Program-made: the position numbers and the translations under genes | Assembly: GCA_003963365.1 (NCBI GenBank) | Contig: RXJG01000001.1 | Coordinates: 1-64,000 of the forward strand | Reading direction: 5' to 3' | Origin: Sphingobacteriales bacterium | GTDB taxonomy: Bacteria > Bacteroidota > Bacteroidia > Chitinophagales > Chitinophagaceae | Length of the DNA stretch: 64,000 bases | The notes under the pieces: model-generated | The model's input: only the letters and a program-made list of their open reading frames with translations | What the model was told of the DNA's origin: nothing | Databases searched by the model: none | Part shown: in pieces, positions 1 through 64,000 of the stretch | Layout: every line of letters begins with the position of its first letter | How positions within the stretch are numbered: the first letter of the stretch is position 1

Positions 1-336
1 TATTGTTCTGCAGTACCAATGCCAGGCAGATGTCTCACTTCGCTACGCTGCGTTCGACATGACGGGTAATTCATTAAGGCGTCATCCCACAGCACCATCG
101 AAGCGTCATTCCGACGCAGGAGGAATCCGCTGAAGACATGCACCGCTGTTCATTATTGTTCTGCAGTACTAATGCCAGGCAGATGTCTCACTTCGCTACG
201 CTACGTTCGACATGACGAAGTAATTGATCAAGGCGTCATTCTGCCGCACCATCCAAGCGTCATTCCGACGCAGGAGGAATCCGCCGAAAACATGCACTGT
301 TGCTGCTGATTGTACTGCAGTACTTCATTCCCGGCA
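1..336. repeat. Tandem pair of ~153-bp REP/MITE-like repeats plus a partial third unit
   Basis: Copy 1 begins at 1 and copy 2 at 154, both opening with tattgttctgcagtac and continuing in near identity. A shorter third start lies near 308 and contains the perfect palindrome GTACTGCAGTAC (312-323). Each unit carries two arms in opposite orientation: cgtcattccgacgcaggag and a segment ending cgctgcgttcgacatgac, whose complement resembles the first arm. The unit can therefore fold as a long imperfect hairpin. Such 'gtcattccgacg' elements are common intergenic repeats in Bacteroidota. This stretch of about 410 bases holds no convincing gene; the 68-aa track ORF at 224-430 merely reads through the repeat. 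A degenerate relative lies at 1668-1708. Confidence 0.8.
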
Positions 337-413
337 ACGTCCCGGCCATCATGCAGGTTCTTGGGGAAACGTTGCTGGAAAACAGGCTGCAGAGCTCACC
401 ATACTAAGATCAA

Positions 414-1424
414 CTAATTCAATTTTTTAAGATAGTCCAGTAATTTTTGTGCCTTCTCATTATCAAGCAATTTCACCTTATTGTATTGTTCCGTTAATTT
501 GGCTTTATTACCGAGGTTGTAATAGGCCAGTCCCATACCGTATTGCACACTGACATTGTTAGGTTCGAGCAGGGCTGCATTTTCATACACGGATAAAGCT
601 TCTGTAAATTGCTTATCGTTGAGGTAGGCATCGGCGAGGTATAAAAAAGCGGTGACGTCCCCGGGAGATAATTCGGTTGCTTTTTTGTAAGGAGCAATAG
701 CTTCATGGGGTTGACTATTGTTATAATAAACGTTACCCAGTTCAATATAAGCATCCACAAAGTCAGGCTTAAGTTCAATAGCCCTGTTTAATAGTTCCAA
801 TGCCTTATCCGTGAGGTTTTGATGATAATAAATAATTCCCAGTTCATATTGTGCATAGCCGTTAACAATACCCAGCTCTACTGCTTTTTCAAATTCATAT
901 TGCGCATCCGTTACCTGATTCAATTCTTTATAATCGAGCCCCAGGCGGTAATGGGTATCACTTTTTGTGGGATTGAGATCAATGGATTTAAGAAATGCTT
1001 TTACAGACTCTGCATATATTTTCTTACGGTAATGGGTTACACCCAGTTCAAAATAAGCCTGGCTGTTATTGGGGTCGTATTTGATAGCTTCCTGGTAGGC
1101 AGCAATACATTCGTTATACTTATCCAGGTAATCATAGGTATTGCCCAGCTGTATCCATGCGTCGACATAATCGGGTTTAACTTTTACGGCTTGCTGATAG
1201 TTCGTCATCGCCTCTTTGTAATTAGCCAGATTGTAATAACATAGCCCGATATTGTACCAGGCCGAATAATTGCCGGGTTCGGAGGCTGTTATCTGTTTAA
1301 AAGTAAGGATAGCCGCCTCGTATTCTTTATTATCAAATTGCTGTAATCCTTTGTCAAATAACGATTGAGTGGTGCCAATAAAATATTGGCAGATGAAGAA
1401 AAACAAAAGGGTTGTCTTTTTCAT
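414..1424 (-). CDS. Exported TPR-repeat protein
   Basis: A 336-residue protein with a Sec-type signal peptide (about residues 1-20, MKKTTLLFFFICQYF then a TTQS cleavage region). It is followed by roughly nine consecutive 34-residue tetratricopeptide repeats, recognisable from recurring A-W-x-x-L-G / Y-x-x-A / P-x-x motifs such as YNIGLCYYNLANYKEA. TPR solenoids bind partner proteins; no catalytic domain is attached, so the role is scaffolding in the periplasm or at the envelope, with the partner unknown. The ATG at 1424 gives a complete signal peptide and is accepted. It is transcribed away from the AAA ATPase at 1803. The neighbours give no functional clue. Confidence 0.85.
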   Translation of the reverse strand: MKKTTLLFFFICQYFIGTTQSLFDKGLQQFDNKEYEAAILTFKQITASEPGNYSAWYNIGLCYYNLANYKEAMTNYQQAVKVKPDYVDAWIQLGNTYDYLDKYNECIAAYQEAIKYDPNNSQAYFELGVTHYRKKIYAESVKAFLKSIDLNPTKSDTHYRLGLDYKELNQVTDAQYEFEKAVELGIVNGYAQYELGIIYYHQNLTDKALELLNRAIELKPDFVDAYIELGNVYYNNSQPHEAIAPYKKATELSPGDVTAFLYLADAYLNDKQFTEALSVYENAALLEPNNVSVQYGMGLAYYNLGNKAKLTEQYNKVKLLDNEKAQKLLDYLKKLN

Positions 1425-1667
1425 TGGAGTAAGTTTATATAAAGTTAATAATCAAAAATTGCTTTTTTCTGCATATTTACTGGCAAGAGCAAATTCTGTT
1501 GCCGGGAGGTTGCATGCGTTAAAACAATTTGCTTTAAATAACAAATCTTTAAGGGGGATTAACGGATAAAAACAAACGCCGGGCATAAATAAGTTTTTGC
1601 GGGTAGCATCTTATGCCGGCCATCCATATATCCTTCCTGTTTGCAGCAATGGAATCAGCTTCGGAAC

Positions 1668-1708
1668 TCATAGGCGTCCCCCCGCAGATGTCTCTATTCG
1701 TTCGATAT
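1668..1708. repeat. Degenerate copy of the REP-like element
   Basis: The segment gcagatgtctctattcgttc followed by gatatgaaggc aligns with the arm gcagatgtctcacttcgct...gttcgacatgacg of the 1-336 repeats, with several substitutions and a short deletion. Only one arm is recognisable. It is most simply a decayed single-arm copy of the same family. Confidence 0.5.
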
Positions 1709-1754
1709 GAAGGCACTTTTCTTTTAACAGGAAAGACAGCAGCCGGTAAAATAA

Positions 1755-1787
1755 CTAACTTGTTAGTGTAAATAATTTAATCACTAA
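1755..1787. promoter_or_regulatory. Palindromic region upstream of the AAA gene
   Basis: CTAACTTGTTAG (1755-1766) is a 5-bp inverted repeat around TT. The overlapping TTAGTG (1764-1769) pairs with CACTAA (1782-1787) across 12 nt. The two symmetric elements lie 16-48 bp before the AAA start codon, where an operator or a leader hairpin could act. There is no matching second site in the window, so regulation is inference only. Confidence 0.3.
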
Positions 1788-2321
<534 letters not shown>

Positions 2322-2444
2322 TCTTTGCGAGGCAACCCAGGTATAACTGGCGGGGAGCAGGTTTTTAGTGTTGAAAGTTAAATAATGCCTGTTGCATGAA
2401 AAGACATTTTACAATGAACCATTAACCAAAAACCAGGCGAAGCC

Positions 2445-2519
2445 GTGCACAACCTTACAGAAAAAGCAAAAGGACTTTGGAATAAGTTAACAGGAGACGG
2501 GAAAGAGGAAAAAAAATAA
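2445..2519 (+). CDS. Possible 24-residue micro-protein
   Basis: A GTG-initiated frame encodes a lysine-rich amphipathic peptide containing EKAKGLWNKLTG and ends at TAA (2517-2519), only 13 bp before a perfect terminator stem. The composition looks like the start of CsbD-like or other small stress peptides, but it is too short to assign. The frame is closed upstream by TGA a few codons before the GTG, so it cannot extend much. Support is the placement before the terminator and peptide-like composition. It could equally be the 3' tail of a decayed gene. Confidence 0.3.
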   Translation: MHNLTEKAKGLWNKLTGDGKEEKK

Positions 2520-2532
2520 TTGACAGGAAAAT

Positions 2533-2570
2533 AAAATGGTTCGTATTACAGTACGAACCATTTTTTATTA
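2533..2570 (+). terminator. Intrinsic terminator downstream of the AAA/micro-ORF unit
   Basis: A perfect 13-bp stem, AAAATGGTTCGTA pairing with TACGAACCATTTT, closes a 6-nt loop (ttacag) and is followed by more T-rich sequence. The A-tract on the left arm makes it potentially bidirectional. Confidence 0.8.
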
Positions 2571-2736
2571 TACCCATTTAACAGCCGGTAACCGGGCATC
2601 CTTCCTGCTGCCGGCTTGCCTTTAACAATAGTTTGTACCGGGTTTACTTTTATCTTTTATATTTTCTCCCGATCTTGGTAAAGCAATCATATAACAAGAA
2701 CAACGTTATATAATCCGTACACTTAACAGCAACCCT

Positions 2737-3726
2737 ATGGTAAAAAATTTACTCCACCTGGTTTATGGTTGTATTATACTGGCAGCTTGTAACGCATCTT
2801 CCCGCAATGTTGTCCGTTCATTTAATCGCAACACGATCACCGATACTTTTACTGTTACTGCAGCCATAGATTCCAGTTCGCATGATTTTGATACGATGAC
2901 GATAGCAGGTAAAACAGCCGCCTCTCTGCTGGACCTGCCGGTTACACAAGATGGGGCCATCATCCTGTCACCCGGTTTTTATGAGGCCGATTTTAAAAGC
3001 TATTGCCTGCAGCCCGGCACACCCGATCCCTCTTCAAGAGATGCATACGGGCAGCAGGTGTTAAATACGTATCACCGGGATATTGTGGAAACTGCCCTGC
3101 GCCAGTCATTAATAAAAACGGACCTGGATCAAAGAAATATTCAGTTACTGTTGTGGTCAATAGTAAGTGGTTCCAGTTTTGACCGGCTTTCGCCTGAAGT
3201 ACAGCAAACCGCCGGGCAATTGCTTACCCGCAAACAAATATTTGAACTGAGAGGAGGAGTAACAGGTATGATCAAAAGGATGACAAATTATATCCCGAAT
3301 AACTCTGGTGATATGGCAGCCATAAAAGGGCTTTTTGAAAAAGGCGCTAATTCTTATGAAGCATTTGAAAAAATAGCTGTGCGGCATGAACCATCTATCA
3401 TAACGGATCCCAATTACCGCCGGGATCAGTGGAACTGGCAGCCCGGTGGATATTTTCTCCGTTACTATCCTGCGAGCTATAAACAGTTAAAGGTGCAGGT
3501 GTATGTACCGGCGAATGTAACCAGTGCAGCTGCAATAGCTGCAGGAAAATATTTATTGTTTGATCCTGTATTATTGATGGCGGCACCCGCCAATTCCAAT
3601 GCACAGCACCTGGGAATAGGCGCTCCCGTTATTGGGATTTTGCGTAAAGTGATACAGGTAAATACCAACGGACCAAAATTACCCAAGCCTAAAACCACTG
3701 CTAAAAGCCCGAAGGCTATTTCATAA
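2737..3726 (+). CDS. Lipoprotein of unknown function
   Basis: A 329-residue protein whose N-terminus carries a lipoprotein signal with lipobox LAAC (about residues 15-18), so the mature protein should be anchored to a membrane through Cys18. The body is soluble and has no motif I can assign. The middle contains a segment like those in Bacteroidota envelope proteins that begin with YCLQPGTPDPSS and later have IQLLLWSIVSG. The C-terminus is basic and proline-rich (PKLPKPKTTAKSPK), a low-complexity tail. It stands alone, convergent with the AlgH-like gene, and no operon partner is visible. Confidence 0.75.
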   Translation: MVKNLLHLVYGCIILAACNASSRNVVRSFNRNTITDTFTVTAAIDSSSHDFDTMTIAGKTAASLLDLPVTQDGAIILSPGFYEADFKSYCLQPGTPDPSSRDAYGQQVLNTYHRDIVETALRQSLIKTDLDQRNIQLLLWSIVSGSSFDRLSPEVQQTAGQLLTRKQIFELRGGVTGMIKRMTNYIPNNSGDMAAIKGLFEKGANSYEAFEKIAVRHEPSIITDPNYRRDQWNWQPGGYFLRYYPASYKQLKVQVYVPANVTSAAAIAAGKYLLFDPVLLMAAPANSNAQHLGIGAPVIGILRKVIQVNTNGPKLPKPKTTAKSPKAIS

Positions 3727-3742
3727 GAGGAATGTTTATTAA

Positions 3743-4204
3743 TTAATAGTTGTTAAAAACTTCCTGTGGCAAGGCAGGGGTTAGCTGCCAGTTGCTTTCT
3801 GCTATCTCTGCTTCCAGTTCACCTGTATTCCAACCGCAATAGCCAATGAAAAGTTTGATTTGAGATGTTGATATAGCTCCTTCGCCCAGGGCTGAAATAG
3901 CCTGGCTAAAGTTTCCACCGAGATAAATGCCGTTGCTTATGGGAGTTCCTTCTTCAATTAAATCAGGGCGGATATGAATAACGAAAATATGCTCTTTATC
4001 CACCGGTCCTCCTTCATATAGCGGTATAGATTTACAGTGTTTAAATTCCTCCAGTTGATTAAGGAAGTGGCCGGATGGTTTATTGAATACAAATCCCGCG
4101 GCACCCTTTTCATCATGTTCAGTAATAAATATACTGGCCCCTGTAAAAAACGGATCATCCATTGAGGGGGTCGCCTTAATTATATGGCCATGTAGTGATT
4201 GCAT
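3743..4204 (-). CDS. YqgE/AlgH (UPF0301) family protein, short C-terminus
   Basis: A 153-residue protein matching the YqgE/AlgH family. The N-terminus has the family pattern of 'G.ll.A.p.m.dp.F...V.li.eHd..GA.GfvlN.p' (FFTGASIFITEHDEKGAAGF), followed by LYEGGPV and, near the end, FIGYCGWNTGELEAEI. The family's biochemical role is not established; AlgH has been linked to alginate regulation in Pseudomonas. Usual length is about 180-190 residues. Here the protein stops about 15 residues after the GW.xGqLe.E motif, so the C-terminal helix is missing. The next convergent gene ends only 17 bp away, suggesting loss of the 3' end by rearrangement or natural shortening. Confidence 0.85.
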   Translation of the reverse strand: MQSLHGHIIKATPSMDDPFFTGASIFITEHDEKGAAGFVFNKPSGHFLNQLEEFKHCKSIPLYEGGPVDKEHIFVIHIRPDLIEEGTPISNGIYLGGNFSQAISALGEGAISTSQIKLFIGYCGWNTGELEAEIAESNWQLTPALPQEVFNNY

Positions 4205-4383
4205 AAAAAATCACTGCAATGTTAATTATAATAGTCAATGTTCAAAAAGGTTTTACAATAACAAGTGGGTGGTGAGTCCTCAATCATCAGTCGTCAATGG
4301 TCTGCTGTATTAACATCATGCTAACCCTGCAATTATTTTTCCTCTCTTAACTTTAAATCAATTTATTTATTAAAACACAGTAT

Positions 4384-4743
4384 ATGAAACCAGTTGTAAT
4401 CGCATTACTCCTATTAATTGCTGCACCCGTTTTTGCACAGGATACTACTAAAATTGAACAGTATTGCGGACTGATTCTTCGTCCCAGGGCATTTTCCAAT
4501 AAGGTTAATATTGAATTGGATTTTGGCGAAACCCGGAGGGCTTTTACAGATAACCGCCTGAGAGATGAAATAACAGGTAAGCTTAAAACCTTTAATACAC
4601 TGGTTGATGCCATGAATTATATGGGACAGCAGGGATGGGTATTGATCAATGCTTTCCCTTCAGAACATAACGGCACCAGCATTTACTTTGAATTCTTCTT
4701 TAAAAAACAATTCAATAAAAAAGATATCCAGGAAGATAAGTAG
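4384..4743 (+). CDS. Small exported protein of unknown function
   Basis: A 119-residue protein with a clear Sec signal peptide (MKPVVIALLLLIAAPVFAQ, cleavage after FAQ). The mature part of about 100 residues contains the segment VDAMNYMGQQGWVLINAF, which resembles the 'L..lg.eGWelv' core of DUF4177-like small domains, but no family assignment is safe. It ends in a charged tail. Its promoter must lie in the 180-bp divergent spacer shared with the AlgH-like gene. Periplasmic location is inferred from the signal alone. Confidence 0.7.
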   Translation: MKPVVIALLLLIAAPVFAQDTTKIEQYCGLILRPRAFSNKVNIELDFGETRRAFTDNRLRDEITGKLKTFNTLVDAMNYMGQQGWVLINAFPSEHNGTSIYFEFFFKKQFNKKDIQEDK

Positions 4744-4803
4744 ATCATATGCTGTTTACCGGTGTTGTTTATCTCACATCGCCGGTTGTCCATTGCCTTT
4801 GAT

Positions 4804-5319
4804 CTATACAAACAACATTATCAACACCAGTATTGCACCTGCCAGTGTAAAATATAGTCCTTTTTTAAAAATACTGGTGGAAGGCATAAACATCCAGAAA
4901 GAAGAGATTACAAAGAATAACAATGAAACTCCAAAAAACACATTGAGATAAAACAATGGGTCTTTGGTAGTGGCTTTGTGCAATTTGGTGAGTTTATCCA
5001 AAGCATTTGGTAATGTCTTAATGGTATAGTTAACAGCCCCCGTTTCAGTATTATAAGTTCCCTGTTTAAAGTTTTGTATTGCTCCATTGCTGGATTCAAA
5101 CTTTAGGTCACGCATACGAATGGCCTGCCCCAGCTGTTCGGCAGTAAGGCCGGGTTTTAACTGATCGCTCATTTTCTTTTCCTGTTTGAGGAAATCAGTA
5201 GTACGAAAGATCATTATTACTCCACTAAGGGCATAGATGGCCATAATGCCAGCCAGGAAAAAACCAAGGTAACGGTGCCAGATACGCATAGTGTTGTGAA
5301 CGGTTGCTTTTGTGCTCAT
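4804..5319 (-). CDS. PepSY-associated membrane protein
   Basis: A 171-residue integral membrane protein. TM1 (about residues 13-38) starts with RIWHRYLGFFLAGIMAIYALSGV, the signature of PepSY-associated TM proteins. A periplasmic domain of about 80 residues follows, and two C-terminal TM helices (about 120-143 and 150-170). PepSY-TM proteins occur next to siderophore receptors and ferric reductases and are thought to act in envelope electron transfer or protease inhibition. Here there is no receptor gene beside it, so the role stays open. It is shorter than the four-helix members of the family (over 350 residues), corresponding to the small single-domain type. Confidence 0.75.
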   Translation of the reverse strand: MSTKATVHNTMRIWHRYLGFFLAGIMAIYALSGVIMIFRTTDFLKQEKKMSDQLKPGLTAEQLGQAIRMRDLKFESSNGAIQNFKQGTYNTETGAVNYTIKTLPNALDKLTKLHKATTKDPLFYLNVFFGVSLLFFVISSFWMFMPSTSIFKKGLYFTLAGAILVLIMLFV

Positions 5320-5473
5320 CAGTAGTTTTTATTTGTTTACAAAGGAAGGGAAATCAATCCTCCTGTGAGACGCAAACGGGAAAAAGATTTTTCAAAAAAA
5401 GGAAAATATGTTTGTGCCCGTTTATAGGTTTAGTAGTTTAAGGGTTTAAAGTTGGTTATTTTAAAGGAATAGT

Positions 5474-6190
5474 TTACCGGATATCGTTTTCTGATGGAAT
5501 TGGCAGATCAATTTTTAACGGAGAAAAATATTTTTCTTTCACCTGGTTATAAAACCAAATTACATCAGCCCTGTCTGTATGACCATGTGTATCGGCCAGC
5601 TTAAATAACAAAAGATACAGGAACCCGGCACCTGGAGTAATATGAACTTTCCGGCTGATGTATTTTAGTTTTTCTGCACCTGGTTCTTCACCGTTTTGTA
5701 AATAGGTGCGGTACATACCATAAGAAATATCATGAAGCTCCACAGTACGATAAATAGTATTTTGCTGCTGGGGAAAAGGAATAAGATCAGCGCCTATTAT
5801 TTCCATAGTGGCCATTTGTCCAACAATGCCATGCCGCAGATGGGCCGCTTTGCCTGTTAATGGATGTGGTATTACTTCAGTTTTATCTTCGGCTATCTTT
5901 CCTATATCATGTAACAGTGCAACGATCATCAGCTCTTTGCGCATGAGTGTTTTACTGAGTTTTAATTTTTTTATCAGTTGAAACATGGCGCCATAGAAAC
6001 CTTCTTCCGGATGATCAAATACTTCCTGCACATTTTGATACACCGCTTCCAGGTGATGGGTAAGCATTACACCACTTTCATTGTCATGATGACTATCAAC
6101 CATACGGGATGCTTTCTTCCACCAGTTGGAGTGGCGGATTTTATCTTCCAGCACAGCAAGATTAAAACTTATAGGCTCCACAATGTGCAT
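5474..6190 (-). CDS. HD-domain hydrolase
   Basis: A 238-residue cytoplasmic protein with an HD metal-dependent phosphohydrolase fold. A histidine of the first motif lies in LTHHLEAVYQNV (about 44-55), the central HD pair in MIVALLHDIGKIAEDK (about 88-103), a further conserved histidine in LRHGIVGQM, and a late Asp in LLFKLADTHGHTDR (about 200). These residues bind one or two divalent metals. The substrate cannot be predicted: relatives hydrolyse nucleotides or cyclic dinucleotides, and this one lacks the GYP motif of HD-GYP phosphodiesterases. It is a single gene, with the tandem repeat at 6260 upstream. Confidence 0.8.
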   Translation of the reverse strand: MHIVEPISFNLAVLEDKIRHSNWWKKASRMVDSHHDNESGVMLTHHLEAVYQNVQEVFDHPEEGFYGAMFQLIKKLKLSKTLMRKELMIVALLHDIGKIAEDKTEVIPHPLTGKAAHLRHGIVGQMATMEIIGADLIPFPQQQNTIYRTVELHDISYGMYRTYLQNGEEPGAEKLKYISRKVHITPGAGFLYLLLFKLADTHGHTDRADVIWFYNQVKEKYFSPLKIDLPIPSENDIR

Positions 6191-6259
6191 AGGGTGTAAA
6201 ATTACAAAACTAGTTGGTTAGCAGGAGGTGTTGTGAATGGTGAATAATGAATGGTGAAT

Positions 6260-6291
6260 AGTCAATGGTCAATGGTCAATGGTCAATGGTT
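6260..6291. repeat. Short tandem heptamer repeat
   Basis: The heptamer GTCAATG is repeated four times in perfect tandem (6261-6288), flanked by looser variants (gaatggtgaataatgaatgg). It sits in the 233-bp spacer between the HD gene and the lipoprotein gene, upstream of the HD gene. Such slipped-strand repeats can vary in copy number. An effect on the HD gene promoter is possible but unproven. Confidence 0.75.
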
Positions 6292-6423
6292 GATGTTTAA
6301 AATGAAACAGGTAAAAAACAGGGTTTAAATAAACGGTCATCCATTAAACAATTAAAACCAATAACCAGTAACTAACAACCAGCAACCCTGTTCTGCCGGG
6401 TATTTGAGGAGGTAGTTACCCGT

Positions 6424-7737
6424 TTATTTTTCAAATTCAACAATATAATACGACATATAATCGCTTTTTTCCGGGCGGATGTTTTTAATAAAGAGTCTTG
6501 CTTTTTTGCCTAAGCGTAAACAGGTATTTTTTGCTTTCATATCTTCTTCTGTATTCATGGGTTGTAAGGAGGGATACCACAGAAAATAATTAGGCCGGTC
6601 AAACAGCAGTTTGGGTGTTGTCCAGTCCTGCGAATGAAGCGCCTCGCCAAGGTCTTTGTGCTGGTTAAAGGAAATATGCACACTGCTGCCTGCCCATGAT
6701 GGCCCCGTAGCTTTACCCATCAGCATTACCCAGCAATTTAAATAAGTGTTCCAGCTAACAGAAGGCCCCCAGTAAAAACCACCACCGGGAGAAGAACAAG
6801 GCCCTCCACCATTTGAAGTGGGGATTTGCAGTGATGCAATGGGTTTGCCAATGCCATCATAAGGAACAGTAAATTCTTTTCCATCCCATCGTTTTGCTTT
6901 TCCTTCCGGATTATCTAAATCACTTAATTTTATACGGGCCACACTAATGCACTGACCTTCCATTTCTTTTTTTGCATCATATGTTTTTTCATCATATACA
7001 CCGGGGTAACCATATTCACCATAAAACAAATACAGGTAATCGCCGCTTACTACAGCCGATGGGTCACCCACACCACCGGCAAATGTTTTAGAAATGTTCA
7101 CCGGTCTTAGTATTAATCTTGGCTGGTAATCTTCCAGGAAAATTCCTTTATATTCCCAGCTCCATCCACCATTCGTTGATTTCATAATACCGATACGGCA
7201 AACAGCGGCAGAAGATGTGGGGCCGGTTAATCCTTCGGGCCATTTATCTTTTTTGTATCCTTTACCGGTAGCGCTGTCATACGGAAGATTTTCGGGATAA
7301 TTTTCATTGTGATAAACGGCGTATAATGTTTTGCCTGTTGCATCCGTATTATCCTGGTAAATGGTTTCAAACCAGATGGCGCCACGTAACCCTTTTGCTC
7401 CCGGTGGTGCGTTGGGTGGAAGTGACGGTTCAATAAAACCTTTGGCCGGGGTGGCAAATGCTTCGTCAGGATTTTTACCGCTGGCAAATTTTAAATCTCT
7501 TGCATCACCCCAAAAAAAATCTTCGCCGTATTTGCCGGGGAATATGCGAAAAGTATCTCCAATCCATGCTTCAGCCATATTACAATCCACAAAATTGTTG
7601 AAGTGAAAAGTATCTGCCGGTATTAATTTAAAGGAAGGGTTAAAACTGGTTTTATTTTTTCCTGTTTCATTATTACAGCCTATAAAAATTTCCAAAGCAA
7701 ACAACAAACAAATAACAGCAGATGATATCCCGTTCAT
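6424..7737 (-). CDS. Lipoprotein with probable beta-propeller fold
   Basis: A 437-residue protein with a lipobox ending in Cys21 (FIGC) after a hydrophobic signal, so it is probably membrane-anchored. The body is rich in Gly/Trp/Tyr with repeated strand-turn motifs: STNGGWSWEYKG resembling an Asp-box, GDPSAVVSGDYLYLFYGEYG, and GPSVSWNTYLNCWVMLMG. This pattern is typical of five-bladed propeller glycosidase-like proteins (DUF4185 or GH43/sialidase-like). I cannot place catalytic carboxylates with confidence. A role in binding or hydrolysing extracellular glycan is inferred. It stands alone and is transcribed away from the Crp/Fnr gene. Confidence 0.65.
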   Translation of the reverse strand: MNGISSAVICLLFALEIFIGCNNETGKNKTSFNPSFKLIPADTFHFNNFVDCNMAEAWIGDTFRIFPGKYGEDFFWGDARDLKFASGKNPDEAFATPAKGFIEPSLPPNAPPGAKGLRGAIWFETIYQDNTDATGKTLYAVYHNENYPENLPYDSATGKGYKKDKWPEGLTGPTSSAAVCRIGIMKSTNGGWSWEYKGIFLEDYQPRLILRPVNISKTFAGGVGDPSAVVSGDYLYLFYGEYGYPGVYDEKTYDAKKEMEGQCISVARIKLSDLDNPEGKAKRWDGKEFTVPYDGIGKPIASLQIPTSNGGGPCSSPGGGFYWGPSVSWNTYLNCWVMLMGKATGPSWAGSSVHISFNQHKDLGEALHSQDWTTPKLLFDRPNYFLWYPSLQPMNTEEDMKAKNTCLRLGKKARLFIKNIRPEKSDYMSYYIVEFEK

Positions 7738-7876
7738 GATGCAAACAATTGAAATTTGAATATAAGAAGTTTTTGAATCATTGGATGAAAGGCAGGGGGA
7801 AAGGGCATACCGTTCGTCGAGTTTTTACTACAAAGTGACTATAAAAAAACAGACAGGTTTTTGATTCATCAACCTA

Positions 7877-7909
7877 TAAAAATGGCCCGCTGGCAGGGGC
7901 TATTTTTGC
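7877..7909. terminator. Hairpin with A/T flanks, bidirectional terminator-like
   Basis: AAAAATGGCCC pairs with GGGCTATTTTT (11 bp, one G-T pair) around a loop of about 8 nt. Flanking A and T tracts make it a possible terminator in both directions. No upstream plus-strand gene ends here, so it may instead be part of an RNA. Confidence 0.5.
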
Positions 7910-8042
7910 GTCTCAATACTCTTGAAAACAATGATTACCTCTGGATTCAACATATTGCCCTGTGAAAAAACCCTTTTACAATAATCCAGTACCCATCCCG
8001 CATTAAGTAACCCATCGAGACTCCTGCTTGCAGGAGTTTTTG
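7910..8042 (+). ncRNA. Candidate small RNA ending at an intrinsic terminator
   Basis: A plus-strand terminator at 8020-8041 has no plus-strand gene ahead of it: the nearest upstream gene is on the other strand and starts at 7737. Something transcribed rightward must therefore stop there. The simplest reading is a small RNA of about 100-200 nt starting between 7800 and 7930. It may carry the peptide frame 7931-7984 (MITSGFNILPC...). I could not match the sequence to 6S, SRP RNA or a riboswitch, and no clear TAnnTTTG promoter is visible, so this is a hypothesis. Confidence 0.25.
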
Positions 8043-8044
8043 AT
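8020..8044 (+). terminator. Intrinsic terminator upstream of the Crp/Fnr gene
   Basis: ACTCCTG and CAGGAGT form a 7-8 bp GC-rich stem around a 2-4 nt loop, followed directly by TTTTTGATTTTAT. The T-run lies on the plus strand, so it terminates rightward transcription before the Crp/Fnr promoter. Confidence 0.7.
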
Positions 8045-8173
8045 TTTATATCTTCATATACAGGCTGTGCCCGGCAGGATTATGGGATACCTTTTAGTTG
8101 CATGGTAATGTATGCGACAATAATAGCCTTTTAACTTTTACTGTTATTATCTTCTTTATATTTAACACATCTC

Positions 8174-8202
8174 TTGTATTCATTTTTTAAATTGTAACTT
8201 TC
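8174..8202 (+). promoter_or_regulatory. Candidate Bacteroidota-type promoter for the Crp/Fnr gene
   Basis: TTG (8174-8176) and TAACTTTC (8195-8202) are 18 nt apart, close to the Bacteroidota -33 TTG / -7 TAnnTTTG arrangement with one mismatch in the last base. The predicted transcript start near 8209 gives a leader of about 17 nt to the ATG at 8226. Confidence 0.35.
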
Positions 8203-8225
8203 TTTGCCAATCAAAACCGGGAAAA

Positions 8226-8927
8226 ATGATGATTGATGAAAAAATGTTACTCATCCGTAATTATGATCTTTGGTGCCATATCAGTGACAAAGAATATGAA
8301 GAGCTGAACCTGGAACATAATTTTATAGAAGTTAAAAAAGGAGATTATATCTACTTTGATTCACACTTTCACAATAAACTCTATTTTTTAAAGAAAGGGT
8401 ATATTAAAATTGGTTACATAGATGGTGATGGAAAGGAAGTGGTAAAAGAAATTATACAAAAAGGAGAAACCTTTGGCCAGGTTACGCTGGAGAAAAATAA
8501 CCTGAATGGTGAGTTTGCACAGGCGTATAAGGGGGATGTAAGTTTATGTGCGTTCAATATTGAAGATTTTCAAAAACTGCTGAAATCAAAACCTGAGCTG
8601 GCCCTGGCCTATAGCAAGCAGGTGGGAAACAAATTACACCAGATTCAAAACCGGCTGGTAAACCTTCTTAATAAAGATGTAAAAACAAGACTGGTTAATT
8701 TTTTTGGTCAGCTGATTGAAAAAAATATTGGGGATAATACAGCCGATGGTTTTTGTATTCCCAATTACCTTACGCATGAAGATATAGCTAATTTAATAGG
8801 CTCCACCCGGCAAACCGTTACCACGATGATTAATGAACTGGAAGCAGAAGGCGTATTGTCCTACAACCGCCATGAAATCTGTTTCCTCAATGTTAAAAAA
8901 ATCCAAAGCCTCCTGTCTGTCATGTAA
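8226..8927 (+). CDS. Crp/Fnr-family transcriptional regulator
   Basis: A 233-residue regulator with an N-terminal cyclic-nucleotide-binding-type jelly roll (about 20-135) and a C-terminal Crp winged helix. The recognition region is HEDIANLIGSTRQTVTTMIN (about 181-200). The N-terminal cysteine cluster that binds iron-sulfur in Fnr is absent; the few cysteines are scattered. The phosphate-binding Arg/Ser signature of true cAMP-binding Crp is not apparent, so the effector is unknown. It lies directly upstream of the YHS-DoxX-barrel-DM13-YceI run, separated by a 68-bp promoter region, and is the obvious candidate regulator of it. ATG at 8226 or 8229 is equally possible. Confidence 0.9.
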   Translation: MMIDEKMLLIRNYDLWCHISDKEYEELNLEHNFIEVKKGDYIYFDSHFHNKLYFLKKGYIKIGYIDGDGKEVVKEIIQKGETFGQVTLEKNNLNGEFAQAYKGDVSLCAFNIEDFQKLLKSKPELALAYSKQVGNKLHQIQNRLVNLLNKDVKTRLVNFFGQLIEKNIGDNTADGFCIPNYLTHEDIANLIGSTRQTVTTMINELEAEGVLSYNRHEICFLNVKKIQSLLSVM

Positions 8928-8954
8928 CCGACAAGCCACAGATACAACCAGCCC

Positions 8955-8962
8955 TACTTTTG
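8955..8962 (+). promoter_or_regulatory. -7 box of the YHS-to-DinB operon
   Basis: TACTTTTG matches the Bacteroidota -7 consensus TAnnTTTG exactly. It lies 33 bp before the YHS start codon, predicting a transcript start near 8969 and a leader of about 27 nt. The -33 TTG is not evident, which fits an activator-dependent promoter, possibly the adjacent Crp/Fnr protein. No convincing palindromic Crp/Fnr site was found. Confidence 0.5.
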
Positions 8963-8995
8963 TTTCGTAAATTGATAATAGCAAATAATTGAATT

Positions 8996-9457
8996 ATGAA
9001 ACAGATTTTATTCGCCGCTTTCCTGTTGTTAATTGGGGTAAGTGCCATGTCACAGGAAGCCCTTCGTAAAAAAGAATTTAATCTTGGTAAAAATGGGCTG
9101 GCCATTGATGGGTACGACCCGGTAGCTTATTTTAAAGAAAATAAAGCCGTAAAAGGCAACAGCAGTTTTGCCACGGTTTACCAGGGAGCCACTTATTATT
9201 TCTCTTCCGCAGATAATAAAGAAGAATTTAAAAAGAACCCTGCTAAATACGAACCCCAATATGGTGGCTGGTGTGCTTATGCCATGGGTAAGAATGGTGA
9301 AAAAGTAGAGATTGACCCGGAAACTTTTAAGATTGTAGATGGTAAACTATTCCTGTTTTACAATCGCTTTTTCAACAATACCCTCAAAAGCTGGAATAAA
9401 GATGAGCTGAACCTTCACACAAAGGCTGATGTTAACTGGAAAAAGATTTTTCAATAA
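8996..9457 (+). CDS. Exported YHS-domain protein
   Basis: A 153-residue protein with a signal peptide (about 1-20, ending SAMSQ). It is followed by a YHS domain: GYDPVAYF (about 38-45), the strand pair with TYYFSSADNKEEFKKNP, and YGGWCAYAMGKNG with a conserved Cys (about 90). It matches the family that databases label 'YHS domain-containing (seleno)protein', in which some members use selenocysteine; here the codon at GGWC is an ordinary TGT. YHS domains bind metals such as copper in some proteins, so a periplasmic metal or redox role is inferred. It is first in the operon, 20 bp ahead of the DoxX gene. Confidence 0.85.
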   Translation: MKQILFAAFLLLIGVSAMSQEALRKKEFNLGKNGLAIDGYDPVAYFKENKAVKGNSSFATVYQGATYYFSSADNKEEFKKNPAKYEPQYGGWCAYAMGKNGEKVEIDPETFKIVDGKLFLFYNRFFNNTLKSWNKDELNLHTKADVNWKKIFQ

Positions 9458-9477
9458 ACCATAAAACCAAACCAACC

Positions 9478-9867
9478 ATGAAATTTCAATCCATTTTATT
9501 GTGGGTACTGCGTATAGTGGCAGCTTATTTTATGCTGCAAACATTGTATTACAAATTTACCGGTGCAGAAGAGTCTATTTATATTTTTTCCACACTGGGA
9601 ATGGAACCCTGGGGAAGAATAGGAACCGGCGTGTTGGAATTAATTGCTTCTGCATTGATACTATGGCCACGTACTACACATTTAGGAGCATTAATAGGAT
9701 TGGGGTTGATGAGTGGTGCTATCTTTTTCCACCTTACCAAATTAGGAATTGATGTAAAAGGTGATGGCGGCTTATTATTCTATTATGCATTATCAGTATT
9801 TATCAGTTGTGCCATACTGGTAATCGTATTCAGGGAACGTTTTTTTATGTTGTTTAAAAAAGTTTAA
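9478..9867 (+). CDS. DoxX-like membrane protein
   Basis: A 129-residue protein with four predicted membrane helices (about 5-25, 48-68, 74-95 and 100-122), which is the DoxX/DoxD-like layout. The first helix begins SILLWVLRIVAAYFMLQTLY, and an acidic-charged loop TGAEESIYIFSTLGMEPWGR precedes helix 2. DoxX-like proteins are associated with thiosulfate or quinone oxidation and with oxidative-stress membrane complexes. The substrate here is not deducible. It is tightly coupled to YHS upstream (20 bp) and to the barrel protein downstream (20 bp), supporting a shared envelope function. Confidence 0.8.
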   Translation: MKFQSILLWVLRIVAAYFMLQTLYYKFTGAEESIYIFSTLGMEPWGRIGTGVLELIASALILWPRTTHLGALIGLGLMSGAIFFHLTKLGIDVKGDGGLLFYYALSVFISCAILVIVFRERFFMLFKKV

Positions 9868-9887
9868 TGATATAGTACAGTTAATTT

Positions 9888-10604
9888 ATGAAAAACATTA
9901 TAGCAATAACTATTTTATTGTTGGCAGGGCTGAGTGCAGCAGGGCAAACAAAGGATCTTAAGCGAAACCAGTTTGCCGATTTTTCAGCATCCATCGGTAA
10001 ATCAGCAGGTACAGTGGCATTGTCGTATGTACATAACTGGCGTACGGGTAAAAAGAAAAAATTTGAATTAGGTATTGGCGGACGCTTTACTTCTTATATC
10101 GGTCAAAACCGGTATTACCGTACAGCACCAGCCATTATCACCAGTGGTAAAACAGGACCGCTTGTATTCTTTGAGCAGGATATTGTTGCCAATATTGATA
10201 CCGTACTCATCAATCATCCGCAGGTGAATTTGCTGAACCTGACTTTTAATTTTGGGTATCACTTTAATGCTAAATGGTATGCAGGATTTAATATTGATGT
10301 AATTGGTTTTTCATTTGGTGCAGATAAAGCAGGTCGTTTTATCAATGGAAGCAGCGGACAACTAACCAAAGCCAGTATAGCAAATTTTAATGCCTTACTT
10401 ACCAGTGATAATGATTATGGCAGTTTAAATTCGGAGTTGTTTGGTAAATACCAGTTTAATAAGAAATGGGGTGTAAAAGCAGGGTTACAGTTTTTGTTTA
10501 CTGAATATAAAACAAACACCAAAGTACAAACCTATCCAAGGCTTAATGACCGTTTCCGTAATAAGGTACCGGCATTTGTAGGGGGTGTATCGTATAATTT
10601 TTAA
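9888..10604 (+). CDS. Probable outer-membrane beta-barrel protein
   Basis: A 238-residue protein with a signal peptide (about 1-19, ending SAAGQ). The mature part has alternating aromatic/hydrophobic strands with Gly-rich turns, such as ELGIGGRFTSYIG and WYAGFNIDVIGFSFG. It ends in GVSYNF, a terminal aromatic residue as expected for an outer-membrane barrel recognised by the BAM complex. About eight to ten strands fit the length. No ligand is identifiable. It lies mid-operon between DoxX and the DM13 lipoprotein, 8 bp before the latter. Confidence 0.7.
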   Translation: MKNIIAITILLLAGLSAAGQTKDLKRNQFADFSASIGKSAGTVALSYVHNWRTGKKKKFELGIGGRFTSYIGQNRYYRTAPAIITSGKTGPLVFFEQDIVANIDTVLINHPQVNLLNLTFNFGYHFNAKWYAGFNIDVIGFSFGADKAGRFINGSSGQLTKASIANFNALLTSDNDYGSLNSELFGKYQFNKKWGVKAGLQFLFTEYKTNTKVQTYPRLNDRFRNKVPAFVGGVSYNF

Positions 10605-10612
10605 TTCATCTT

Positions 10613-11062
10613 ATGAAAAAACTTTTCGCTCTTTGTTTTATCGTGGTGGCGGTGGCATGTAAAAAAGATTTATCCTCTGTTATTCCGGTAAATGATAAGC
10701 CGGGAGGAATGGATACGATGGGCAGGATGATGAATACAGATACCCCGGTAGTATTGTTAAAAGGAACTTTCATTAAAGGGCCTTATGGAACAACCACTGG
10801 TACGGCAAAAATTATTAAAGACAGAATGGGTGTACATCATCTTTTCCTGGAAAACTTTACAGTGAGTAACGGACCGGATTTAAAAGTATACTTATCCAGT
10901 GATTTAAATGCCGGCAAATATTTACGTTTGGGTAGTTTAAAATCAACCAATGGTAACCAGTTGTACGATATACCCGGCCAACCGGATTACAATGAGTATA
11001 AATATGCACTCATCTGGTGTGAAAGCTTTGCTCATTTGTTTGGATCGGCAGCCTTAAAATAA
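10613..11062 (+). CDS. DM13-domain lipoprotein
   Basis: A 149-residue lipoprotein with lipobox VAVAC at Cys16, so membrane-anchored. Residues about 48-148 form a DM13 domain: GTFIKGPYGTTTGTAKI, then LFLENFTVSNGPDLKVYLS, the GSLKSTNGNQLYDI segment, and YKYALIWCESFAHLFGSA with the conserved Cys near the C-terminus. DM13 domains are proposed to be cytochrome b561-like redox partners, or to carry a redox-active cysteine. This makes it the clearest redox-linked member of the operon. It follows the barrel gene by only 8 bp. Confidence 0.85.
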   Translation: MKKLFALCFIVVAVACKKDLSSVIPVNDKPGGMDTMGRMMNTDTPVVLLKGTFIKGPYGTTTGTAKIIKDRMGVHHLFLENFTVSNGPDLKVYLSSDLNAGKYLRLGSLKSTNGNQLYDIPGQPDYNEYKYALIWCESFAHLFGSAALK

Positions 11063-11123
11063 ATTTATAAAAAAGAGGCCCGATTTTAGAACAGGTAAAA
11101 CCGTGAGCAAAAATTAAACGTAT

Positions 11124-11672
11124 ATGAAAAGCATAAAATTATTATCAGGGGCCGTTGCTATCCTGTTTGCTAACCTGTTAAATGCACAGCATTATACACC
11201 AACAGATGAAGGCAGTGAAGTAAAGTTCAAAATAAAAAACTTTGGGGTACAGGTAGGGGGTGATTTTACCGGTTTAAAAGGAACAATAAAATTTGAACAG
11301 GCCAAGCCGACAGATGGAAGTTTTGATGTTACCGTAGCTTCCAATTCTGTCAACACCGGGATAGGATTAAGAGATAAACACCTGAAGAAAGAAGAATATT
11401 TTAATGTGGATAAATATCCGCTGATAGAAATAAAATCAACAAAGATTACGAATGCAAATAAAGAAGGCTGGTTATATTTCTACGGAACTTTAACTATGAA
11501 AGGGGTAACTAAAGAAATATCTTTTCCTTTCCGGGCAAAAGAACAAAACGGAGGATACTTGTTTAGCGGTGAGTTTAAAATAAACCGGAGGGATTATGGA
11601 GTAGGAGGAAACAGCTTTTCTTTATCTGACAATGTAACGGTGATTTTAACTGTATTTACAAAAAAGATGTAA
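11124..11672 (+). CDS. YceI-family periplasmic lipid-binding protein
   Basis: A 182-residue protein with a signal peptide (about 1-21, ending LNAQ) and a full YceI domain. The lipocalin-like barrel begins with SEVKFKIKNFGVQVGGDFTG, continues with VASNSVNTGIGLRDKHLKKEEYFNVDKYP, and ends in the INRRDYGVGG motif. YceI proteins bind isoprenoids or other amphiphiles (polyisoprenoid in TT1927b of Thermus). A role in quinone or lipid handling beside DM13 and DoxX is plausible. It is 61 bp after the DM13 gene and immediately before the DinB gene. Confidence 0.9.
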   Translation: MKSIKLLSGAVAILFANLLNAQHYTPTDEGSEVKFKIKNFGVQVGGDFTGLKGTIKFEQAKPTDGSFDVTVASNSVNTGIGLRDKHLKKEEYFNVDKYPLIEIKSTKITNANKEGWLYFYGTLTMKGVTKEISFPFRAKEQNGGYLFSGEFKINRRDYGVGGNSFSLSDNVTVILTVFTKKM

Positions 11673-11679
11673 CTTGAAA

Positions 11680-12222
11680 ATGATAAGCATGACCAAAACT
11701 TCCGGTATGAATTTACAACAGGCAGTACAAAACGTATTAGTACAACTGTCTGATACCATCAGCCAGTTAAGTAATGAACAATACTCCCGGGTTTGCAAAA
11801 CATTAAACAACTCAACTATCGGTCAGCATGTGCGGCATACCATTGAATTATTTCAATGCCTGGAAACAGGTTACCAAACGGGTGTGGTGAACTACGAAAA
11901 ACGAAAAAGAGATTTACAGATTGAGACCGATAAAAATATCGCTGCCGCATTGCTTACTCAATTATACCAGGGCCTCAATAAGCCTAATAAAGAATTACAG
12001 TTAGATACTCAGTATGATGATACGGCAAATGATATTGTATCAGTGCGTACGAACTATTACAGGGAGATCATATATAATCTTGAACACACTATACATCATA
12101 TGGCATTAATACGAATAGGAGTGCAGGCTGTTTCAGTTGTTCAATTGCCGGAGGATTTTGGTGTAGCCTCTTCCACCATGCGATACAGAAAAAATGTGCA
12201 CAGTAACGTACATACCGCATAA
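11680..12222 (+). CDS. DinB-superfamily protein
   Basis: A four-helix-bundle DinB-superfamily protein of about 180 residues. The metal-binding histidines are recognisable in TIGQHVRHTIELF (about 45-58) and NLEHTIHHMALIRIG (about 137-150). Some relatives act as bacillithiol- or mycothiol-dependent transferases; most have no assigned reaction. The track start 11674 is a TTG. In-frame ATG codons at 11680 and 11689 are better starts, and I use 11680. It overlaps the next gene by 29 bp, and the YceI gene ends just upstream, so it is translationally embedded in the operon. Confidence 0.8.
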   Translation: MISMTKTSGMNLQQAVQNVLVQLSDTISQLSNEQYSRVCKTLNNSTIGQHVRHTIELFQCLETGYQTGVVNYEKRKRDLQIETDKNIAAALLTQLYQGLNKPNKELQLDTQYDDTANDIVSVRTNYYREIIYNLEHTIHHMALIRIGVQAVSVVQLPEDFGVASSTMRYRKNVHSNVHTA

Positions 12223-12919
12223 GGATAAAATTTTTCTTGCCTCTAACAGGGATGAGAAACACAGCCGTGCCGATGCCATTGCTCCTAAAGCATATGAATT
12301 CAGCACAGGAAAAATATTTTTTCCAAAAGATGCGCAGGCAAACGGAACATGGATAGCATTGCATGAGAATGGGAATGCAATGGTATTACTCAATGGTGGA
12401 TTTCAAAAACACGAACCGGTGTATCCTTATCGTAAAAGTCGTGGATTAATTTTTTTAGATATAATGGACAGTGATTGGATGCTGGATAAGTATAAAACAA
12501 TTTCACTGGAGAATATAGAACCTTTTACATTGGTAATGTACCGTGACGGTGAATTGTATGAATGCCGCTGGGATGGAAAACAGAAATATATTGAAGAAAA
12601 AGACATCACTGTTCCGCATATCTGGTCATCAGTCACTTTGTATGATAATGAAACGATAGCTAAAAGAAAATTATGGTTTGAAGAGTTTATTCAAAAGAAT
12701 GCACAACCACAAATGGATGATATATTTCATTTTCATCATTTTGGCGGGGAAGGGGATGAGGTGAATGATATCCGGATGAACCGTAATGGAGTTTTATATA
12801 CGGTTAGCGTAACCGGTATTGAATTAGATTCAGAAAAAGCGTTCTTAAAATATATTGACCTCAAAAATGAACAATCTTACACCAGCAGCTTTAACTTTAG
12901 CACCTCACCAACACACTGA
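12194..12919 (+). CDS. NRDE/TANGO2-family protein
   Basis: A 241-residue protein beginning MCTVTYIPHKDKIFLASNRDE. It has the Cys2 start and NRDE motif of the NRDE/TANGO2 family, proteins related to Ntn hydrolases; TANGO2 has been linked to heme and lipid homeostasis in eukaryotes and bacteria. A further WIALHENGNAMVLLNGG segment matches the family core (W-xG...vLtN). If the Met is removed, Cys2 would become the N-terminal nucleophile. It starts inside the 3' end of the DinB gene and ends 1 bp before the ATP-grasp start, so all three are very probably co-transcribed. Confidence 0.85.
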   Translation: MCTVTYIPHKDKIFLASNRDEKHSRADAIAPKAYEFSTGKIFFPKDAQANGTWIALHENGNAMVLLNGGFQKHEPVYPYRKSRGLIFLDIMDSDWMLDKYKTISLENIEPFTLVMYRDGELYECRWDGKQKYIEEKDITVPHIWSSVTLYDNETIAKRKLWFEEFIQKNAQPQMDDIFHFHHFGGEGDEVNDIRMNRNGVLYTVSVTGIELDSEKAFLKYIDLKNEQSYTSSFNFSTSPTH

Positions 12920-12920
12920 T

Positions 12921-14000
12921 ATGAACCGGTGGCAACGCTTTTTACACCGTCCATTTCTTATAAAATTACTGCACTGGGAATACTGGAGTATGAATACCGT
13001 TTACGGATTGATTTACCCGGTGTTTGCATGGTTATGTTTCCGCAGTGGTTTTAAATTCTTTTTTTCAGCAGCTAACCCGGCAATTAAGAACGGAGGTTTT
13101 TTGCTCGAGAGCAAAAAAGATATTTATGATATGTTGCCGGTTGCCTTTCACCCAAAAACATTGTTGTTTGCCGGCGGCACTCCGGCTGCACAAGTGCTGA
13201 ATACAATTAAAGAAAATAAGCTGAGTTTTCCGTTAATGGCAAAACCTGATATAGGAATGCGTGGTCTTGCTGCTAAAAAGCTGGAGAATGAAGCGGATGT
13301 ATTAAAATATATACCCTGTTTTTCTATCAACTTCCTGTTACAGGAATTTGTTGCATTTGAAAATGAACTGGGCATATTTTATTATCGGTTCCCCGGTGAA
13401 ACTAAAGGTCATATATCCGGCATAGTGGCAAAGGAATTTTTAACAGTGTATGGAGATGGACAATCAACTTTATTACAGTTACTACAAAAAGATAAACGGT
13501 TTATACTGCAAATTCCTTCTTTGCAAAAAGAATATGGTGAAGAACTGAATAAAGTGCTGAGAGCAGGAGAGAAGCAGTTGTTAGTGCCATACGGTAATCA
13601 TGCAAGGGGAGCAAAATTTTTAGATTACTCACATTTAATTGATGAAGAACTGACGAATACGATTGATACTATTTGTCAACAGGTGCCTGAATTTTATTAC
13701 GGTAGAATTGATTTGCGTTACCATACCTGGGAAGAATTAAAACAAGGGAAAAATATTTCGATTATAGAGCTCAATGGTGCCGGCAGTGAACCTACACATA
13801 TATACGATCCTAAACACTCCATCTTCTTTGCGTGGAAAGAAATTATTCGCCATTGGGTATTATTGTACCGGATAAGTAAAATCAATCACCGCAAAGGTTA
13901 TCCATATATGAGTGCTTCCGATGGCCTGGCTATGTTTCGTGAAAATAATAGTTACGTGGGGGCTTTGCAGGAAGTACATGAAAGATTATTGCATGCTTAA
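12921..14000 (+). CDS. ATP-grasp ligase-like protein with N-terminal membrane segment
   Basis: About 360 residues from the ATG at 12921. The track start at 12855 is a TTG overlapping the TANGO2 gene and less likely. One hydrophobic segment near the N-terminus (about 25-45, TVYGLIYPVFAWLCF) suggests membrane association. It is followed by an ATP-grasp region: FPLMAKPDIGMRG (nucleotide loop), LLQEFVAFENELGIFYYR, and the Mg-binding acidic motif YGRIDLR and IIELNGAGSEPTHIYDP (about 265-310). It resembles D-Ala-D-Ala-ligase-type enzymes, which form amides through an acylphosphate. Substrates are unknown. The placement before LysE and an amino-acid permease suggests an amino-acid-derived product. 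Confidence 0.75.
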   Translation: MNRWQRFLHRPFLIKLLHWEYWSMNTVYGLIYPVFAWLCFRSGFKFFFSAANPAIKNGGFLLESKKDIYDMLPVAFHPKTLLFAGGTPAAQVLNTIKENKLSFPLMAKPDIGMRGLAAKKLENEADVLKYIPCFSINFLLQEFVAFENELGIFYYRFPGETKGHISGIVAKEFLTVYGDGQSTLLQLLQKDKRFILQIPSLQKEYGEELNKVLRAGEKQLLVPYGNHARGAKFLDYSHLIDEELTNTIDTICQQVPEFYYGRIDLRYHTWEELKQGKNISIIELNGAGSEPTHIYDPKHSIFFAWKEIIRHWVLLYRISKINHRKGYPYMSASDGLAMFRENNSYVGALQEVHERLLHA

Positions 14001-14090
14001 ACCAATTTGAAAGTAAAAATTCAAAAGTCGAAAGAAAGGATTTTTTATTTTTTACTTTTAACTTTTGACTTCTCTCCCGTACATTCGCTC

Positions 14091-14786
14091 ATGCCTAAAT
14101 TAGTCCGTGTATTTTTTGTAGGTATGCTGGTGAGTTTCCTTGGTTCATTACCATTGGGAACATTGAATGTGGCTGCCATGCAGATATCTGTTACCGATGG
14201 TATTTCTCCTGCTTTATGGTTTTCCTTAGGTTCACTTACTGCTGAAATTGTTTATGTACGCATTTCATTAGTGGCTATGGATTGGGTTCGAAAACAAAAA
14301 AGAATATTTAAAGCACTGGAATGGATTACGCTGCTGATTGTAATTGCATTGGCTGTTTCCAGTTTTATTGCCGCTACTAAACCGGCGGGTGAAGCAAAGA
14401 ACATTATTTTATCTAATACCATGCACCGTTTCTTCCTTGGGTTAGTGATGAGTGCTATTAATCCTGTGCAAATACCTTTCTGGTTTGGCTGGAGTACGAT
14501 CTTATTTACCAAAAAGGTTTTAGAACCCAAACCATCATTCTATAATCTCTATATTATTGGAATAGGTATCGGAACTTTTATAGGAAACTGTGTTTTCATT
14601 TTTGGCGGACAATTAGTTGCTGACAAACTCAACAATAACCAGCATGTTTTGCATTATGTTATTGGAACTATCTTCGCTGTTACTGCGGTGATACAGGTAT
14701 GGAGGATGTCAAGAAAAAAAGATGTAGGTCATCATATTGAACACCCTGAAGAAATGAAACATCCATTTGAAAAACAAATTCATTAA
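14091..14786 (+). CDS. LysE-family amino-acid exporter
   Basis: About 232 residues from the ATG at 14091. The track start at 14007 is a TTG whose first 28 codons read through an A/T-rich imperfect repeat and do not look like protein. The protein has about six membrane helices. The conserved LysE N-terminus is GSLPLGTLNVAAMQIS (the 'G..PGP....l....' region), followed by SLGSLTAEIVYVRI. The second half has MSAINPVQIPFWFGW, matching the NP..i.fw motif. LysE proteins export lysine, homoserine or related compounds. It is followed after 69 bp by an APC permease. Confidence 0.85.
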   Translation: MPKLVRVFFVGMLVSFLGSLPLGTLNVAAMQISVTDGISPALWFSLGSLTAEIVYVRISLVAMDWVRKQKRIFKALEWITLLIVIALAVSSFIAATKPAGEAKNIILSNTMHRFFLGLVMSAINPVQIPFWFGWSTILFTKKVLEPKPSFYNLYIIGIGIGTFIGNCVFIFGGQLVADKLNNNQHVLHYVIGTIFAVTAVIQVWRMSRKKDVGHHIEHPEEMKHPFEKQIH

Positions 14787-14855
14787 TAAAATGAATGATG
14801 GATGAGCAACAGAAAAGATTATATTTAAATATTATTCACCTCTTAAACTACCTGC

Positions 14856-16265
14856 ATGGCAGCAACCAACCAACTCAACCGGTCGTTAGGATTAACATTA
14901 GTTATCGTTTTGGTAGTGGGTAATATCATTGGCTCGGGTGTTTACAAAAAAGTAGCCCCAATGGCGCATGAGTTGCATTCCTCCGGCTGGATTTTAATTG
15001 CCTGGATTATTGCGGGAGCCATTAGTTTATTAGGTGCATTAAGCAATGCAGAGGTGGCCGGGTTATTGGCTGATACCGGTGGTGAGTATGTGTATTATAA
15101 AAAAATTTATAATAAGTTTTTTGCTTTTTTGTTTGGCTGGTCTTTGTTTACAATTATTCAAACCGCCTCTATTTCTTCGCTGGCTTATGTATTTGCAGAG
15201 TCACTGAACAGTATTGTAAAGTTGCCACCCGTGCTGGAAAACTTAAAGGATGTTCATATTGGAAAATGGTTTTTTCCATTTGCTGATTTGAATATTAAAC
15301 TTACTGCCATTGTCGTCATCATTCTGCTTACCTGGATCAATAATAAAGGAATAAAGGCAGGCACAGGTTTTAGTACTGCGCTAATGATTCTTGTTTTAGC
15401 AGGTATCCTGCTTATTGTTGTTTTTGGGTTTTCCAGCGAACATGCAAACATAAAATCTGTAGTGGAAATGAAAACTACTACTGGTGTACCTGTTACATTT
15501 ACAGCTGTGTTTACCGCCATGCTGGCCGCATTTTGGGCCTACCAGGGTTGGGCTTCTACCGGTTATATTGGGGGTGAAATAAAAAATGCCAACCGTAACC
15601 TTCCATTAGGTATTGCATTGGGTACATTGATAGTAATTACTATATACCTGCTGGCCAATACAGCGTATCTTTCTTTATTACCCGTACAAAAACTGGAAGC
15701 AGTTTACGAAGGCAACAATCAAATTGCCGCTATTGAAGCGGTTAGGGTGTTTGGTGGAGATACAGGTGTATTACTCATCTCCATTTTAATTTGCATCACC
15801 ACATTAGGCTGTACCAATGCTACCATCTTAGTAAGTTGCCGGCCTTATTATGCAATGGCTAAAGAAGGGTTGTTCTTTAAAAAGGTAGCCAAATTGAATA
15901 ATTCACAGGTACCGGAAAATTCATTGTTGTATCAATGTGTGTGGGCGGTTATCTTAGTCTTCTCCGGCACATTTGATCAGTTGACAGATATGATCATTTT
16001 TGCGGTGTTTATATATTATGGAGCCACTACATTAGGTGTTTTTATTTTAAGAAAAAGAATGCCCGATGCACCCCGTCCTTATAAAGTATGGGGTTATCCT
16101 GTTGTTCCGGCAATTGTATTAATTTTTTGTGCTGTATTATTTATCAATACAATTTATTCAAGACCAAGGGAAGCAGCTATTGGCACTGTATTAATGCTTA
16201 CAGGTGTGCCGTTGTATTGGTGGTTTAAAAAGAAAAACCCCGATAACACCGGGGTTGAATCCTGA
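14856..16265 (+). CDS. APC-family amino-acid permease
   Basis: A 469-residue permease with about twelve membrane helices. The N-terminal helix 1 contains VVGNIIGSGVYKKVAPMA, the unwound 'GxG.G' region that binds substrate amino groups in LeuT-fold APC transporters. TM3 begins GGEYVYYKKIYNKFFAFLFGWSLF, and TM6 has AAFWAYQGWASTGYIGGEIKNANRNLP with the conserved 'E.knp.rn.P' loop. It most resembles serine/threonine or LAT-like exchangers; the substrate is unknown. The coding end contains a small GC stem (AACCCCG/CGGGGTT, 16238-16258) without a U-run. Last gene of the plus-strand run. Confidence 0.9.
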   Translation: MAATNQLNRSLGLTLVIVLVVGNIIGSGVYKKVAPMAHELHSSGWILIAWIIAGAISLLGALSNAEVAGLLADTGGEYVYYKKIYNKFFAFLFGWSLFTIIQTASISSLAYVFAESLNSIVKLPPVLENLKDVHIGKWFFPFADLNIKLTAIVVIILLTWINNKGIKAGTGFSTALMILVLAGILLIVVFGFSSEHANIKSVVEMKTTTGVPVTFTAVFTAMLAAFWAYQGWASTGYIGGEIKNANRNLPLGIALGTLIVITIYLLANTAYLSLLPVQKLEAVYEGNNQIAAIEAVRVFGGDTGVLLISILICITTLGCTNATILVSCRPYYAMAKEGLFFKKVAKLNNSQVPENSLLYQCVWAVILVFSGTFDQLTDMIIFAVFIYYGATTLGVFILRKRMPDAPRPYKVWGYPVVPAIVLIFCAVLFINTIYSRPREAAIGTVLMLTGVPLYWWFKKKNPDNTGVES

Positions 16266-16269
16266 GGAT

Positions 16270-16779
16270 CTATAAATATCTTTCTTCCAGTATCGCTTTA
16301 TGATGGGTAAAATGTCCAACGGTAATAAATCCCAATGCATTTACGGAAACTGGCTGATTGCTTGCAGTACCTTTATTGTTCAGCATTTCATCAGTAAAGC
16401 TTTTAAAAAGTAATTCAGTTGATTTTCTTACTGTAATCAATTCTTCAATCAGTTCATCAGCTGTTCTTCTGCCTGCTTCGCTGGCGGGTGCATAATCATT
16501 CTCTTCAAAGCCGGGCAGTGGTGTTTGATCTTTACGGGCAATACGCAGGGCACGGTAAGCAAATATCCTTTCTGCATCTATTATATGTTGTACTAATTCT
16601 TTCACGGTCCATTTTCCTTCCGCATAAGCATAGTTCCATTTAGCTGCAGGGATTGATTTTAAAAAATTTTCAATCACGGTATGCTGACTGGCCAGCGCTG
16701 CATTAATATCGTTTTCTTTTACTTGTGCAATATACCGGCCATAATATGGTGCAAATTCATTTTCGTTTGGACGTGGCAT
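16270..16779 (-). CDS. DinB-superfamily protein
   Basis: About 169 residues from the ATG at 16779 (MPRPNENEF). The track start at 16872 adds a segment unlike the family and crosses the terminator-adjacent spacer. A DinB_2-type four-helix bundle: the conserved WNYAYAEGKWTVKELVQHIIDAERIFAYRA segment (about 40-70) with the metal-ligand His. C-terminal GHFTHHKAILEERY supplies two more histidines. It is the canonical DinB-like layout; the reaction is unknown. It is convergent with the permease and ends 4 bp from it. Confidence 0.85.
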   Translation of the reverse strand: MPRPNENEFAPYYGRYIAQVKENDINAALASQHTVIENFLKSIPAAKWNYAYAEGKWTVKELVQHIIDAERIFAYRALRIARKDQTPLPGFEENDYAPASEAGRRTADELIEELITVRKSTELLFKSFTDEMLNNKGTASNQPVSVNALGFITVGHFTHHKAILEERYL

Positions 16780-16872
16780 AGTTTCTTGTTTTAATATTGA
16801 AGAATACAAATGTAATGGCTTTTGGCAGGAGCCAGCCATATCAGATTTATAAAAACAGGCAGGTTCAGCCAA

Positions 16873-16906
16873 TAAAAAAGGCAGACAATTATGCCAGCCT
16901 TTTTAT
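16873..16906 (-). terminator. Intrinsic terminator of the S8 protease gene
   Basis: Reading the minus strand, AAAAAGGCTGGCA folds with TCTGCCTTTTTT (one mismatch or bulge) around a short loop and ends in a T-run. It lies 18 bp after the protease stop codon. Confidence 0.6.
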
Positions 16907-16924
16907 TTCTGTATAAAATTGTAT

Positions 16925-18655
16925 TTATCCTTTCTTTGTTTTAATGACCTTTGGCTTAACCGGTTTTTTTGTTTTTTGTGAAGTTAAAGCCTCCGCTAAT
17001 TTAACTGCTTCATAGGCATTTACTATTCCACCACTTTGAGAAATTTCAGCCATGCTTACTTTATCTTCAGTACCCGGTTTTATTACTTTCATTGCCGGTA
17101 CCTGCACAGATTTCATAATAATAGCTTTTAATTGCGGTGCAGTTAGTTGGGGATAATAGGAAAGTATTAAAGCCGCAACACCAGCCACTACAGGACTAGC
17201 CATACTGGTTCCATTGAGGAAACCAAATTTACCATCCGGTTTAGTTGAATAAATTTTATAGCCGGGTGCAAACAGGTCCACTTCTTTTTTTCCGTAATTA
17301 CTGAAATAGGCTACCAGGTCTTTTTGTTCTTTACCCTGGCTGTTGATTTGTTTAATACTGGTATCACTGCTGGCGCCTACATTTACATAATTGACAGCTG
17401 TTCCGCCATTAATGAAATTGCGGTTGGGATAATTATCTTCCACATCATTATTTTCATTATCGTTACCGGCACCCTGAACGAGTAATACATTTTTTGATTC
17501 AGCATATTTCACTGCTTCATCCACCCATTTCTTTTCCGGAGAAAAACTTTTACCAAAACTCATGTTTATAATTTTGGCTCCATTATCAACGGCATAACGT
17601 ATAGCCAATGCCACATCTTTATCGTGTTCATCACCATTTGGTACAGCTCTTATCATCATGATCTTAACATTATCGGCAATGCCATCCATACCGATCCCGT
17701 TGTTTCGCTGGGCCCCGATAATTCCTGAAACATGTGTGCCGTGCATAAAATGGGCTGCCATTACATCATTATTCCCATAATAGCGGTCATTAAAATCATT
17801 GTATTTATCTTTTACAATTTCTCCACGGTAATCTTCCGGGGCTTCCATAATGGCATTCGCTTTCTTTTCTTCACCACTGTAATAATCATTCAGCTCTTCT
17901 ATAATTTCTTTGTTGGTGGCCGACTTCATAGCAAATCCTTCAAATGCAGCCATCATAATCAGTTTAGCACGGGCTGCGGGTTTTGTGAGGGCCTCAAAGG
18001 TTTCTAACTCTCCGCCGGTATACACTTCTTTATTCATCGATAATTTGATGATGCTGTCTGATTTTGGTAAATCTCTTTTTAACCAGCCAACCATGATAAT
18101 ATTATTTTGTGCTTCGGTTGCCTGTGCTTCTACTTTTACTTTGGCTTTCTTCCATGTTTTGTATTCATACAGTTCATCTTTGCTGAGTTTAGATTCATCA
18201 ATTGTTTTACCATCATATTTACCCATCAGGCTATGATAAATTCTTGCACCTTCATAGGAATCATCATCTACATTTTTTCCATCACTCCCCCCGAGAAAAT
18301 TCCAGCCATGTATATCATCCACATAGCCATTTCCATCATCATCTTTTCCATTGCCCGGAATTTCATTGGGATTTGTCCAGAGAATATTTTTGAGATCGGG
18401 TTGTGTCGTGTCAATGCCGGAATCAATAACAGCTACTAAAACGGTTTTGCTTTTTTTATTTTTTGCTTTAAGAAAATTGTAAGCCTTATCCAGGCTGATG
18501 CCAAAATACCCTTCGGTGGCCCGGTCTTTAAGATACCATGTTTTTAAAGCTTCCTCATTGTCTTTGTAAGCAGGCTTTTCGTTGTTTTGTGCAGTGGCAT
18601 TAATGCTTATTAAACTGATTACAATAGCAGCACCGGTAAATTTAAACTTGTTCAT
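16925..18655 (-). CDS. Exported subtilisin-like serine protease (S8)
   Basis: About 576 residues from the ATG at 18655, which gives a clean signal peptide (about 1-23, ending NATAQ). The track start at 18718 lies inside the fossil DUF885 reading frame. The catalytic triad is complete: Asp about 78 in AVIDSGID, His about 305 in HGTHVSGIIGA, Ser about 484 in NGTSMASPVVAG, with oxyanion Asn about 395 (GAGNDNEN). The 225-residue insert between Asp and His is much longer than in subtilisin and includes calcium-loop-like GKDDDGNGYVDD. The C-terminus is a basic Lys/Pro tail. There is no T9SS-type C-terminal domain, so it is likely a periplasmic or secreted protease. Confidence 0.9.
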   Translation of the reverse strand: MNKFKFTGAAIVISLISINATAQNNEKPAYKDNEEALKTWYLKDRATEGYFGISLDKAYNFLKAKNKKSKTVLVAVIDSGIDTTQPDLKNILWTNPNEIPGNGKDDDGNGYVDDIHGWNFLGGSDGKNVDDDSYEGARIYHSLMGKYDGKTIDESKLSKDELYEYKTWKKAKVKVEAQATEAQNNIIMVGWLKRDLPKSDSIIKLSMNKEVYTGGELETFEALTKPAARAKLIMMAAFEGFAMKSATNKEIIEELNDYYSGEEKKANAIMEAPEDYRGEIVKDKYNDFNDRYYGNNDVMAAHFMHGTHVSGIIGAQRNNGIGMDGIADNVKIMMIRAVPNGDEHDKDVALAIRYAVDNGAKIINMSFGKSFSPEKKWVDEAVKYAESKNVLLVQGAGNDNENNDVEDNYPNRNFINGGTAVNYVNVGASSDTSIKQINSQGKEQKDLVAYFSNYGKKEVDLFAPGYKIYSTKPDGKFGFLNGTSMASPVVAGVAALILSYYPQLTAPQLKAIIMKSVQVPAMKVIKPGTEDKVSMAEISQSGGIVNAYEAVKLAEALTSQKTKKPVKPKVIKTKKG

Positions 18656-18690
18656 ATACCTTTTGTACGGTTGTTTATTTTTCAGATTGA

Positions 18691-18861
18691 TTATTGTTTT
18701 GACTGACTGGCGGCCCACGCATCCATTTTTTGTTCTAATACGGCGAGGGGCATGGCGCCATCTTTCAGTATCTCATCATGGAAAGATGCAATATTGAATG
18801 TATTGCCCAATTGATGCTCATATTTAGTTCTTAATTCACGAATCTTTAACGGATAAATTTT
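18691..18861 (-). pseudogene. C-terminal fossil of a DUF885-family gene
   Basis: Translating the minus strand in the frame ending with TAA at 18691-18693 gives about 56 codons. They read KIRELRTKYEHQLG, then FNIASFHDEILKDGAMPL and LEQKMDAW. These are the conserved C-terminal motifs of DUF885-family proteins ('KIRe.R...e..LG..F.l..FHd.vL..G.lPL..Le'). An in-frame TGA (18862-18864) ends the match upstream, and I found no continuation. Full-length DUF885 proteins exceed 550 residues, so this is a truncated remnant. Its 3' end lies 36 bp from the protease start codon, so its former tail now serves as the protease 5' leader. Confidence 0.75.
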
Positions 18862-18869
18862 TCATACAC

Positions 18870-19050
18870 TTTAATGTCATTCAACTTCTATTACTGCTAA
18901 AAACAATATTCTTTTCTTTCGTTCAATGAATCTTAAATATGTAAAATTTGGCGAAGTTATCAAAGAAAACTGAGAGGAGAGGTGATTTTTTTGATCTGTT
19001 GGTTAAAGGGTTGATGGGAGGTTTGACTGGTATTTACTGGATAAAATAAG
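18870..19050. other. Intergenic sequence between fossil and OmpA terminator
   Basis: AT-rich sequence without a visible gene. It would contain any promoter for the S8 protease beyond the fossil. There is no clear -33/-7 pair. Confidence 0.4.
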
Positions 19051-19051
19051 C

Positions 19052-19101
19052 TAAAAAATTAAGGGTTTAAGATAGGTTTATTACCTGCTTTAAACCCTTA
19101 A
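19052..19101 (-). terminator. Intrinsic terminator of the OmpA gene
   Basis: TTAAGGGTTTAA (19059-19070) pairs perfectly with TTAAACCCTTAA (19090-19101), with an inner AGGT/ACCT stem. On the minus strand it is followed by TTTTTTAG, giving a terminator 22 bp beyond the stop codon. Confidence 0.75.
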
Positions 19102-19122
19102 ACTATTTAAACTTTATAACTT

Positions 19123-20625
19123 TTAATAGCTGAGTTTCATTTCCACCCTGCGGTTCTTTGCCCGGCCGGCTTCAGTATTATTCGTTGCTATTGGGTGATC
19201 AAATCCAAAGCCTTGGGCTGTTAAACGTTCGGCTGCAATATTTTTACTCATTAAATATGCTTTTATAGCATCCGCTCTTTCCTGTGAACGAATTTTATTA
19301 CGTTCTGCCGTGCCTATATTATCCGTGTGACCATCAATAGAAAGTTTCAAATCTTTATCGTCATTTAAAATCTTTACTACTTCATCTAACACTTTGTAGC
19401 TTTCTTTCTTGATCTTAATGCTTCCAAAATCAAAGAATACTTCTTTAGCTGCCTGGTCAATTTTCTTTTTCACTTCTTCTTTTACTTCAGGGCATCCGTT
19501 ATTTTCAACTGTTCCAGCCAGTGTAGGGCATTTATCTTCTTCATCATTTACTCCATCTCCATCGGTATCTGGTACCGGGCAACCATAGTATCTTGCCACA
19601 CCAAAATCATTCGGGCATTTATCCTCATCGTCGGGTATACCATCTTTATCTGTATCAGGGGCGGGGCATCCATTATATTTTGCCAATCCTTTTTCAGTTG
19701 GACATTTATCAACATCATCATTAATGCCATCACCATCAGTGTCAACAATGATTGGACAACCGCCATTACTTGGAGGACCAAACTTATCGGGGCATTTATC
19801 ATCTTTATCAGCTACTCCATCTTTATCTCTGTCCGGGCATCCTCTTACTGTACCGGGAACATCGGGGCATTCATCTGAATTATCAGGGAAACCATCTTTA
19901 TCGCTGTCTGTAAAAACTTGTTTTGATCTGTTCTCAGTTAATGATTTAAGTGTAATACCAAGGGTAACACCCATCACTTCATGTTTAAATGTGCCATCGT
20001 AGCTGGCTGTATATACTGAACTAAGACTCCTGGTATACCGGCCGGTTAATGTAATTCCACCAAAATCAAAACCCGCAGTTCCATTTACCCCTAAGTCAAC
20101 CGTTTTAAATTTATCAGTTCCTTTTCCAGTTTGATATTTTACTTCATCACCCGTTATAGCAAATGATTTACTCGTAGTTTCGGTGGTTAATTTTCCACTA
20201 AAGAAAAGACCTAGATATGGTCCTGCTGAAACAACAAAATTTACTTTTCTGCCAAGCGGAAGTTTTACGCCAAGGTTTAACGGCAGTTCAACATAATTTA
20301 CTAATGAATTTGCTTTAAAGCGGTAGTTAGGATCAACCAGTGTATCGAATGTTCTTTCAAAAATTCTTCCTTTACTGCTAAATACAACTCCCGGCTGGAA
20401 GAATAGTTTACTCTTGTTTTTAAAAGGTATATCCGCTACAATGCCAGCATGAAAAGCTGTACGTTTTTTTAAATAAGGAAGCGTAGTGGTATCCCAACCG
20501 GCGATAGCGTTGGATTCCTTTATATCAGCTTGCTGTGGACCGCCGATCAACCGGATTTTTACCTGGCTGTAGGATGTGATGTATACTATAATGGCGGTTA
20601 CCGTTAAAAGTAAAAGTTTTCGCAT
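19123..20625 (-). CDS. OmpA-family protein with thrombospondin type-3 repeats
   Basis: A 500-residue protein: signal peptide (about 1-20), an N-terminal beta-barrel region (about 21-225), then calcium-binding thrombospondin type-3 repeats (about 235-385; repeated DxDxDGxxDxxDxCP such as DTDGDGVNDEEDKCP, five to six copies). A C-terminal OmpA domain (about 390-500) has FFDFGSIKIKKES, LSIDGHTDNIGTAERN and the peptidoglycan-binding NRRVEM. It tethers the outer membrane to peptidoglycan, with the Ca-binding repeats as a rigid spacer. It is single in its transcription unit, with its own terminator. Confidence 0.9.
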   Translation of the reverse strand: MRKLLLLTVTAIIVYITSYSQVKIRLIGGPQQADIKESNAIAGWDTTTLPYLKKRTAFHAGIVADIPFKNKSKLFFQPGVVFSSKGRIFERTFDTLVDPNYRFKANSLVNYVELPLNLGVKLPLGRKVNFVVSAGPYLGLFFSGKLTTETTSKSFAITGDEVKYQTGKGTDKFKTVDLGVNGTAGFDFGGITLTGRYTRSLSSVYTASYDGTFKHEVMGVTLGITLKSLTENRSKQVFTDSDKDGFPDNSDECPDVPGTVRGCPDRDKDGVADKDDKCPDKFGPPSNGGCPIIVDTDGDGINDDVDKCPTEKGLAKYNGCPAPDTDKDGIPDDEDKCPNDFGVARYYGCPVPDTDGDGVNDEEDKCPTLAGTVENNGCPEVKEEVKKKIDQAAKEVFFDFGSIKIKKESYKVLDEVVKILNDDKDLKLSIDGHTDNIGTAERNKIRSQERADAIKAYLMSKNIAAERLTAQGFGFDHPIATNNTEAGRAKNRRVEMKLSY

Positions 20626-20682
20626 AAGCTATCTTGATTGGTAAATAACGGAAAACCCGTCTTAAAAGTATAAAGGAGCTGC

Positions 20683-22209
20683 TCATAAATCAAACTTAAT
20701 TCCCTGTGCCAGCGGAATATGGGTGGAGTAATTGATAGTATTAGTTTGGCGGCGCATATAAGCTTTCCAGGCATCACTACCGCTTTCCCGCCCACCGCCG
20801 GTTTCTTTCTCCCCGCCAAAGGCACCACCAATCTCGGCGCCACTGGTTCCAATATTTACGTTGGCAATACCGCAATCACTTCCGGCCGCAGATAAAAATT
20901 GTTCAGCTTCCCGCAAATTTAATGTCATAATAGAAGAAGATAAACCTTGTGGTACTCCATTCTGAATGGCAATGGCCTCATCAATAGTAGAATACTTCAT
21001 AATGTATAAAATGGGAGCAAAGGTTTCGTGGCACACGATTTTATAATCAGGTTTCGCTTCGGCAATACAGGGTTTTACATAACAACCGCTTTCATATCCT
21101 TCGCCATTTACCACACCCCCTTCCACTATGAAATGGCCACCTTCCTGTTTACATTGTTCAATAGCTTTCAGGTACATTTTTACAGCATCGGTATCAATTA
21201 ACGGACCCACATGATTTTTTTCATCCAGCGGATTACCGATTTTTAGTTGTTTATATGCAGTTACTAATTTTTCTTTTACCGTATCATAAACTGATTCGTG
21301 AATGATTAAACGACGGGTGCTGGTACAACGCTGGCCTGCGGTTCCCACTGCTCCAAATAAGGATCCCCGGATGGCAATATCCAGGTCTGCATCTTTTGAA
21401 ATGATGATGGCGTTATTGCCTCCTAATTCCAATAATGCTCTTCCTAATCTTGCCCCAACAGCAGCACCAACTGCTTTGCCCATTCGGGTGCTTCCGGTTG
21501 CAGAAACCAATGCAATTCTTTCATCTTCACTCATCCATTCACCTGTTTCACGACCACCAACAATTAAATTATTTACTCCTTCGGGAACATTATTTTTTGT
21601 GAATACTTCTGCTACAATATTTTGACAAGCTACTGCACACAAAGGTGTTTTTTCAGATGGCTTCCATATACAAACATCACCACATACCCATGCCAGCATA
21701 CTGTTCCAGCTCCAAACCGCCACCGGGAAATTGAAGGCAGAAATAATTCCCACAATACCTAATGGATGCCATTGCTCGTACATGCGGTGCAAAGGACGTT
21801 CACTATGCATAGTTAATCCATGCAACTGGCGTGACAGACCAACAGCAAAATCACAGATATCGATCATCTCCTGTACTTCGCCTAAACCTTCCTGTAAACT
21901 TTTTCCCATTTCATAAGAAACCAGCCTGCCTAAATCATATTTATGCAAACGTAAAGCTTCGCCAATTTGTCTTACCACTTCACCACGTTTGGGTGCCGGC
22001 CACATACGCCATTCTTTAAAGGCCATTTGAGCTTTTGCTATAACCGCTTCGTAATTTCCCTTGCTGGCACCGGTTACTGAGGCTATAGTTTTTCCATCCA
22101 CTGGGGAAAAACTGCTGATGTTTTCGCCTTTGGCATCTAACCAGTTAATGCCGGTAGATACTCCACTGTTGCTGCTGTTGATTTTTAGATTTTTAATAAA
22201 ATCCGCCAT
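20683..22209 (-). CDS. Aldehyde dehydrogenase, ALDH7-type (aminoadipate-semialdehyde dehydrogenase-like)
   Basis: About 508 residues from the ATG at 22209 (MADFIKN). The track start at 22278 is a TTG-type extension with no family similarity. NAD(P)-binding and catalytic motifs are complete: WNSMLAWVCGDVCIWKPSEKTP, GSTRMGKAVG (about 235), the catalytic Glu in LELGGNNA (about 265), and nucleophile Cys in TAGQRCTSTRR (about 300). LTMHSERPLHRMYEQWHPLG is characteristic of the ALDH7/antiquitin group, which oxidises alpha-aminoadipate semialdehyde in lysine breakdown. No other lysine-catabolic gene is adjacent, so the substrate rests on family similarity. Confidence 0.9.
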   Translation of the reverse strand: MADFIKNLKINSSNSGVSTGINWLDAKGENISSFSPVDGKTIASVTGASKGNYEAVIAKAQMAFKEWRMWPAPKRGEVVRQIGEALRLHKYDLGRLVSYEMGKSLQEGLGEVQEMIDICDFAVGLSRQLHGLTMHSERPLHRMYEQWHPLGIVGIISAFNFPVAVWSWNSMLAWVCGDVCIWKPSEKTPLCAVACQNIVAEVFTKNNVPEGVNNLIVGGRETGEWMSEDERIALVSATGSTRMGKAVGAAVGARLGRALLELGGNNAIIISKDADLDIAIRGSLFGAVGTAGQRCTSTRRLIIHESVYDTVKEKLVTAYKQLKIGNPLDEKNHVGPLIDTDAVKMYLKAIEQCKQEGGHFIVEGGVVNGEGYESGCYVKPCIAEAKPDYKIVCHETFAPILYIMKYSTIDEAIAIQNGVPQGLSSSIMTLNLREAEQFLSAAGSDCGIANVNIGTSGAEIGGAFGGEKETGGGRESGSDAWKAYMRRQTNTINYSTHIPLAQGIKFDL

Positions 22210-22340
22210 AATATTAAAATTGGGCCGCAAGATACGAAGAGAAATGCACGTAGAATTACTAATAAAATCAGGGTACAAATGACTTTCATACCGGACAGCA
22301 GGTAAGTAACTTTATTGTATCTTATATATAAAATCCAACT

Positions 22341-22763
22341 ATGAAGACATTTATACTTTTCTTTTATTTATCATTTATAAACCTGTTGCCGGTGTTTGCA
22401 TCGAATACCGACAGCCTTGCAGCAAAAGAGCAGGCTAAAGATTCACTAAAATCCTCCAAAAAAATTTGCAGTTGCGAACTGGTATTGCTGGCCAATGTTG
22501 ACAGTAAAATGGAAACTGTGGCCCTGATGGCTGAGAAAACAAGTAATGGCAAAACCAAACTTGATTTTAAGATTACTGATTTTGAATTGTGGAAAGAAAA
22601 AAAATATCTCTCTGTAGTTTTTGTAAACGATTTAAAAGTGGTTGAAAAAATACAGGAAGCTGGTAATTGTCAGCAGGTTTTTGAAAAGCTGAAATTAAGA
22701 TACAATAAACTTCGGTTGCACAGTATTATTGATATGGATACAAGAACTATGGCAATGCGTTAA
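22341..22763 (+). CDS. Small exported protein of unknown function
   Basis: A 140-residue protein with a signal peptide (about 1-21, ending PVFAS). The mature part starts with a Lys/Ser-rich segment and then [18 protein letters not shown], with two cysteines close together and a third in AGNCQQVF. No family is recognisable. The stop TAA overlaps the convergent panB stop by 3 bases. Between the two divergent genes at 22210-22340 there is room for its promoter (TAACTTTA near 22310 is a loose match). Confidence 0.6.
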
Positions 22764-23575
22764 TACTGCTCATTTTCGTTTGGAAAGTTTTTTGCTTTTA
22801 CATCTTTAATATACTGCTGTACAGCAACTGTTACCTGTTCATGAATATTTAGGTATTGACGGAGAAAACGTGGTTTGAATTCTGTGTTAATGCCCAGCAT
22901 ATCATGCATCACCAGAACCTGCCCGTCACAATACATTCCGGCACCGATACCAATGGTAGGTATATCCAAACTTTCAGACACTTCTTTAGCTAACTGGGCG
23001 GGAATTTTTTCGAGCACCATGGCAAAGCAACCTGCTTCCTGTAACAGTTGCGCATCCCGTCTTAATTTATTGGCTTCCTCTTCTTCTTTTGCCCGAACAG
23101 TGTAAGTGCCAAATTTATAAATAGATTGAGGGGTTAATCCTAAATGTCCCATCACCGGAATGCCGCCAGCCACAATTCTTTTTATAGAATCAATTACTTC
23201 TTCCCCGCCTTCCAGTTTGATAGAGTGGGCACCCGTTTCTTTCATAATACGGATGGCTGATGCCAAAGCAATGTCGGGATTGGATTGATAAGAACCGAAA
23301 GGTAAATCCACCACTACCAAACAACGGTTGATACCACGTATGACAGATGACGCATGATAAATCATCTGGTCTAATGTAATGGGTAAAGTGGTTTCATGCC
23401 CTGCCATTACATTGGAAGCAGAATCTCCTACGAGGATGATATCAATTTCGGCAGCGTCAATAATCCTGGCAAATGAAAAATCGTATGCAGTGAGCATGGA
23501 TATTTTTTCACCGGCTGCTTTCATTTTAAGCAAAGTGTTGGTGGTTACTTTTTTTACTTCTAAATGTACTGACAT
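22760..23575 (-). CDS. panB: 3-methyl-2-oxobutanoate hydroxymethyltransferase
   Basis: PanB transfers a hydroxymethyl group from 5,10-methylene-THF to alpha-ketoisovalerate, the first committed step of pantothenate synthesis. 271 residues, the usual length. Hallmarks: [30 protein letters not shown] (about 27-56; metal-ligand Asp), [21 protein letters not shown] (catalytic loop) and [20 protein letters not shown]. It is a monocistronic-looking gene; panC and panD are not adjacent. Its stop overlaps that of the convergent small exported protein. Confidence 0.97.
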
Positions 23576-23688
23576 AAAAAATGTTTTTGAAGAAAGCGAA
23601 AGGCGGGAGTTGACTCTGCGTTAGAATAAAACAATTCCTTGCTGGCAAGATCGCTTCAAGGGTGTAAATGTAAAGAGATTTTTATAAA

Positions 23689-23716
23689 ACAAAAGGCGGA
23701 ATTAAATTCCGCCTTT
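23689..23716 (-). terminator. Intrinsic terminator of the RND efflux operon
   Basis: AAAAGGCGGAATT (around 23691-23703) pairs with AATTCCGCCTTTT around a two-base turn. On the minus strand a T-rich tail (TTTTGTTTT) follows. It lies about 30 bp past the RND stop codon. Confidence 0.8.
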
Positions 23717-23743
23717 TATCTAAAATGATACTTCATTCTTTAC

Positions 23744-26700
23744 TTATACTCTCGGTGGAATTAATTTATAAACAACGGGTGTCACAATTCTTGATAATAA
23801 GGTAGATGAAATCAATCCTCCAATTAATACCAGTGCCAATGGTGATATGAGTGGATTACTGCTTAATGCTATGGGTGTTAAACCACCAATGGCTGTTAAG
23901 CTGGTTAATACAATGGGTAAGAAACGTAATTCACCTGCCTGCTTAATGGCTTCATTTAATTCCATTCCCTCTTCTCTTAATTGATTAGTGAAATCAACCA
24001 GCAAAATTGAATTCTTTACTTCTATACCTGCCAGCCCGATAAAACCAATAATGGCAACAAAGCTCATGGGGTTACCCGTGAACCAAAGCATCATCACACC
24101 ACCAATGATGCCTAATGGAATTACGGATAATACAATGAGTGTGCTTTTAAAAGTTTTAAACTCTAAGATCAGCACCATGATGAAAAGAAAAACAGTAGCG
24201 ATAATCACCGTCATAAAACCACCGCCAAATGCTTCTTTCTCACTTTCTGCTTCTCCGGCTATTTGTACATTGTAACCAGCCGGTAATTGTAATGTTTTTT
24301 CTTTTTCAAGAAATGCTTTATTAACCTGCTGTGCCAGCACACCTTTATCGGTAAAAGCAGTTACAATTACAAAACGTTTTTTATCCAGGTGCTTAATAGT
24401 TGTGGGGGAAGATTCAAACTCCAATTGTGCAATTTGATTTAGTGGTACCGGAGTGCCAACAGCATTATTTACAAAAATGTTATTGAAAGTGTTAATGGTG
24501 GCAAATTTTTCTTTGGGTGCATTAATGGTAATATCATAATCATCACCCGCTTCATTGGTGTATTTACCGGCGGTTAACCCGGCTACCGATAAACGAACGG
24601 TTTTATCAATATCCGAAGTAAGAATACCCAGCGTTCTGGATTTTTGTGTGTTGATATTAAGATGAATATCGCTCTTCAGTACCCCCACTTCATTGTTTAC
24701 ATAAATAGCGCCGGGGATTGATTTTAATAACTGTTCTGTTTTGCCGGCTAATGTTCTTAACGTATCAAGGTTGTCGCCTGTTATACGAATCGCTACAGGT
24801 GCTTCTATCGGGGGCCCCTGTTCAAAATCTTTTACTTCAATTTTTGCACCGGCTACCCGGATAAATTTTTCCCGCAGCTTTTCAATGAGTTTTTTCTTTT
24901 CTTCAGGGCTAACATCATGCTGTAACTGTACAAAAAACTGTGCAAAGTCGGGTTTTTCATTTTCCGGAATTACATTGTAATAAATTCTTGGGTTGCCTTT
25001 GCCCACATTGGTGGCATAGTATTCAATTTGCTTTTCTTTTTTTAACTCACCCTCCACATAACGGGCCATCTTATCCGTTGTTTCCAGGTTGCTTTGCAAT
25101 GGCATATTTACATTTACCAAAAACTGTGCTTTCTCCGATGTGGGAAACAAACGGAAACCAATGATTTTAAAAATACTCAACGAAGCGCCAAATAAAGCAA
25201 AAGCAATGATGAGTGTTATCAACGGATGTTTCAATGAATAATCCAGCACACGGGTATAACTGCCGCTGATTAGTTTTTTCAAGCCACGTAAAAAGATATT
25301 GCCTTCCGGGTTATGATTGGTTTTTAAAACTTTACTTGCCATAAACGGTACAATCGTCAATGATACCAGCATTGACGCAAACACAGATGAAATAACAGCC
25401 ATAGGCAATCCTCTTATAAATTCACCCGGACCCTCGGGCATAAATACCAACGGAAGGAAAGCAATGATTAAAGTAGCCGTGCAGCCCAGTACCGCTAAGC
25501 CGATCTGTTTAGTGGCCTCAATTACTGCATCCATTTTTGAATGTCCTTCTCTCAGCCATCTTTCAATATTTTCCACTACCACAATACTGTCATCTACCAA
25601 TAAGCCGAGGGCCACCACCATACCCACAATACTCAGTTGATTTAGTGAGAAACCCATCAGGTTCATGATAATAACTCCAATACCCAATGATAAAGGAATA
25701 GCTACCATTACTACAAGTGACGCTCTCCATCCCAATGGCACCAGCGTTATTAAAACAAGGGCGATGGCAATGATAAAATCAATTCCTAACCCGCCTAATC
25801 GTTTGCTTACATTATCAGCCTGGTCAAAATGTTTTACTAAGGCAATATTGGGGGGTAATTTTTTGGTGAATGATTCAATCACCGGTAAATATTCTTTTTG
25901 TGTACGGGCAATATTTTCCCCGGGTTTTTGTGCTGCCGTTATAAATACACAACGATGTCCATTTAACCGGGTAATATGTTTTTCTTCCTGGTAATTGAAG
26001 GCCACATCTGCCACATCTTTCAAATAAACAACACCGCCATTGCCGTTAAATACGATGGTGTTTTTTATTTCTTCAATGTTTTTATACTTACCGCTTGTTT
26101 TTATGTTATATGTTTTACTGCCGGCACGGATGCTGCCCCCGGGAATATTGGCTGCTTCGCTCTGAATATTTCCAATTACATAATTAAGCGGAATATGTTG
26201 CTGTGCCAGTTTATCTAATTTTAAATCCACTCTTACCAACTGGTCAGGTACGCCATGATATTCTACTTTTTTCAGACTTTTTATTTTCTCTAAATCTTCT
26301 TTTAACTGTTCTGCATAAAACTTCATTTTTTCATTCGAAGCATTTTCTGATACCAGGGCGATTTGTAAAACATTTACATCTGTTGGGGTTATTTTCCTTA
26401 CCTCAATGCTATATAAATCCGGCGGCAATTCGTTACGGATGGCATTAATTTCCCTCACCAGTTCCTGGTATTTGGATTCCACACTGCTTTCGTATTTATA
26501 TTCCACTACTATCGAAGCAACCCCATCATCAATTTTTGAAGTAATCTTTTTTAAATCTTCCAGTTCACTCACTCTTTTCTCGATAGGCTTTACCACCAGT
26601 TCTTCCATATCTTTCGGACTGGTTCCGGGATAGATGACAATGATAGGAAATTGCGGTGGATGTATTTCCGGGTCTTCCGCTCTTGGCATCGTTAATAAAG

Positions 26701-26788
26701 TGGTTACACTCACCACTACAATCATCAGGAACATCACCAATGTAAACTGGTAGTTCTTTACAAAGAAGGATGTAATACGCATGATCAA
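23744..26788 (-). CDS. RND efflux transporter permease
   Basis: A 1014-residue inner-membrane RND pump of the AcrB/CusA superfamily. Twelve TM helices flank two large periplasmic loops: TM1 at about 12-32, then the first loop to about 335, and the second loop about 555-850. TM4 holds the proton-relay pair in GLLVDDSIVVVENIERW (about 395-412), and IALVLITLVPLG lies in TM2. It is shorter than AcrB-HAE1 pumps (about 1040) and close to the HAE2-like or cation groups of Bacteroidota. Substrate is unknown. It is last in the tetR-tolC-adaptor-pump unit, 22 bp after the adaptor gene. Confidence 0.93.
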   Translation of the reverse strand: MIMRITSFFVKNYQFTLVMFLMIVVVSVTTLLTMPRAEDPEIHPPQFPIIVIYPGTSPKDMEELVVKPIEKRVSELEDLKKITSKIDDGVASIVVEYKYESSVESKYQELVREINAIRNELPPDLYSIEVRKITPTDVNVLQIALVSENASNEKMKFYAEQLKEDLEKIKSLKKVEYHGVPDQLVRVDLKLDKLAQQHIPLNYVIGNIQSEAANIPGGSIRAGSKTYNIKTSGKYKNIEEIKNTIVFNGNGGVVYLKDVADVAFNYQEEKHITRLNGHRCVFITAAQKPGENIARTQKEYLPVIESFTKKLPPNIALVKHFDQADNVSKRLGGLGIDFIIAIALVLITLVPLGWRASLVVMVAIPLSLGIGVIIMNLMGFSLNQLSIVGMVVALGLLVDDSIVVVENIERWLREGHSKMDAVIEATKQIGLAVLGCTATLIIAFLPLVFMPEGPGEFIRGLPMAVISSVFASMLVSLTIVPFMASKVLKTNHNPEGNIFLRGLKKLISGSYTRVLDYSLKHPLITLIIAFALFGASLSIFKIIGFRLFPTSEKAQFLVNVNMPLQSNLETTDKMARYVEGELKKEKQIEYYATNVGKGNPRIYYNVIPENEKPDFAQFFVQLQHDVSPEEKKKLIEKLREKFIRVAGAKIEVKDFEQGPPIEAPVAIRITGDNLDTLRTLAGKTEQLLKSIPGAIYVNNEVGVLKSDIHLNINTQKSRTLGILTSDIDKTVRLSVAGLTAGKYTNEAGDDYDITINAPKEKFATINTFNNIFVNNAVGTPVPLNQIAQLEFESSPTTIKHLDKKRFVIVTAFTDKGVLAQQVNKAFLEKEKTLQLPAGYNVQIAGEAESEKEAFGGGFMTVIIATVFLFIMVLILEFKTFKSTLIVLSVIPLGIIGGVMMLWFTGNPMSFVAIIGFIGLAGIEVKNSILLVDFTNQLREEGMELNEAIKQAGELRFLPIVLTSLTAIGGLTPIALSSNPLISPLALVLIGGLISSTLLSRIVTPVVYKLIPPRV

Positions 26789-26809
26789 TTTATTTAGGGG
26801 TGATGAGTA

Positions 26810-27853
26810 TTATTGTTGTACGGAAATGGTTGAATTATCACTTAAATAGGGGCTACCGGAAGTGACCACATATTTATATCCCTGCAAACCCTCAGCGATA
26901 TAAGCAGTGTTATTGCTGATGTCACTAATGATTACTTCCACTTTCTTGACCGTTTTTTTATCATCCGTTACAAATACATAACCTTTTTTACCACTTGCCT
27001 CTAACAGTGCTTCATAAGGAATACTAAAGCCTACCGAAGAATGTTTGGGAATGATGGAAACATTGCCAAACATTCCTACTGCAGGTTTTTCATTGCCAAA
27101 ATCAATTTGCAACTCTACAGGAAATGAACCACTCACTGCATCTGCAGCCAATGCTTTTTTACTAACAACAGCATTAAATGTTTTCCCTGGAAAAGCATCC
27201 ACGGTAATGGCAGCTTTATTGCCCACTTCCACAGCAGCCCATTCTTTATCGCTCAATCCTGCTTTTAATATCCATTTATTTTTTGCGGATAATGCATTTA
27301 AGATGATAACAGGAGAACCAGAAGAAGCGAGTTCGCCGGCATTGCCAATTTTTTTAACAACAAAGCCATCAACCGGTGAATAAATTTTTGAATACTGCTG
27401 GTTGAATAATACCTGTTGTAAATTTTGTTTGGCAATATCAACACCTGTTTTAGCATTTTGTAATTGCTCCAGTGTAGCCACACTGTCTTTATACAAATTG
27501 CTCACCCGCTGATAATCCCGTTGTGCTTTTTCCACGGCTAACTGAACCTGCTGCACCTGTGCAGCAATCTCGGTTGATTTTAAAGTAGCCAGTAACTGGC
27601 CGGCCTTTACTTTGTCACCTTCTTTTACCAGCACAGATTCAATTACGCCTCCGATCTTAAAAGAAAGTTTGGCTTCGTTTTCAGTAGAAACAATTCCTGA
27701 AGCGGTGATGGCAGTTAAACTGGTATCACTGTTAATGGCCATCAGCTTCACCGGAATAGCATCCGTATTAATGGTAGATTTTGTTTCGGTGGCTTTGCTT
27801 TTACAGGCCTGTAAAACAACAAAAGCAGCAATGGTATAAAGTATGTTTCGCAT
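26810..27853 (-). CDS. RND efflux periplasmic adaptor (MFP/HlyD) lipoprotein
   Basis: 347 residues. The N-terminal signal ends in a probable lipobox (VLQAC, Cys17), anchoring the adaptor to the inner membrane. Features: lipoyl-like half-motif SFKIGGVIESVLVKEGDKVKAGQLL (about 64-90), an alpha-hairpin coiled coil (about 95-140, QLAVEKAQRDYQRVSNLY), the second lipoyl half (KIYSPVDGFVVKKIGNAGEL), and beta-barrel and membrane-proximal regions. It links the pump to TolC. Gene order TolC-adaptor-pump with gaps of 9 and 21 bp indicates one operon. Confidence 0.92.
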   Translation of the reverse strand: MRNILYTIAAFVVLQACKSKATETKSTINTDAIPVKLMAINSDTSLTAITASGIVSTENEAKLSFKIGGVIESVLVKEGDKVKAGQLLATLKSTEIAAQVQQVQLAVEKAQRDYQRVSNLYKDSVATLEQLQNAKTGVDIAKQNLQQVLFNQQYSKIYSPVDGFVVKKIGNAGELASSGSPVIILNALSAKNKWILKAGLSDKEWAAVEVGNKAAITVDAFPGKTFNAVVSKKALAADAVSGSFPVELQIDFGNEKPAVGMFGNVSIIPKHSSVGFSIPYEALLEASGKKGYVFVTDDKKTVKKVEVIISDISNNTAYIAEGLQGYKYVVTSGSPYLSDNSTISVQQ

Positions 27854-27862
27854 AATATGAGT

Positions 27863-29212
27863 TTATTGGTTGAATGAATACGAGGCAGTTTGTCTTTCAT
27901 AATCTGCTGTAGCGGTCAGCAGTTTAAATTGGTTAATGTTTGTCTGCAATTTGGCATTGGTCAGTTGATTGCGGGCATCTAAAAATTCAATAAAGCTGTT
28001 GACGCCTTCTGTAAAGCCTTTGTCAATCAGTTTAAAATATTTTTGTGAAGCTTCTTCTTCTTTTAAAGAAGCGAGGTAATTATTATAAGCCGTGGTAATA
28101 TTATTACGGCTCACAAAGGCAGCCAGTTCTAACTGTTTTTTTACTTTATCGGTGGTAATATCAATACTCTTTGCATCCAATGTTGTTTGCTGAATTTTAT
28201 ACAAATTCCGATAACCGGTGAACAGGGGAATTTGTAATTGCAACCCACCGAGATAAAAGAAAGATTTATTGTTTACTTTAAAATTAAAACCCTGCGAGGC
28301 CAAATCCAGGAAAGCATTTAGTTTGGGTGTTTTAAAGGCTTTGTTCATTTTGAGTAATTGCTGGTTAATGTTTCTGGCAGTGGATAAACTTTTCAATTCT
28401 TCTCTTGCAGAAACATCAGCCGCTGTTGGTGCTAAAAGCAGTTCAGGAGCTGTTTTAATATCTGTGCTGATAACAGAGTCGGAGAGGGGTTTGTTGAGTA
28501 AAAAGTTGAAATATGCTTTTGCATTTTGCTGTTCATTCTTTGCAGATTGCAGTTTGCTTTCTACCGATTTTACTTCGCTTTCCGCACGGGAAACATAGGC
28601 CGGTAATCCTTTGCCGTTATTTAATAATGATTGATTGACTCTTAAGTTTTGCTTTACTACTTCCAGCGCATTTTCATAAATGGCAATGGCTTTCCCCGTC
28701 ATTAAGTAATTGTAGTAAGCTGTTTTAATTTCTTTAATTAACTCCCGCCGGTAAATATCCACTTCATTTTGCTGCATTTTGATTTGCTCTTCCTTAATCA
28801 GGCGGTTGTATTTAATGTCTGTGTTGATGAGGGGCATAGTGGTTTTAACCCGCACATCGTAAAAATTATTCGGCAAAAGCTGTTCTGAAGTGTTGCTGAT
28901 GGTGGGGAAACTGTTGGTGCCGGTTAATTGGTTAAGGGTTTTATATACAGGGTTTACTAAATCACCCACGGGAATATCAATCGTTCTTCCGCCTTTTGCC
29001 AGGGTGTATTGTGTTTCAAACCAGGTGGTGGGCAAAAACAAACTTTTTGCTTCTTTCAAACCCACCAAACTTTTTTCCAGGGAAACATTTTTTTCTTTGA
29101 GCACTAAATTGTTTTCCAAACCTTCTTTGATATACTCCTGAGGTATATCCTGTGCAGCCGTGCTTCCTGCCATAAGCAGCAGTAACAGCCATTGAATTGG
29201 TTTCTTTTTCAT
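27863..29212 (-). CDS. TolC-family outer-membrane efflux protein
   Basis: A 449-residue protein with a signal peptide (about 1-20, ending STAAQD). Two repeated OEP domains of long helices follow: about 55-240 with LKEAKSLFLPTTWFETQYTL and coiled-coil INRLIKEEQI-type segments, and about 265-445 ending LTNAKLQTNINQFKLLTATADY. It forms the trimeric export channel with the pump. It is the first structural gene of the operon; the TGAACA-A-TGTTCA operator lies 22 bp before its start codon, so it is directly under TetR control. Confidence 0.92.
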   Translation of the reverse strand: MKKKPIQWLLLLLMAGSTAAQDIPQEYIKEGLENNLVLKEKNVSLEKSLVGLKEAKSLFLPTTWFETQYTLAKGGRTIDIPVGDLVNPVYKTLNQLTGTNSFPTISNTSEQLLPNNFYDVRVKTTMPLINTDIKYNRLIKEEQIKMQQNEVDIYRRELIKEIKTAYYNYLMTGKAIAIYENALEVVKQNLRVNQSLLNNGKGLPAYVSRAESEVKSVESKLQSAKNEQQNAKAYFNFLLNKPLSDSVISTDIKTAPELLLAPTAADVSAREELKSLSTARNINQQLLKMNKAFKTPKLNAFLDLASQGFNFKVNNKSFFYLGGLQLQIPLFTGYRNLYKIQQTTLDAKSIDITTDKVKKQLELAAFVSRNNITTAYNNYLASLKEEEASQKYFKLIDKGFTEGVNSFIEFLDARNQLTNAKLQTNINQFKLLTATADYERQTASYSFNQ

Positions 29213-29233
29213 TAATAATCGGTGTTTATATTA

Positions 29234-29246
29234 TGAACAATGTTCA
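29234..29246. promoter_or_regulatory. TetR operator O2, before the TolC gene
   Basis: TGAACA-A-TGTTCA is a perfect 6-bp inverted repeat around one base. It matches the site at 29904-29916 exactly apart from the central base, and both continue with GTA (TGTTCAGTA). It lies 22 bp from the TolC start codon, where bound repressor would block transcription. Confidence 0.8.
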
Positions 29247-29264
29247 GTACGCAGGCAAAAAAAA

Positions 29265-29876
29265 TCAAAGATTTTCCAGCATGTTTACTAAATATTTATA
29301 ACCCTCTTCTATCAGTTCTCCGGGTTCGATATCATGATAAGCCTTGCATCTTTCACGGCAATATAAAGCTGCCATGCCATGCACGCCTGACCATACAGCA
29401 AATGATAAATATTCAATATTTTTTCCTTTAAAATATCCTTCCTTCTTACACTCAGTTAAAACTTGTTTCAGGTAGTCCAGTGTTTGATGACCCATTTCCC
29501 ACTGTTCATGGTCCGCTTCATGTTTGATAGGTGCTTGCATAATGAACATCAGGTCGTAAAAATCTTTGTTTTCAGTGGCGAATTCCAAATAGACTTTGCC
29601 CAGTGCTTTCAATCGTTCAAAAGGAGAGGAGACGTGTCCAAGCGGTTGCATCTTTGTCAGCATCCGTCGAAAACCTTCTTCATGCAGTGCATGAAAAATT
29701 TCATCTTTGTCTCTAAAATATAAATAAATAGTGCCGGGGCTGTATTGAATTTCTTCTGCAATATTCCGCATGCTGGTATCGTGATAACCTTTTTCCAGGA
29801 AAATTTTCCTAGCAGCATCCAGTATCAGGCTGCGCATCTCTTCTTTTTCTCTTTGTTTCCGGGTGGCAATAGTCAT
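29265..29876 (-). CDS. TetR/AcrR-family repressor of the efflux operon
   Basis: About 203 residues from the ATG at 29876 (MTIATRKQREKEE). The track start at 29924 would run through the operator at 29904-29916, so I reject it. The N-terminal TetR helix-turn-helix is LDAARKIFLEKGYHDTSMRN to SPGTIYLYFRDKDEIFHAL (about 17-62). The C-terminal half (about 75-200) is a ligand-binding helical domain of the large TetR_C type, with a Cys-containing YCRERCKAYH stretch. Two identical palindromes in front of itself and of tolC indicate autoregulation and repression of the pump, released by an unknown inducer. Confidence 0.9.
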   Translation of the reverse strand: MTIATRKQREKEEMRSLILDAARKIFLEKGYHDTSMRNIAEEIQYSPGTIYLYFRDKDEIFHALHEEGFRRMLTKMQPLGHVSSPFERLKALGKVYLEFATENKDFYDLMFIMQAPIKHEADHEQWEMGHQTLDYLKQVLTECKKEGYFKGKNIEYLSFAVWSGVHGMAALYCRERCKAYHDIEPGELIEEGYKYLVNMLENL

Positions 29877-29903
29877 GTGAAATTGTTTGCAGGGCAAAAA
29901 TAA

Positions 29904-29916
29904 TGAACAGTGTTCA
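29904..29916. promoter_or_regulatory. TetR operator O1, before the TetR gene
   Basis: TGAACA-G-TGTTCA is the same inverted repeat as at 29234-29246, 28 bp upstream of the tetR ATG at 29876. Presence ahead of both genes supports autoregulation and confirms the downstream start of tetR. Confidence 0.8.
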
Positions 29917-29967
29917 GTATTCAAAATATTTTTTACGCAGGTGGTAATTGCAGAGTAATGAACGGAA

Positions 29968-30867
29968 TCAGACTGCTACATTACGGAGCTTTACCTCTTC
30001 GTAAAGTTTATGAATTAAGCCATCAACCAAACCTATTTTGGGAACAAATATTTCTTCCGCATCGGCCCAGCGCATTACGTTGATGTAGATTTGCAGGGCG
30101 GGGACAATTACATCGGCCCTGTCTTCCCGCAATTTGTACAGGCGCATTCTTTCCGGTAATGCAAATGCTAATAATTCTTTATGAAAATCACGGAGTGTTT
30201 CCAGCGAAAGTGGTTTGCCTTCTTTTCGTTTACTCAGCGAAAAAACTTTGTTGATATTACCACCCGAACCAATGGCAATAACTTTTTTATAATCTTTAGT
30301 GGCCAGTTTTACATAATCCTTCATCTCCTGCCATTTTTTTTCCTCTACCTGGTTTTTTAATAAACGGATGGTTCCAATATTGAAGGATTCTTTGAAAATA
30401 AGTTTTCCTTCAGCAAAAAAAGTAAGTTCAGTACTGCCACCACCTACATCAATGTATAAATAGGAGTGATCTTTATCCATATTTTCTGCTATATGATTTT
30501 CATAAATCAAGGAAGCTTCTTTATCACCGCTGATAATTTCAATATCAATATCGGTTTCCAGTTTTACCCGTCGTAAAATATCTTCTGAGTTTTTTGCATC
30601 CCGCATGGCTGAAGTAGCAGCGGCTATTACATGTTTTACATCGTAAATATTTAAAAGATGCCGGTAGGCTTTGATAGTTTCCACCACTTTCTTCACTTTG
30701 GGTTTGGAAATTTCTCCTTTTTCAAACACATCAAAGCCCAGGCGGAGGGGCACACGTACGAGGTTTAGTTTGATGAATTCCAGTTTTCCGTCGGGGGTAT
30801 CAATTACATCAGTAATCAGTAAGCGGGCAGCATTACTTCCAATATCAATTGCAGCTAATTTCAACAA
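29968..30867 (-). CDS. Exopolyphosphatase / Ppx-GppA phosphatase
   Basis: A 299-residue ASKHA-fold phosphatase that releases phosphate from polyphosphate or hydrolyses pppGpp. Phosphate-1 loop AAIDIGSNAARLLITDV (about 4-20); the catalytic Glu region at KEASLIYENH (about 119-128); phosphate-2 loop YIDVGGGSTELTFF (about 139-152); AIGSGGNINKVFSL as the adenosine-type loop. It has the short two-domain form without the C-terminal HD domain of the 500-residue E. coli Ppx. It is encoded 8 bp downstream of ppk1, so the two opposing polyphosphate enzymes are co-transcribed. Confidence 0.93.
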   Translation of the reverse strand: MLKLAAIDIGSNAARLLITDVIDTPDGKLEFIKLNLVRVPLRLGFDVFEKGEISKPKVKKVVETIKAYRHLLNIYDVKHVIAAATSAMRDAKNSEDILRRVKLETDIDIEIISGDKEASLIYENHIAENMDKDHSYLYIDVGGGSTELTFFAEGKLIFKESFNIGTIRLLKNQVEEKKWQEMKDYVKLATKDYKKVIAIGSGGNINKVFSLSKRKEGKPLSLETLRDFHKELLAFALPERMRLYKLREDRADVIVPALQIYINVMRWADAEEIFVPKIGLVDGLIHKLYEEVKLRNVAV

Positions 30868-30875
30868 TCAGTTAT

Positions 30876-33038
30876 TTAAGGGTTAGTTTGATTTGTATTG
30901 GTAATGTTTTCGTTGTTCATTTGTACCACCACTGCTTCATTGGCAGGTTGCGGATTGGCTTTGCGGTAAAGATAATTGTACACTTCCATTTGACTGCGTA
31001 TCTTTTTCCCCTTTGTTTTCACATACTCATTACTGAGTTCATTATTCCAAATTCTCGCTTTTACATTGTCGCTTAGTTGTATTTCCAAAAAGTCTTTTAA
31101 CTCCTGTTTCAATCCTTCTTCCACAATAGGAACTGCTACTTCCACCCGGTGGTCAAGGTTACGCACCATCCAGTCGGCTGACGAAAGAAATACTTTTTCA
31201 TTACCATTATTATGAAATACGATTATTCTTGAATGTTCCAGGTATTCATCTACAATGCTGATGGCTTTAATGGGGAATTTAAATTTTTTCCCTTCGGTAA
31301 GCATACAACAAATGCCCCGTATAATCATTTTTATTTCCACGCCGGCTTTAGCAGCATCATATAATTTACCAATCAGGTCTTCATCGGAAATGGAGTTTAC
31401 TTTTAAAGTAATGGAGGCCGGTTTGCCTGATAGCGCATTTTTAATTTCTTTAGTAATAAACTTATTTAGTTCCTTGCGCATGCTTACCGGACAAACTAAT
31501 AATGTTTTACAGGATTTAAGCAGTTGAAAATCTTCTTTTGTTTTTTCAAAAAAATTAAATACCCGGTTTACATCTGCCATAATAAACCTGTCTGAAGTGA
31601 GCAAACAATGATCGCTGTAAACAGCAGCTGTTTTTTCGTTGAGGTTGCCAGTACTTACAAATCCATAATGAATGGTATTGTTCTTTGTTCGTTTTTTTAT
31701 TAAGCAAAGTTTGGCATGTACTTTTAAATTAGGTATGCCTAATAAAACCCGCACGCCTTCCAGTTCTAACCGTTCTTTCCATTCAAGGTTGGCTTCCTCT
31801 TCAAATCTTGCTCTTAACTCCAGCACTACGGTTACTTTCTTTCCGTTGCGTACGGCGTTGATAAGTGCATTGATGATTTTTGAATTTCTTGCCAGGCGAT
31901 AGGCGGTAACTTTAATTTCTGTTACTTCAGGGTCAAAAGCTGCTTCTCTCAGTAAATCAATAACGCTGTTATAAGAATGATAGGGGATATGCAGCAGCAC
32001 ATCTTTCTCCATTACCACATCTGTAACCCGTAACGTATTTTTCAGCAGTGGGTGAACGAAAGGTTTACGCCGGTCAACCTTTTGTTTGATAATCTGAAAA
32101 GGAAATTCCATAAAGTGACGGAAGTTGTGTATCCTCCCACCGGGAATTAAATTATCCTTACTGCTGAGGTTGAGTTTGCGGATAAGGTATTCTAATAAAC
32201 CGGGGTCAATTTCTTTATCATAAACAAATCGTACGGGTCTTCCTTTACGGCGGTTCTTCAGTCCCTTTTCTAATGATTGAATAATGCCGCTGTTGATATC
32301 GTTGTCAATATCAATCTCTGCATCTTTGGTTATTTTAAATACATGAGAAGAAAACCTGTCGTACCCAAAATAAGAGAAGATATTAGGTAAGCTGAAACGA
32401 ACGACATCTTCCAGCAATATAATGTAATGCTCATCCGGCCGTGGGGAAGGAAGCAAAATAAACCGTGGTAAATTACGGGTAGGCACTTCTATCAAAGCAA
32501 ACTTGCGGTTATAAGCGCTGTCTTTCTTACTCATAACAACTCCGAGATAAATAGATTTATCCCGCAGGTATGGAAACTGCGGAATCGCCTCCACCATTAA
32601 GGGAATTACTTCACTGCGTACTTCTTCATCAAAATAGGTGGCAACAAATTTTTGTTGTTCCCGGTTAAGTTGTTTTTCATTTACGATGAATATTTTTTCT
32701 TTTCTAAGCTCCTGCAATAAATTATTCCAGATGCGGTTGAATTCATTTTGCTGATCGAGAACGGTAGTTAAAATTTCTTCGAGAATGATACCGGGAGAAT
32801 TTTCAAGATGCATTTTTGCTTTATTCCCCAATTCAATCATTCGTTTGAGTGTGGCTACCCTCACCCTGTAAAATTCATCGAGGTTGTTGGAAAAAATTCC
32901 AAGAAAACGGAGGCGCTGCCCCAATGGTACCGAAGGGTCATTGGCTTCCTGCAGCACACGGGCATTAAAAGATAGCCAGCTTATATCCCGGGGAATCGTC
33001 TTTCGTTTCTTCTCGATCATAAAGCGTATTTCACTCAT
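30876..33038 (-). CDS. ppk1: Polyphosphate kinase 1
   Basis: A 720-residue PPK1 that polymerises ATP gamma-phosphate into polyphosphate. Domain order is as in E. coli: N domain (about 10-115, with RDISWLSFNARVLQEA), head domain, then two catalytic phospholipase-D-like domains. The autophosphorylated histidine lies in LKVHAKLCLIKK (about 440), and the second histidine motif in the C2 domain is LEHSRIIVFHNNG (about 595). The length is near the usual 690-720. The first gene of the ppk1-ppx operon. Its own promoter should lie in the 92-bp gap before ogt. Confidence 0.96.
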   Translation of the reverse strand: MSEIRFMIEKKRKTIPRDISWLSFNARVLQEANDPSVPLGQRLRFLGIFSNNLDEFYRVRVATLKRMIELGNKAKMHLENSPGIILEEILTTVLDQQNEFNRIWNNLLQELRKEKIFIVNEKQLNREQQKFVATYFDEEVRSEVIPLMVEAIPQFPYLRDKSIYLGVVMSKKDSAYNRKFALIEVPTRNLPRFILLPSPRPDEHYIILLEDVVRFSLPNIFSYFGYDRFSSHVFKITKDAEIDIDNDINSGIIQSLEKGLKNRRKGRPVRFVYDKEIDPGLLEYLIRKLNLSSKDNLIPGGRIHNFRHFMEFPFQIIKQKVDRRKPFVHPLLKNTLRVTDVVMEKDVLLHIPYHSYNSVIDLLREAAFDPEVTEIKVTAYRLARNSKIINALINAVRNGKKVTVVLELRARFEEEANLEWKERLELEGVRVLLGIPNLKVHAKLCLIKKRTKNNTIHYGFVSTGNLNEKTAAVYSDHCLLTSDRFIMADVNRVFNFFEKTKEDFQLLKSCKTLLVCPVSMRKELNKFITKEIKNALSGKPASITLKVNSISDEDLIGKLYDAAKAGVEIKMIIRGICCMLTEGKKFKFPIKAISIVDEYLEHSRIIVFHNNGNEKVFLSSADWMVRNLDHRVEVAVPIVEEGLKQELKDFLEIQLSDNVKARIWNNELSNEYVKTKGKKIRSQMEVYNYLYRKANPQPANEAVVVQMNNENITNTNQTNP

Positions 33039-33130
33039 GTAAAATTAAGGAACTAAATGATGGAGTAAGGGTAAACTGCCGCTAATTTAATATTCAGGTA
33101 ATATTTACAATAAAGCATAGGACCAACTAA

Positions 33131-33637
33131 TCAAAAAAGTGTTTGCACTCCATAAGTAATCTTCATCTCATGATCCAATAACCATTTCTTTCTCCATAAA
33201 CCACCAGCGTAACCGGTTAATTCAGCATTGGATCCAATTACCCGGTGGCAGGGAACAATTACGGCAATTTTGTTTTTTCCATTGGTAGTACCAACAGCCC
33301 GGATGGCTTTAGGATCGCCAATGCGTTTGGAAAGCGTCAGGTAACTGATGGTTTTGCCAAAGGGAATAGCGAGTAATTCGTTCCATACGATCTGCTGAAA
33401 GTCGGTGCCATCCTGGTAAACGGCTACGGTAAAATTTTTTCTTTTGCCCTGGAAATATTCAATAAGCTGATCAACACAATCACGAATTACTTCGGGTAAC
33501 ACTAATGAAGGAGTCATATCTGAAAGGGCTATTTCTTCTTCCAGCATGAAGTGTACTTCGCTGATAAAACGATCCGTACCACCAATACGAATGATACCAA
33601 CAGGAGAGTGATAGTAGGTGCAAAAAAGCGTTTGCAT
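33131..33637 (-). CDS. ogt: Methylated-DNA--protein-cysteine methyltransferase
   Basis: A suicide DNA-repair protein that removes alkyl groups from O6-alkylguanine. About 168 residues from the ATG at 33637; the track start at 33652 is a GTG five codons upstream. N-terminal RNase-H-like domain (about 1-80), C-terminal DNA-binding domain (about 85-165) with FGKTISYLTLSKRIGDP and the acceptor cysteine in IVPCHRVIGSN (about 135). The second family motif is TGYAGGLWRKKWLLDHE. It lies 28 bp downstream of the CsaA-like gene and probably shares its transcript. Confidence 0.95.
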   Translation of the reverse strand: MQTLFCTYYHSPVGIIRIGGTDRFISEVHFMLEEEIALSDMTPSLVLPEVIRDCVDQLIEYFQGKRKNFTVAVYQDGTDFQQIVWNELLAIPFGKTISYLTLSKRIGDPKAIRAVGTTNGKNKIAVIVPCHRVIGSNAELTGYAGGLWRKKWLLDHEMKITYGVQTLF

Positions 33638-33680
33638 TTTAATGGGTTGCACGAATATACTTAAAACATAAATACAGCCG

Positions 33681-34010
33681 TCATCCTACTTTGCCACCAT
33701 TGTAAACCTTTTTATCCGGTTGCAGGAGCACCACTTCTTTATTTTCAGTATAAACACCCATCACCAAACATTCGCTGAAGAAATTGGCAATTTGTTTTGG
33801 CGGAAAATTCACTACGGCAATAACCTGTTTACCCAACAGTTCTTCTTTTTTATACAAGTGAGTTATTTGTGCCGAAGATTTTTTTAACCCCAGCTCACCG
33901 AAGTCAATCGTCAATTGATAAGCCGGTTTTCGGGCATTGGGAAAATCATTTACTTCAATAATTGTTCCGGCCCGCATATCAACTTTTTCAAAATCATCCC
34001 ATGTTATCAT
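33681..34010 (-). CDS. CsaA-like tRNA-binding domain protein
   Basis: A 109-residue protein consisting of a single OB-fold tRNA-binding domain. VDMRAGTIIEVNDFPNARKPAYQL is the classic start (dimerising strand and nucleic-acid face), and FFSECLVMGVYTENKEVVLLQPD the end. It matches CsaA, the Bacillus chaperone-like dimer, at usual length. CsaA has been proposed to bind unfolded polypeptide or peptide; the tRNA-binding fold is shared with MetRS C-terminal domains. It is transcribed with ogt, divergent from the OsmC gene. Confidence 0.9.
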   Translation of the reverse strand: MITWDDFEKVDMRAGTIIEVNDFPNARKPAYQLTIDFGELGLKKSSAQITHLYKKEELLGKQVIAVVNFPPKQIANFFSECLVMGVYTENKEVVLLQPDKKVYNGGKVG

Positions 34011-34061
34011 ATATTGCAGTCTTATTTTAAACCGAATTTAATAAAATTAAAATCATAACAC

Positions 34062-34472
34062 ATGAAGCGTACAGCTACTGCCGTATGGAACGGCTCCGGT
34101 AAAGAAGGAAACGGTAATTTAACTACACAAAGTACCGTATTAAGCAAAACACAATATTCTTATTTGTCAAGATTTGAACAGGGTATAGGAACCAATCCTG
34201 AAGAATTGATTGCTGCTGCACACGCCGGATGTTTTTCAATGAAGCTTGCTTTTGTTTTAAATGCAGACGGGTTAACGGCTGATTCGATTGAAACAACCTC
34301 AACTGTAACCTTAGATGCAGGTGTTATTACTTCATCTCATTTGGTGGTAACGGCATCTGTTCCGGGCATCACAAAAGAACAGTTTCAAAAATGTGCGGAA
34401 GAGGCCAAAGCAAATTGTCCTGTTAGTAAAGCATTAAATATGGCTATTACTATGGATGCCACTTTAAAATAA
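34062..34472 (+). CDS. OsmC-family peroxiredoxin-like protein
   Basis: A 136-residue OsmC/YhfA-type protein, a thiol-dependent hydroperoxide reductase family. The catalytic cysteines appear in LIAAAHAGCFSMKLAFVL (Cys about 58) and in AKANCPVSKALNM (Cys about 123), with the intervening family positions Arg/Glu less clear. It begins RTATAVWNGSGKEGNG, the usual OsmC opening strand. It is 51 bp from the divergent CsaA gene and 12 bp ahead of a GNAT gene, probably one transcript. Confidence 0.9.
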   Translation: MKRTATAVWNGSGKEGNGNLTTQSTVLSKTQYSYLSRFEQGIGTNPEELIAAAHAGCFSMKLAFVLNADGLTADSIETTSTVTLDAGVITSSHLVVTASVPGITKEQFQKCAEEAKANCPVSKALNMAITMDATLK

Positions 34473-34484
34473 GTAAAACAAATT

Positions 34485-34928
34485 ATGGGTATTTCTATTA
34501 AAAGAATTAGTGAGCAGGATGTTGATACCATTGCTTTTCTTTTTGATGAATACCGGCAATTTTATAAGCAGCCCACTGATATTAGTGCGGCTGCTTCTTT
34601 TTTGAAAGAACGGTTGAGCAGGAATGAATCTGTAGTATTTATTGCTGATGCTGATGAACTACCGGTTGGCTTTATGCAATTATATCCCATCTTTTCATCA
34701 GTAGGATTAAAAAGAGCCTGGCTGCTGAATGATTTATATGTTGCAGCCAATACCCGTAAACATGGTGTTGGTAAATTGTTATTGGAAGCAGCAAAGCAAT
34801 TTGGAAAAGAAACAGGAAGCCGATGGTTGCTATTGCAAACAGGTGCCGATAATACCACCGCTCAATCGGTGTATGAAAGAAATGGATGGGTGAGAGAAAC
34901 AGATTTCTTTTATCGTATGGATTTATGA
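34485..34928 (+). CDS. GNAT-family N-acetyltransferase
   Basis: A 147-residue Gcn5-related acetyltransferase. The acetyl-CoA pyrophosphate loop is in LYVAANTRKHGVGKLLLEAA (about 85-104; R-x-x-G-x-G/A), preceded by the central strand AWLLNDLYV and followed by GSRWLLLQTGADNTTAQSVYERNGWVRE, the motif-B region. Substrate is unknown. It is 12 bp downstream of the OsmC gene, and its transcript ends at the hairpin at 34949. Confidence 0.9.
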   Translation: MGISIKRISEQDVDTIAFLFDEYRQFYKQPTDISAAASFLKERLSRNESVVFIADADELPVGFMQLYPIFSSVGLKRAWLLNDLYVAANTRKHGVGKLLLEAAKQFGKETGSRWLLLQTGADNTTAQSVYERNGWVRETDFFYRMDL

Positions 34929-34948
34929 TGATTACTCTCTTCAAATAA

Positions 34949-34979
34949 AAAAGTCCTGCTGGTTGGCAGGACTTTTCAT
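34949..34979. terminator. Intrinsic terminator between GNAT and DUF6580 genes
   Basis: AAAAGTCCTGC pairs with GCAGGACTTTT around a 6-nt loop (tggttg), with A and T tracts on both sides. It therefore serves the convergent genes on both strands. Confidence 0.85.
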
Positions 34980-34999
34980 TTATGAAAGAAAATATTTTA

Positions 35000-35572
35000 T
35001 TAAGCTTTTACTTTAGCAGCAACCGCATCTTTTTTGGTAAGCAGGTAGTAACCGCCAAATAATACAATAGAGAAGAACACGGTGGCAATCAAACTTCCTT
35101 TAAAGAAAGGTAATCCGTCATTGTAACACATCATTAAGCCGCTGAAGGTTTTTGGTCTTTGCCAGCCACCACCTCCAATCCATACCTGGAAATTGGAGAT
35201 TAAGAAATATAAAACGGGAGCGGCTACAGCACCTAATCCAATTTGTAAAACATTACGCTGGTTAATAAAGAAACCAACCACCGTTAATAGTCCGAACAAA
35301 ATATAATTAATGAACTGACCAGAGTAGAAACCCGGAGTATTACCTATGCCTGTAACATAAAGTAACTGGAACAATGCATCAGAAATAAACATAGATAACA
35401 GGGGTAAAAGGAAGGACATCTTTTTATCCCTAATAACAGAACCGCCAAATATTGCCATAGCAATTTGAGGTGCAAATCCCCATAAACTTTCTGGTCTTGG
35501 TAAAATACGGTAAACAGCAGCCACAATAACCAGCAACAGGAAAGAATAAACTATCGATTTATTAAACTTCAT
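35000..35572 (-). CDS. DUF6580-like multi-pass membrane protein, putative transporter
   Basis: About 190 residues from the ATG at 35572 (MKFNKS), rather than the GTG-like extension at 35605. Five to six membrane helices with short loops. The early segment ILPRPESLWGFAPQIAMAIFGGSVI and the conserved FLLPLLSMFISDALFQL are typical of the small putative-transport family (DUF6580) found in Bacteroidota, related in layout to ECF-type substrate-binding S components. The ligand is unknown. It is convergent with GNAT and shares the terminator at 34949. Confidence 0.75.
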   Translation of the reverse strand: MKFNKSIVYSFLLLVIVAAVYRILPRPESLWGFAPQIAMAIFGGSVIRDKKMSFLLPLLSMFISDALFQLLYVTGIGNTPGFYSGQFINYILFGLLTVVGFFINQRNVLQIGLGAVAAPVLYFLISNFQVWIGGGGWQRPKTFSGLMMCYNDGLPFFKGSLIATVFFSIVLFGGYYLLTKKDAVAAKVKA

Positions 35573-35701
35573 CTCAATAATGTTTGTGCCTACAAAAATA
35601 GCCAATTAAAGTTCCCGTTCAATTTTTTGTAAAAGCACTTTTCTACAGCCTGTGGAAAAGGATTTTGGTTTATTAAATGGTTATTATCCCTAATTTGTAA
35701 T

Positions 35702-36064
35702 ATGGCCCGTCATAATAAAACCGGAAAAGATGGTGAAACTTTAGCGGTACAGTATTTCAAGGATAAAGGCTTTACTGTTTTGCATACCAACTGGCGGCAT
35801 TCCCGTTATGAAATAGATATTATAGCGCATAAGGCAGATAAACTCCATTTTATTGAAGTAAAAACGAGAACCAGTACCAAATATGGTCATCCCGAAGAAT
35901 CTGTTGACCGTAAAAAATTGGAAAACCTGATGAAGGCAGGAGAGGAGTTTCTATTTCAAAACCCGGGCTGGAAGAAAGTCCAATATGATGTACTGTCTAT
36001 CACCTTTCAGCATCAGGGGATGCCTGAATATTTTTTGTTTGAAGATGTGTACCTCTACGACTAA
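35702..36064 (+). CDS. yraN: YraN-family (UPF0102) nuclease-fold protein
   Basis: A 120-residue endonuclease-like protein of the restriction-endonuclease fold, UPF0102. Catalytic-type signature: D-x(n)-E-x-K at IDIIAHKADKLHFIEVKTRT (Asp about 40, Glu and Lys about 54-56), then the conserved YGHPEESVDRKK segment. The biological role is unclear; the YraN/RnhB neighbourhood is frequent elsewhere but rnhB is absent here. Convergent with purB, sharing overlapping stop codons (TAA/CTA at 36061-36064). Confidence 0.9.
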   Translation: MARHNKTGKDGETLAVQYFKDKGFTVLHTNWRHSRYEIDIIAHKADKLHFIEVKTRTSTKYGHPEESVDRKKLENLMKAGEEFLFQNPGWKKVQYDVLSITFQHQGMPEYFLFEDVYLYD

Positions 36065-37407
36065 AATTTGCTTATCACACCTGTATAATTATGCGGAGTA
36101 ATCGCTTTCAATTCTTTTTTAACAGCAGCAGAAACTTTTAATCCATTAATGAACTTATGAATGGTTGCTTTATCAATCTTAGTGGCACCTCTTGTTAAGT
36201 CTTTCAATGCTTCGTATGGTGATGGATAGTTTTCTCTTCTCAAAATAGTTTGAATAGCTTCTGCTACCACTGCCCAGTTATCTTCCAGGTCAGCTTTTAT
36301 TTTGATTTCGTTCAACACTAATTTATTCAATCCTTTTTCCAATGATTTAAGCGAAAGAATAGTGTGAGCAAACGGAACACCAATATTGCGTAATACAGTG
36401 GAGTCAGTTAAATCTCTCTGTAATCTTGAAACAGGAAGCTTGGAAGACAAATGTTCAAATAACGCATTGGCAATACCTAAATTACCTTCAGCATTTTCAA
36501 AATCAATCGGGTTAACTTTATGGGGCATGGCACTGCTGCCCACTTCACCCTTCTTTACTTTTTGTTTAAAGTACTCCATCGAAACATAAGTCCATATATC
36601 ACGGGCAAAATCAATTAAAATAGTATTGATTCTTTTGATGGCGTCAAATTGCGCCGCTAAATTATCGTAGTGTTCAATTTGTGTGGTGAACTGCTGACGT
36701 TGTAATCCTAATTTCTTTTCTAAAAATCCATTGCCAAATTTTACCCAATCCTTTTTTGGATAAGCTACCATGTGAGCATTAAAATTTCCGGTGGCGCCGC
36801 CAAACTTGGCAGTGAATGGAATTTGTGCAAGGTTGCTTAATTGGTTTTCTAATCTTTCCACGTACACCATTATTTCTTTACCTAAAGAAGTAGGTGAGGC
36901 CGGTTGCCCGTGTGTGCGGGCCAGCATGGAAATACCCGACCATTCTTTGGCCAACTTTTTTAATTGAAGAACGAAGTTGGAAACAGATGGATAATATTCG
37001 TTTTCGACTGCTTCCTTCCACAATAATGGTACGGCAGTGTTATTAATATCCTGTGAGGTTAATCCAAAATGAACCCATTCTTTTAATGAATCCAAATGCA
37101 GAAAATCCAGTTCTTTTTTAATGAAATATTCTACCGCTTTTACATCGTGGTTAGTTACACTTTCCAGGTTTTTTATTTCAGTTGCTTTCTCAAGACTGAA
37201 GTTTTCATAAATGCTTCGCAGCGTTTTCTTATGCGAAGTATTCAGCGCAAAGAATTTTTCTTCTGATAAAGCAATAAAATATTCAATCTCTACAAAAATG
37301 CGGAAACGGATAAGGGCATATTCAGAAAAATAATCAGCTAAAAACTGCAACTGGTTGCGATAACGACCATCAATGGGGGAAATGGCGGTAAGATTTTGTA
37401 ATTCCAT
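36061..37407 (-). CDS. purB: Adenylosuccinate lyase
   Basis: PurB splits adenylosuccinate to AMP and SAICAR to AICAR in purine synthesis, a homotetramer. 448 residues. The catalytic Ser loop is SSAMPHKVNPIDFENAEGN (about 270-290). LARTHGQPASPTSLGKEIM (about 160-180) contains the general acid His, and HFGLTSQDINNTAVPLL is the third conserved region. It opens LTAISPIDGRYRNQLQFLADYFSEYAL, as in the family. It lies divergent from mqnA with only about 25 bp between starts, so the promoters overlap. Confidence 0.97.
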   Translation of the reverse strand: MELQNLTAISPIDGRYRNQLQFLADYFSEYALIRFRIFVEIEYFIALSEEKFFALNTSHKKTLRSIYENFSLEKATEIKNLESVTNHDVKAVEYFIKKELDFLHLDSLKEWVHFGLTSQDINNTAVPLLWKEAVENEYYPSVSNFVLQLKKLAKEWSGISMLARTHGQPASPTSLGKEIMVYVERLENQLSNLAQIPFTAKFGGATGNFNAHMVAYPKKDWVKFGNGFLEKKLGLQRQQFTTQIEHYDNLAAQFDAIKRINTILIDFARDIWTYVSMEYFKQKVKKGEVGSSAMPHKVNPIDFENAEGNLGIANALFEHLSSKLPVSRLQRDLTDSTVLRNIGVPFAHTILSLKSLEKGLNKLVLNEIKIKADLEDNWAVVAEAIQTILRRENYPSPYEALKDLTRGATKIDKATIHKFINGLKVSAAVKKELKAITPHNYTGVISKF

Positions 37408-37425
37408 TATTTAAGTTTCGTGGCG

Positions 37426-37433
37426 TAAATTTG
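37426..37433 (+). promoter_or_regulatory. Possible -7 box of mqnA overlapping the track start
   Basis: TAAATTTG matches TAnnTTTG exactly. If used, transcription starts near 37440 and mqnA would have to begin at the TTG at 37455 instead of 37431, because the box itself contains the TTG at 37431. Confidence 0.4.
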
Positions 37434-37454
37434 CCCCGCAAAACTAAAGTAAAA

Positions 37455-38228
37455 TTGGATAGTAAAATAAGGATTGCAGCCGTAAGTTATCTGAATACCC
37501 TGCCGCTGTTATACGGGATTGAGCATTCACCCGTTATGAATAAAATAGAATTGAAAGTGGATTACCCTTCAAAAATAGCCCAATGGCTTATTGATGGCGA
37601 TGTGGATGTGGCTTTAGTGCCGGTGGCTACTATTCCGCACCTGAAGGAAAGTTATATTGTAAGCGATTACGGAATCGGGGCCGACGGAAAAGTAGCTTCT
37701 GTATGCCTTTTCAGTGACGTGCCGGTTAATGAAATAAAAACAGTTATTCTCGATTACCAGTCCCGCACATCCAATGAACTGGCGAGGGTTTTATTAAGAG
37801 ATTACTGGAAGATAAGTCCTGATATTGTTTACAGTCAAAAAGAATATCGCCAGGAAATTAAAGGAACGACTGCGGCTGTGGTTATTGGCGACAGGGCCTT
37901 TGAACAAAAGAAAAACTCAACCTATTGTTACGACCTGGCAGAAGCCTGGAAGCAAATGACAGGTCTGCCTTTTATTTTTGCGGCCTGGATAAGCAACAAA
38001 AAATTACCTGCTGATTTTATAAAAGAATTTAATGCTGCCAATGAATATGGCGTCAATCATATTGAGGAAGTGATTAATAGTATCGAAAATAAACAGGGAA
38101 TTGATTTAAAGCAGTACTATACTCAGCATATCCGTTATTATCTCGATAATGACAAAAAGAAAGCGCTGAAAAAATTTCTGCAATTAAGCCTCGCCTTTAA
38201 TACCGAGACGCTTTTTCAGGGTGTTTAA
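37455..38228 (+). CDS. mqnA: Menaquinone biosynthesis protein MqnA (chorismate dehydratase)
   Basis: MqnA removes water from chorismate to form 3-enolpyruvyl-benzoate, the first step of the futalosine route to menaquinone. About 257 residues of type-2 periplasmic-binding fold: RIAAVSYLNTLPLLYGIEH (about 5-23), GDVDVALVPVATIPHL (about 49-64), SRTSNELARVLLRDYW, and GTTAAVVIGDRAF (about 139-151). All candidate starts are TTG: 37431 and 37455. The -7 box at 37426 supports 37455. Its 3' end overlaps the convergent flippase by 45 bp. Confidence 0.9.
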   Translation: MDSKIRIAAVSYLNTLPLLYGIEHSPVMNKIELKVDYPSKIAQWLIDGDVDVALVPVATIPHLKESYIVSDYGIGADGKVASVCLFSDVPVNEIKTVILDYQSRTSNELARVLLRDYWKISPDIVYSQKEYRQEIKGTTAAVVIGDRAFEQKKNSTYCYDLAEAWKQMTGLPFIFAAWISNKKLPADFIKEFNAANEYGVNHIEEVINSIENKQGIDLKQYYTQHIRYYLDNDKKKALKKFLQLSLAFNTETLFQGV

Positions 38229-39695
38229 TATGGGTTCAAAATCTGGTGTGAGTTTTAAATACCACACTGCTATTACAAACAACAAACTGAAGAAAGCACT
38301 TTTAATAAAGATGGCTAACCAGCCACTCAAGCCGGGAGTTAAATAGAAAACAATTAAGTAGGTGATTATTCCCAACGCTAAAGCCAGTAAAGTTTTTGTA
38401 CTAAACGGCTGCATCTTGAATTTATACCACAGAAAACCAAGCCGCACTATATTGTAACCAGTATAAGCCGCCAGGCTGGATATTGCCGCACCAGTTATAC
38501 CAATTCTCGGAACCAAAATAAAGTTCATGGGTATCAGCAACAGTAATAAAAATATTCCGGTAAAAAATTCTACCCGCCAGTAGTTGGAAGTACCAATGAT
38601 TTGTCCGTTTACTCCGGTGCCCATATCTATCAAGATTTTTATTCCCATTAAAAGCACTACATATTTTCCCTGCAGGTAAACGGGGTTTAAATGCAGTGTA
38701 GTAATTGCATTTTCATAGTTTAGCCAGATGTTTCCAAAAAGAAATAATGCAATCAGTAAAAGATTAATGCTGCTTCGCTGGTAAATGGTTTGAATTCGCT
38801 CATGATCTTTTTTTCTCCATGCTTCCGAAAGAAAAGGAATTGATATAGCAATCACACTTCGCTGAGGCACCTGAATAACATTACTTATATAAGTGGAGAA
38901 GGTAAATATAGCTACCATAGCCTGTGCATCTTTGAGCTTAGCAGAAATAATTAAACTATCAAAAGTAGCAGCAATGGTGCTGATAATGGTGCCGGCAAAA
39001 ATAAAAATGGCAAAGGGCAGCATCTTTTTCCAAAGCCGGCGGGTGAGTTTGCTGGGTTTTAAGCGGAGATGGAATTTGCCTTGCTTTCTCAGGTAAAAAA
39101 TGAGAATAATTACCAGTACGATATAGAGTAAACTGAACAGTTTAATAAAAACCGGATAGCCGATGATCTTAAAAACAAATAATAAGATTAATATCAGTGT
39201 AAGTATTCTTAATACTGTTTCCTTGAGAAAATTGGTGATGACTGTTCTTTTAATACTGTTACAATAACCATCAAGGAGATTATAAATGAGTAAAGCAAAC
39301 CCAAGGGGAAATATCCAGAAATAATAAGTGATTAATTGAGGCGAATTGGCACTGAATTTTCTTATAAAAAATCCTTTAAAAGCTGTAGCCACAAACATGA
39401 AAATAATAAAGGCGATTAATGGAATCACCAGCATCCAGCTAAGCAGGTCGTTGTCCTCTTCTTTAAGATTATTTTCATAGTAAGGATAAAATTTATACAT
39501 GATGGCAGTGCCGCCTAAAAAGGTAAACGCATAAATAAGATTGCTGAAATCAAAAAGCGTACGGGTAAGTCCATACTCATCGGGCCGGAAATAATGGGAA
39601 CTGGTGAAGAAAAGGTTGTTAATGAATCCAATTCCAAAGCCGAAAAATATAATAGCCGTAGTGATGATACTCTGTCGCCTGATGACATTACTCAT
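38184..39695 (-). CDS. Polysaccharide flippase (Wzx-like)
   Basis: A 503-residue membrane protein with about 12-14 helices of the MOP/Wzx flippase fold. It begins IITTAIIFFGFGIGFINNLFFT, contains a Gly/Pro-rich helix 3-4 loop, and ends with the C-terminal six-helix block. Such proteins flip undecaprenyl-linked sugar units to the periplasm. It is the only minus-strand gene at this edge of the polysaccharide locus, divergent from the methyltransferase block beginning at 39819, and probably serves it. Polysaccharide biosynthesis C-terminal family resemblance is from the helix pattern. Confidence 0.85.
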   Translation of the reverse strand: MSNVIRRQSIITTAIIFFGFGIGFINNLFFTSSHYFRPDEYGLTRTLFDFSNLIYAFTFLGGTAIMYKFYPYYENNLKEEDNDLLSWMLVIPLIAFIIFMFVATAFKGFFIRKFSANSPQLITYYFWIFPLGFALLIYNLLDGYCNSIKRTVITNFLKETVLRILTLILILLFVFKIIGYPVFIKLFSLLYIVLVIILIFYLRKQGKFHLRLKPSKLTRRLWKKMLPFAIFIFAGTIISTIAATFDSLIISAKLKDAQAMVAIFTFSTYISNVIQVPQRSVIAISIPFLSEAWRKKDHERIQTIYQRSSINLLLIALFLFGNIWLNYENAITTLHLNPVYLQGKYVVLLMGIKILIDMGTGVNGQIIGTSNYWRVEFFTGIFLLLLLIPMNFILVPRIGITGAAISSLAAYTGYNIVRLGFLWYKFKMQPFSTKTLLALALGIITYLIVFYLTPGLSGWLAIFIKSAFFSLLFVIAVWYLKLTPDFEPILNTLKKRLGIKGEA

Positions 39696-39787
39696 GCGAT
39701 AAAAGTAAGGAGATTTTCATTGGTCATCAAATACACCGTCCGTTGTACTTATCCAATAATATTTAACGGATATTAGCCGGCAACAAA

Positions 39788-39795
39788 TATCTTTG
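39788..39795 (+). promoter_or_regulatory. -7 box for the polysaccharide locus transcript
   Basis: TATCTTTG matches TAnnTTTG exactly and lies 23 bp before the ATG at 39819, giving a predicted leader of about 17 nt. No TTG is evident at the -33 position. Confidence 0.45.
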
Positions 39796-39818
39796 CCGGG
39801 AACGTAACTACCGGAAAT

Positions 39819-40259
39819 ATGGCAGAAACTTTAGGGATGCTATGTGATAAACTCACGATCGTAAAATTGAAGGAATATCATACAGAAGATCCGCAGCGGC
39901 TGGAAAGCCTGGCTAAACAAGCCACCCAGCTTCAGCAGGAAATTGATGAATATGTTCAGGCGGCCGTAGCTGGCAATATCCCTGTAGAACGACTCACCTT
40001 TGCTGCCAACAAAGTATTTAAAAAAGAAGGGAACGAAGTGAAGGAAGTTACCGGTGCTATCGGAAGTTTATTTTTTCAACTGGCAGATGTTAACTGTCGT
40101 CTTTGGCATGAGGTGGAAAAAGGGTATGATATCGAAAACATTCCAGTGACTGAAAAAGATGGTCTCATCAAACAGTTAGCTGTTCTTAACCTGGAACGTA
40201 ATAAATGTATTGATGCCATTGATCTGAAATTTGTAGAATTGATTCAATCTAAAAAATAA
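39819..40259 (+). CDS. Helical protein of unknown function in the polysaccharide locus
   Basis: A 146-residue mostly helical protein with no signal or membrane segment. It opens MAETLGMLCDKLTIVKLKEYH, carries charged heptad-like helices (QLQQEIDEYVQAA), and has a basic C-terminus. The opening resembles in part the helical DUF4254-type proteins found beside glycosyltransferases in Bacteroidota, but I would not assign it. First gene of a tightly packed plus-strand operon running to 48127, just behind a good -7 box. Confidence 0.65.
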   Translation: MAETLGMLCDKLTIVKLKEYHTEDPQRLESLAKQATQLQQEIDEYVQAAVAGNIPVERLTFAANKVFKKEGNEVKEVTGAIGSLFFQLADVNCRLWHEVEKGYDIENIPVTEKDGLIKQLAVLNLERNKCIDAIDLKFVELIQSKK

Positions 40260-40265
40260 GTTTGT

Positions 40266-41525
40266 ATGCATGTTAGAAAGAGAACAACCTGCAGGGTTTG
40301 TGGTTCATCTTCTTTAACTCCCGTAATTGACCTGGGACCACAATATTTACAGGGTTCATTTGTTAAGCCCGGTAAAGAAATGCCCTCTACCCGTAAAATC
40401 AATTGTTCATTGGTTCGCTGTAATCCACAATTAGATGAAAATGCATGCGGCTTATTGCAAATGGAGCACAGTGTTCCCCCGGAAATTTTATATGCGGCTT
40501 ACTGGTACCGTAGTGGTACCAACGCTACCATGCGCAACCATTTAAAAGGTATTGCAGATGAAGCATTAGCACTATTAAAGAGTCATACGGGGAACGTATT
40601 GGACATTGGCTGTAATGATGGTACTTTGCTCGGTTATTATCCTGCTTCGTTTGAAAAATATGGTTGCGATCCCAGTGATGTGGCGCAGGAAGTAAAAGGT
40701 GCTAAAGTAGTACAGGATATTTTTCCTTCGGCTGAATTGAGTAAAGTGATGGGTGATGCAAAGATGGATGTGATTACTTCCATTGCGATGTTTTATGATT
40801 TGGAAGATCCTGTAGCATTTGTAAAAAATATTAAACGTTCCTTGTCGCCGGAAGGTATCTGGGTGTTTGAGATGAGTTATATGCCCCGCATGCTGGAGCT
40901 GGATAGTTATGATACTATTTGCCATGAGCATTTGGAGTATTATAGTTTGGCAGTATTGGAGAAGATTGCAGCAATGGGTGAAATGAAGATATTTAAGATC
41001 AGCTTTAACGATATTAATGGTGGCAGCATCCGTTGTTTTGCCACACATAAGGAAAGTGGTTTGTACTATAATCTTGCGGATCATCACCTGATGAATGAAG
41101 TAAGACAAAAAGAATTTGATCTTGAACTTGATACTGATAAACCATATATCGCCTTCCAGTACCGGATTGAAAAAGTAAAAGATGATTTACATAATCTTTT
41201 AGTTGATTTAAAAAGACAGGGTAAGAAAGTTCACATCTATGGAGCTTCCACAAAAGGCAATACCATTTTACAGTGGTGCGATATTAATAATATGCTGGTG
41301 GAATATGCGGCTGAAAGAAATCCTGATAAATATGGAGCCTATACACTGGGTACTAATATCCCCATTATAAGTGAGGCGGAGAGCAGGGCCATGAACCCCG
41401 ATTATTACCTCGTATTGCCATGGCATTTTAAAGAAGAATTTATCGAGAGAGAAAAAGAAGCCCTGGAAAAAGGAACAGGATTTATTTTCCCTATTCCAAC
41501 TATTGATATTTATAAAAAATCCTGA
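40266..41525 (+). CDS. Class I SAM-dependent sugar C-methyltransferase
   Basis: 419 residues with the three-part layout of deoxysugar C-methyltransferases. An N-terminal zinc-ribbon opening has the pair CRVCGSSSLTPVIDLG (about 9-24) and a later Cys motif. The central SAM-binding domain has VLDIGCNDGTLLGYYP (about 115-130) and a motif near VITSIAMFYDLEDP. The C-terminal helical domain ends with HIYGASTKGNTILQW (about 320-334), the signature of NovU/TylCIII-type enzymes. It methylates a nucleotide-bound ketosugar; the exact substrate is unknown. Followed by the FkbM gene after 18 bp. Confidence 0.9.
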   Translation: MHVRKRTTCRVCGSSSLTPVIDLGPQYLQGSFVKPGKEMPSTRKINCSLVRCNPQLDENACGLLQMEHSVPPEILYAAYWYRSGTNATMRNHLKGIADEALALLKSHTGNVLDIGCNDGTLLGYYPASFEKYGCDPSDVAQEVKGAKVVQDIFPSAELSKVMGDAKMDVITSIAMFYDLEDPVAFVKNIKRSLSPEGIWVFEMSYMPRMLELDSYDTICHEHLEYYSLAVLEKIAAMGEMKIFKISFNDINGGSIRCFATHKESGLYYNLADHHLMNEVRQKEFDLELDTDKPYIAFQYRIEKVKDDLHNLLVDLKRQGKKVHIYGASTKGNTILQWCDINNMLVEYAAERNPDKYGAYTLGTNIPIISEAESRAMNPDYYLVLPWHFKEEFIEREKEALEKGTGFIFPIPTIDIYKKS

Positions 41526-41543
41526 ACCACTGAATAGCTTTTC

Positions 41544-42251
41544 ATGAATTTATCACGGATACTCATTAAACTAAAAAAGGCAGCAGATACAATACGGTTG
41601 CGTTCCAAAGTGAGCTATTCACAAAGCGGTGAAGATTTAATTGCTGATTATTTTTTTGAGAGTATTGGTATAAAACAGCCTGTTTATATTGATATCGGTG
41701 CTAACCAGCCCATAAAAGGAAATAATACCTATTTGTTTTATTTGAAAGGAAGTAAGGGCATTTGTATTGAGCCGGATATTAGTTTGATTCCTTCATTAAA
41801 AAAAACAAGACCTAACGATATTGTTTTGAACATTGGTGTTTCTGTTACCGTTGCTTCGGAAGCTGATTTTTATTTTTTTGATGGTCATTATAATGCGTGG
41901 AATACTTTTTCAAAAGAAGATGCTGATAAAAAAAGGAGAGAATCGGGTATTAGTTATCATCAATCGAAAGTGCAGTTGGATACAGTAGAAAATATTGCGG
42001 ATAAGTATAACTTTCGAAAAGTGAATTTTATTTCACTGGATGTAGAGGGGGTAGACCTGGCTATTTTGAAAAGTGTTGACTTTAAAAAACTCCGGCCTGA
42101 GTTGATCTGTGTGGAAACGATTGAGTTTTCGCTGAATAATACCATGAACAAAGACCAGGAAATCATCAGCTATATGCTCACGCAGGGTTATCGGGTGTAT
42201 GCTGATACAAATCTTAATACACTCTTTTGCCGTAGCGATATATTTCAATAA
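41544..42251 (+). CDS. FkbM-family methyltransferase
   Basis: A 235-residue class I methyltransferase. SQSGEDLIADYFFESIG opens the domain, VYIDIGANQPIKGNNTYLFY (about 55-74) is the SAM-binding loop (motif I), then GICIEPD (motif II) and FISLDVEGVDLAILKSVDF (motif III-IV). FkbM enzymes O-methylate hydroxyls of sugars or polyketides; at this location, glycan hydroxyl methylation is likely. It is 3 bp ahead of the SDR gene, firmly in the operon. Confidence 0.9.
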   Translation: MNLSRILIKLKKAADTIRLRSKVSYSQSGEDLIADYFFESIGIKQPVYIDIGANQPIKGNNTYLFYLKGSKGICIEPDISLIPSLKKTRPNDIVLNIGVSVTVASEADFYFFDGHYNAWNTFSKEDADKKRRESGISYHQSKVQLDTVENIADKYNFRKVNFISLDVEGVDLAILKSVDFKKLRPELICVETIEFSLNNTMNKDQEIISYMLTQGYRVYADTNLNTLFCRSDIFQ

Positions 42252-42253
42252 CG

Positions 42254-43129
42254 ATGAAAGCAATAATATTTGGCATTAATGGTCAGGATGGATTTTACCT
42301 TCAGTCTTTGCTGCAGCAGCAGGGGATAGAAGTTATTGGTATATCACGGCATGATGATCACATTAAAGCTGATATTACCAGTTTTGAAGATGTTCAGTCG
42401 CTCGTTAAAGAATATCAACCAGCTTTTATCTTTCATTTGGCTGCCAATTCCACTACCCGGCATGAGGTGATGTTTGAAAACCATCAAACAATTTCTACCG
42501 GTACGTTAAATATTTTAGAAGCAGTCCGGCTTCATTCTCCACATGCAAAAGTCTTTATTTCTGGAAGCGGCTTGCAATTTTTCAATAATAATCAGCCAAT
42601 AAAAGAAACAGATCCTTTTGAAGCAAGAGATGCGTATTCTGTAAGTCGTATACAATCGGTTTATGCTGCCCGGTATTTCAGGAGCAGACATGGTATAAAG
42701 ACTTATGTGGGCTATTTCTTCAATCATGATAGTCCCCGGAGATCGGAGCGGCATGTGGCACAAAAAATTGCAAGAGCGGCTAAACAAATTTCAATGGGGA
42801 GTAATGAACGATTACTCATAGGAGATATTAATACAATTAAGGAATGGACATTTGCCGGTGATGTGGTAGAAGGTATTTGGTGTTTAGTAAACCAGGATAA
42901 GGTATTTGAAGCAAATCTTGGCTCGGGTATTGGCTATTCAATTGCCAATTTTTTAACCGAATGTTTTTCGCTTATCGGAAAAAACTGGAAGGATTATGTG
43001 GATGTTGAAAAAGAATTTGAAGCAGAATATAAGCAATTAGTTTCCGATTCATCATTGATACAATCATTAGGCTGGAAACCTAAAACTTCATTAAAGCAGT
43101 TGGCACAACTGATGTTGGAGCAAGCATGA
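42254..43129 (+). CDS. GDP-mannose-4,6-dehydratase-like SDR with atypical active site
   Basis: A 291-residue extended SDR. The Rossmann glycine motif IIFGINGQDGFYLQSLL (about 3-19) reads as in GDP-mannose 4,6-dehydratases (G-x-x-G-Q-D-G), and FHLAANSTTRHEVMFENH (about 60-77) matches the 'HLAA.s....s' region. The catalytic position reads DAYSVSRIQSV, Tyr-x-x-x-Arg, instead of Tyr-x-x-x-Lys. Arg could weaken or alter catalysis. It may be an atypical dehydratase/epimerase or a related reductase. It ends 4 bp inside the next GT9 gene (ATGA overlap). Confidence 0.75.
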   Translation: MKAIIFGINGQDGFYLQSLLQQQGIEVIGISRHDDHIKADITSFEDVQSLVKEYQPAFIFHLAANSTTRHEVMFENHQTISTGTLNILEAVRLHSPHAKVFISGSGLQFFNNNQPIKETDPFEARDAYSVSRIQSVYAARYFRSRHGIKTYVGYFFNHDSPRRSERHVAQKIARAAKQISMGSNERLLIGDINTIKEWTFAGDVVEGIWCLVNQDKVFEANLGSGIGYSIANFLTECFSLIGKNWKDYVDVEKEFEAEYKQLVSDSSLIQSLGWKPKTSLKQLAQLMLEQA

Positions 43130-44238
43130 TTAACAGGGAGAAGATTTTATTGATTCAATTATTTTCAAACGGTGATTGTTTATTTGCAACTACAGTTGCA
43201 CGGCAAATAAAGAATGATCATTCCGGTTGCGAATTGACATGGGTTGTTTCTTCCAAATGCAAAACCATGCTGCTGAATAATCCTGATATTGATGTGATTG
43301 AGGAGGTAGTTATACCTGATGCTCCACAAAACGAAGAAGTGTTTAACAGGGTTGTGAAAGAGTCACTGGAGAAAAAGACAGCCGGAATATATACGGAGGT
43401 CATCATACCACAATTGCTGGGGTCTAATATGCAGTATTATGATGGTACAGTTTGTTCATCTATTTACCGGAGTTCAGGCTTGCGGATTACAGTAGATACC
43501 GCACCACTTTTATATCTTACTGAAGAAGAGAAAGAAAATGTAAAGCAATTTGCGCAAACTCATAATCTTTCTGGTTATCGAAGTATAGTATTATTTGAAT
43601 GTGCTCCACAAACAAAGCAGCTTAACCTTACTGATGAAATTATTCTTGATTATTCACAACGAATTTTAAAAGAAGAAAATACCTGTGTGATTTTATCTGG
43701 TCCAAGGCCATATAATTTTAATCATCCAAACATTATTGACGGGAATACTTTGACTATAAGAGAAACAGTAGCATTGACTCACTATTGTACTTTATTGCTC
43801 GGATGCTCGAGTGGTATTAGCTGGGCCACTACCAGCGTTGCTGCCAAATCATTACCGATGGTGCAAATATTAGCTCCCGATGCTTATTACTTCAATCCTT
43901 TATCACTGACTTTTAAAAAATTAAATAAACCAACTGATTGGTTAATTGAATTGATTCATTTTGATAATGAAAAACTGGGAGCCGCATTTACTGATATTTT
44001 TCGTCTTGGATTTGATGAAGCCAGGAATAAACATCATCAGGAGGTAAAGCCACAGTTTAAATTGTACCGTGGTATTATACATCATTTTTTAAAAAAAGGA
44101 AGATTTGCTGAAATTGGTACTTTCGTGAGGGTTAATTTCAAAGAGAATGGTTTTAATATTTCTATGATGAGATATATGCTGATGGGGCTGATATTATTTC
44201 CACTTCAATTGATACTTGACCAAACAAAAAAGAATTGA
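43126..44238 (+). CDS. GT9-family (heptosyltransferase-like) glycosyltransferase
   Basis: A 370-residue GT-B protein. The N-terminal domain starts KILLIQLFSNGDCLFATTVARQIK, the GT9 pattern of 'llir...iGD.v..tp....lk'. The C-terminal domain has TCVILSGPRPYNF, then LTHYCTLLLGCSSGISWATTSV (about 222-243), matching the 'd.S.glh.a.a' donor-site region. Heptosyltransferase-type enzymes add ADP-heptose, but homologues in non-LPS-heptose bacteria use other sugars. It overlaps both neighbours by 4 bp (ATGA upstream, TTGA downstream), so it is translationally coupled. Confidence 0.85.
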   Translation: MINREKILLIQLFSNGDCLFATTVARQIKNDHSGCELTWVVSSKCKTMLLNNPDIDVIEEVVIPDAPQNEEVFNRVVKESLEKKTAGIYTEVIIPQLLGSNMQYYDGTVCSSIYRSSGLRITVDTAPLLYLTEEEKENVKQFAQTHNLSGYRSIVLFECAPQTKQLNLTDEIILDYSQRILKEENTCVILSGPRPYNFNHPNIIDGNTLTIRETVALTHYCTLLLGCSSGISWATTSVAAKSLPMVQILAPDAYYFNPLSLTFKKLNKPTDWLIELIHFDNEKLGAAFTDIFRLGFDEARNKHHQEVKPQFKLYRGIIHHFLKKGRFAEIGTFVRVNFKENGFNISMMRYMLMGLILFPLQLILDQTKKN

Positions 44239-45509
44239 ACGCCATTTTTACCATAGTAGCAAAAAATTATACAGGACTGGCCCAGGTACTGGAATCTTCT
44301 GTTCGCAAACATTCAGAGGCAGATTTTTTTATTGTTGTGGGAGATGAATGGGATGGGGTTGAAGAATTGAAGCAAACACTGCCATCTAATGTGATTACTG
44401 CAAAGGAGATTTTAAATATTCCTGCAACGGAATGGGATAAGATGGCTTTCAAATATAACCTCGTTGAGTTTTGTACATCCATTAAAGCGGCCAGCTTTCA
44501 ATATCTTTTTACAAAGGGATATAATAAGATACTTTATTTTGATCCGGATATTTACGTGTTTAATTCATTGCAGATTGTATTTGATCAATTAAATGAAACA
44601 TCTATTGTCGTAACTCCACATATCCTGAATGTACAAACTCCCTTTAAAGGAAATTATGAGGACTACTTGTTCTTACTAAATGGTACATTCAACCTCGGCT
44701 TTATTGGTTTAAAGAAATCGGAAACAACAGATAAGTTCTTAGCATGGTGGCATCATCGGTTAGTACATCATTGTTTTTTTGATAATGACCAGGGAACTGC
44801 TACTGATCAGAAATGGATCAACTTGTTACCGGCTGTCTTTGGTTCACAACAATATCATATTTCCGGTCATCGTGGAATGAATGCTGCACCATGGAATTTT
44901 CATGAACGTAAAGTGTTGGTGGAGAATGGTGTTTATTTTATTCAGGACAGAGAAGATGAAACTGCAGGTAAAGAACCACTGGTGTTTGTCCATTTCTCCG
45001 GCTATGATTATTCACAAATTGGAAGCGGACAAGTAGTACATAAGAATAATCAAATGACAGATTATGACGATCTTCAACCCGTATTTGAAAAATATGGCGA
45101 AGCATTGGCTAATAGTAATTTTAAAACCTATTCGGGTTTAAGGTACTCATACAATATGTATGAGAATGGAGTGGTTATTTTGAGCTTGCACAGACGAATG
45201 TACCGCCGTTTACTGGAACTGAATATGGAACAGGAACATCCTTTTTCAACAGGTGAAGGAACTTATTTTGCAGCGTTAAAGAAAAAAGGATTACTGGATT
45301 ATTCACCGGTGTCTGCTGATAAGCTGACCAATAAAACGGTTAAGAATTTCGGCAAAAAATTCGCTGCCGTACATTTGTTCTTTACCATTATTAAAAAACT
45401 GGTTGGTATAAGACGATATAGTATTATGATCCGTTTTTTCCGCAGATATTTAACCGAAGAAAACCAGGCTTTCCTGGTAAATAAGGAAGCAGGGAAAATA
45501 TTAAGATAA
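44235..45509 (+). CDS. Nucleotide-diphospho-sugar (GT8-like) glycosyltransferase
   Basis: A 424-residue GT-A-fold protein starting at a TTG in a TTGA overlap with the upstream stop. It opens NAIFTIVAKNYTGLAQVLESSVRKH, as in GT8-type proteins. KILYFDPDIYVFNSL (about 95-109) provides the DxD-like Asp pair for metal/nucleotide binding, and NLGFIGLKKSETTDKFLAWW follows. The C-terminal about 150 residues form an extra helical domain. Donor and acceptor are unknown. Placement between GT9 and the acyltransferase argues for a glycan-assembly role. Confidence 0.8.
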   Translation: MNAIFTIVAKNYTGLAQVLESSVRKHSEADFFIVVGDEWDGVEELKQTLPSNVITAKEILNIPATEWDKMAFKYNLVEFCTSIKAASFQYLFTKGYNKILYFDPDIYVFNSLQIVFDQLNETSIVVTPHILNVQTPFKGNYEDYLFLLNGTFNLGFIGLKKSETTDKFLAWWHHRLVHHCFFDNDQGTATDQKWINLLPAVFGSQQYHISGHRGMNAAPWNFHERKVLVENGVYFIQDREDETAGKEPLVFVHFSGYDYSQIGSGQVVHKNNQMTDYDDLQPVFEKYGEALANSNFKTYSGLRYSYNMYENGVVILSLHRRMYRRLLELNMEQEHPFSTGEGTYFAALKKKGLLDYSPVSADKLTNKTVKNFGKKFAAVHLFFTIIKKLVGIRRYSIMIRFFRRYLTEENQAFLVNKEAGKILR

Positions 45510-45511
45510 AC

Positions 45512-46099
45512 ATGCTGCATAAACTCATATATTATCTTTTCAGGTATCCATTCTTCAAACTTCAGTTAGGAAGTATAGGGGCAGGAAGTAAATTGCTTCG
45601 ACCAACCATAACGGGTGGTAAAAGAATATTTATCGGGGAGAATGTTTATGTAAGAAAAAATACATGGCTCGCAGCTGATCCTGTTACCGGTGATGCTAAC
45701 TGCAAACTGGTGATTGGAGATGGAACTTATATCGGTAATAACTGTCACATCTATGCTTCTTCATTAATTGAAATAGGAAAGAAAGTATTAATCGCTGATA
45801 AAGTTTACCTGAGTGATAATATACATTCCTATGAAAATATTAATGTTCCCGTCATTGATCAGCCGGTTAAGCAAACTAATCCTGTTATTTTAAAAGATGG
45901 TTGCTGGCTGGGTGAAAATGTATGTGTGATAGGTGCTGTTATAGGAACGAATAGTGTGGTGGGTGCTAATTCTGTTGTGACGAAAGATGTTCCTGATTAT
46001 TGTGTGGCGGTAGGGTCACCTGCTAAAATTGTTAAACGTTTTAATCCTTCATCCGGCACCTGGGAAAAAACCAATGCTGAGGGTGAATTTATTGCATAG
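45512..46099 (+). CDS. Left-handed beta-helix (hexapeptide) acyltransferase
   Basis: A 195-residue hexapeptide-repeat transferase. The [LIV]-G-x-x-x-x repeats are plain: LVIGDGTYIGNNCHIYASSLIEIG, VLIADKVYLSDNIHSYE (the catalytic His is probably in NIHSY, about 107), and VIGAVIGTNSVVGANSVVTKDVP, ending in AVGSPAKIVKRFN. Such enzymes O- or N-acetylate sugars. Usual length for the family is about 180-210. It lies between the GT8-like gene (2 bp) and the epimerase (3 bp). Confidence 0.9.
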   Translation: MLHKLIYYLFRYPFFKLQLGSIGAGSKLLRPTITGGKRIFIGENVYVRKNTWLAADPVTGDANCKLVIGDGTYIGNNCHIYASSLIEIGKKVLIADKVYLSDNIHSYENINVPVIDQPVKQTNPVILKDGCWLGENVCVIGAVIGTNSVVGANSVVTKDVPDYCVAVGSPAKIVKRFNPSSGTWEKTNAEGEFIA

Positions 46100-46102
46100 C
46101 AA

Positions 46103-47233
46103 ATGAAAATATTAATTACAGGTGGAGCCGGTTTTATTGGATCCTCTCTTGCGTTGGCTTTAATAGCAAGAGGGCATGTTATTACGGTGCTGGATAATTT
46201 ATCAGAGCAAATACATGGTAAGGATGCTGAAAATAATTCTGAACTTTTTTTAAGAATTAAAGACAAAGTAATCTTTGTAAAAGGGGATGTGTGCAATGAA
46301 GCTGATTGGAAAAAAGTTTTGCCAGGTCAGCAAGTAATTGTGCATTTAGCAGCAGAAACTGGTACTGGTCAGTCAATGTACCAGATCAAACGATATACAG
46401 ATGTAAACATTAGTGCAACAGCTTTGATGCTTGATCTGCTTGCCAATAATAAATATGATGTGAAGCGAATAGTTGTAGCATCATCCCGTGCTATTTATGG
46501 AGAAGGAAGATACCTCTCTAAAAAATATGGTTATGTATATCCTGAATCAAGAAGCAGGGAAAGATTAGTGGCCGGGAAATTTGAAGTTAACTGGTTAGAG
46601 GATGAAGCATTACAATTGGTAGCAACAGATGAACAAAGTAAAATACATCCCACTTCTGTTTACGGAATTACCAAACAGGTACAGGAGCAAATGGTGATGA
46701 TGGTTTCTCCAACTATTGGTATTGAACCGGTAGCATTCCGTTACCAAAATGTATATGGTCCGGGGCAATCCCTAAAAAATCCATATACGGGAATACTTTC
46801 AATTTTTTCTAATCTTATAAAGAACAATCAGCCTATCAATATTTTTGAAGACGGAAAAGAGAGTCGTGATTTTGTTTTTATTGATGATGTAGTGCAAGCA
46901 ACAGTTGCCGGCGTGGAGAAGACGGAAGCAAAAGGGAATGTTTTCAATGTAGGTACGGGAGTACCAACTACCGTAATGGAAGTAGCACAAACTTTGATTG
47001 ATAGTTATGGCATAAATGTGCCGTTAAATATTTCCGGTGATTTTCGTTTGGGTGATATCCGTCACAATTATGCGGATATGAAACTTGCAGAAGAGAAGCT
47101 CGGCTTTAAGCCAAAAGTTTCGTTTAAAGAAGGTATTCAGCAATTCACCAATTGGGTGAATCAGCAGGAAGTGGCTTTGATTGATTATAAAGGTTCCCTG
47201 CGGGAAATGAAATCAAAAGGATTAATGAAATAA
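46103..47233 (+). CDS. NAD-dependent sugar-nucleotide epimerase, dTDP-L-rhamnose 4-epimerase-like
   Basis: A 376-residue extended SDR. ILITGGAGFIGSSLALALIARGH (about 3-25) binds NAD; GQSMYQIKRYTDVN (about 91-104) and YGEGRYLSKKYGYVYPE follow; catalytic Tyr-x-x-x-Lys is in HPTSVYGITKQVQEQ (about 189-203), with Ser in VVASSRAIYGEG. The 'GQSMY.I.rY..vN' and the long insert are characteristic of dTDP-L-rhamnose 4-epimerase, which makes dTDP-6-deoxy-L-talose. No rmlABCD genes are in view. The substrate is inferred from this similarity and could be another 6-deoxysugar. Confidence 0.85.
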   Translation: MKILITGGAGFIGSSLALALIARGHVITVLDNLSEQIHGKDAENNSELFLRIKDKVIFVKGDVCNEADWKKVLPGQQVIVHLAAETGTGQSMYQIKRYTDVNISATALMLDLLANNKYDVKRIVVASSRAIYGEGRYLSKKYGYVYPESRSRERLVAGKFEVNWLEDEALQLVATDEQSKIHPTSVYGITKQVQEQMVMMVSPTIGIEPVAFRYQNVYGPGQSLKNPYTGILSIFSNLIKNNQPINIFEDGKESRDFVFIDDVVQATVAGVEKTEAKGNVFNVGTGVPTTVMEVAQTLIDSYGINVPLNISGDFRLGDIRHNYADMKLAEEKLGFKPKVSFKEGIQQFTNWVNQQEVALIDYKGSLREMKSKGLMK

Positions 47234-47236
47234 TGT

Positions 47237-48127
47237 ATGCCTGCCTTAGGTTTAATAACTGTTTTATATAAGAGCGATGATGTGCTGGAAGATTTCTTCT
47301 CGGGAATTTCAATGCAGGATTATAAGGATTATAAATTATACCTCGTTGATAATTCTGCCAATGAAAATACAACTGCTTTAGTCCGGCGTTTGCAGCAACA
47401 ATATCCTTTGGCTGCTATGGAGCATATTGATGCCGGGGGAAATATTGGTGTGGCCGCAGGAAATAATATCGGTATACAAAAAGCATTGAATGATAACTGC
47501 CGGTACTTTCTTTTTTTGAATAACGATATTTTTATTCCCCAGAATTTTTTGCTGAATAAAATGGTGAGCTTATGTGAAGAACATAAAATGGTTTCACCAA
47601 AAATTTTCTATCACGATAGTGATCTGCTTTGGATGGCTGGCGGCTTTATAGATTATAAAATGGCATTGGGTGTTCACTATGGAATGAAGCAGAAAGATGC
47701 GCCGGAGTTTAATGTGGCTAAATATGTGACTTATGTACCAACTTGTTTTTTAATTGTTCATGCAGATGTGATAAAAGCGGTTGGTATGATGGACGAACGC
47801 TATTTCGCCTATTATGATGATACCGATTTTGTTTTAAGAGCTGTTCGCAAAGGATTTAAAGTCTGGTATGAACCTTCACTTTACATTCATCATAAAGTTT
47901 CATCCAGCAGCGGGGGAGATGATTCAATGTTTTATATCTACTACGGCAACAGGAATAAGATTTACTTTATCCGAAAACATTTTAAAGGATTGCATAAGCT
48001 TTATCTTTTTGCTTATGTTATAATTGTACGGTTCTTTAATTATTATTTGCGGTACAATAGTGCCGGGAAAAAGCAATTGGTAAAAGGGATACGGGACGGG
48101 TTTAAAATGAAAATTACTGCTCAATAA
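47237..48127 (+). CDS. GT2-family glycosyltransferase
   Basis: A 296-residue GT2, GT-A fold. It opens LGLITVLYKSDDVLEDFFSG, with GGNIGVAAGNNIGI (about 65-78) as the nucleotide-binding turn and LFLNNDIFIPQNFL (about 94-107) holding the acidic motif. MMDERYFAYYDDTDFVLRA (about 184-202) provides the catalytic acidic ED/DD motif, as in rhamnosyltransferase-like WbbL relatives. The C-terminal helix is weakly hydrophobic. Last gene of the rightward operon, overlapping the convergent GT4 by 14 bp at the 3' end. Confidence 0.88.
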   Translation: MPALGLITVLYKSDDVLEDFFSGISMQDYKDYKLYLVDNSANENTTALVRRLQQQYPLAAMEHIDAGGNIGVAAGNNIGIQKALNDNCRYFLFLNNDIFIPQNFLLNKMVSLCEEHKMVSPKIFYHDSDLLWMAGGFIDYKMALGVHYGMKQKDAPEFNVAKYVTYVPTCFLIVHADVIKAVGMMDERYFAYYDDTDFVLRAVRKGFKVWYEPSLYIHHKVSSSSGGDDSMFYIYYGNRNKIYFIRKHFKGLHKLYLFAYVIIVRFFNYYLRYNSAGKKQLVKGIRDGFKMKITAQ

Positions 48128-49229
48128 ATTTTAAAACTTTTTCAATAATTCCTTTCCAGCTAAATTGTTTGTAGAACGCATCTGGTATGTTAGTGGTTTT
48201 ATTCAAAGCTGCTTTTATTACTGCTTCTGTAAATGCTTTCCAATCCTTATCCTTTACCACGAGTAATTTATCTCCGCAAACTGCACGGCTCACCCCAGCG
48301 GCGCCGGTTTCTGTGGATACTACCGTTGTGTTCAATCCCAGCGCTTCAATCATTTTCGTTTTTACTCCGCCTCCGCTCATAACAGGATTCAATAAAATAT
48401 CTGCTGCCTTTGTATAACGGTCAATATCATCCACAAATCCAAGATAACGTACCTGTTTATCATTCCATGGTTTTAATTGTTGATACTGTTCCGGAAGATT
48501 TTTACCTGCAATCAGTATTTCATACTTCAATTCACTTTGTAATAAAAGTGGATTGATTTCATTTAATATCAGGTCCACTGCTTCTTTATTAGGATAGTAA
48601 CTTAATAAACCATTAAAGAACAAAATAGTTGTATCCTTATCAATCTGCTGTTCAATACAAACACTTTCTTTGGTAACAGCTTTATCAACAGGTGCTGATT
48701 CCTGTTTTATGCCATACGGAATATTTACACTGCTGTTTGAAGAGATGTGCAAATGTTTAATCATCCCAAGCCTGTCTTCCTCAGTTATGCAAAAAACATA
48801 ATCAGCCTGCCGCAATGTCCATCCTTCATACATTTTCAATATTCGCCACCACCATTTACCAATAGAACGGAATCGCTGGTACTCGATGTTATGGGTATGA
48901 ACGATCAGCTTAACATTACAGGCTTTCTTCAGCATCCACCCCAACCATCCCATATACGGGTGTTCGATGATCAGGTATTCAATTTTGTTTTGCGTTATAA
49001 ATTTTTTAAAACGAAAGAATGAAAATATATCAGCATATCTTAACTGGCTGCTTTTTAAGAATGGTTGTAAAGAATAAGTTGTTGCCAGCGATGCATCATT
49101 CTCAGGAGGACCAAAAGCATATAGCTCCGCTTCTTTACCCAGGTATTCATAAAAACCGGCAAACGATTTTTGTCCGCCTGATTGACCCGGCAAATACGCA
49201 TATGGGATGATGGCTGCTATTTTCTTCAT
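48114..49229 (-). CDS. GT4-family glycosyltransferase
   Basis: A 371-residue GT-B glycosyltransferase. The N-terminal nucleotide-fold domain has LPGQSGGQKSFAGFYEYLG (about 13-31), LIIEHPYMGWLGWMLKK, and LIVHTHNIEYQRFRSIGKWWWR. The C-terminal domain carries ILLNPVMSGGGVKTKMIEALGL (about 283-304), the E-x7-E-like GT4 donor-binding region. A clear paralogue of the 51773-52876 gene, which also has the KWWWR motif. The two flank YfhO. The ATG overlaps the YfhO stop (TGATG), so it is translationally coupled. Confidence 0.88.
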   Translation of the reverse strand: MKKIAAIIPYAYLPGQSGGQKSFAGFYEYLGKEAELYAFGPPENDASLATTYSLQPFLKSSQLRYADIFSFFRFKKFITQNKIEYLIIEHPYMGWLGWMLKKACNVKLIVHTHNIEYQRFRSIGKWWWRILKMYEGWTLRQADYVFCITEEDRLGMIKHLHISSNSSVNIPYGIKQESAPVDKAVTKESVCIEQQIDKDTTILFFNGLLSYYPNKEAVDLILNEINPLLLQSELKYEILIAGKNLPEQYQQLKPWNDKQVRYLGFVDDIDRYTKAADILLNPVMSGGGVKTKMIEALGLNTTVVSTETGAAGVSRAVCGDKLLVVKDKDWKAFTEAVIKAALNKTTNIPDAFYKQFSWKGIIEKVLKFIEQ

Positions 49230-51694
49230 CAGGCTTTTGCCTTACTTTTCTTCCAGTTTGCAAAAAGGGTTGCTGCAAGAAGTAATACTAAAATGATAGA
49301 TACTGCAAAGGAAATAGTTCTTCCATTGTAATACACATCCGGTTCAAACTTAAATTCAATTTTATGATTGCCTGCCGGTACTGTAATACCTCTCATAAAA
49401 TAATCGGCTTTTACGTACTCCGTTTTCTTACCATCGATATAAGCATTCCAGCCAAACGGATAATATACTTCACTCATTACCGCAAACTGCGGAGAAGAAG
49501 CAGATGAGCTGTATTCAATAGCATCGTTATCATATTTCATCAGCTTAATAGAAGCCGCTGAATCATATACCGGTTGCTGGATTGTTTTCTCCAGGTTTTT
49601 ATTGAGAATTGCCGTGTCTTTTAAATGGGTTTTTCCAATCGCAGTTAATTCGGTTGCCGGACTATCTGCAAAAGAAATATGTTTTACCAGCCAGCAGGGT
49701 CCAAACGCACCGGGGTTAGGCTGGACTATTTGTTTTCCTGATTGATCTGTAAACAGAATATATTTTGTATCTAAGGCATTTAACACTTCCTGGTTTGGAT
49801 TTTCACTGAGATACGTTTCAATCACATCCTGGTAAATGCGGAGTTTGGCAGGATGATAACCACCCACTGAACGATGAAAGTAGGAAGTTCTTGCTTCTGA
49901 AAAACGATCTCCACCTGCATTAAAAACACGGAAGTGAACATCTTTATCATTGTTAATTTGCTTATCGGCATCATTTGCTGTAAAATTTTCGGCCGCTATC
50001 TCATCAGCAGCTTTATAAGAATTTTCGGTGAGATAAGCGCCGTCAACAACAAACAAATCAATCAATGTTATTAATCCGATAGCAATGGTTACTACTGTTC
50101 CTGAAATAATTTTCCTGGAATAAATAAATAACAGGGCCACCAGGAGTGCGGTAAAACCGGTTAATCGCATCAATTGAGAAAAAAACATTGCTTTCCTGTC
50201 AGCAATCATTCCGTTAATAATGGCTTTGCCCAACTCGTTACTTCCGCTTTTGTCAGTGTATGCCGCCAATATTTGTTTGTCAATATCGCTGGTATACGAT
50301 TGTAATAAATAAAAAATAAAACAAAAAGCCAGCGTACCTCCGGTTATAAAAAGTATTTTCTTAAAGTTCTTTTTCACCAGCTCAACTTTATCTTCTCCAA
50401 ATAACATTGACTGCATTGCTATCACGGCCAGTACCGGTACAGCAAACTGTGCAATGACCATTGCCATGGATGGTGCACGGAATTTATTGTATAAAGGAAG
50501 ATGATTTAATAAGAATAAGTTAACCCCTTCAAAATATTTTCCCCAGGAAAGAATGATGCCAAATATAGCGGCGGCCAGTAATCCCCATTTTAAAGGATTT
50601 TTTACAACAACAATGGAGAGTAATGCCAGTAAAACAATTAAAGCACCATAATAAACTGGTCCGGAAGTACTTGGTTGTATACCGCCCCAGTAGGCAGGTA
50701 AACCAGCAGCTACTTGTGCTGCCTGGCTTTCAGGAATTCCTTTATCGGTTAATTTTTCTATTACTTTTGAGTTTTCAGGTAATGGGTTGGCACTTCCTCC
50801 GCCAAATGCATTGGGCATTAATATAGTTAACGGTTCTGCCAAGCCATTGCTGTATGAAAATGCATAATCAGCATCAAGACCTGATGTTTTTGTATTAATA
50901 ATTTTATTGTCTTTTATTTCCACATCTTTCCCGCCCCGCATCGTTGCTTTTGAATATTCATAGGTTGGCATCATAATAACTGCCGAACCAGCCACACCTA
51001 TTCCACCAGCAATAGCTGCCAGTGAAAAAGCAATAAACAAATGTTTCCATTCTTTTTTACGAACCCAATCAATGGCAAATACAATAGATACGGCCGCAAC
51101 TATAATGAACAGATAATACGTAATCTGCGCATGATTAACGCCTACTTCCATTACCGCACTCCATGCTGCCAGGCACAGGCCGGAGAGATAATTTTTATAA
51201 TATATAAGCAGGATACCGGCCAGTAAAGCCGGCATATAAGCTATGGCATACATTTTTGTTTCATGTCCGGCACCAATGATGATGGGGTTATAACTGGAAA
51301 AAGCAAAAGCCAATGCCCCGGCAATACCCACATAAGGGTTGGCCCGTAATACAATACATAAAACGTAGAAACATATACAGGCAAGAAAAAAGAAATTAAT
51401 TGGTTTGGGTAAACCAAGTGTAAGCAGTTTATTAATATCCGGTAAAACAGATTTACTGTCCATTGCCACCTGGTAGTTAGGCATACCGCTGAATAGTGCA
51501 GTATTCCATAACGGGAAATGCCCATTCTTTTCTTTATACTCAAACGCATTTTGCGCCATTCCTTTCCAGCCCAGCACATCATGCTGACTTAAAACATTGC
51601 CCTGTAAAACAGGCCTGCTAAACAAACAAGCTGCCGCTAAAAAGATTATAACAGCAATAACATGCGGTACCAGTTTTTTAAAATCAAACTTCAT
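49229..51694 (-). CDS. YfhO-family multi-pass membrane protein
   Basis: An 821-residue protein with about 12-13 membrane helices followed by a periplasmic, sugar-binding-like C-terminal domain. N-terminal helix LVPHVIAVIIFLAAACLFSR (about 8-27), then GWKGMAQNAFEYKEKNGHFPLWNTALFSGMP, the YfhO opening with conserved Trp-Asn-Pro-like residues. YfhO of Bacillus and Listeria glycosylates teichoic acid with a lipid-linked sugar (GT-C fold). Here a GT-C activity on surface glycan is inferred. It lies between two GT4 paralogues, overlapping the one downstream by one base. Confidence 0.9.
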   Translation of the reverse strand: MKFDFKKLVPHVIAVIIFLAAACLFSRPVLQGNVLSQHDVLGWKGMAQNAFEYKEKNGHFPLWNTALFSGMPNYQVAMDSKSVLPDINKLLTLGLPKPINFFFLACICFYVLCIVLRANPYVGIAGALAFAFSSYNPIIIGAGHETKMYAIAYMPALLAGILLIYYKNYLSGLCLAAWSAVMEVGVNHAQITYYLFIIVAAVSIVFAIDWVRKKEWKHLFIAFSLAAIAGGIGVAGSAVIMMPTYEYSKATMRGGKDVEIKDNKIINTKTSGLDADYAFSYSNGLAEPLTILMPNAFGGGSANPLPENSKVIEKLTDKGIPESQAAQVAAGLPAYWGGIQPSTSGPVYYGALIVLLALLSIVVVKNPLKWGLLAAAIFGIILSWGKYFEGVNLFLLNHLPLYNKFRAPSMAMVIAQFAVPVLAVIAMQSMLFGEDKVELVKKNFKKILFITGGTLAFCFIFYLLQSYTSDIDKQILAAYTDKSGSNELGKAIINGMIADRKAMFFSQLMRLTGFTALLVALLFIYSRKIISGTVVTIAIGLITLIDLFVVDGAYLTENSYKAADEIAAENFTANDADKQINNDKDVHFRVFNAGGDRFSEARTSYFHRSVGGYHPAKLRIYQDVIETYLSENPNQEVLNALDTKYILFTDQSGKQIVQPNPGAFGPCWLVKHISFADSPATELTAIGKTHLKDTAILNKNLEKTIQQPVYDSAASIKLMKYDNDAIEYSSSASSPQFAVMSEVYYPFGWNAYIDGKKTEYVKADYFMRGITVPAGNHKIEFKFEPDVYYNGRTISFAVSIILVLLLAATLFANWKKSKAKA

Positions 51695-51772
51695 AAATGG
51701 AGTTTTATCTGTTTTGGTGAAGCAAAATAATGGTATTTTGACCGATTGCCGGCATTTTGACGGTGTGAATAT

Positions 51773-52876
51773 CTATAAAAGAATGGTAAGGGTTCTGTCA
51801 ATGATATTTCCCCAGTAAAAATCAGCATAAAATTGTGAGGGAGTAGGGTTGTGCTGCCCGGATAAGCTAATAATGTTTTCTGCGAAGTTATCCCAGTCGT
51901 TATTATTACTGATGAATACTTTACTGTTTATAAGATAATCTGGCAGCCCTTCAGCAGCAAAATGGGTAGTTACTACCGAAAGCCCATTTGCTATGGCTTC
52001 TAAATTTTTTGTTTGAATGCCGGAACCGGATATAACGGGGTTGATAAAAACAGATGCTGCCAGCATATATTCATCAATCCGGTCAACAAAGCCTGTAAAA
52101 AGAATTTCCTTTTGATGTTGATACTTATTTACCGTTTCTTCACTTTGTTTGCCACAAATCAGCACCCTGAATTTGAATTCGGGTCTTTTTTTAAGTGCCG
52201 GAATAATTTTACTGCAGATAATATCTAAAGCAATAACATTGGGTTCATAATCCGGGGTGGCTGCAAACAGAATAATTTTTTCACCGGGTAACAGATGATG
52301 TTTTGATTTTATTTTTTCTTTTACTGAAGAATGAAATGCAGGCGGTTCCTTTAAATCAATTCCATACGGAACAATGATTGATTGTTCCTCTGTAATGTTA
52401 AATAACTGCTTTGCCAGCAATAAATCTTTTTTCGTTTTAAACAGGATATAGTCTGCATGTTTATACGCCTTTTGTTCAGCATATTTCACCCACCGCCACC
52501 ACCATTTGTTTCGTTGCTTCATGCGCAGGAATTCAATATTGTGTGCATGAACGATCAGTTTAAATCCAAATTTCTTTTTGTATTCAGATAGCCAGGCATG
52601 ATAGGGATGTTCTAATATGACATGAGTATATTGTTGATTGGAAAGCTCACGTAAGATGCGTCTTCTCACCCTGGGGTTAAAAAATTGTGTTTTCGAAACC
52701 GGTAAAGCAGGAATTATTTTGTAAGTAAGTTCGCTGGTGGTAATATTATCGGCAGAACAAAGCGCTGTTAAACGAACCTTCATCCCAAGATGATGATTGA
52801 ACCGGGATATTCCTTTTTGTCCGCCATAGTGGGCCGGTAAAACTTTATACCAAATAATGCTTAAAAAGTTGGACAT
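51773..52876 (-). CDS. GT4-family glycosyltransferase
   Basis: About 367 residues from the ATG at 52876 (MSNFLSII). The track start at 52921 has fifteen extra residues unlike the family. The N-terminal half has YKVLPAHYGGQKGISRFNHHLG, VILEHPYHAWLSEYKKKFG, and HAHNIEFLRMKQRNKWWWRWVK, nearly parallel to the GT4 at 48114-49229. The C-terminal VFINPVISGSGIQTKNLEAIANGL (about 285-308) is the donor-binding region. A duplicated pair flanking YfhO, probably acting on the same lipid-linked glycan with different acceptors. Confidence 0.87.
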   Translation of the reverse strand: MSNFLSIIWYKVLPAHYGGQKGISRFNHHLGMKVRLTALCSADNITTSELTYKIIPALPVSKTQFFNPRVRRRILRELSNQQYTHVILEHPYHAWLSEYKKKFGFKLIVHAHNIEFLRMKQRNKWWWRWVKYAEQKAYKHADYILFKTKKDLLLAKQLFNITEEQSIIVPYGIDLKEPPAFHSSVKEKIKSKHHLLPGEKIILFAATPDYEPNVIALDIICSKIIPALKKRPEFKFRVLICGKQSEETVNKYQHQKEILFTGFVDRIDEYMLAASVFINPVISGSGIQTKNLEAIANGLSVVTTHFAAEGLPDYLINSKVFISNNNDWDNFAENIISLSGQHNPTPSQFYADFYWGNIIDRTLTILL

Positions 52877-52951
52877 ATCTTGAATTGACAAAATAATATT
52901 ATTTTCGGTATTACGAACCATACTGTTACCCAGGGCAATAAATTATCTAAC

Positions 52952-53254
52952 ATGAAATGGCTGTCTTTTTTATCAAAACTTGCATTTATTTGTAACATCT
53001 GCTTTTTATTTTGTTTCTTGCTCCGCTATTCCAATTTACAACTGGATGAGGAATTAAACGGATTGCTTATCATAATAGGTTGGTTTATGGCAATTATAGT
53101 AAGCTTATTTTATTTCCTGCTAACGTTTATTGCTATTGCCAGGAAAAGACATGCTAAAGCAGATATACCGGCCTGGTTAATCATCACTAACTTTGTATTT
53201 ATGGTGGTTGAATTAATATACCTTGTTTATAATCCTGAATTATTGTCTGCATGA
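52952..53254 (+). CDS. Small membrane protein of unknown function
   Basis: A 100-residue protein with three predicted membrane helices (about 5-25, 38-65 and 75-95) joined by short loops, including the acidic/polar turn QLDEELNG. No family is recognised. It overlaps the queuosine-precursor transporter gene by 4 bp (ATGA), so it is probably translated with it. It may be an accessory subunit of that transporter; this is inference. Confidence 0.6.
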   Translation: MKWLSFLSKLAFICNICFLFCFLLRYSNLQLDEELNGLLIIIGWFMAIIVSLFYFLLTFIAIARKRHAKADIPAWLIITNFVFMVVELIYLVYNPELLSA

Positions 53255-54060
53255 TTCATAATATACTTAAAGACAAACCGGCTAAGCTGTTCATTTTTAT
53301 GTCGGCTTTTTTTGTGGCTAATGCATTAATTGCTGAATGTATTGGTGGTAAAATATTTTCCCTGGAAAGATTATTTGGACAGGAACCGTCAAACTTTACA
53401 TTATTTGGTGAATCCAATCTTTCTTTTTCGCTTACCTGCGGTGTGCTACTCTGGCCATTGGAGTTTGTAATGACAGATATAGTTAATGAATATTATGGGC
53501 CTAAAGCTGTTAGAAGAATATCATACACAGCAGTAGCATTAATTTCTTACGCTTTTATTATGTTTTATGCAGCCATGAAAACCACTCCTCCTGACTGGTG
53601 GTTAACCACAAAAGCGGATAGTGGGGTTCCAAATATGCAAGATGCTTTTTCGGCTATTTTCGGGCAGGGAATGTGGATAATTATAGGAAGTCTTACTGCA
53701 TTTTTGGTTAGCCAGATAGTAGATGTAACCGTTTTTCACCGCATAAAAAAACGAACCGGCGAAAAGTGGGTATGGTTAAGGGCCACCGGTTCTACTTTAA
53801 TTTCTCAATTAGTAGATAGTTTTATTGTACTGTTTATTGCCTTTAAACTGGGTAATAACTGGAGCTGGCAAAAAGTGCTGGCTATTTGTATGGTTAATTA
53901 CATGTATAAGTTTACAATGGCCATCATCTTAACACCGCTTATTTATTTTATTGAAAAAAGAATTGAAAACTATGTAGGACATGATACAGCCAAAAAAATG
54001 AAACGCCAGGCAATGGGGCAGGAGGCAGATGAGTTTATGAATATTCCAACTGCAGGGTAG
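53251..54060 (+). CDS. Queuosine precursor transporter (YhhQ/VUT family)
   Basis: A 269-residue inner-membrane protein of the QueT/YhhQ (VUT, DUF165) family that imports preQ0/preQ1 or queuine-type precursors. Six-plus helices; FTLFGESNLSFSLTCGVLLWPLEFVMTDIVNEYYGPKAVRRISY (about 50-93) is the family's characteristic region, with the conserved 'D...E.yG...ar'. QIVDVTVFHRIKKRTGEKWVWLRATGSTLISQLVD (about 150-185) is the second block. The charged C-terminus is cytoplasmic. It follows the small membrane protein by a 4-bp overlap and is convergent with the NUDIX gene. Confidence 0.9.
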   Translation: MIHNILKDKPAKLFIFMSAFFVANALIAECIGGKIFSLERLFGQEPSNFTLFGESNLSFSLTCGVLLWPLEFVMTDIVNEYYGPKAVRRISYTAVALISYAFIMFYAAMKTTPPDWWLTTKADSGVPNMQDAFSAIFGQGMWIIIGSLTAFLVSQIVDVTVFHRIKKRTGEKWVWLRATGSTLISQLVDSFIVLFIAFKLGNNWSWQKVLAICMVNYMYKFTMAIILTPLIYFIEKRIENYVGHDTAKKMKRQAMGQEADEFMNIPTAG

Positions 54061-54061
54061 T

Positions 54062-54520
54062 TTAAAATTTGCTTTTTACCATGTCTGCTACGATTTTATC
54101 AATCGGCAATGTTACCGCTTCTGCATTAAACTTATCCCACTCAATGAACCGGAAAGTTTCAATTTCTTTTTTTGCTTCGTATATTTTCAATTGTGCTTCG
54201 TCAAAATCAAACGGCTTGTCTCTTAATGGAACCGTAATTGGTTCTAATGCGTTGGCAAAATAATAAATGGAGATGATCTGGAATTGAGTATTAAATGCAC
54301 TCATCTGGAAGTAATCAGTAGTATAAATATGATCACCAACTTCCACATCCAGGTTCATTTCTTCTTTAAATTCTCTTTTCAAACAATCCCTGGTTCCTTC
54401 ACCAAATTCCAAACCGCCACCCGGAAACTTGGTGTAAAAACTTCCCCGGATATATTCATCACTTACTAATACCTGCTTTTGTTCATTGATTAAGATACCA
54501 TATACACGGAGACTAAACAT
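54062..54520 (-). CDS. NUDIX-family hydrolase
   Basis: A 152-residue NUDIX protein. The box is GGGLEFGEGTRDCLKREFKEEMNLDV (about 36-61), containing the metal-binding R-E-x-x-E-E core. The usual final Gly (EExGU) is replaced: EEMNL, a deviation seen in some members. NUDIX enzymes hydrolyse nucleoside diphosphate derivatives; the substrate is not predictable. The start ATG at 54520 gives the canonical opening FSLRVYGILINEQKQVLVSD. The stop is 2 bp past the convergent transporter stop. Confidence 0.9.
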   Translation of the reverse strand: MFSLRVYGILINEQKQVLVSDEYIRGSFYTKFPGGGLEFGEGTRDCLKREFKEEMNLDVEVGDHIYTTDYFQMSAFNTQFQIISIYYFANALEPITVPLRDKPFDFDEAQLKIYEAKKEIETFRFIEWDKFNAEAVTLPIDKIVADMVKSKF

Positions 54521-54526
54521 GGATAA

Positions 54527-54811
54527 TTATTTTATTTTGCTTTTACGAATGCGTTTGAAATAATTCCAGCTTACAACTATCAGTATAATTAATGAAATAA
54601 TTACCGGTAACTAGAAGGTGTAAGGAGAATTTTTATACGGAACAGGCGTGTTCATACCATAAATACTGGCAATTAAAACAGGAACGGTTAGCACCAGGGT
54701 TAAAGTGGTTAGCTTTTTCAGTACTTCATTTTGGTTATTAGCGACGATACTGGCAAAAGCATCCAGTGTACTGCTGAGGATATTTTTAAAGTATTGAATC
54801 ATGCGGCGCAA
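54527..54811 (-). pseudogene. CorA magnesium-transporter remnant with in-frame amber stop
   Basis: The 66-residue track ORF (54611-54811) is the C-terminal end of a CorA-family protein: LDAFASIVANNQNEVLKKLT and VPVLIASIYGMN, the GMN filter motif, then the loop NSPYTF. Next comes TAG (minus strand) where the family usually has Trp (TGG) after PYTF. In the same frame 27 further codons follow, encoding a second membrane helix (LPVIISLIILIVVSW) and a basic tail RIRKSK, ending with TAA at 54527-54529. The N-terminal cytoplasmic domain of about 250 residues is missing. This is a truncated pseudogene further disabled by one mutated codon. Confidence 0.85.
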
Positions 54812-54831
54812 AAGTACTATGCGTTTTAAAC

Positions 54832-55392
54832 TTATGAAGCAGCAATTTCTCCCGCTTCACGGTTACGCTGGCGAATGGTTTTGAGGTGATGCTGGGTGTG
54901 ATAGATCGTAAAATAAGCAAGCTCACGAATAGTTATTTTACCAAGCATTGGATGAGCAACAATATAAGTGTCCAATTTATCTTCGTCCCAGTAATATTTA
55001 ATACGGGAAAGATAATTTTGGGTAGCTGCATCCCATTTTTCTATGATTTCTTCTTTAGTACCAGCATCTTGTTTTTTGGGAATGTAACGGCCGGATGCAA
55101 CGCCGCCGGCTTCGAGCTTGTTTTTATATTTTGTTACCAGCTCTTCGTACGAACGGGAAGGCCTGTTTGGTTTACCATAAAATAAACGTAACACAAACTT
55201 GGGTACTTTTAATGCAAGGCTGGTCATTTTAGTGGAGATGGTAAGGTGCTGAATATTTTCAGCAATGCTCCATTTGTCTTCAACATGTTTAAAGAAATTA
55301 ATATTCTCCACATTCTTTACATAAGCGGTTGTTTCTTTAAATACTGTTTCGGTATTTTGAATGATGTGAAATTTATCTAATAAAAAAGGCAT
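54832..55392 (-). CDS. DinB-superfamily protein
   Basis: A 186-residue DinB_2-like four-helix protein. Conserved WSIAENIQHLTISTKMTSLALKV (about 42-64) and the terminal ELAYFTIYHTQHHLKTIRQRN (about 157-177), with the metal-ligand histidines. The third DinB-type gene in the window. The reaction is unknown. It is 20 bp downstream of dapF on the minus strand and ends 20 bp before the corA remnant, so the remnant may be passively co-transcribed. Confidence 0.85.
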   Translation of the reverse strand: MPFLLDKFHIIQNTETVFKETTAYVKNVENINFFKHVEDKWSIAENIQHLTISTKMTSLALKVPKFVLRLFYGKPNRPSRSYEELVTKYKNKLEAGGVASGRYIPKKQDAGTKEEIIEKWDAATQNYLSRIKYYWDEDKLDTYIVAHPMLGKITIRELAYFTIYHTQHHLKTIRQRNREAGEIAAS

Positions 55393-55412
55393 GGTGATTG
55401 GTAGTTTTGGTT

Positions 55413-56195
55413 TCAGTATATACTAATAGAGCCATTAAATACAAATTCCGCTGGCCCGATTAAGTACACATCTGTAAAAGTTTGGTCATCTACTTTTGTA
55501 AACTGGACTTTCAGGTTTCCACCAGGAGTTGAAATATTCGTTTGGTAATTTTTGAGGGCATCACCGGAGGCTGCAATAGCTGCTGCCGTAACCCCGGTGC
55601 CACAGGAGAGTGTTTCATCTTCAACTCCCCGCTCATAAGTTCGTACATAAAGGCTTTCGTTTAAGGTTTCCACAAAATTAACATTTACCCCTTCATTTGC
55701 AAATCTTTTACTATATCTTATTTTTTTCCCAATGGTATAAACATCCAAAGCCTTCACATTAGCCTGAAAACTTATGTAATGAGGTGACCCGGTATTTAAA
55801 AGGATATATTCTTCGCCTTTTTCAACAGATGTTACATCCTGCATCTTTAATTTTACTGTGCCATCAGCTAATATTTCAGCATAATGTTCTCCATCTGCTG
55901 CAATAAAATGAGCTGTACTTTCAATCACCTTCATTTTTCTGGCAAAATTTACTAAACAACGGCCGCCATTGCCGCACATGCTGCCTTCCTTACCATCTGA
56001 ATTATAATATGCCATTTCAAAATCGTATCCATCTTTTAACTGCAATAACATTAACCCATCTGCCCCGATTCCAAAGCGGCGATCGCAAATAGCCGCAACC
56101 TTCTGCTGCGTTAATCCATTATAACGGCCATCCCTGTTATCTGCAATAACAAAATCGTTTCCTGTTCCCTGGTATTTATAAAATTCCATATTCAT
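55413..56195 (-). CDS. dapF: Diaminopimelate epimerase
   Basis: DapF converts LL- to meso-diaminopimelate in lysine and peptidoglycan synthesis. 260 residues. The paired catalytic cysteines are in EGSMCGNGGRCLV (about 73) and ETLSCGTGVTAAA (about 210). The opening FYKYQGTGNDFVIADNRDG is canonical, and FGIGADGLMLLQ follows. Start at 56195 or the next ATG at 56189 are both possible. It lies between a nucleoside phosphorylase (17 bp) and a DinB gene (20 bp), all on the minus strand. Confidence 0.97.
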   Translation of the reverse strand: MNMEFYKYQGTGNDFVIADNRDGRYNGLTQQKVAAICDRRFGIGADGLMLLQLKDGYDFEMAYYNSDGKEGSMCGNGGRCLVNFARKMKVIESTAHFIAADGEHYAEILADGTVKLKMQDVTSVEKGEEYILLNTGSPHYISFQANVKALDVYTIGKKIRYSKRFANEGVNVNFVETLNESLYVRTYERGVEDETLSCGTGVTAAAIAASGDALKNYQTNISTPGGNLKVQFTKVDDQTFTDVYLIGPAEFVFNGSISIY

Positions 56196-56212
56196 CAGAC
56201 GAAAATTATTTT

Positions 56213-57088
56213 TTATAGGTTGGCTATTACCTCCAACCCTTTTTTAATCAGGTTTTCCACGGCAGCATTTCCATCTTTGGAAAAAGTTTTAGCAATACGG
56301 TTTGCTACAATGGCATTTAAGCTTAAACAATGATGGCCCAGCAATTTTCCTAAACCATAAATAGCCGATGTTTCCATTTCAAAGTTAGAAATTTGGTGAT
56401 TGCCAAAGCGGAATTCTGTAAGGCGATTGATCAGTTCAGGGTTGTTTAGCCCTAATCTTAATATCCTTCCCTGTGGTCCATAAAAACCCGGGCAAGTAAC
56501 CGTAATACCCCTGTAAAAACCGTCTACAAAATTCTTCATTAACGAAACACTGCCGGCCGAAATATATGGTTGCGATAAACTATTATGTATCTGTGAATGT
56601 GTGATGAAGGCATGAATCAGTTGTTTTTCTTCTTCATTATTTTCTATACGATAAAAATGAAGCAAATTATCAATACCCAAACCATGTGTGGAAGCAACCA
56701 GGCTGTCAACCGGAATTTCTTTTTGCAAAGAACCAGATGTACCCATGCGTATAATGTTAACAGAAGTCAGTTTTTCTTTTATCAGCCTTGTTTCAAAATT
56801 GATGTTATGCAGTGCATCAATTTCGTTTAATACGATATCAATATTATCTGGTCCAATACCGGTTGAAATAACAGAAATTCTTTTAGTTCCGATGTAGCCC
56901 GTATGCGTAATGAACTCCCTGTGCTGGCACTGGTATTCAATCTTATCAAAATATTTGCTCACTTTTTTCACACGGTCCGGATCACCAACAACTATGATGG
57001 TATCAGATAATTCTTCTGGCCGCACATCCAAATGGTAAATAGCCCCACGTTTGTTAATAATAAGTTCCGACTCTGCAATAGGTCTCAT
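56213..57088 (-). CDS. Nucleoside phosphorylase (uridine phosphorylase-like)
   Basis: A 291-residue NP-I family phosphorylase. IIVVGDPDRVKKVSKYFDKI (about 30-49) is the phosphate-binding start (GDP.R), STGIGPDNIDIVLNEIDAL (about 75-93) the central ribose/phosphate loop, and RMGTSGSLQKEIPVDS (about 113-128) and NFEMETSAIYGLGKLLGHHC complete the active site (the MEt...lfal pattern). It cleaves a pyrimidine or purine ribonucleoside with phosphate. It is upstream of dapF and divergent from the tRNA. Confidence 0.9.
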   Translation of the reverse strand: MRPIAESELIINKRGAIYHLDVRPEELSDTIIVVGDPDRVKKVSKYFDKIEYQCQHREFITHTGYIGTKRISVISTGIGPDNIDIVLNEIDALHNINFETRLIKEKLTSVNIIRMGTSGSLQKEIPVDSLVASTHGLGIDNLLHFYRIENNEEEKQLIHAFITHSQIHNSLSQPYISAGSVSLMKNFVDGFYRGITVTCPGFYGPQGRILRLGLNNPELINRLTEFRFGNHQISNFEMETSAIYGLGKLLGHHCLSLNAIVANRIAKTFSKDGNAAVENLIKKGLEVIANL

Positions 57089-57129
57089 AAAAATTTTTAT
57101 TGCGTTTATGGAATTAACGTCTAATATAC

Positions 57130-57137
57130 TACTTTTG
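57130..57137 (+). promoter_or_regulatory. -7 box for the tRNA-Cys transcript
   Basis: TACTTTTG matches TAnnTTTG exactly and lies 53 bp before the tRNA-Cys 5' end, with a TTG at 57100-57102 somewhat too far for the ideal spacing. It faces away from the nucleoside phosphorylase, consistent with initiating the rightward tRNA transcript. Confidence 0.4.
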
Positions 57138-57189
57138 CTTGCCTGCTAAACAACTGAATTAAGGTTTAAGTGTAATTAACGGGAAATTT

Positions 57190-57263
57190 GGTTCCGTGGC
57201 CGAGTGGCTAGGCAGAGCTCTGCAAAAGCTCCTACAGCGGTTCGAATCTGCTCGGAACCTCCA
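57190..57263 (+). tRNA. tRNA-Cys (GCA)
   Basis: The acceptor stem GGTTCCG pairs with CGGAACC, with encoded 3' CCA (57261-57263) and discriminator T at 57260. D-arm GCC...GGC; anticodon stem GAGCT/AGCTC with loop CTGCAAA, anticodon GCA (Cys); T-arm AGCGG-TTCGAAT-CTGCT. The mature sequence is 71 nt plus CCA. A terminator follows immediately. The 177-aa ORF in the track begins inside this tRNA and its first 47 codons are spurious. Confidence 0.95.
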
Positions 57264-57265
57264 AC

Positions 57266-57301
57266 AAAAAAGGTTACAATCCGCAATTGTAACCTTTTTT
57301 G
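57266..57301 (+). terminator. Intrinsic terminator after tRNA-Cys
   Basis: AAAAAAGGTTACAAT pairs with ATTGTAACCTTTTTT around a 5-nt loop (ccgca), a perfect 15-bp stem ending in T-run, starting 3 bp after the tRNA CCA. Confidence 0.9.
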
Positions 57302-57336
57302 TTAACCGGGCTTATATTTACAGATTATTTAAAACT

Positions 57337-57729
57337 ATGCGGTATTCAAACTGGTTAGGATTTATATTCTCTATTGCACTGATCACTGCCTGCTTTAATC
57401 CCTGGATATTCATCGTTTCTCAAAATATTTCATTTACGGGAATGAATAGAGCATTGCCTGCATATGGTCGTCCCGGTCTTTTGCATTTGGTATTGGCAGG
57501 TGCGGCCATTGTTTGTTTTTTAGTTCCAAAGGTTTGGGCCAAAAGAGCAAACGTATTTGTTTGTGCTGTGAACCTGGGCTGGAGTATTCGCAATCTTATT
57601 ATAATTACTGCATGCAGTTACGGTGAATGCCCCGAACGTAAACCCTGGATGATAGTTACGATTGCTGCTTCTGTACTGATGTTAATAATGTCTTTTTTGC
57701 CCGATATTGAAGTGCCCAACGAAGATTAG
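57337..57729 (+). CDS. Small multi-pass membrane protein of unknown function
   Basis: About 130 residues from the ATG at 57337 (MRYSNW). The longer track version runs back through tRNA-Cys and its terminator and is rejected. Four membrane helices (about 6-25, 45-65, 77-95 and 103-122), separated by basic and polar loops, e.g. FLVPKVWAKRANVFV and SYGECPERKPWM. No recognisable family. It is convergent with glnS, overlapping its stop codon by 4 bp. Confidence 0.7.
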   Translation: MRYSNWLGFIFSIALITACFNPWIFIVSQNISFTGMNRALPAYGRPGLLHLVLAGAAIVCFLVPKVWAKRANVFVCAVNLGWSIRNLIIITACSYGECPERKPWMIVTIAASVLMLIMSFLPDIEVPNED

Positions 57730-59384
57730 GCTTTCTTTACCTCTTTAGCCCAGGTATCTTTTAAAGTAACTGTTCTGTTAAAAATGATTTTTTCTTTGGT
57801 TGAATCTTTATCCAGACTATAATATCCTTTTCTTAAAAACTGGAAACGGTCTTTATCATATGCATCCAAGATAGAAGGCTCTGCATAACCGGTTACAATA
57901 TTTAAAGAATTGGTGTTGATATAATCTTTAAAATCTCCTTCTTCACTGGATGGGTCTTCTGTTTTAAATAAACGGTCATATTCTCTTACTTCCACTTTTA
58001 CTGCATCGGCTGCATTTACCCAATGTAATGTTCCTTTTACATGTATGCCAGATGTATCGGAACCACTTTTACTTTCAGGAATATAAGAGCACTTTAATTC
58101 AGTAACATTTCCGGCGGCGTCTTTTATCACTTCATCACATTTAATGATGTAGGCACTTTTTAAACGAACCATTTGCCCGGGTGCTAAACGGAAATATTTT
58201 TTAGGAGGGTTTTCCATGAAATCATCCTTCTCAATCAATATTTCTTTGCTGAAAGGAATTTCACGAACACCACCATTTGGGTCTTCCGGATTATTTTCAC
58301 TGGTTAATGTTTCCGATGCTTCAGGATAATTAGTAATAGTGATTTTTAACGGGTCAAATACCACCATTCTTCTCAATGCAACTTTATTCAAATGTTCTCT
58401 TACACAAAACTCCAGTAATGAAACATCAATCAAATTATCTCTTTTGGCGACACCGATACGATCACAAAAATCACGGATGGATTCAGGTGTATAACCACGG
58501 CGGCGTAAACCGCTGATGGTTGGCATGCGGGGATCATCCCATCCGCTTACATGATTTTCATTTACCAGTTGCAGCAGTTTTCGTTTGCTCATTACGGTAT
58601 AGGTAAGATTCAAACGGGCAAACTCATATTGTTTGGAGGGGAAGATTTCTAATTTTTCAATACACCAGTCGTATAATGGGCGATGCGGAATAAACTCCAG
58701 TGTACAAATGGAGTGAGTAATGTTTTCAATTGAATCACTTTGTCCATGTGCAAAATCATACATGGGATAGATACACCATTTATCGCCAGTACGATGATGA
58801 TGTGCATGCTTAATGCGGTAGAGGATAGGGTCACGCATGTGCATGTTGGGGTCAGCCATATCAATCTTTGCCCTTAATACTTTTTCACCATCTTTATATT
58901 TACCGGCTTTCATATCAGCAAAGAGTTGCAGGTTTTCTGCTACGATACGTTCTGCATATTTATTTCTTGTGCCGGGTTGAGTAGGGGTACCTTTTTGTGC
59001 GGCTATTTCTTCAGCAGTAGAATCATCTACATAAGCCAATCCTTTTTTAATCAGCTTTACAGCGTATTCATATAGTGTATCAAAATAATCGGAAGCGTAA
59101 AACTCATTGGCCCAGTTAAAGCCCAGCCATTGAATATCTTCTTTAATACTGTCAACATATTCTGTATCCTCTGTAACAGGGTTGGTATCATCAAAGCGAA
59201 GATTGGTTTTGCCATTGTACTTGATGCCCAAACCAAAGTTTAAGCAAATACTTTTAGCATGACCAATATGCAAATAACCATTTGGCTCGGGTGGAAAGCG
59301 GGTAAGGATGGATTTATATTTTCCTTCTTTTAAATGCTCTTCAACAATCTCTTCAATAAAATTCAGGCTTTTTTCTTCACTCAT
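57726..59384 (-). CDS. glnS: Glutaminyl-tRNA synthetase
   Basis: GlnRS charges tRNA-Gln. 552 residues, class I. HIGH motif in PPEPNGYLHIGHAKSICLNFG (about 31-51); the KMSKS loop as VMSKRKLLQLV (about 265-275); 'PRMPTISGLRRRGYTP' in the tRNA-binding region; the C-terminal anticodon-binding beta-barrels have the family motif GYAEPSILD near 500. It matches E. coli GlnS length (554). Promoter is the -7 box at 59407-59414. Its end overlaps the small membrane gene by 4 bp. Confidence 0.97.
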   Translation of the reverse strand: MSEEKSLNFIEEIVEEHLKEGKYKSILTRFPPEPNGYLHIGHAKSICLNFGLGIKYNGKTNLRFDDTNPVTEDTEYVDSIKEDIQWLGFNWANEFYASDYFDTLYEYAVKLIKKGLAYVDDSTAEEIAAQKGTPTQPGTRNKYAERIVAENLQLFADMKAGKYKDGEKVLRAKIDMADPNMHMRDPILYRIKHAHHHRTGDKWCIYPMYDFAHGQSDSIENITHSICTLEFIPHRPLYDWCIEKLEIFPSKQYEFARLNLTYTVMSKRKLLQLVNENHVSGWDDPRMPTISGLRRRGYTPESIRDFCDRIGVAKRDNLIDVSLLEFCVREHLNKVALRRMVVFDPLKITITNYPEASETLTSENNPEDPNGGVREIPFSKEILIEKDDFMENPPKKYFRLAPGQMVRLKSAYIIKCDEVIKDAAGNVTELKCSYIPESKSGSDTSGIHVKGTLHWVNAADAVKVEVREYDRLFKTEDPSSEEGDFKDYINTNSLNIVTGYAEPSILDAYDKDRFQFLRKGYYSLDKDSTKEKIIFNRTVTLKDTWAKEVKKA

Positions 59385-59406
59385 AAATCTTTAACTGGTT
59401 GAGGCG

Positions 59407-59414
59407 CAAATTTA
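59407..59414 (-). promoter_or_regulatory. -7 box of glnS
   Basis: On the minus strand TAAATTTG matches TAnnTTTG exactly, 22 bp from the glnS ATG (leader about 15 nt). A TTG at 59438-59440 (minus) is at roughly -33 with 23-nt spacing. Confidence 0.4.
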
Positions 59415-59429
59415 AGGCAAGATGGCCGT

Positions 59430-60137
59430 TTATCCTTCAAACAGTTTAGCAATTCCAAAGGCAGCAGCGGCAGCCATAGCGCCAATCAGCATTACTCTCA
59501 ACGCACCAGCCAATGGATTGATACCGGTGATTTTTGATTTGAAATAACCAAATACAAATAAACATATGAGTGTAACGATTACCGATAGCTTTAAGCCCAT
59601 AATAGGAGTATTAACAAAGAAATATGGACTTAATGGAACCAAACCGCCAACAATATAAGAGAGACCAATATTTAATGCACTGTTACGGGCCCGTTTTGGG
59701 TCTGGTTTATCTAAGCCCAGTTCGTATTTCATCATAAAATCAACCCAGCGGTCTTTATCCTGCGCAATTTCTTCTGTGGCCTTATTTTGCAATTCTTCAC
59801 TCAAACCTATGTTGGCAAAAAATTCTTTTGTTTCCCCAATCTCCAGATGACGAAGATTTTCCACTTCATCATATTCTCTTTTTTGTTCACTGTTGTAATG
59901 GTCCTGCTCAGTTTTGCCGGCGAGGTATCCACCCAAACCCATGGCAATAGATCCGGCAGCAATCTCTGCAATACCTGCCACCAAAATAATATGCGTATCC
60001 TGTACCGCACCACTTAAACCGGCAGCCAATGCAAAAGGAACGGTTAAGCCATCACTCATGCCAATTACAATATCGGTTAAGGTTTCACTGCTTTTTAAGT
60101 GATGCTCACTATGGTCGTGGTGGAGATGTGTATCCAT
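59430..60137 (-). CDS. VIT1/CCC1-family iron/manganese transporter-like protein
   Basis: A 235-residue membrane protein of the VIT/CCC1 (DUF125-like) family. The start has a His-rich stretch (MDTHLHHDHSEHH), then TLTDIVIGMSDGLTVPFALAAGLSGAV (about 21-46, the first TM with the family Asp/Gly motif) and GSIAMGLGGYLAGKTEQDHY, with the metal-binding Glu-Gln region following. Three to five TM helices in total. Family members move Fe2+ or Mn2+ out of the cytosol. Transcribed with its own short upstream region; rocD is 100 bp upstream on the same strand, separated by a terminator. Confidence 0.88.
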   Translation of the reverse strand: MDTHLHHDHSEHHLKSSETLTDIVIGMSDGLTVPFALAAGLSGAVQDTHIILVAGIAEIAAGSIAMGLGGYLAGKTEQDHYNSEQKREYDEVENLRHLEIGETKEFFANIGLSEELQNKATEEIAQDKDRWVDFMMKYELGLDKPDPKRARNSALNIGLSYIVGGLVPLSPYFFVNTPIMGLKLSVIVTLICLFVFGYFKSKITGINPLAGALRVMLIGAMAAAAAFGIAKLFEG

Positions 60138-60173
60138 AATCAGGGTTTCAAAGTTTAAAGATAGGGATTACTA

Positions 60174-60209
60174 AAAAAACGGCCTGATAAAAATCATCAG
60201 ACCGTTTGA
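60174..60209 (-). terminator. Intrinsic terminator of rocD
   Basis: On the minus strand AAACGGTCTGAT pairs with ATCAGGCCGTTT (one mismatch) around TGATTTTT, followed by TTTTTTTAG, 28 bp after the rocD stop. Confidence 0.75.
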
Positions 60210-60236
60210 GAAAACTGTTGTCACTTGCTGTGTTTC

Positions 60237-61472
60237 TTATTTCAATATCTCTAAACTTTTTTTAATGATTCCCACACATTCTAAAATTTGTTCCTGAGTG
60301 ATTACTAACGGTGGGGCAAAACGGATTTTATCTCCATGCGTCGGTTTAGCTAACAACCCATTTTCTTTTAATGCCAGGCATAAATCCCATGCCGCTTCTT
60401 TATTGGGATGATTGATAACAATCGCATTTAATAATCCTTTACCACGAATAATGCTGATAAACGGAGAATTTATTTTCTTTAATTCATCTCTCAGTAATTG
60501 TCCCATGATTTCAGCATTCTCAATCATCTTTTCATCCTGTAAAACCTCCAGGGAAGTAATGCCAACCGCACAGGCCAACGGGTTGCCACCATAAGTAGAG
60601 CCATGTTCACCCGGCTTAATAGTGAGCATAATTTCATCATCAGCTAACACGACACTCACTGGCATAGTACCACCACTTAATGCTTTACCCAGCGTAACTA
60701 TATCCGGACGAACATTTTCATGATCGCAGGCCAGCATCTTTCCTGTCCTGGCTAATCCTGTTTGTATTTCATCGGCAATCATCAGCACATTGTATTCTGT
60801 ACATAAATTTCTTACGCCAGTTATGTAACCTTCATCTGGCACAAAAACACCTGCTTCGCCTTGAATTGGTTCAAACAAAAAGGCGGCTACATTTTTATCC
60901 TGCAATGCTTTTTCCAAAGCCTGCAGGTTGTTAAAAGGAATGGCTTCAAAGCCCGGCATATAAGGTCCGAAGTTGGTATAGGCAGATGGGTCACTGCTAA
61001 AAGAAATCACTGTGGAAGTTCTTCCATGAAAATTGCCTTCGCATACAACGATTTTAGCTTTACCGCTTTCTACTTTCTTTACTTCATAAGCCCAGCGTCG
61101 GGCAAGTTTAATAGCAGTTTCCACTGCTTCCACGCCGGTATTCATCGGCAACACTTTGTCGTAACCAAATAAACCGGTGATATACTTTTCATATTCGCCC
61201 AGCAGGTTATTATGAAAAGCTCTTGAAGTAAGCGTTAATTGTTGCGCCTGTTCAATAAATGATTGTATAATCTTAGGATGACAATGCCCCTGGTTAACGG
61301 CGGAGTAACCGCTCAGGAAATCATAATATCGTTTTCCATCCACATCCCACACAAAAGGACCTTCACCTTTGTTTAGTACTACCGGTAATGGATGATAATT
61401 ATGGGCACCGTATTTTTCTTCTAAGTCTAAATAATACTGTGTACTGGCAGATAATGCTATAGTTGAGTGCAT
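60237..61472 (-). CDS. rocD: Ornithine aminotransferase
   Basis: A PLP enzyme converting ornithine plus 2-oxoglutarate to glutamate semialdehyde. About 411 residues from the ATG at 61472 ([10 protein letters not shown]). The track start at 61508 adds twelve residues. NHxG-like substrate region [12 protein letters not shown] (about 58-69), [15 protein letters not shown] (about 112-126), the PLP-binding Lys in [15 protein letters not shown] (about 272), and the Asp in [17 protein letters not shown] (about 233-249). The family's usual length is about 400-410. Monocistronic, followed by a terminator. Confidence 0.93.
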
Positions 61473-61650
61473 GATAACAGAATTAAAAATTAAAAAGTAA
61501 AATTTCAAAAAATGGGAATAGGAATACTTCCCCCGTTGGGGGATGAAAGGAACTTATCCTCGGTGATTGAGGAAATCTAAATTAAAGTGAAGAAAGTGTA
61601 CTATGTAAATTGTTGTTTTGATACACTTGAATTTGCTGCAAGATACAGTC

Positions 61651-62475
61651 TTATAGCTGTTTTACAAAGTAATGAGCAAGAAAACTGTTGTTCAGCACCG
61701 GGTTGGTGGTAAACAGCCCATAAACCGTACTGCCACTGCCGCTCATAGAAGCATAAACAGCACCAGCATCATACAATTTATCTTTTATCGCTTTTATCTC
61801 GGGATATTTTTCAAATACCGGTTTTTCAAAATCATTTATCAATTCATTTTTCCAACTTTCAATAGGTTGCTGAATGATAGTCTCCACAGATTTTTGTGGA
61901 GCTTGTGGTATTAATTGTGTAAATGCCCAGCCTGTATTTACATGAATACCGGGATTGACCAATACAATATGATAAGCTGATAAATCCAGCTTTATCTTTT
62001 GCAAAAATTCTCCCCGCCCCGTTGCAAAGCAGGGCTGATTGATAATGAAGAACGGACAATCACTACCCAATTGCAAACCATAATCAATCAGTTGTTTAAC
62101 CGATAATCCAAGATTAAATTTTTGATTGAGCAACTTCAAGGTAAATGCAGCATCACTGCTGCCACCACCTAATCCTGCACCCATGGGAATTACTTTGTGC
62201 AAATGCATTTGTATGCCGGGTAATTGCGGAAAATCTCTTTTCAGTAAATGATACGCTTTTAAACAAAGATTATTACCTGGTTGTCCTTCAACGGTGATTC
62301 CGCTTTGAGTAAAAGTTGTTGAAGCATTGGCATCGGGTTGTTGAATTACTTCCAATGCATCTTTAAGAGCGATGGGGTAGAAGACGGTTTCCAAATCATG
62401 ATAGCCATCTTCCCGTTTGCGGGTAATAGTAAGCCCAAGATTGATTTTGCAGTTGGGAAAAACAATCACAGGCAA
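61651..62475 (-). CDS. ispE: 4-diphosphocytidyl-2-C-methyl-D-erythritol kinase
   Basis: IspE phosphorylates CDP-ME on the 2-OH in the MEP isoprenoid pathway. A 274-residue GHMP kinase. N-terminal CKINLGLTITRKREDGYHDLETVFYPI (about 9-35), ATP loop PMGAGLGGGSSDAAFTLKLLN (about 92-112), and C-terminal YASMSGSGSTVYGLF (about 240-254). Length is typical. Downstream of the bifunctional-nuclease gene by 37 bp. The MEP-route product feeds menaquinone side chains, the quinone made by mqnA's pathway. Confidence 0.95.
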   Translation of the reverse strand: MPVIVFPNCKINLGLTITRKREDGYHDLETVFYPIALKDALEVIQQPDANASTTFTQSGITVEGQPGNNLCLKAYHLLKRDFPQLPGIQMHLHKVIPMGAGLGGGSSDAAFTLKLLNQKFNLGLSVKQLIDYGLQLGSDCPFFIINQPCFATGRGEFLQKIKLDLSAYHIVLVNPGIHVNTGWAFTQLIPQAPQKSVETIIQQPIESWKNELINDFEKPVFEKYPEIKAIKDKLYDAGAVYASMSGSGSTVYGLFTTNPVLNNSFLAHYFVKQL

Positions 62476-62511
62476 TGCATTTGGTGAACAATAAAATTAT
62501 GCTAAGAAAAA

Positions 62512-63111
62512 TCAGGGTTTCTTTTTGCGGTTGTTTATCTCATCACGGATGGCAATCGCTTTCAAATAATCTTCAGATTCCAGCACATCATTCAGCAGGG
62601 TTTGTAATTCTTCCAGCGACAAATTTTTTAAATCTTCTGATGCTGCACTGGATTCGGCAGTGGCGCCAATAGCTTCTACTTTTCTTTTTTCTTTATCGGT
62701 TTCCTCCATCATGATGCCTGCATTTTCTAAAATATTCTCGTATGTATATATGGGACAACCAAATCGTACTGCTAATGCCAGCGCATCGGAAGTGCGGGAA
62801 TCAATCTCCACCGTATCATTTTCGGTTGAGCAAACTAATTTGGAGTAGAAGATGCCTTCCTGTAAATCACAAATCACCACTTCATGTAATTCTACATTAA
62901 AAGCAGTCATGAAGTTTTTCATTAAATCGTGTGTAAGCGGACGGCTGGGATGCATTTTCTCTAAGGCAACAGCTATAGCCTGGGCTTCAAATCCACCGAT
63001 GACGATGGGTAAACGGCGCAAACCATTTACTTCGCCCAATACCACGGCATACGAATGTGTTTGCGTAATGCTGTGCGAAAGGGCCACAATTTCCAGTTCT
63101 ATCTTCTTCAT
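62512..63111 (-). CDS. Bifunctional-nuclease (DUF151) domain protein with UVR motif
   Basis: A 199-residue protein. Residues about 5-140 form the BFN/DUF151 domain: RLPIVIGGFEAQAIAVALEKMHPSRPLTHDLM (about 32-63) and EIDSRTSDALALAVRFGCPIY (about 103-123), the conserved acidic/Arg nuclease-like pattern. A linker about 140-165 then leads to a C-terminal UVR (UvrB/UvrC) motif, EELQTLLNDVLESEDYLKAIAIRDEI (about 165-190). BFN proteins in plants have RNase and DNase activity. The pairing of BFN with a UVR motif is common in Bacteroidota and suggests docking to UvrA-like or Clp partners. Co-directional with ispE. Confidence 0.9.
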   Translation of the reverse strand: MKKIELEIVALSHSITQTHSYAVVLGEVNGLRRLPIVIGGFEAQAIAVALEKMHPSRPLTHDLMKNFMTAFNVELHEVVICDLQEGIFYSKLVCSTENDTVEIDSRTSDALALAVRFGCPIYTYENILENAGIMMEETDKEKRKVEAIGATAESSAASEDLKNLSLEELQTLLNDVLESEDYLKAIAIRDEINNRKKKP

Positions 63112-63210
63112 AATGAGGACACGAAACTAAGGTTTTTTAATTAAAAAAAAGGCATATAAACATCAGTTGTGGAGATAATATGGATTAGTTTATAGAACGA
63201 TAATAAAATA

Positions 63211-63240
63211 AAAACCACGGATTGCTCCGTGGCTTAATGT
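63211..63240 (-). terminator. Intrinsic terminator after etfA
   Basis: On the minus strand CCACGGA pairs with TCCGTGG around a GCAA loop, followed by TTTTTATTTT. It lies 26 bp after the etfA stop codon. Confidence 0.8.
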
Positions 63241-63258
63241 TTATTTTCTCATGTCAAA

Positions 63259-64000
63259 CTATGCAATTCCTTTCAGCTTCTTAATAGCTGCATTCATCTT
63301 TGGTACTACTTCAAATGCATCACCCACAATACCATAATCGGCAGCTTTAAAGAAAGGAGCTTCGGGATCTTTATTAATTACTACAATTACTTTACTTCTG
63401 TTTACCCCGGCCAAATGTTGTATAGCGCCGGAAATACCAATAGCAATATATAAGTTAGGCGCAATAGCCAAACCGGTTTGTCCCACATGCTCATGATGCG
63501 GACGCCAGCCTGCATCTGCCACGGCACGGCTGCAGGCAGTAGCGGCATGTAACAAATGTGCCATTTCTTCAATCATGCCCCAGTTTTCCGGTCCTTTCAA
63601 TCCACGTCCTGCACTTACAACCAGTTCCGCTTCACTTAATGGAACTTCGCCTGTTACTTTATTTACTGCAGTTACTATTACTTTGGGTGCATCTACTGTT
63701 ACGGATAATGGAGCTACCTCAGCCACACCATCTCCATTGGTAATGTGAAATGAATTAGGATTGAGTGAAATGATTTTTATATCAGTGTTCAATGAAAGAT
63801 TAGCAAAAGCTTTTCCGCTGAATACGTTTTTCTTTACCACAAATCCCCGTCCGACCGGATCATCCGGGCGGGCATTGGATGTATTGGGTAGTCCAACTGC
63901 ACCAGCCACCATCGCCGCTTTTAATTTTACAGAAAGACGGGGAGCTATTGCTTTACCACTTAAGTTGTGAGAGAACACTACTACTTTAGCACCAGTGGCA
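63259..64000 (-). CDS. etfA: Electron transfer flavoprotein alpha subunit (partial)
   Basis: A 3'-terminal fragment of EtfA/FixB; the 5' end runs off the window. The track start at 63978 is an internal GTG: the same frame is open to 64000 (GCC ACT GGT GCT AAA). The visible part spans part of domain I (VFSHNLSGKAIAPRLSVKL) and the complete FAD-binding C-terminal domain: LVVSAGRGLKGPENWGMI (about 125), WRPHHEHVGQTGLAIAPNLYIAIGISGAIQHLAG (about 170-205), ending VINKDPEAPFFKAADYGIVGD. It shuttles electrons from acyl-CoA dehydrogenases to menaquinone. etfB is expected just beyond 64000. Confidence 0.96.
   Translation of the reverse strand, partial: ATGAKVVVFSHNLSGKAIAPRLSVKLKAAMVAGAVGLPNTSNARPDDPVGRGFVVKKNVFSGKAFANLSLNTDIKIISLNPNSFHITNGDGVAEVAPLSVTVDAPKVIVTAVNKVTGEVPLSEAELVVSAGRGLKGPENWGMIEEMAHLLHAATACSRAVADAGWRPHHEHVGQTGLAIAPNLYIAIGISGAIQHLAGVNRSKVIVVINKDPEAPFFKAADYGIVGDAFEVVPKMNAAIKKLKGIA

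Follow-up and report, generated by a model that had tools for sequence, protein, structure and literature searches.

We find that two palindromic sites framing a tetR gene, here termed O1 and O2, are very probably operators for the product of that gene, a TetR-family repressor that would use them to repress both its own gene and the adjacent tolC-adaptor-RND pump genes. The first-pass annotation of the window (the whole stretch of DNA analysed, 64,000 nt) had predicted such autoregulation together with repression of the pump, and the prediction gains support from the conservation of the paired operators, the overlap of O1 with a promoter and the joint change of the two operators across clades, from which we infer binding. 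The sites and the genes around them are as follows:

29904..29916, no strand assigned: O1, tetR-side operator, exact TGAACAGTGTTCA, centre G
29234..29246, no strand assigned: O2, pump-side operator, exact TGAACAATGTTCA, centre A
29265..29876, minus strand: tetR, 203 aa, with TetR_N and TetR_C_33 (Pfam) and Gly48 in the recognition helix
27863..29212, minus strand: tolC-like outer-membrane efflux protein (OEP), Pfam PF02321
26810..27853, minus strand: RND periplasmic adaptor (HlyD/RND_mfp), TIGR01730 at 174 bits (cut-off 94.9)
23744..26788, minus strand: RND permease (AcrB/AcrD/AcrF family), PF00873 at 663 bits

Both sites are perfect 6-bp palindromes around a single base, TGAACA-n-TGTTCA, differ in that central base, and continue with GTA on the plus strand, exactly as first described; the distances given at that time, 22 bp from O2 to tolC and 28 bp from O1 to the tetR ATG, hold as coordinate differences and correspond to 21 and 27 intervening bases, respectively. 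The window contains no other exact match (shuffles predict 0.01, and none of 100 reached two), and neither does the whole genome (4,037,540 bases). When three mismatches are allowed, the window yields 43 matches against 44 expected, which is chance level, so that only the exact sites stand out. The first-pass annotation had further suggested a genome-wide search for the motif as a way to additional members of the regulon. Such a search gave none: over the 4.04 Mb there are no further exact sites, and since the nine sites with one mismatch all lie within ORFs, no more members are seen at that level either. A wider regulon in this genome was therefore rejected; judged by exact and one-mismatch sites, the regulon seems confined to the tetR/pump locus.

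Could the two sites resemble each other by chance? A Markov model built from the composition of the window predicts approximately 0.5-0.6 exact sites per genome, and in some genomes of the family exact sites do occur away from any orthologue. Yet here two of them lie 670 bp apart round one regulator gene, and this position is kept in more than 140 loci. Because of this positional conservation, chance similarity is refuted, and we assign it a practically negligible probability.

The genes on the minus strand follow the order ppx-like gene, tetR, tolC, RND adaptor and RND permease. The regulator combines an N-terminal helix-turn-helix (PF00440, 67.9 bits, cut-off 24) with a C-terminal ligand/dimer domain (PF13305 TetR_C_33, 47.6 bits, cut-off 26.8); its AF2 model is all-helical with a mean pLDDT of 91, and Foldseek matches the model to TetR structures, the nearest being of the FadR and DarR type at ~20% identity. 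It thus has both hallmarks of the TetR family, the N-terminal helix-turn-helix and the all-helical C-terminal domain, and no NCBIfam equivalog scores it over the cut-off. OEP, RND_mfp and ACR_tran, the components of a tripartite RND pump, are encoded downstream of tetR, as are homologous pump genes in the orthologous loci; for the subfamily of the permease, every NCBIfam model scored under its cut-off. The mechanically called tetR ORF starts at TTG 29924 and would enclose O1. The alignment with orthologues, however, starts at ATG 29876, and hence the longer, operator-containing ORF is not the gene. This strongly supports ATG 29876 as the tetR start and agrees with the earlier suspicion that the listed start had been placed too far upstream.

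The paired sites are conserved across Bacteroidota. Our first set comprises 69 orthologous loci from many families of the phylum, whereas the second adds 95 new distinct proteins, which share clades with the first set and are thus not fully independent of it; a contig scan supplied 16 relatives, and searches at the phylum, family and class levels added more. Counting sites with at most one mismatch to the operator core T-n-AACA-n-TGTT-n-A, we found an operator upstream of tetR in 67 of the 69 loci and between tetR and the pump genes in 64, with 62 loci having both. The corresponding numbers for the second set are 84, 91 and 81 out of 95. In a few orthologues no site can be recognised on one of the sides, which counts against the operator reading. 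Perfect cores are present at 46 upstream and 46 downstream sites of the first set, compared with 0.1 in dinucleotide shuffles. Counterparts of O1 mostly lie 26-59 nt before tetR and those of O2 mostly 13-25 nt past its stop. Operator conservation reaches down to ~40% protein identity, and the loci include representatives of Chitinophagaceae, Saprospiraceae, Rhodocytophaga and Chryseotalea; within the organism's own family, about a quarter of the sampled genomes carry an orthologue (31/120 and 95/399). Spread by plasmids was considered and rejected: no plasmid relative exceeds 60% identity, and the ten best-ranked are Streptomyces plasmids at ~30%.

In one genome (G007; locus L218, G007:C53), the upstream operator is far from tetR, with a gene for a short-chain dehydrogenase-like protein in between. 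There, the operator precedes the dehydrogenase-like gene, the new first gene, which has probably joined the regulated unit; it thus tracks the start of the transcription unit rather than that of tetR, as operators should.

On the tetR side, the operator coincides with a recognisable promoter. TTTG and TAnnTTTG are elements of promoters of the Bacteroidota primary sigma factor (PMC7366714), and two elements were predicted around O1 from sequence:

29922..29925, minus strand: TTTG as the predicted -33 element for tetR, with 19 bp between it and the -7 box
29895..29902, minus strand: TATTTTTG, predicted -7 box (TANNTTTG), beginning one base past O1

The tetR promoter of the window accordingly reads TTTG-N19-TATTTTTG, with O1 inside the spacer, i.e., the operator overlaps the regulator's own promoter. 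The T at -9/-8 is kept in 74-77% of orthologues. In the second set, an exact TANNTTTG begins one base after the tetR-side operator in 63 of 84 loci, and a match of at least 5/6 to it is found at that offset in 76 of the 84, against a background of 1.5. Judging from this arrangement, with O1 flanked by the two elements, repression at this promoter is likely to work through steric exclusion of RNA polymerase.

The pump side is organised differently, with two further elements flanking O2:

29256..29264, minus strand: T-run TTTTTTTTG between tetR and O2, a possible -33 element or terminator tail
29216..29228, minus strand: degenerate satellite operator TAAACACCGATTA, at a downstream offset of exactly 18 bp from O2

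The putative pump-side promoter region is non-canonical and lacks the usual -7 box, TANNTTTG being absent between +5 and +60 of the pump-side operator from all 91 loci of the second set. This counts against the operator reading on this side. The missing box would also suit a palindrome that acts in the transcript, as a terminator or attenuator after tetR, and so would the overlap of the T-run and, in some loci, of a hairpin with the tetR stop. The palindrome, however, comes after the T-run and not before it, hairpins receive weak support on average (mean z -1.1), and O2 shares the sequence of O1, usually down to the same class of half-site base 2 (see below). Furthermore, the T-run, often followed by G and present at this position in most loci, ends 9-12 bp before the pump-side operator in nearly all loci that possess one, and the length of this gap is nearly constant (sd 1.7) when measured to the operator, as opposed to the tetR stop (sd 37.6). 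As its spacing is held relative to the operator rather than the stop, termination alone was rejected as an explanation of the T-run, and we consider a purely transcript-borne role of the palindrome highly improbable.

Read as an operator, O2 appears to have a companion. When the operator core was scanned at different offsets around the sites, with 10 core positions scored, offset +18 on the pump side reached 6.94/10 matches in the first set, compared with a background of 3.10, and 22 of 63 loci had at least 8 core matches there. The signal persists after down-weighting of close relatives (z 5.7) and recurs in the second set (6.66 vs 3.06 background). The distance from satellite to operator is fixed, whereas that from satellite to the tolC start varies. 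The satellite is probably a second, weaker site for a repressor dimer. In both sets, the two best-scoring offsets on the tetR side are likewise +18 and -18, though their signal is weak; since they overlap the T-rich -33 and -7 elements there, they may partly reflect promoter sequence.

A connection between sites and regulator comes from variation in base 2 of the half-site, which among loci is G, A, T or, once, C. Within a locus, O1 and O2 agree in base-2 class in 76% of cases versus 50% in shuffles (maximum among 5000, 71%), and TT is paired with TT in 12 loci of the first set. From clade to clade, the two operators of a locus change this base together, which is what reading of both by a single protein would predict. 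We scanned all columns of the protein alignment in the first set and found that a single residue fully separates the base-2 classes:

29733..29735, minus strand: codon of TetR residue 48, which is second in the recognition helix

Residue 48 is Thr in all 12 TT loci and Gly, Ala or Ser in the other 50. Counted by half-site, first-set proteins with Thr48 face T in 50 of 50 cases, those with Gly48 face G 104, A 19 and T 1 times, and those with Ala48 face A 43, G 35 and T 4 times. The second set behaves in the same way (Thr48: T in 172/176; Gly48: G 66, A 12; Ala48: A 53, G 41, T 2). In both sets, then, base 2 can be predicted from residue 48, with TTAACA for Thr and either TGAACA or TAAACA for Gly or Ala; the distinction between Gly and Ala is only a tendency. 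A tree built without column 48 requires at least 7 changes of Thr48 and at least 6 of the T operator. Every independent contrast that we counted points the same way, with six on the best tree. Only three rest on well-supported branches, however, so the phylogenetic sign test does not reach significance (p 0.25).

These data also bear on whether tetR and the pump might both be controlled by another regulator, to which the palindromes would belong. Some credit is lent to this alternative by a TetR paralogue encoded in the same genome (L219, G000:C7:222500-226500), whose ATG is preceded at 26 bp by a related palindrome, CTAACAGTGTTAG. Nevertheless, exact sites in the genome occur solely around the tetR under study, and base 2 follows residue 48 of this protein's own recognition helix throughout the phylum, second set included. 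Control by a different regulator is therefore very unlikely.

Under the favoured reading, in which the locally encoded TetR protein acts at both sites, a repressor dimer on O1 would block RNA polymerase between the -33 and -7 elements, resulting in negative autoregulation, and a dimer on O2 would repress the tolC-adaptor-RND pump genes, probably aided by a weaker second dimer 18 bp downstream. A pump substrate or lipophilic ligand, expected to be accommodated in the C-terminal domain, would then free both sites. TetR-family proteins occasionally activate transcription, and this counts against the repression part of the scheme. We give roughly even odds to a more far-reaching proposal, namely, that this phylum-wide TetR lineage possesses a one-residue code, in which residue 48 sets base 2 (mostly G for Gly, A or G for Ala and T for Thr) and repressor and both operators were switched together several times, and that, in addition, the pump operator is bound as two side-by-side dimers 18 bp apart at a promoter without the usual -7 TTTG.

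The locus is of a known type, and a local TetR repressor of an RND pump is an ordinary arrangement. In Riemerella anatipestifer, likewise a member of Bacteroidota, the RaeR/RaeB locus B739_0870-0873 has the same gene set, with adjacent genes for TetR, outer-membrane factor, membrane-fusion protein and RND permease, and deletion of the RaeB pump raised susceptibility to aminoglycosides and detergents (PMC5727081); the likeness is one of gene content, and no RaeR operator was found in the literature searched. According to a review (PMC4790292), BmeR5 of Bacteroides fragilis, a TetR regulator similar by published description, binds the intergenic region of bmeR5 and bmeC5 and represses the BmeABC5 RND pump operon; no BmeR operator sequence was found in the literature searched. 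AcrR of enterobacteria is also a local TetR-family repressor of an RND pump, acrAB, but the AcrR equivalog model PRK10668 gives the window TetR 37.6 bits against a cut-off of 271, and the pump studied here has the order tolC-adaptor-permease, with all genes in the direction of tetR. FadR/DarR-type regulators, the nearest in PDB folds and sequence profiles, are only ~20% identical and differ in gene context; the FadR model NF053878 scores 55.4 bits against a cut-off of 200, and the PDB title of DarR describes it as DNA-bound in the form of a dimer of dimers. In the literature searched, we did not find a TGAACA-n-TGTTCA operator for such a repressor lineage.

Finally, three points go beyond what had been noticed in the first-pass annotation: the satellite at 18 bp, the association with residue 48 and the non-canonical promoter region of the pump. 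Our results predict the operator, the promoter and the regulon of a widespread lineage of Bacteroidota efflux repressors, and the link between residue 48 and base 2 represents a natural experiment on how TetR proteins shift their DNA specificity.
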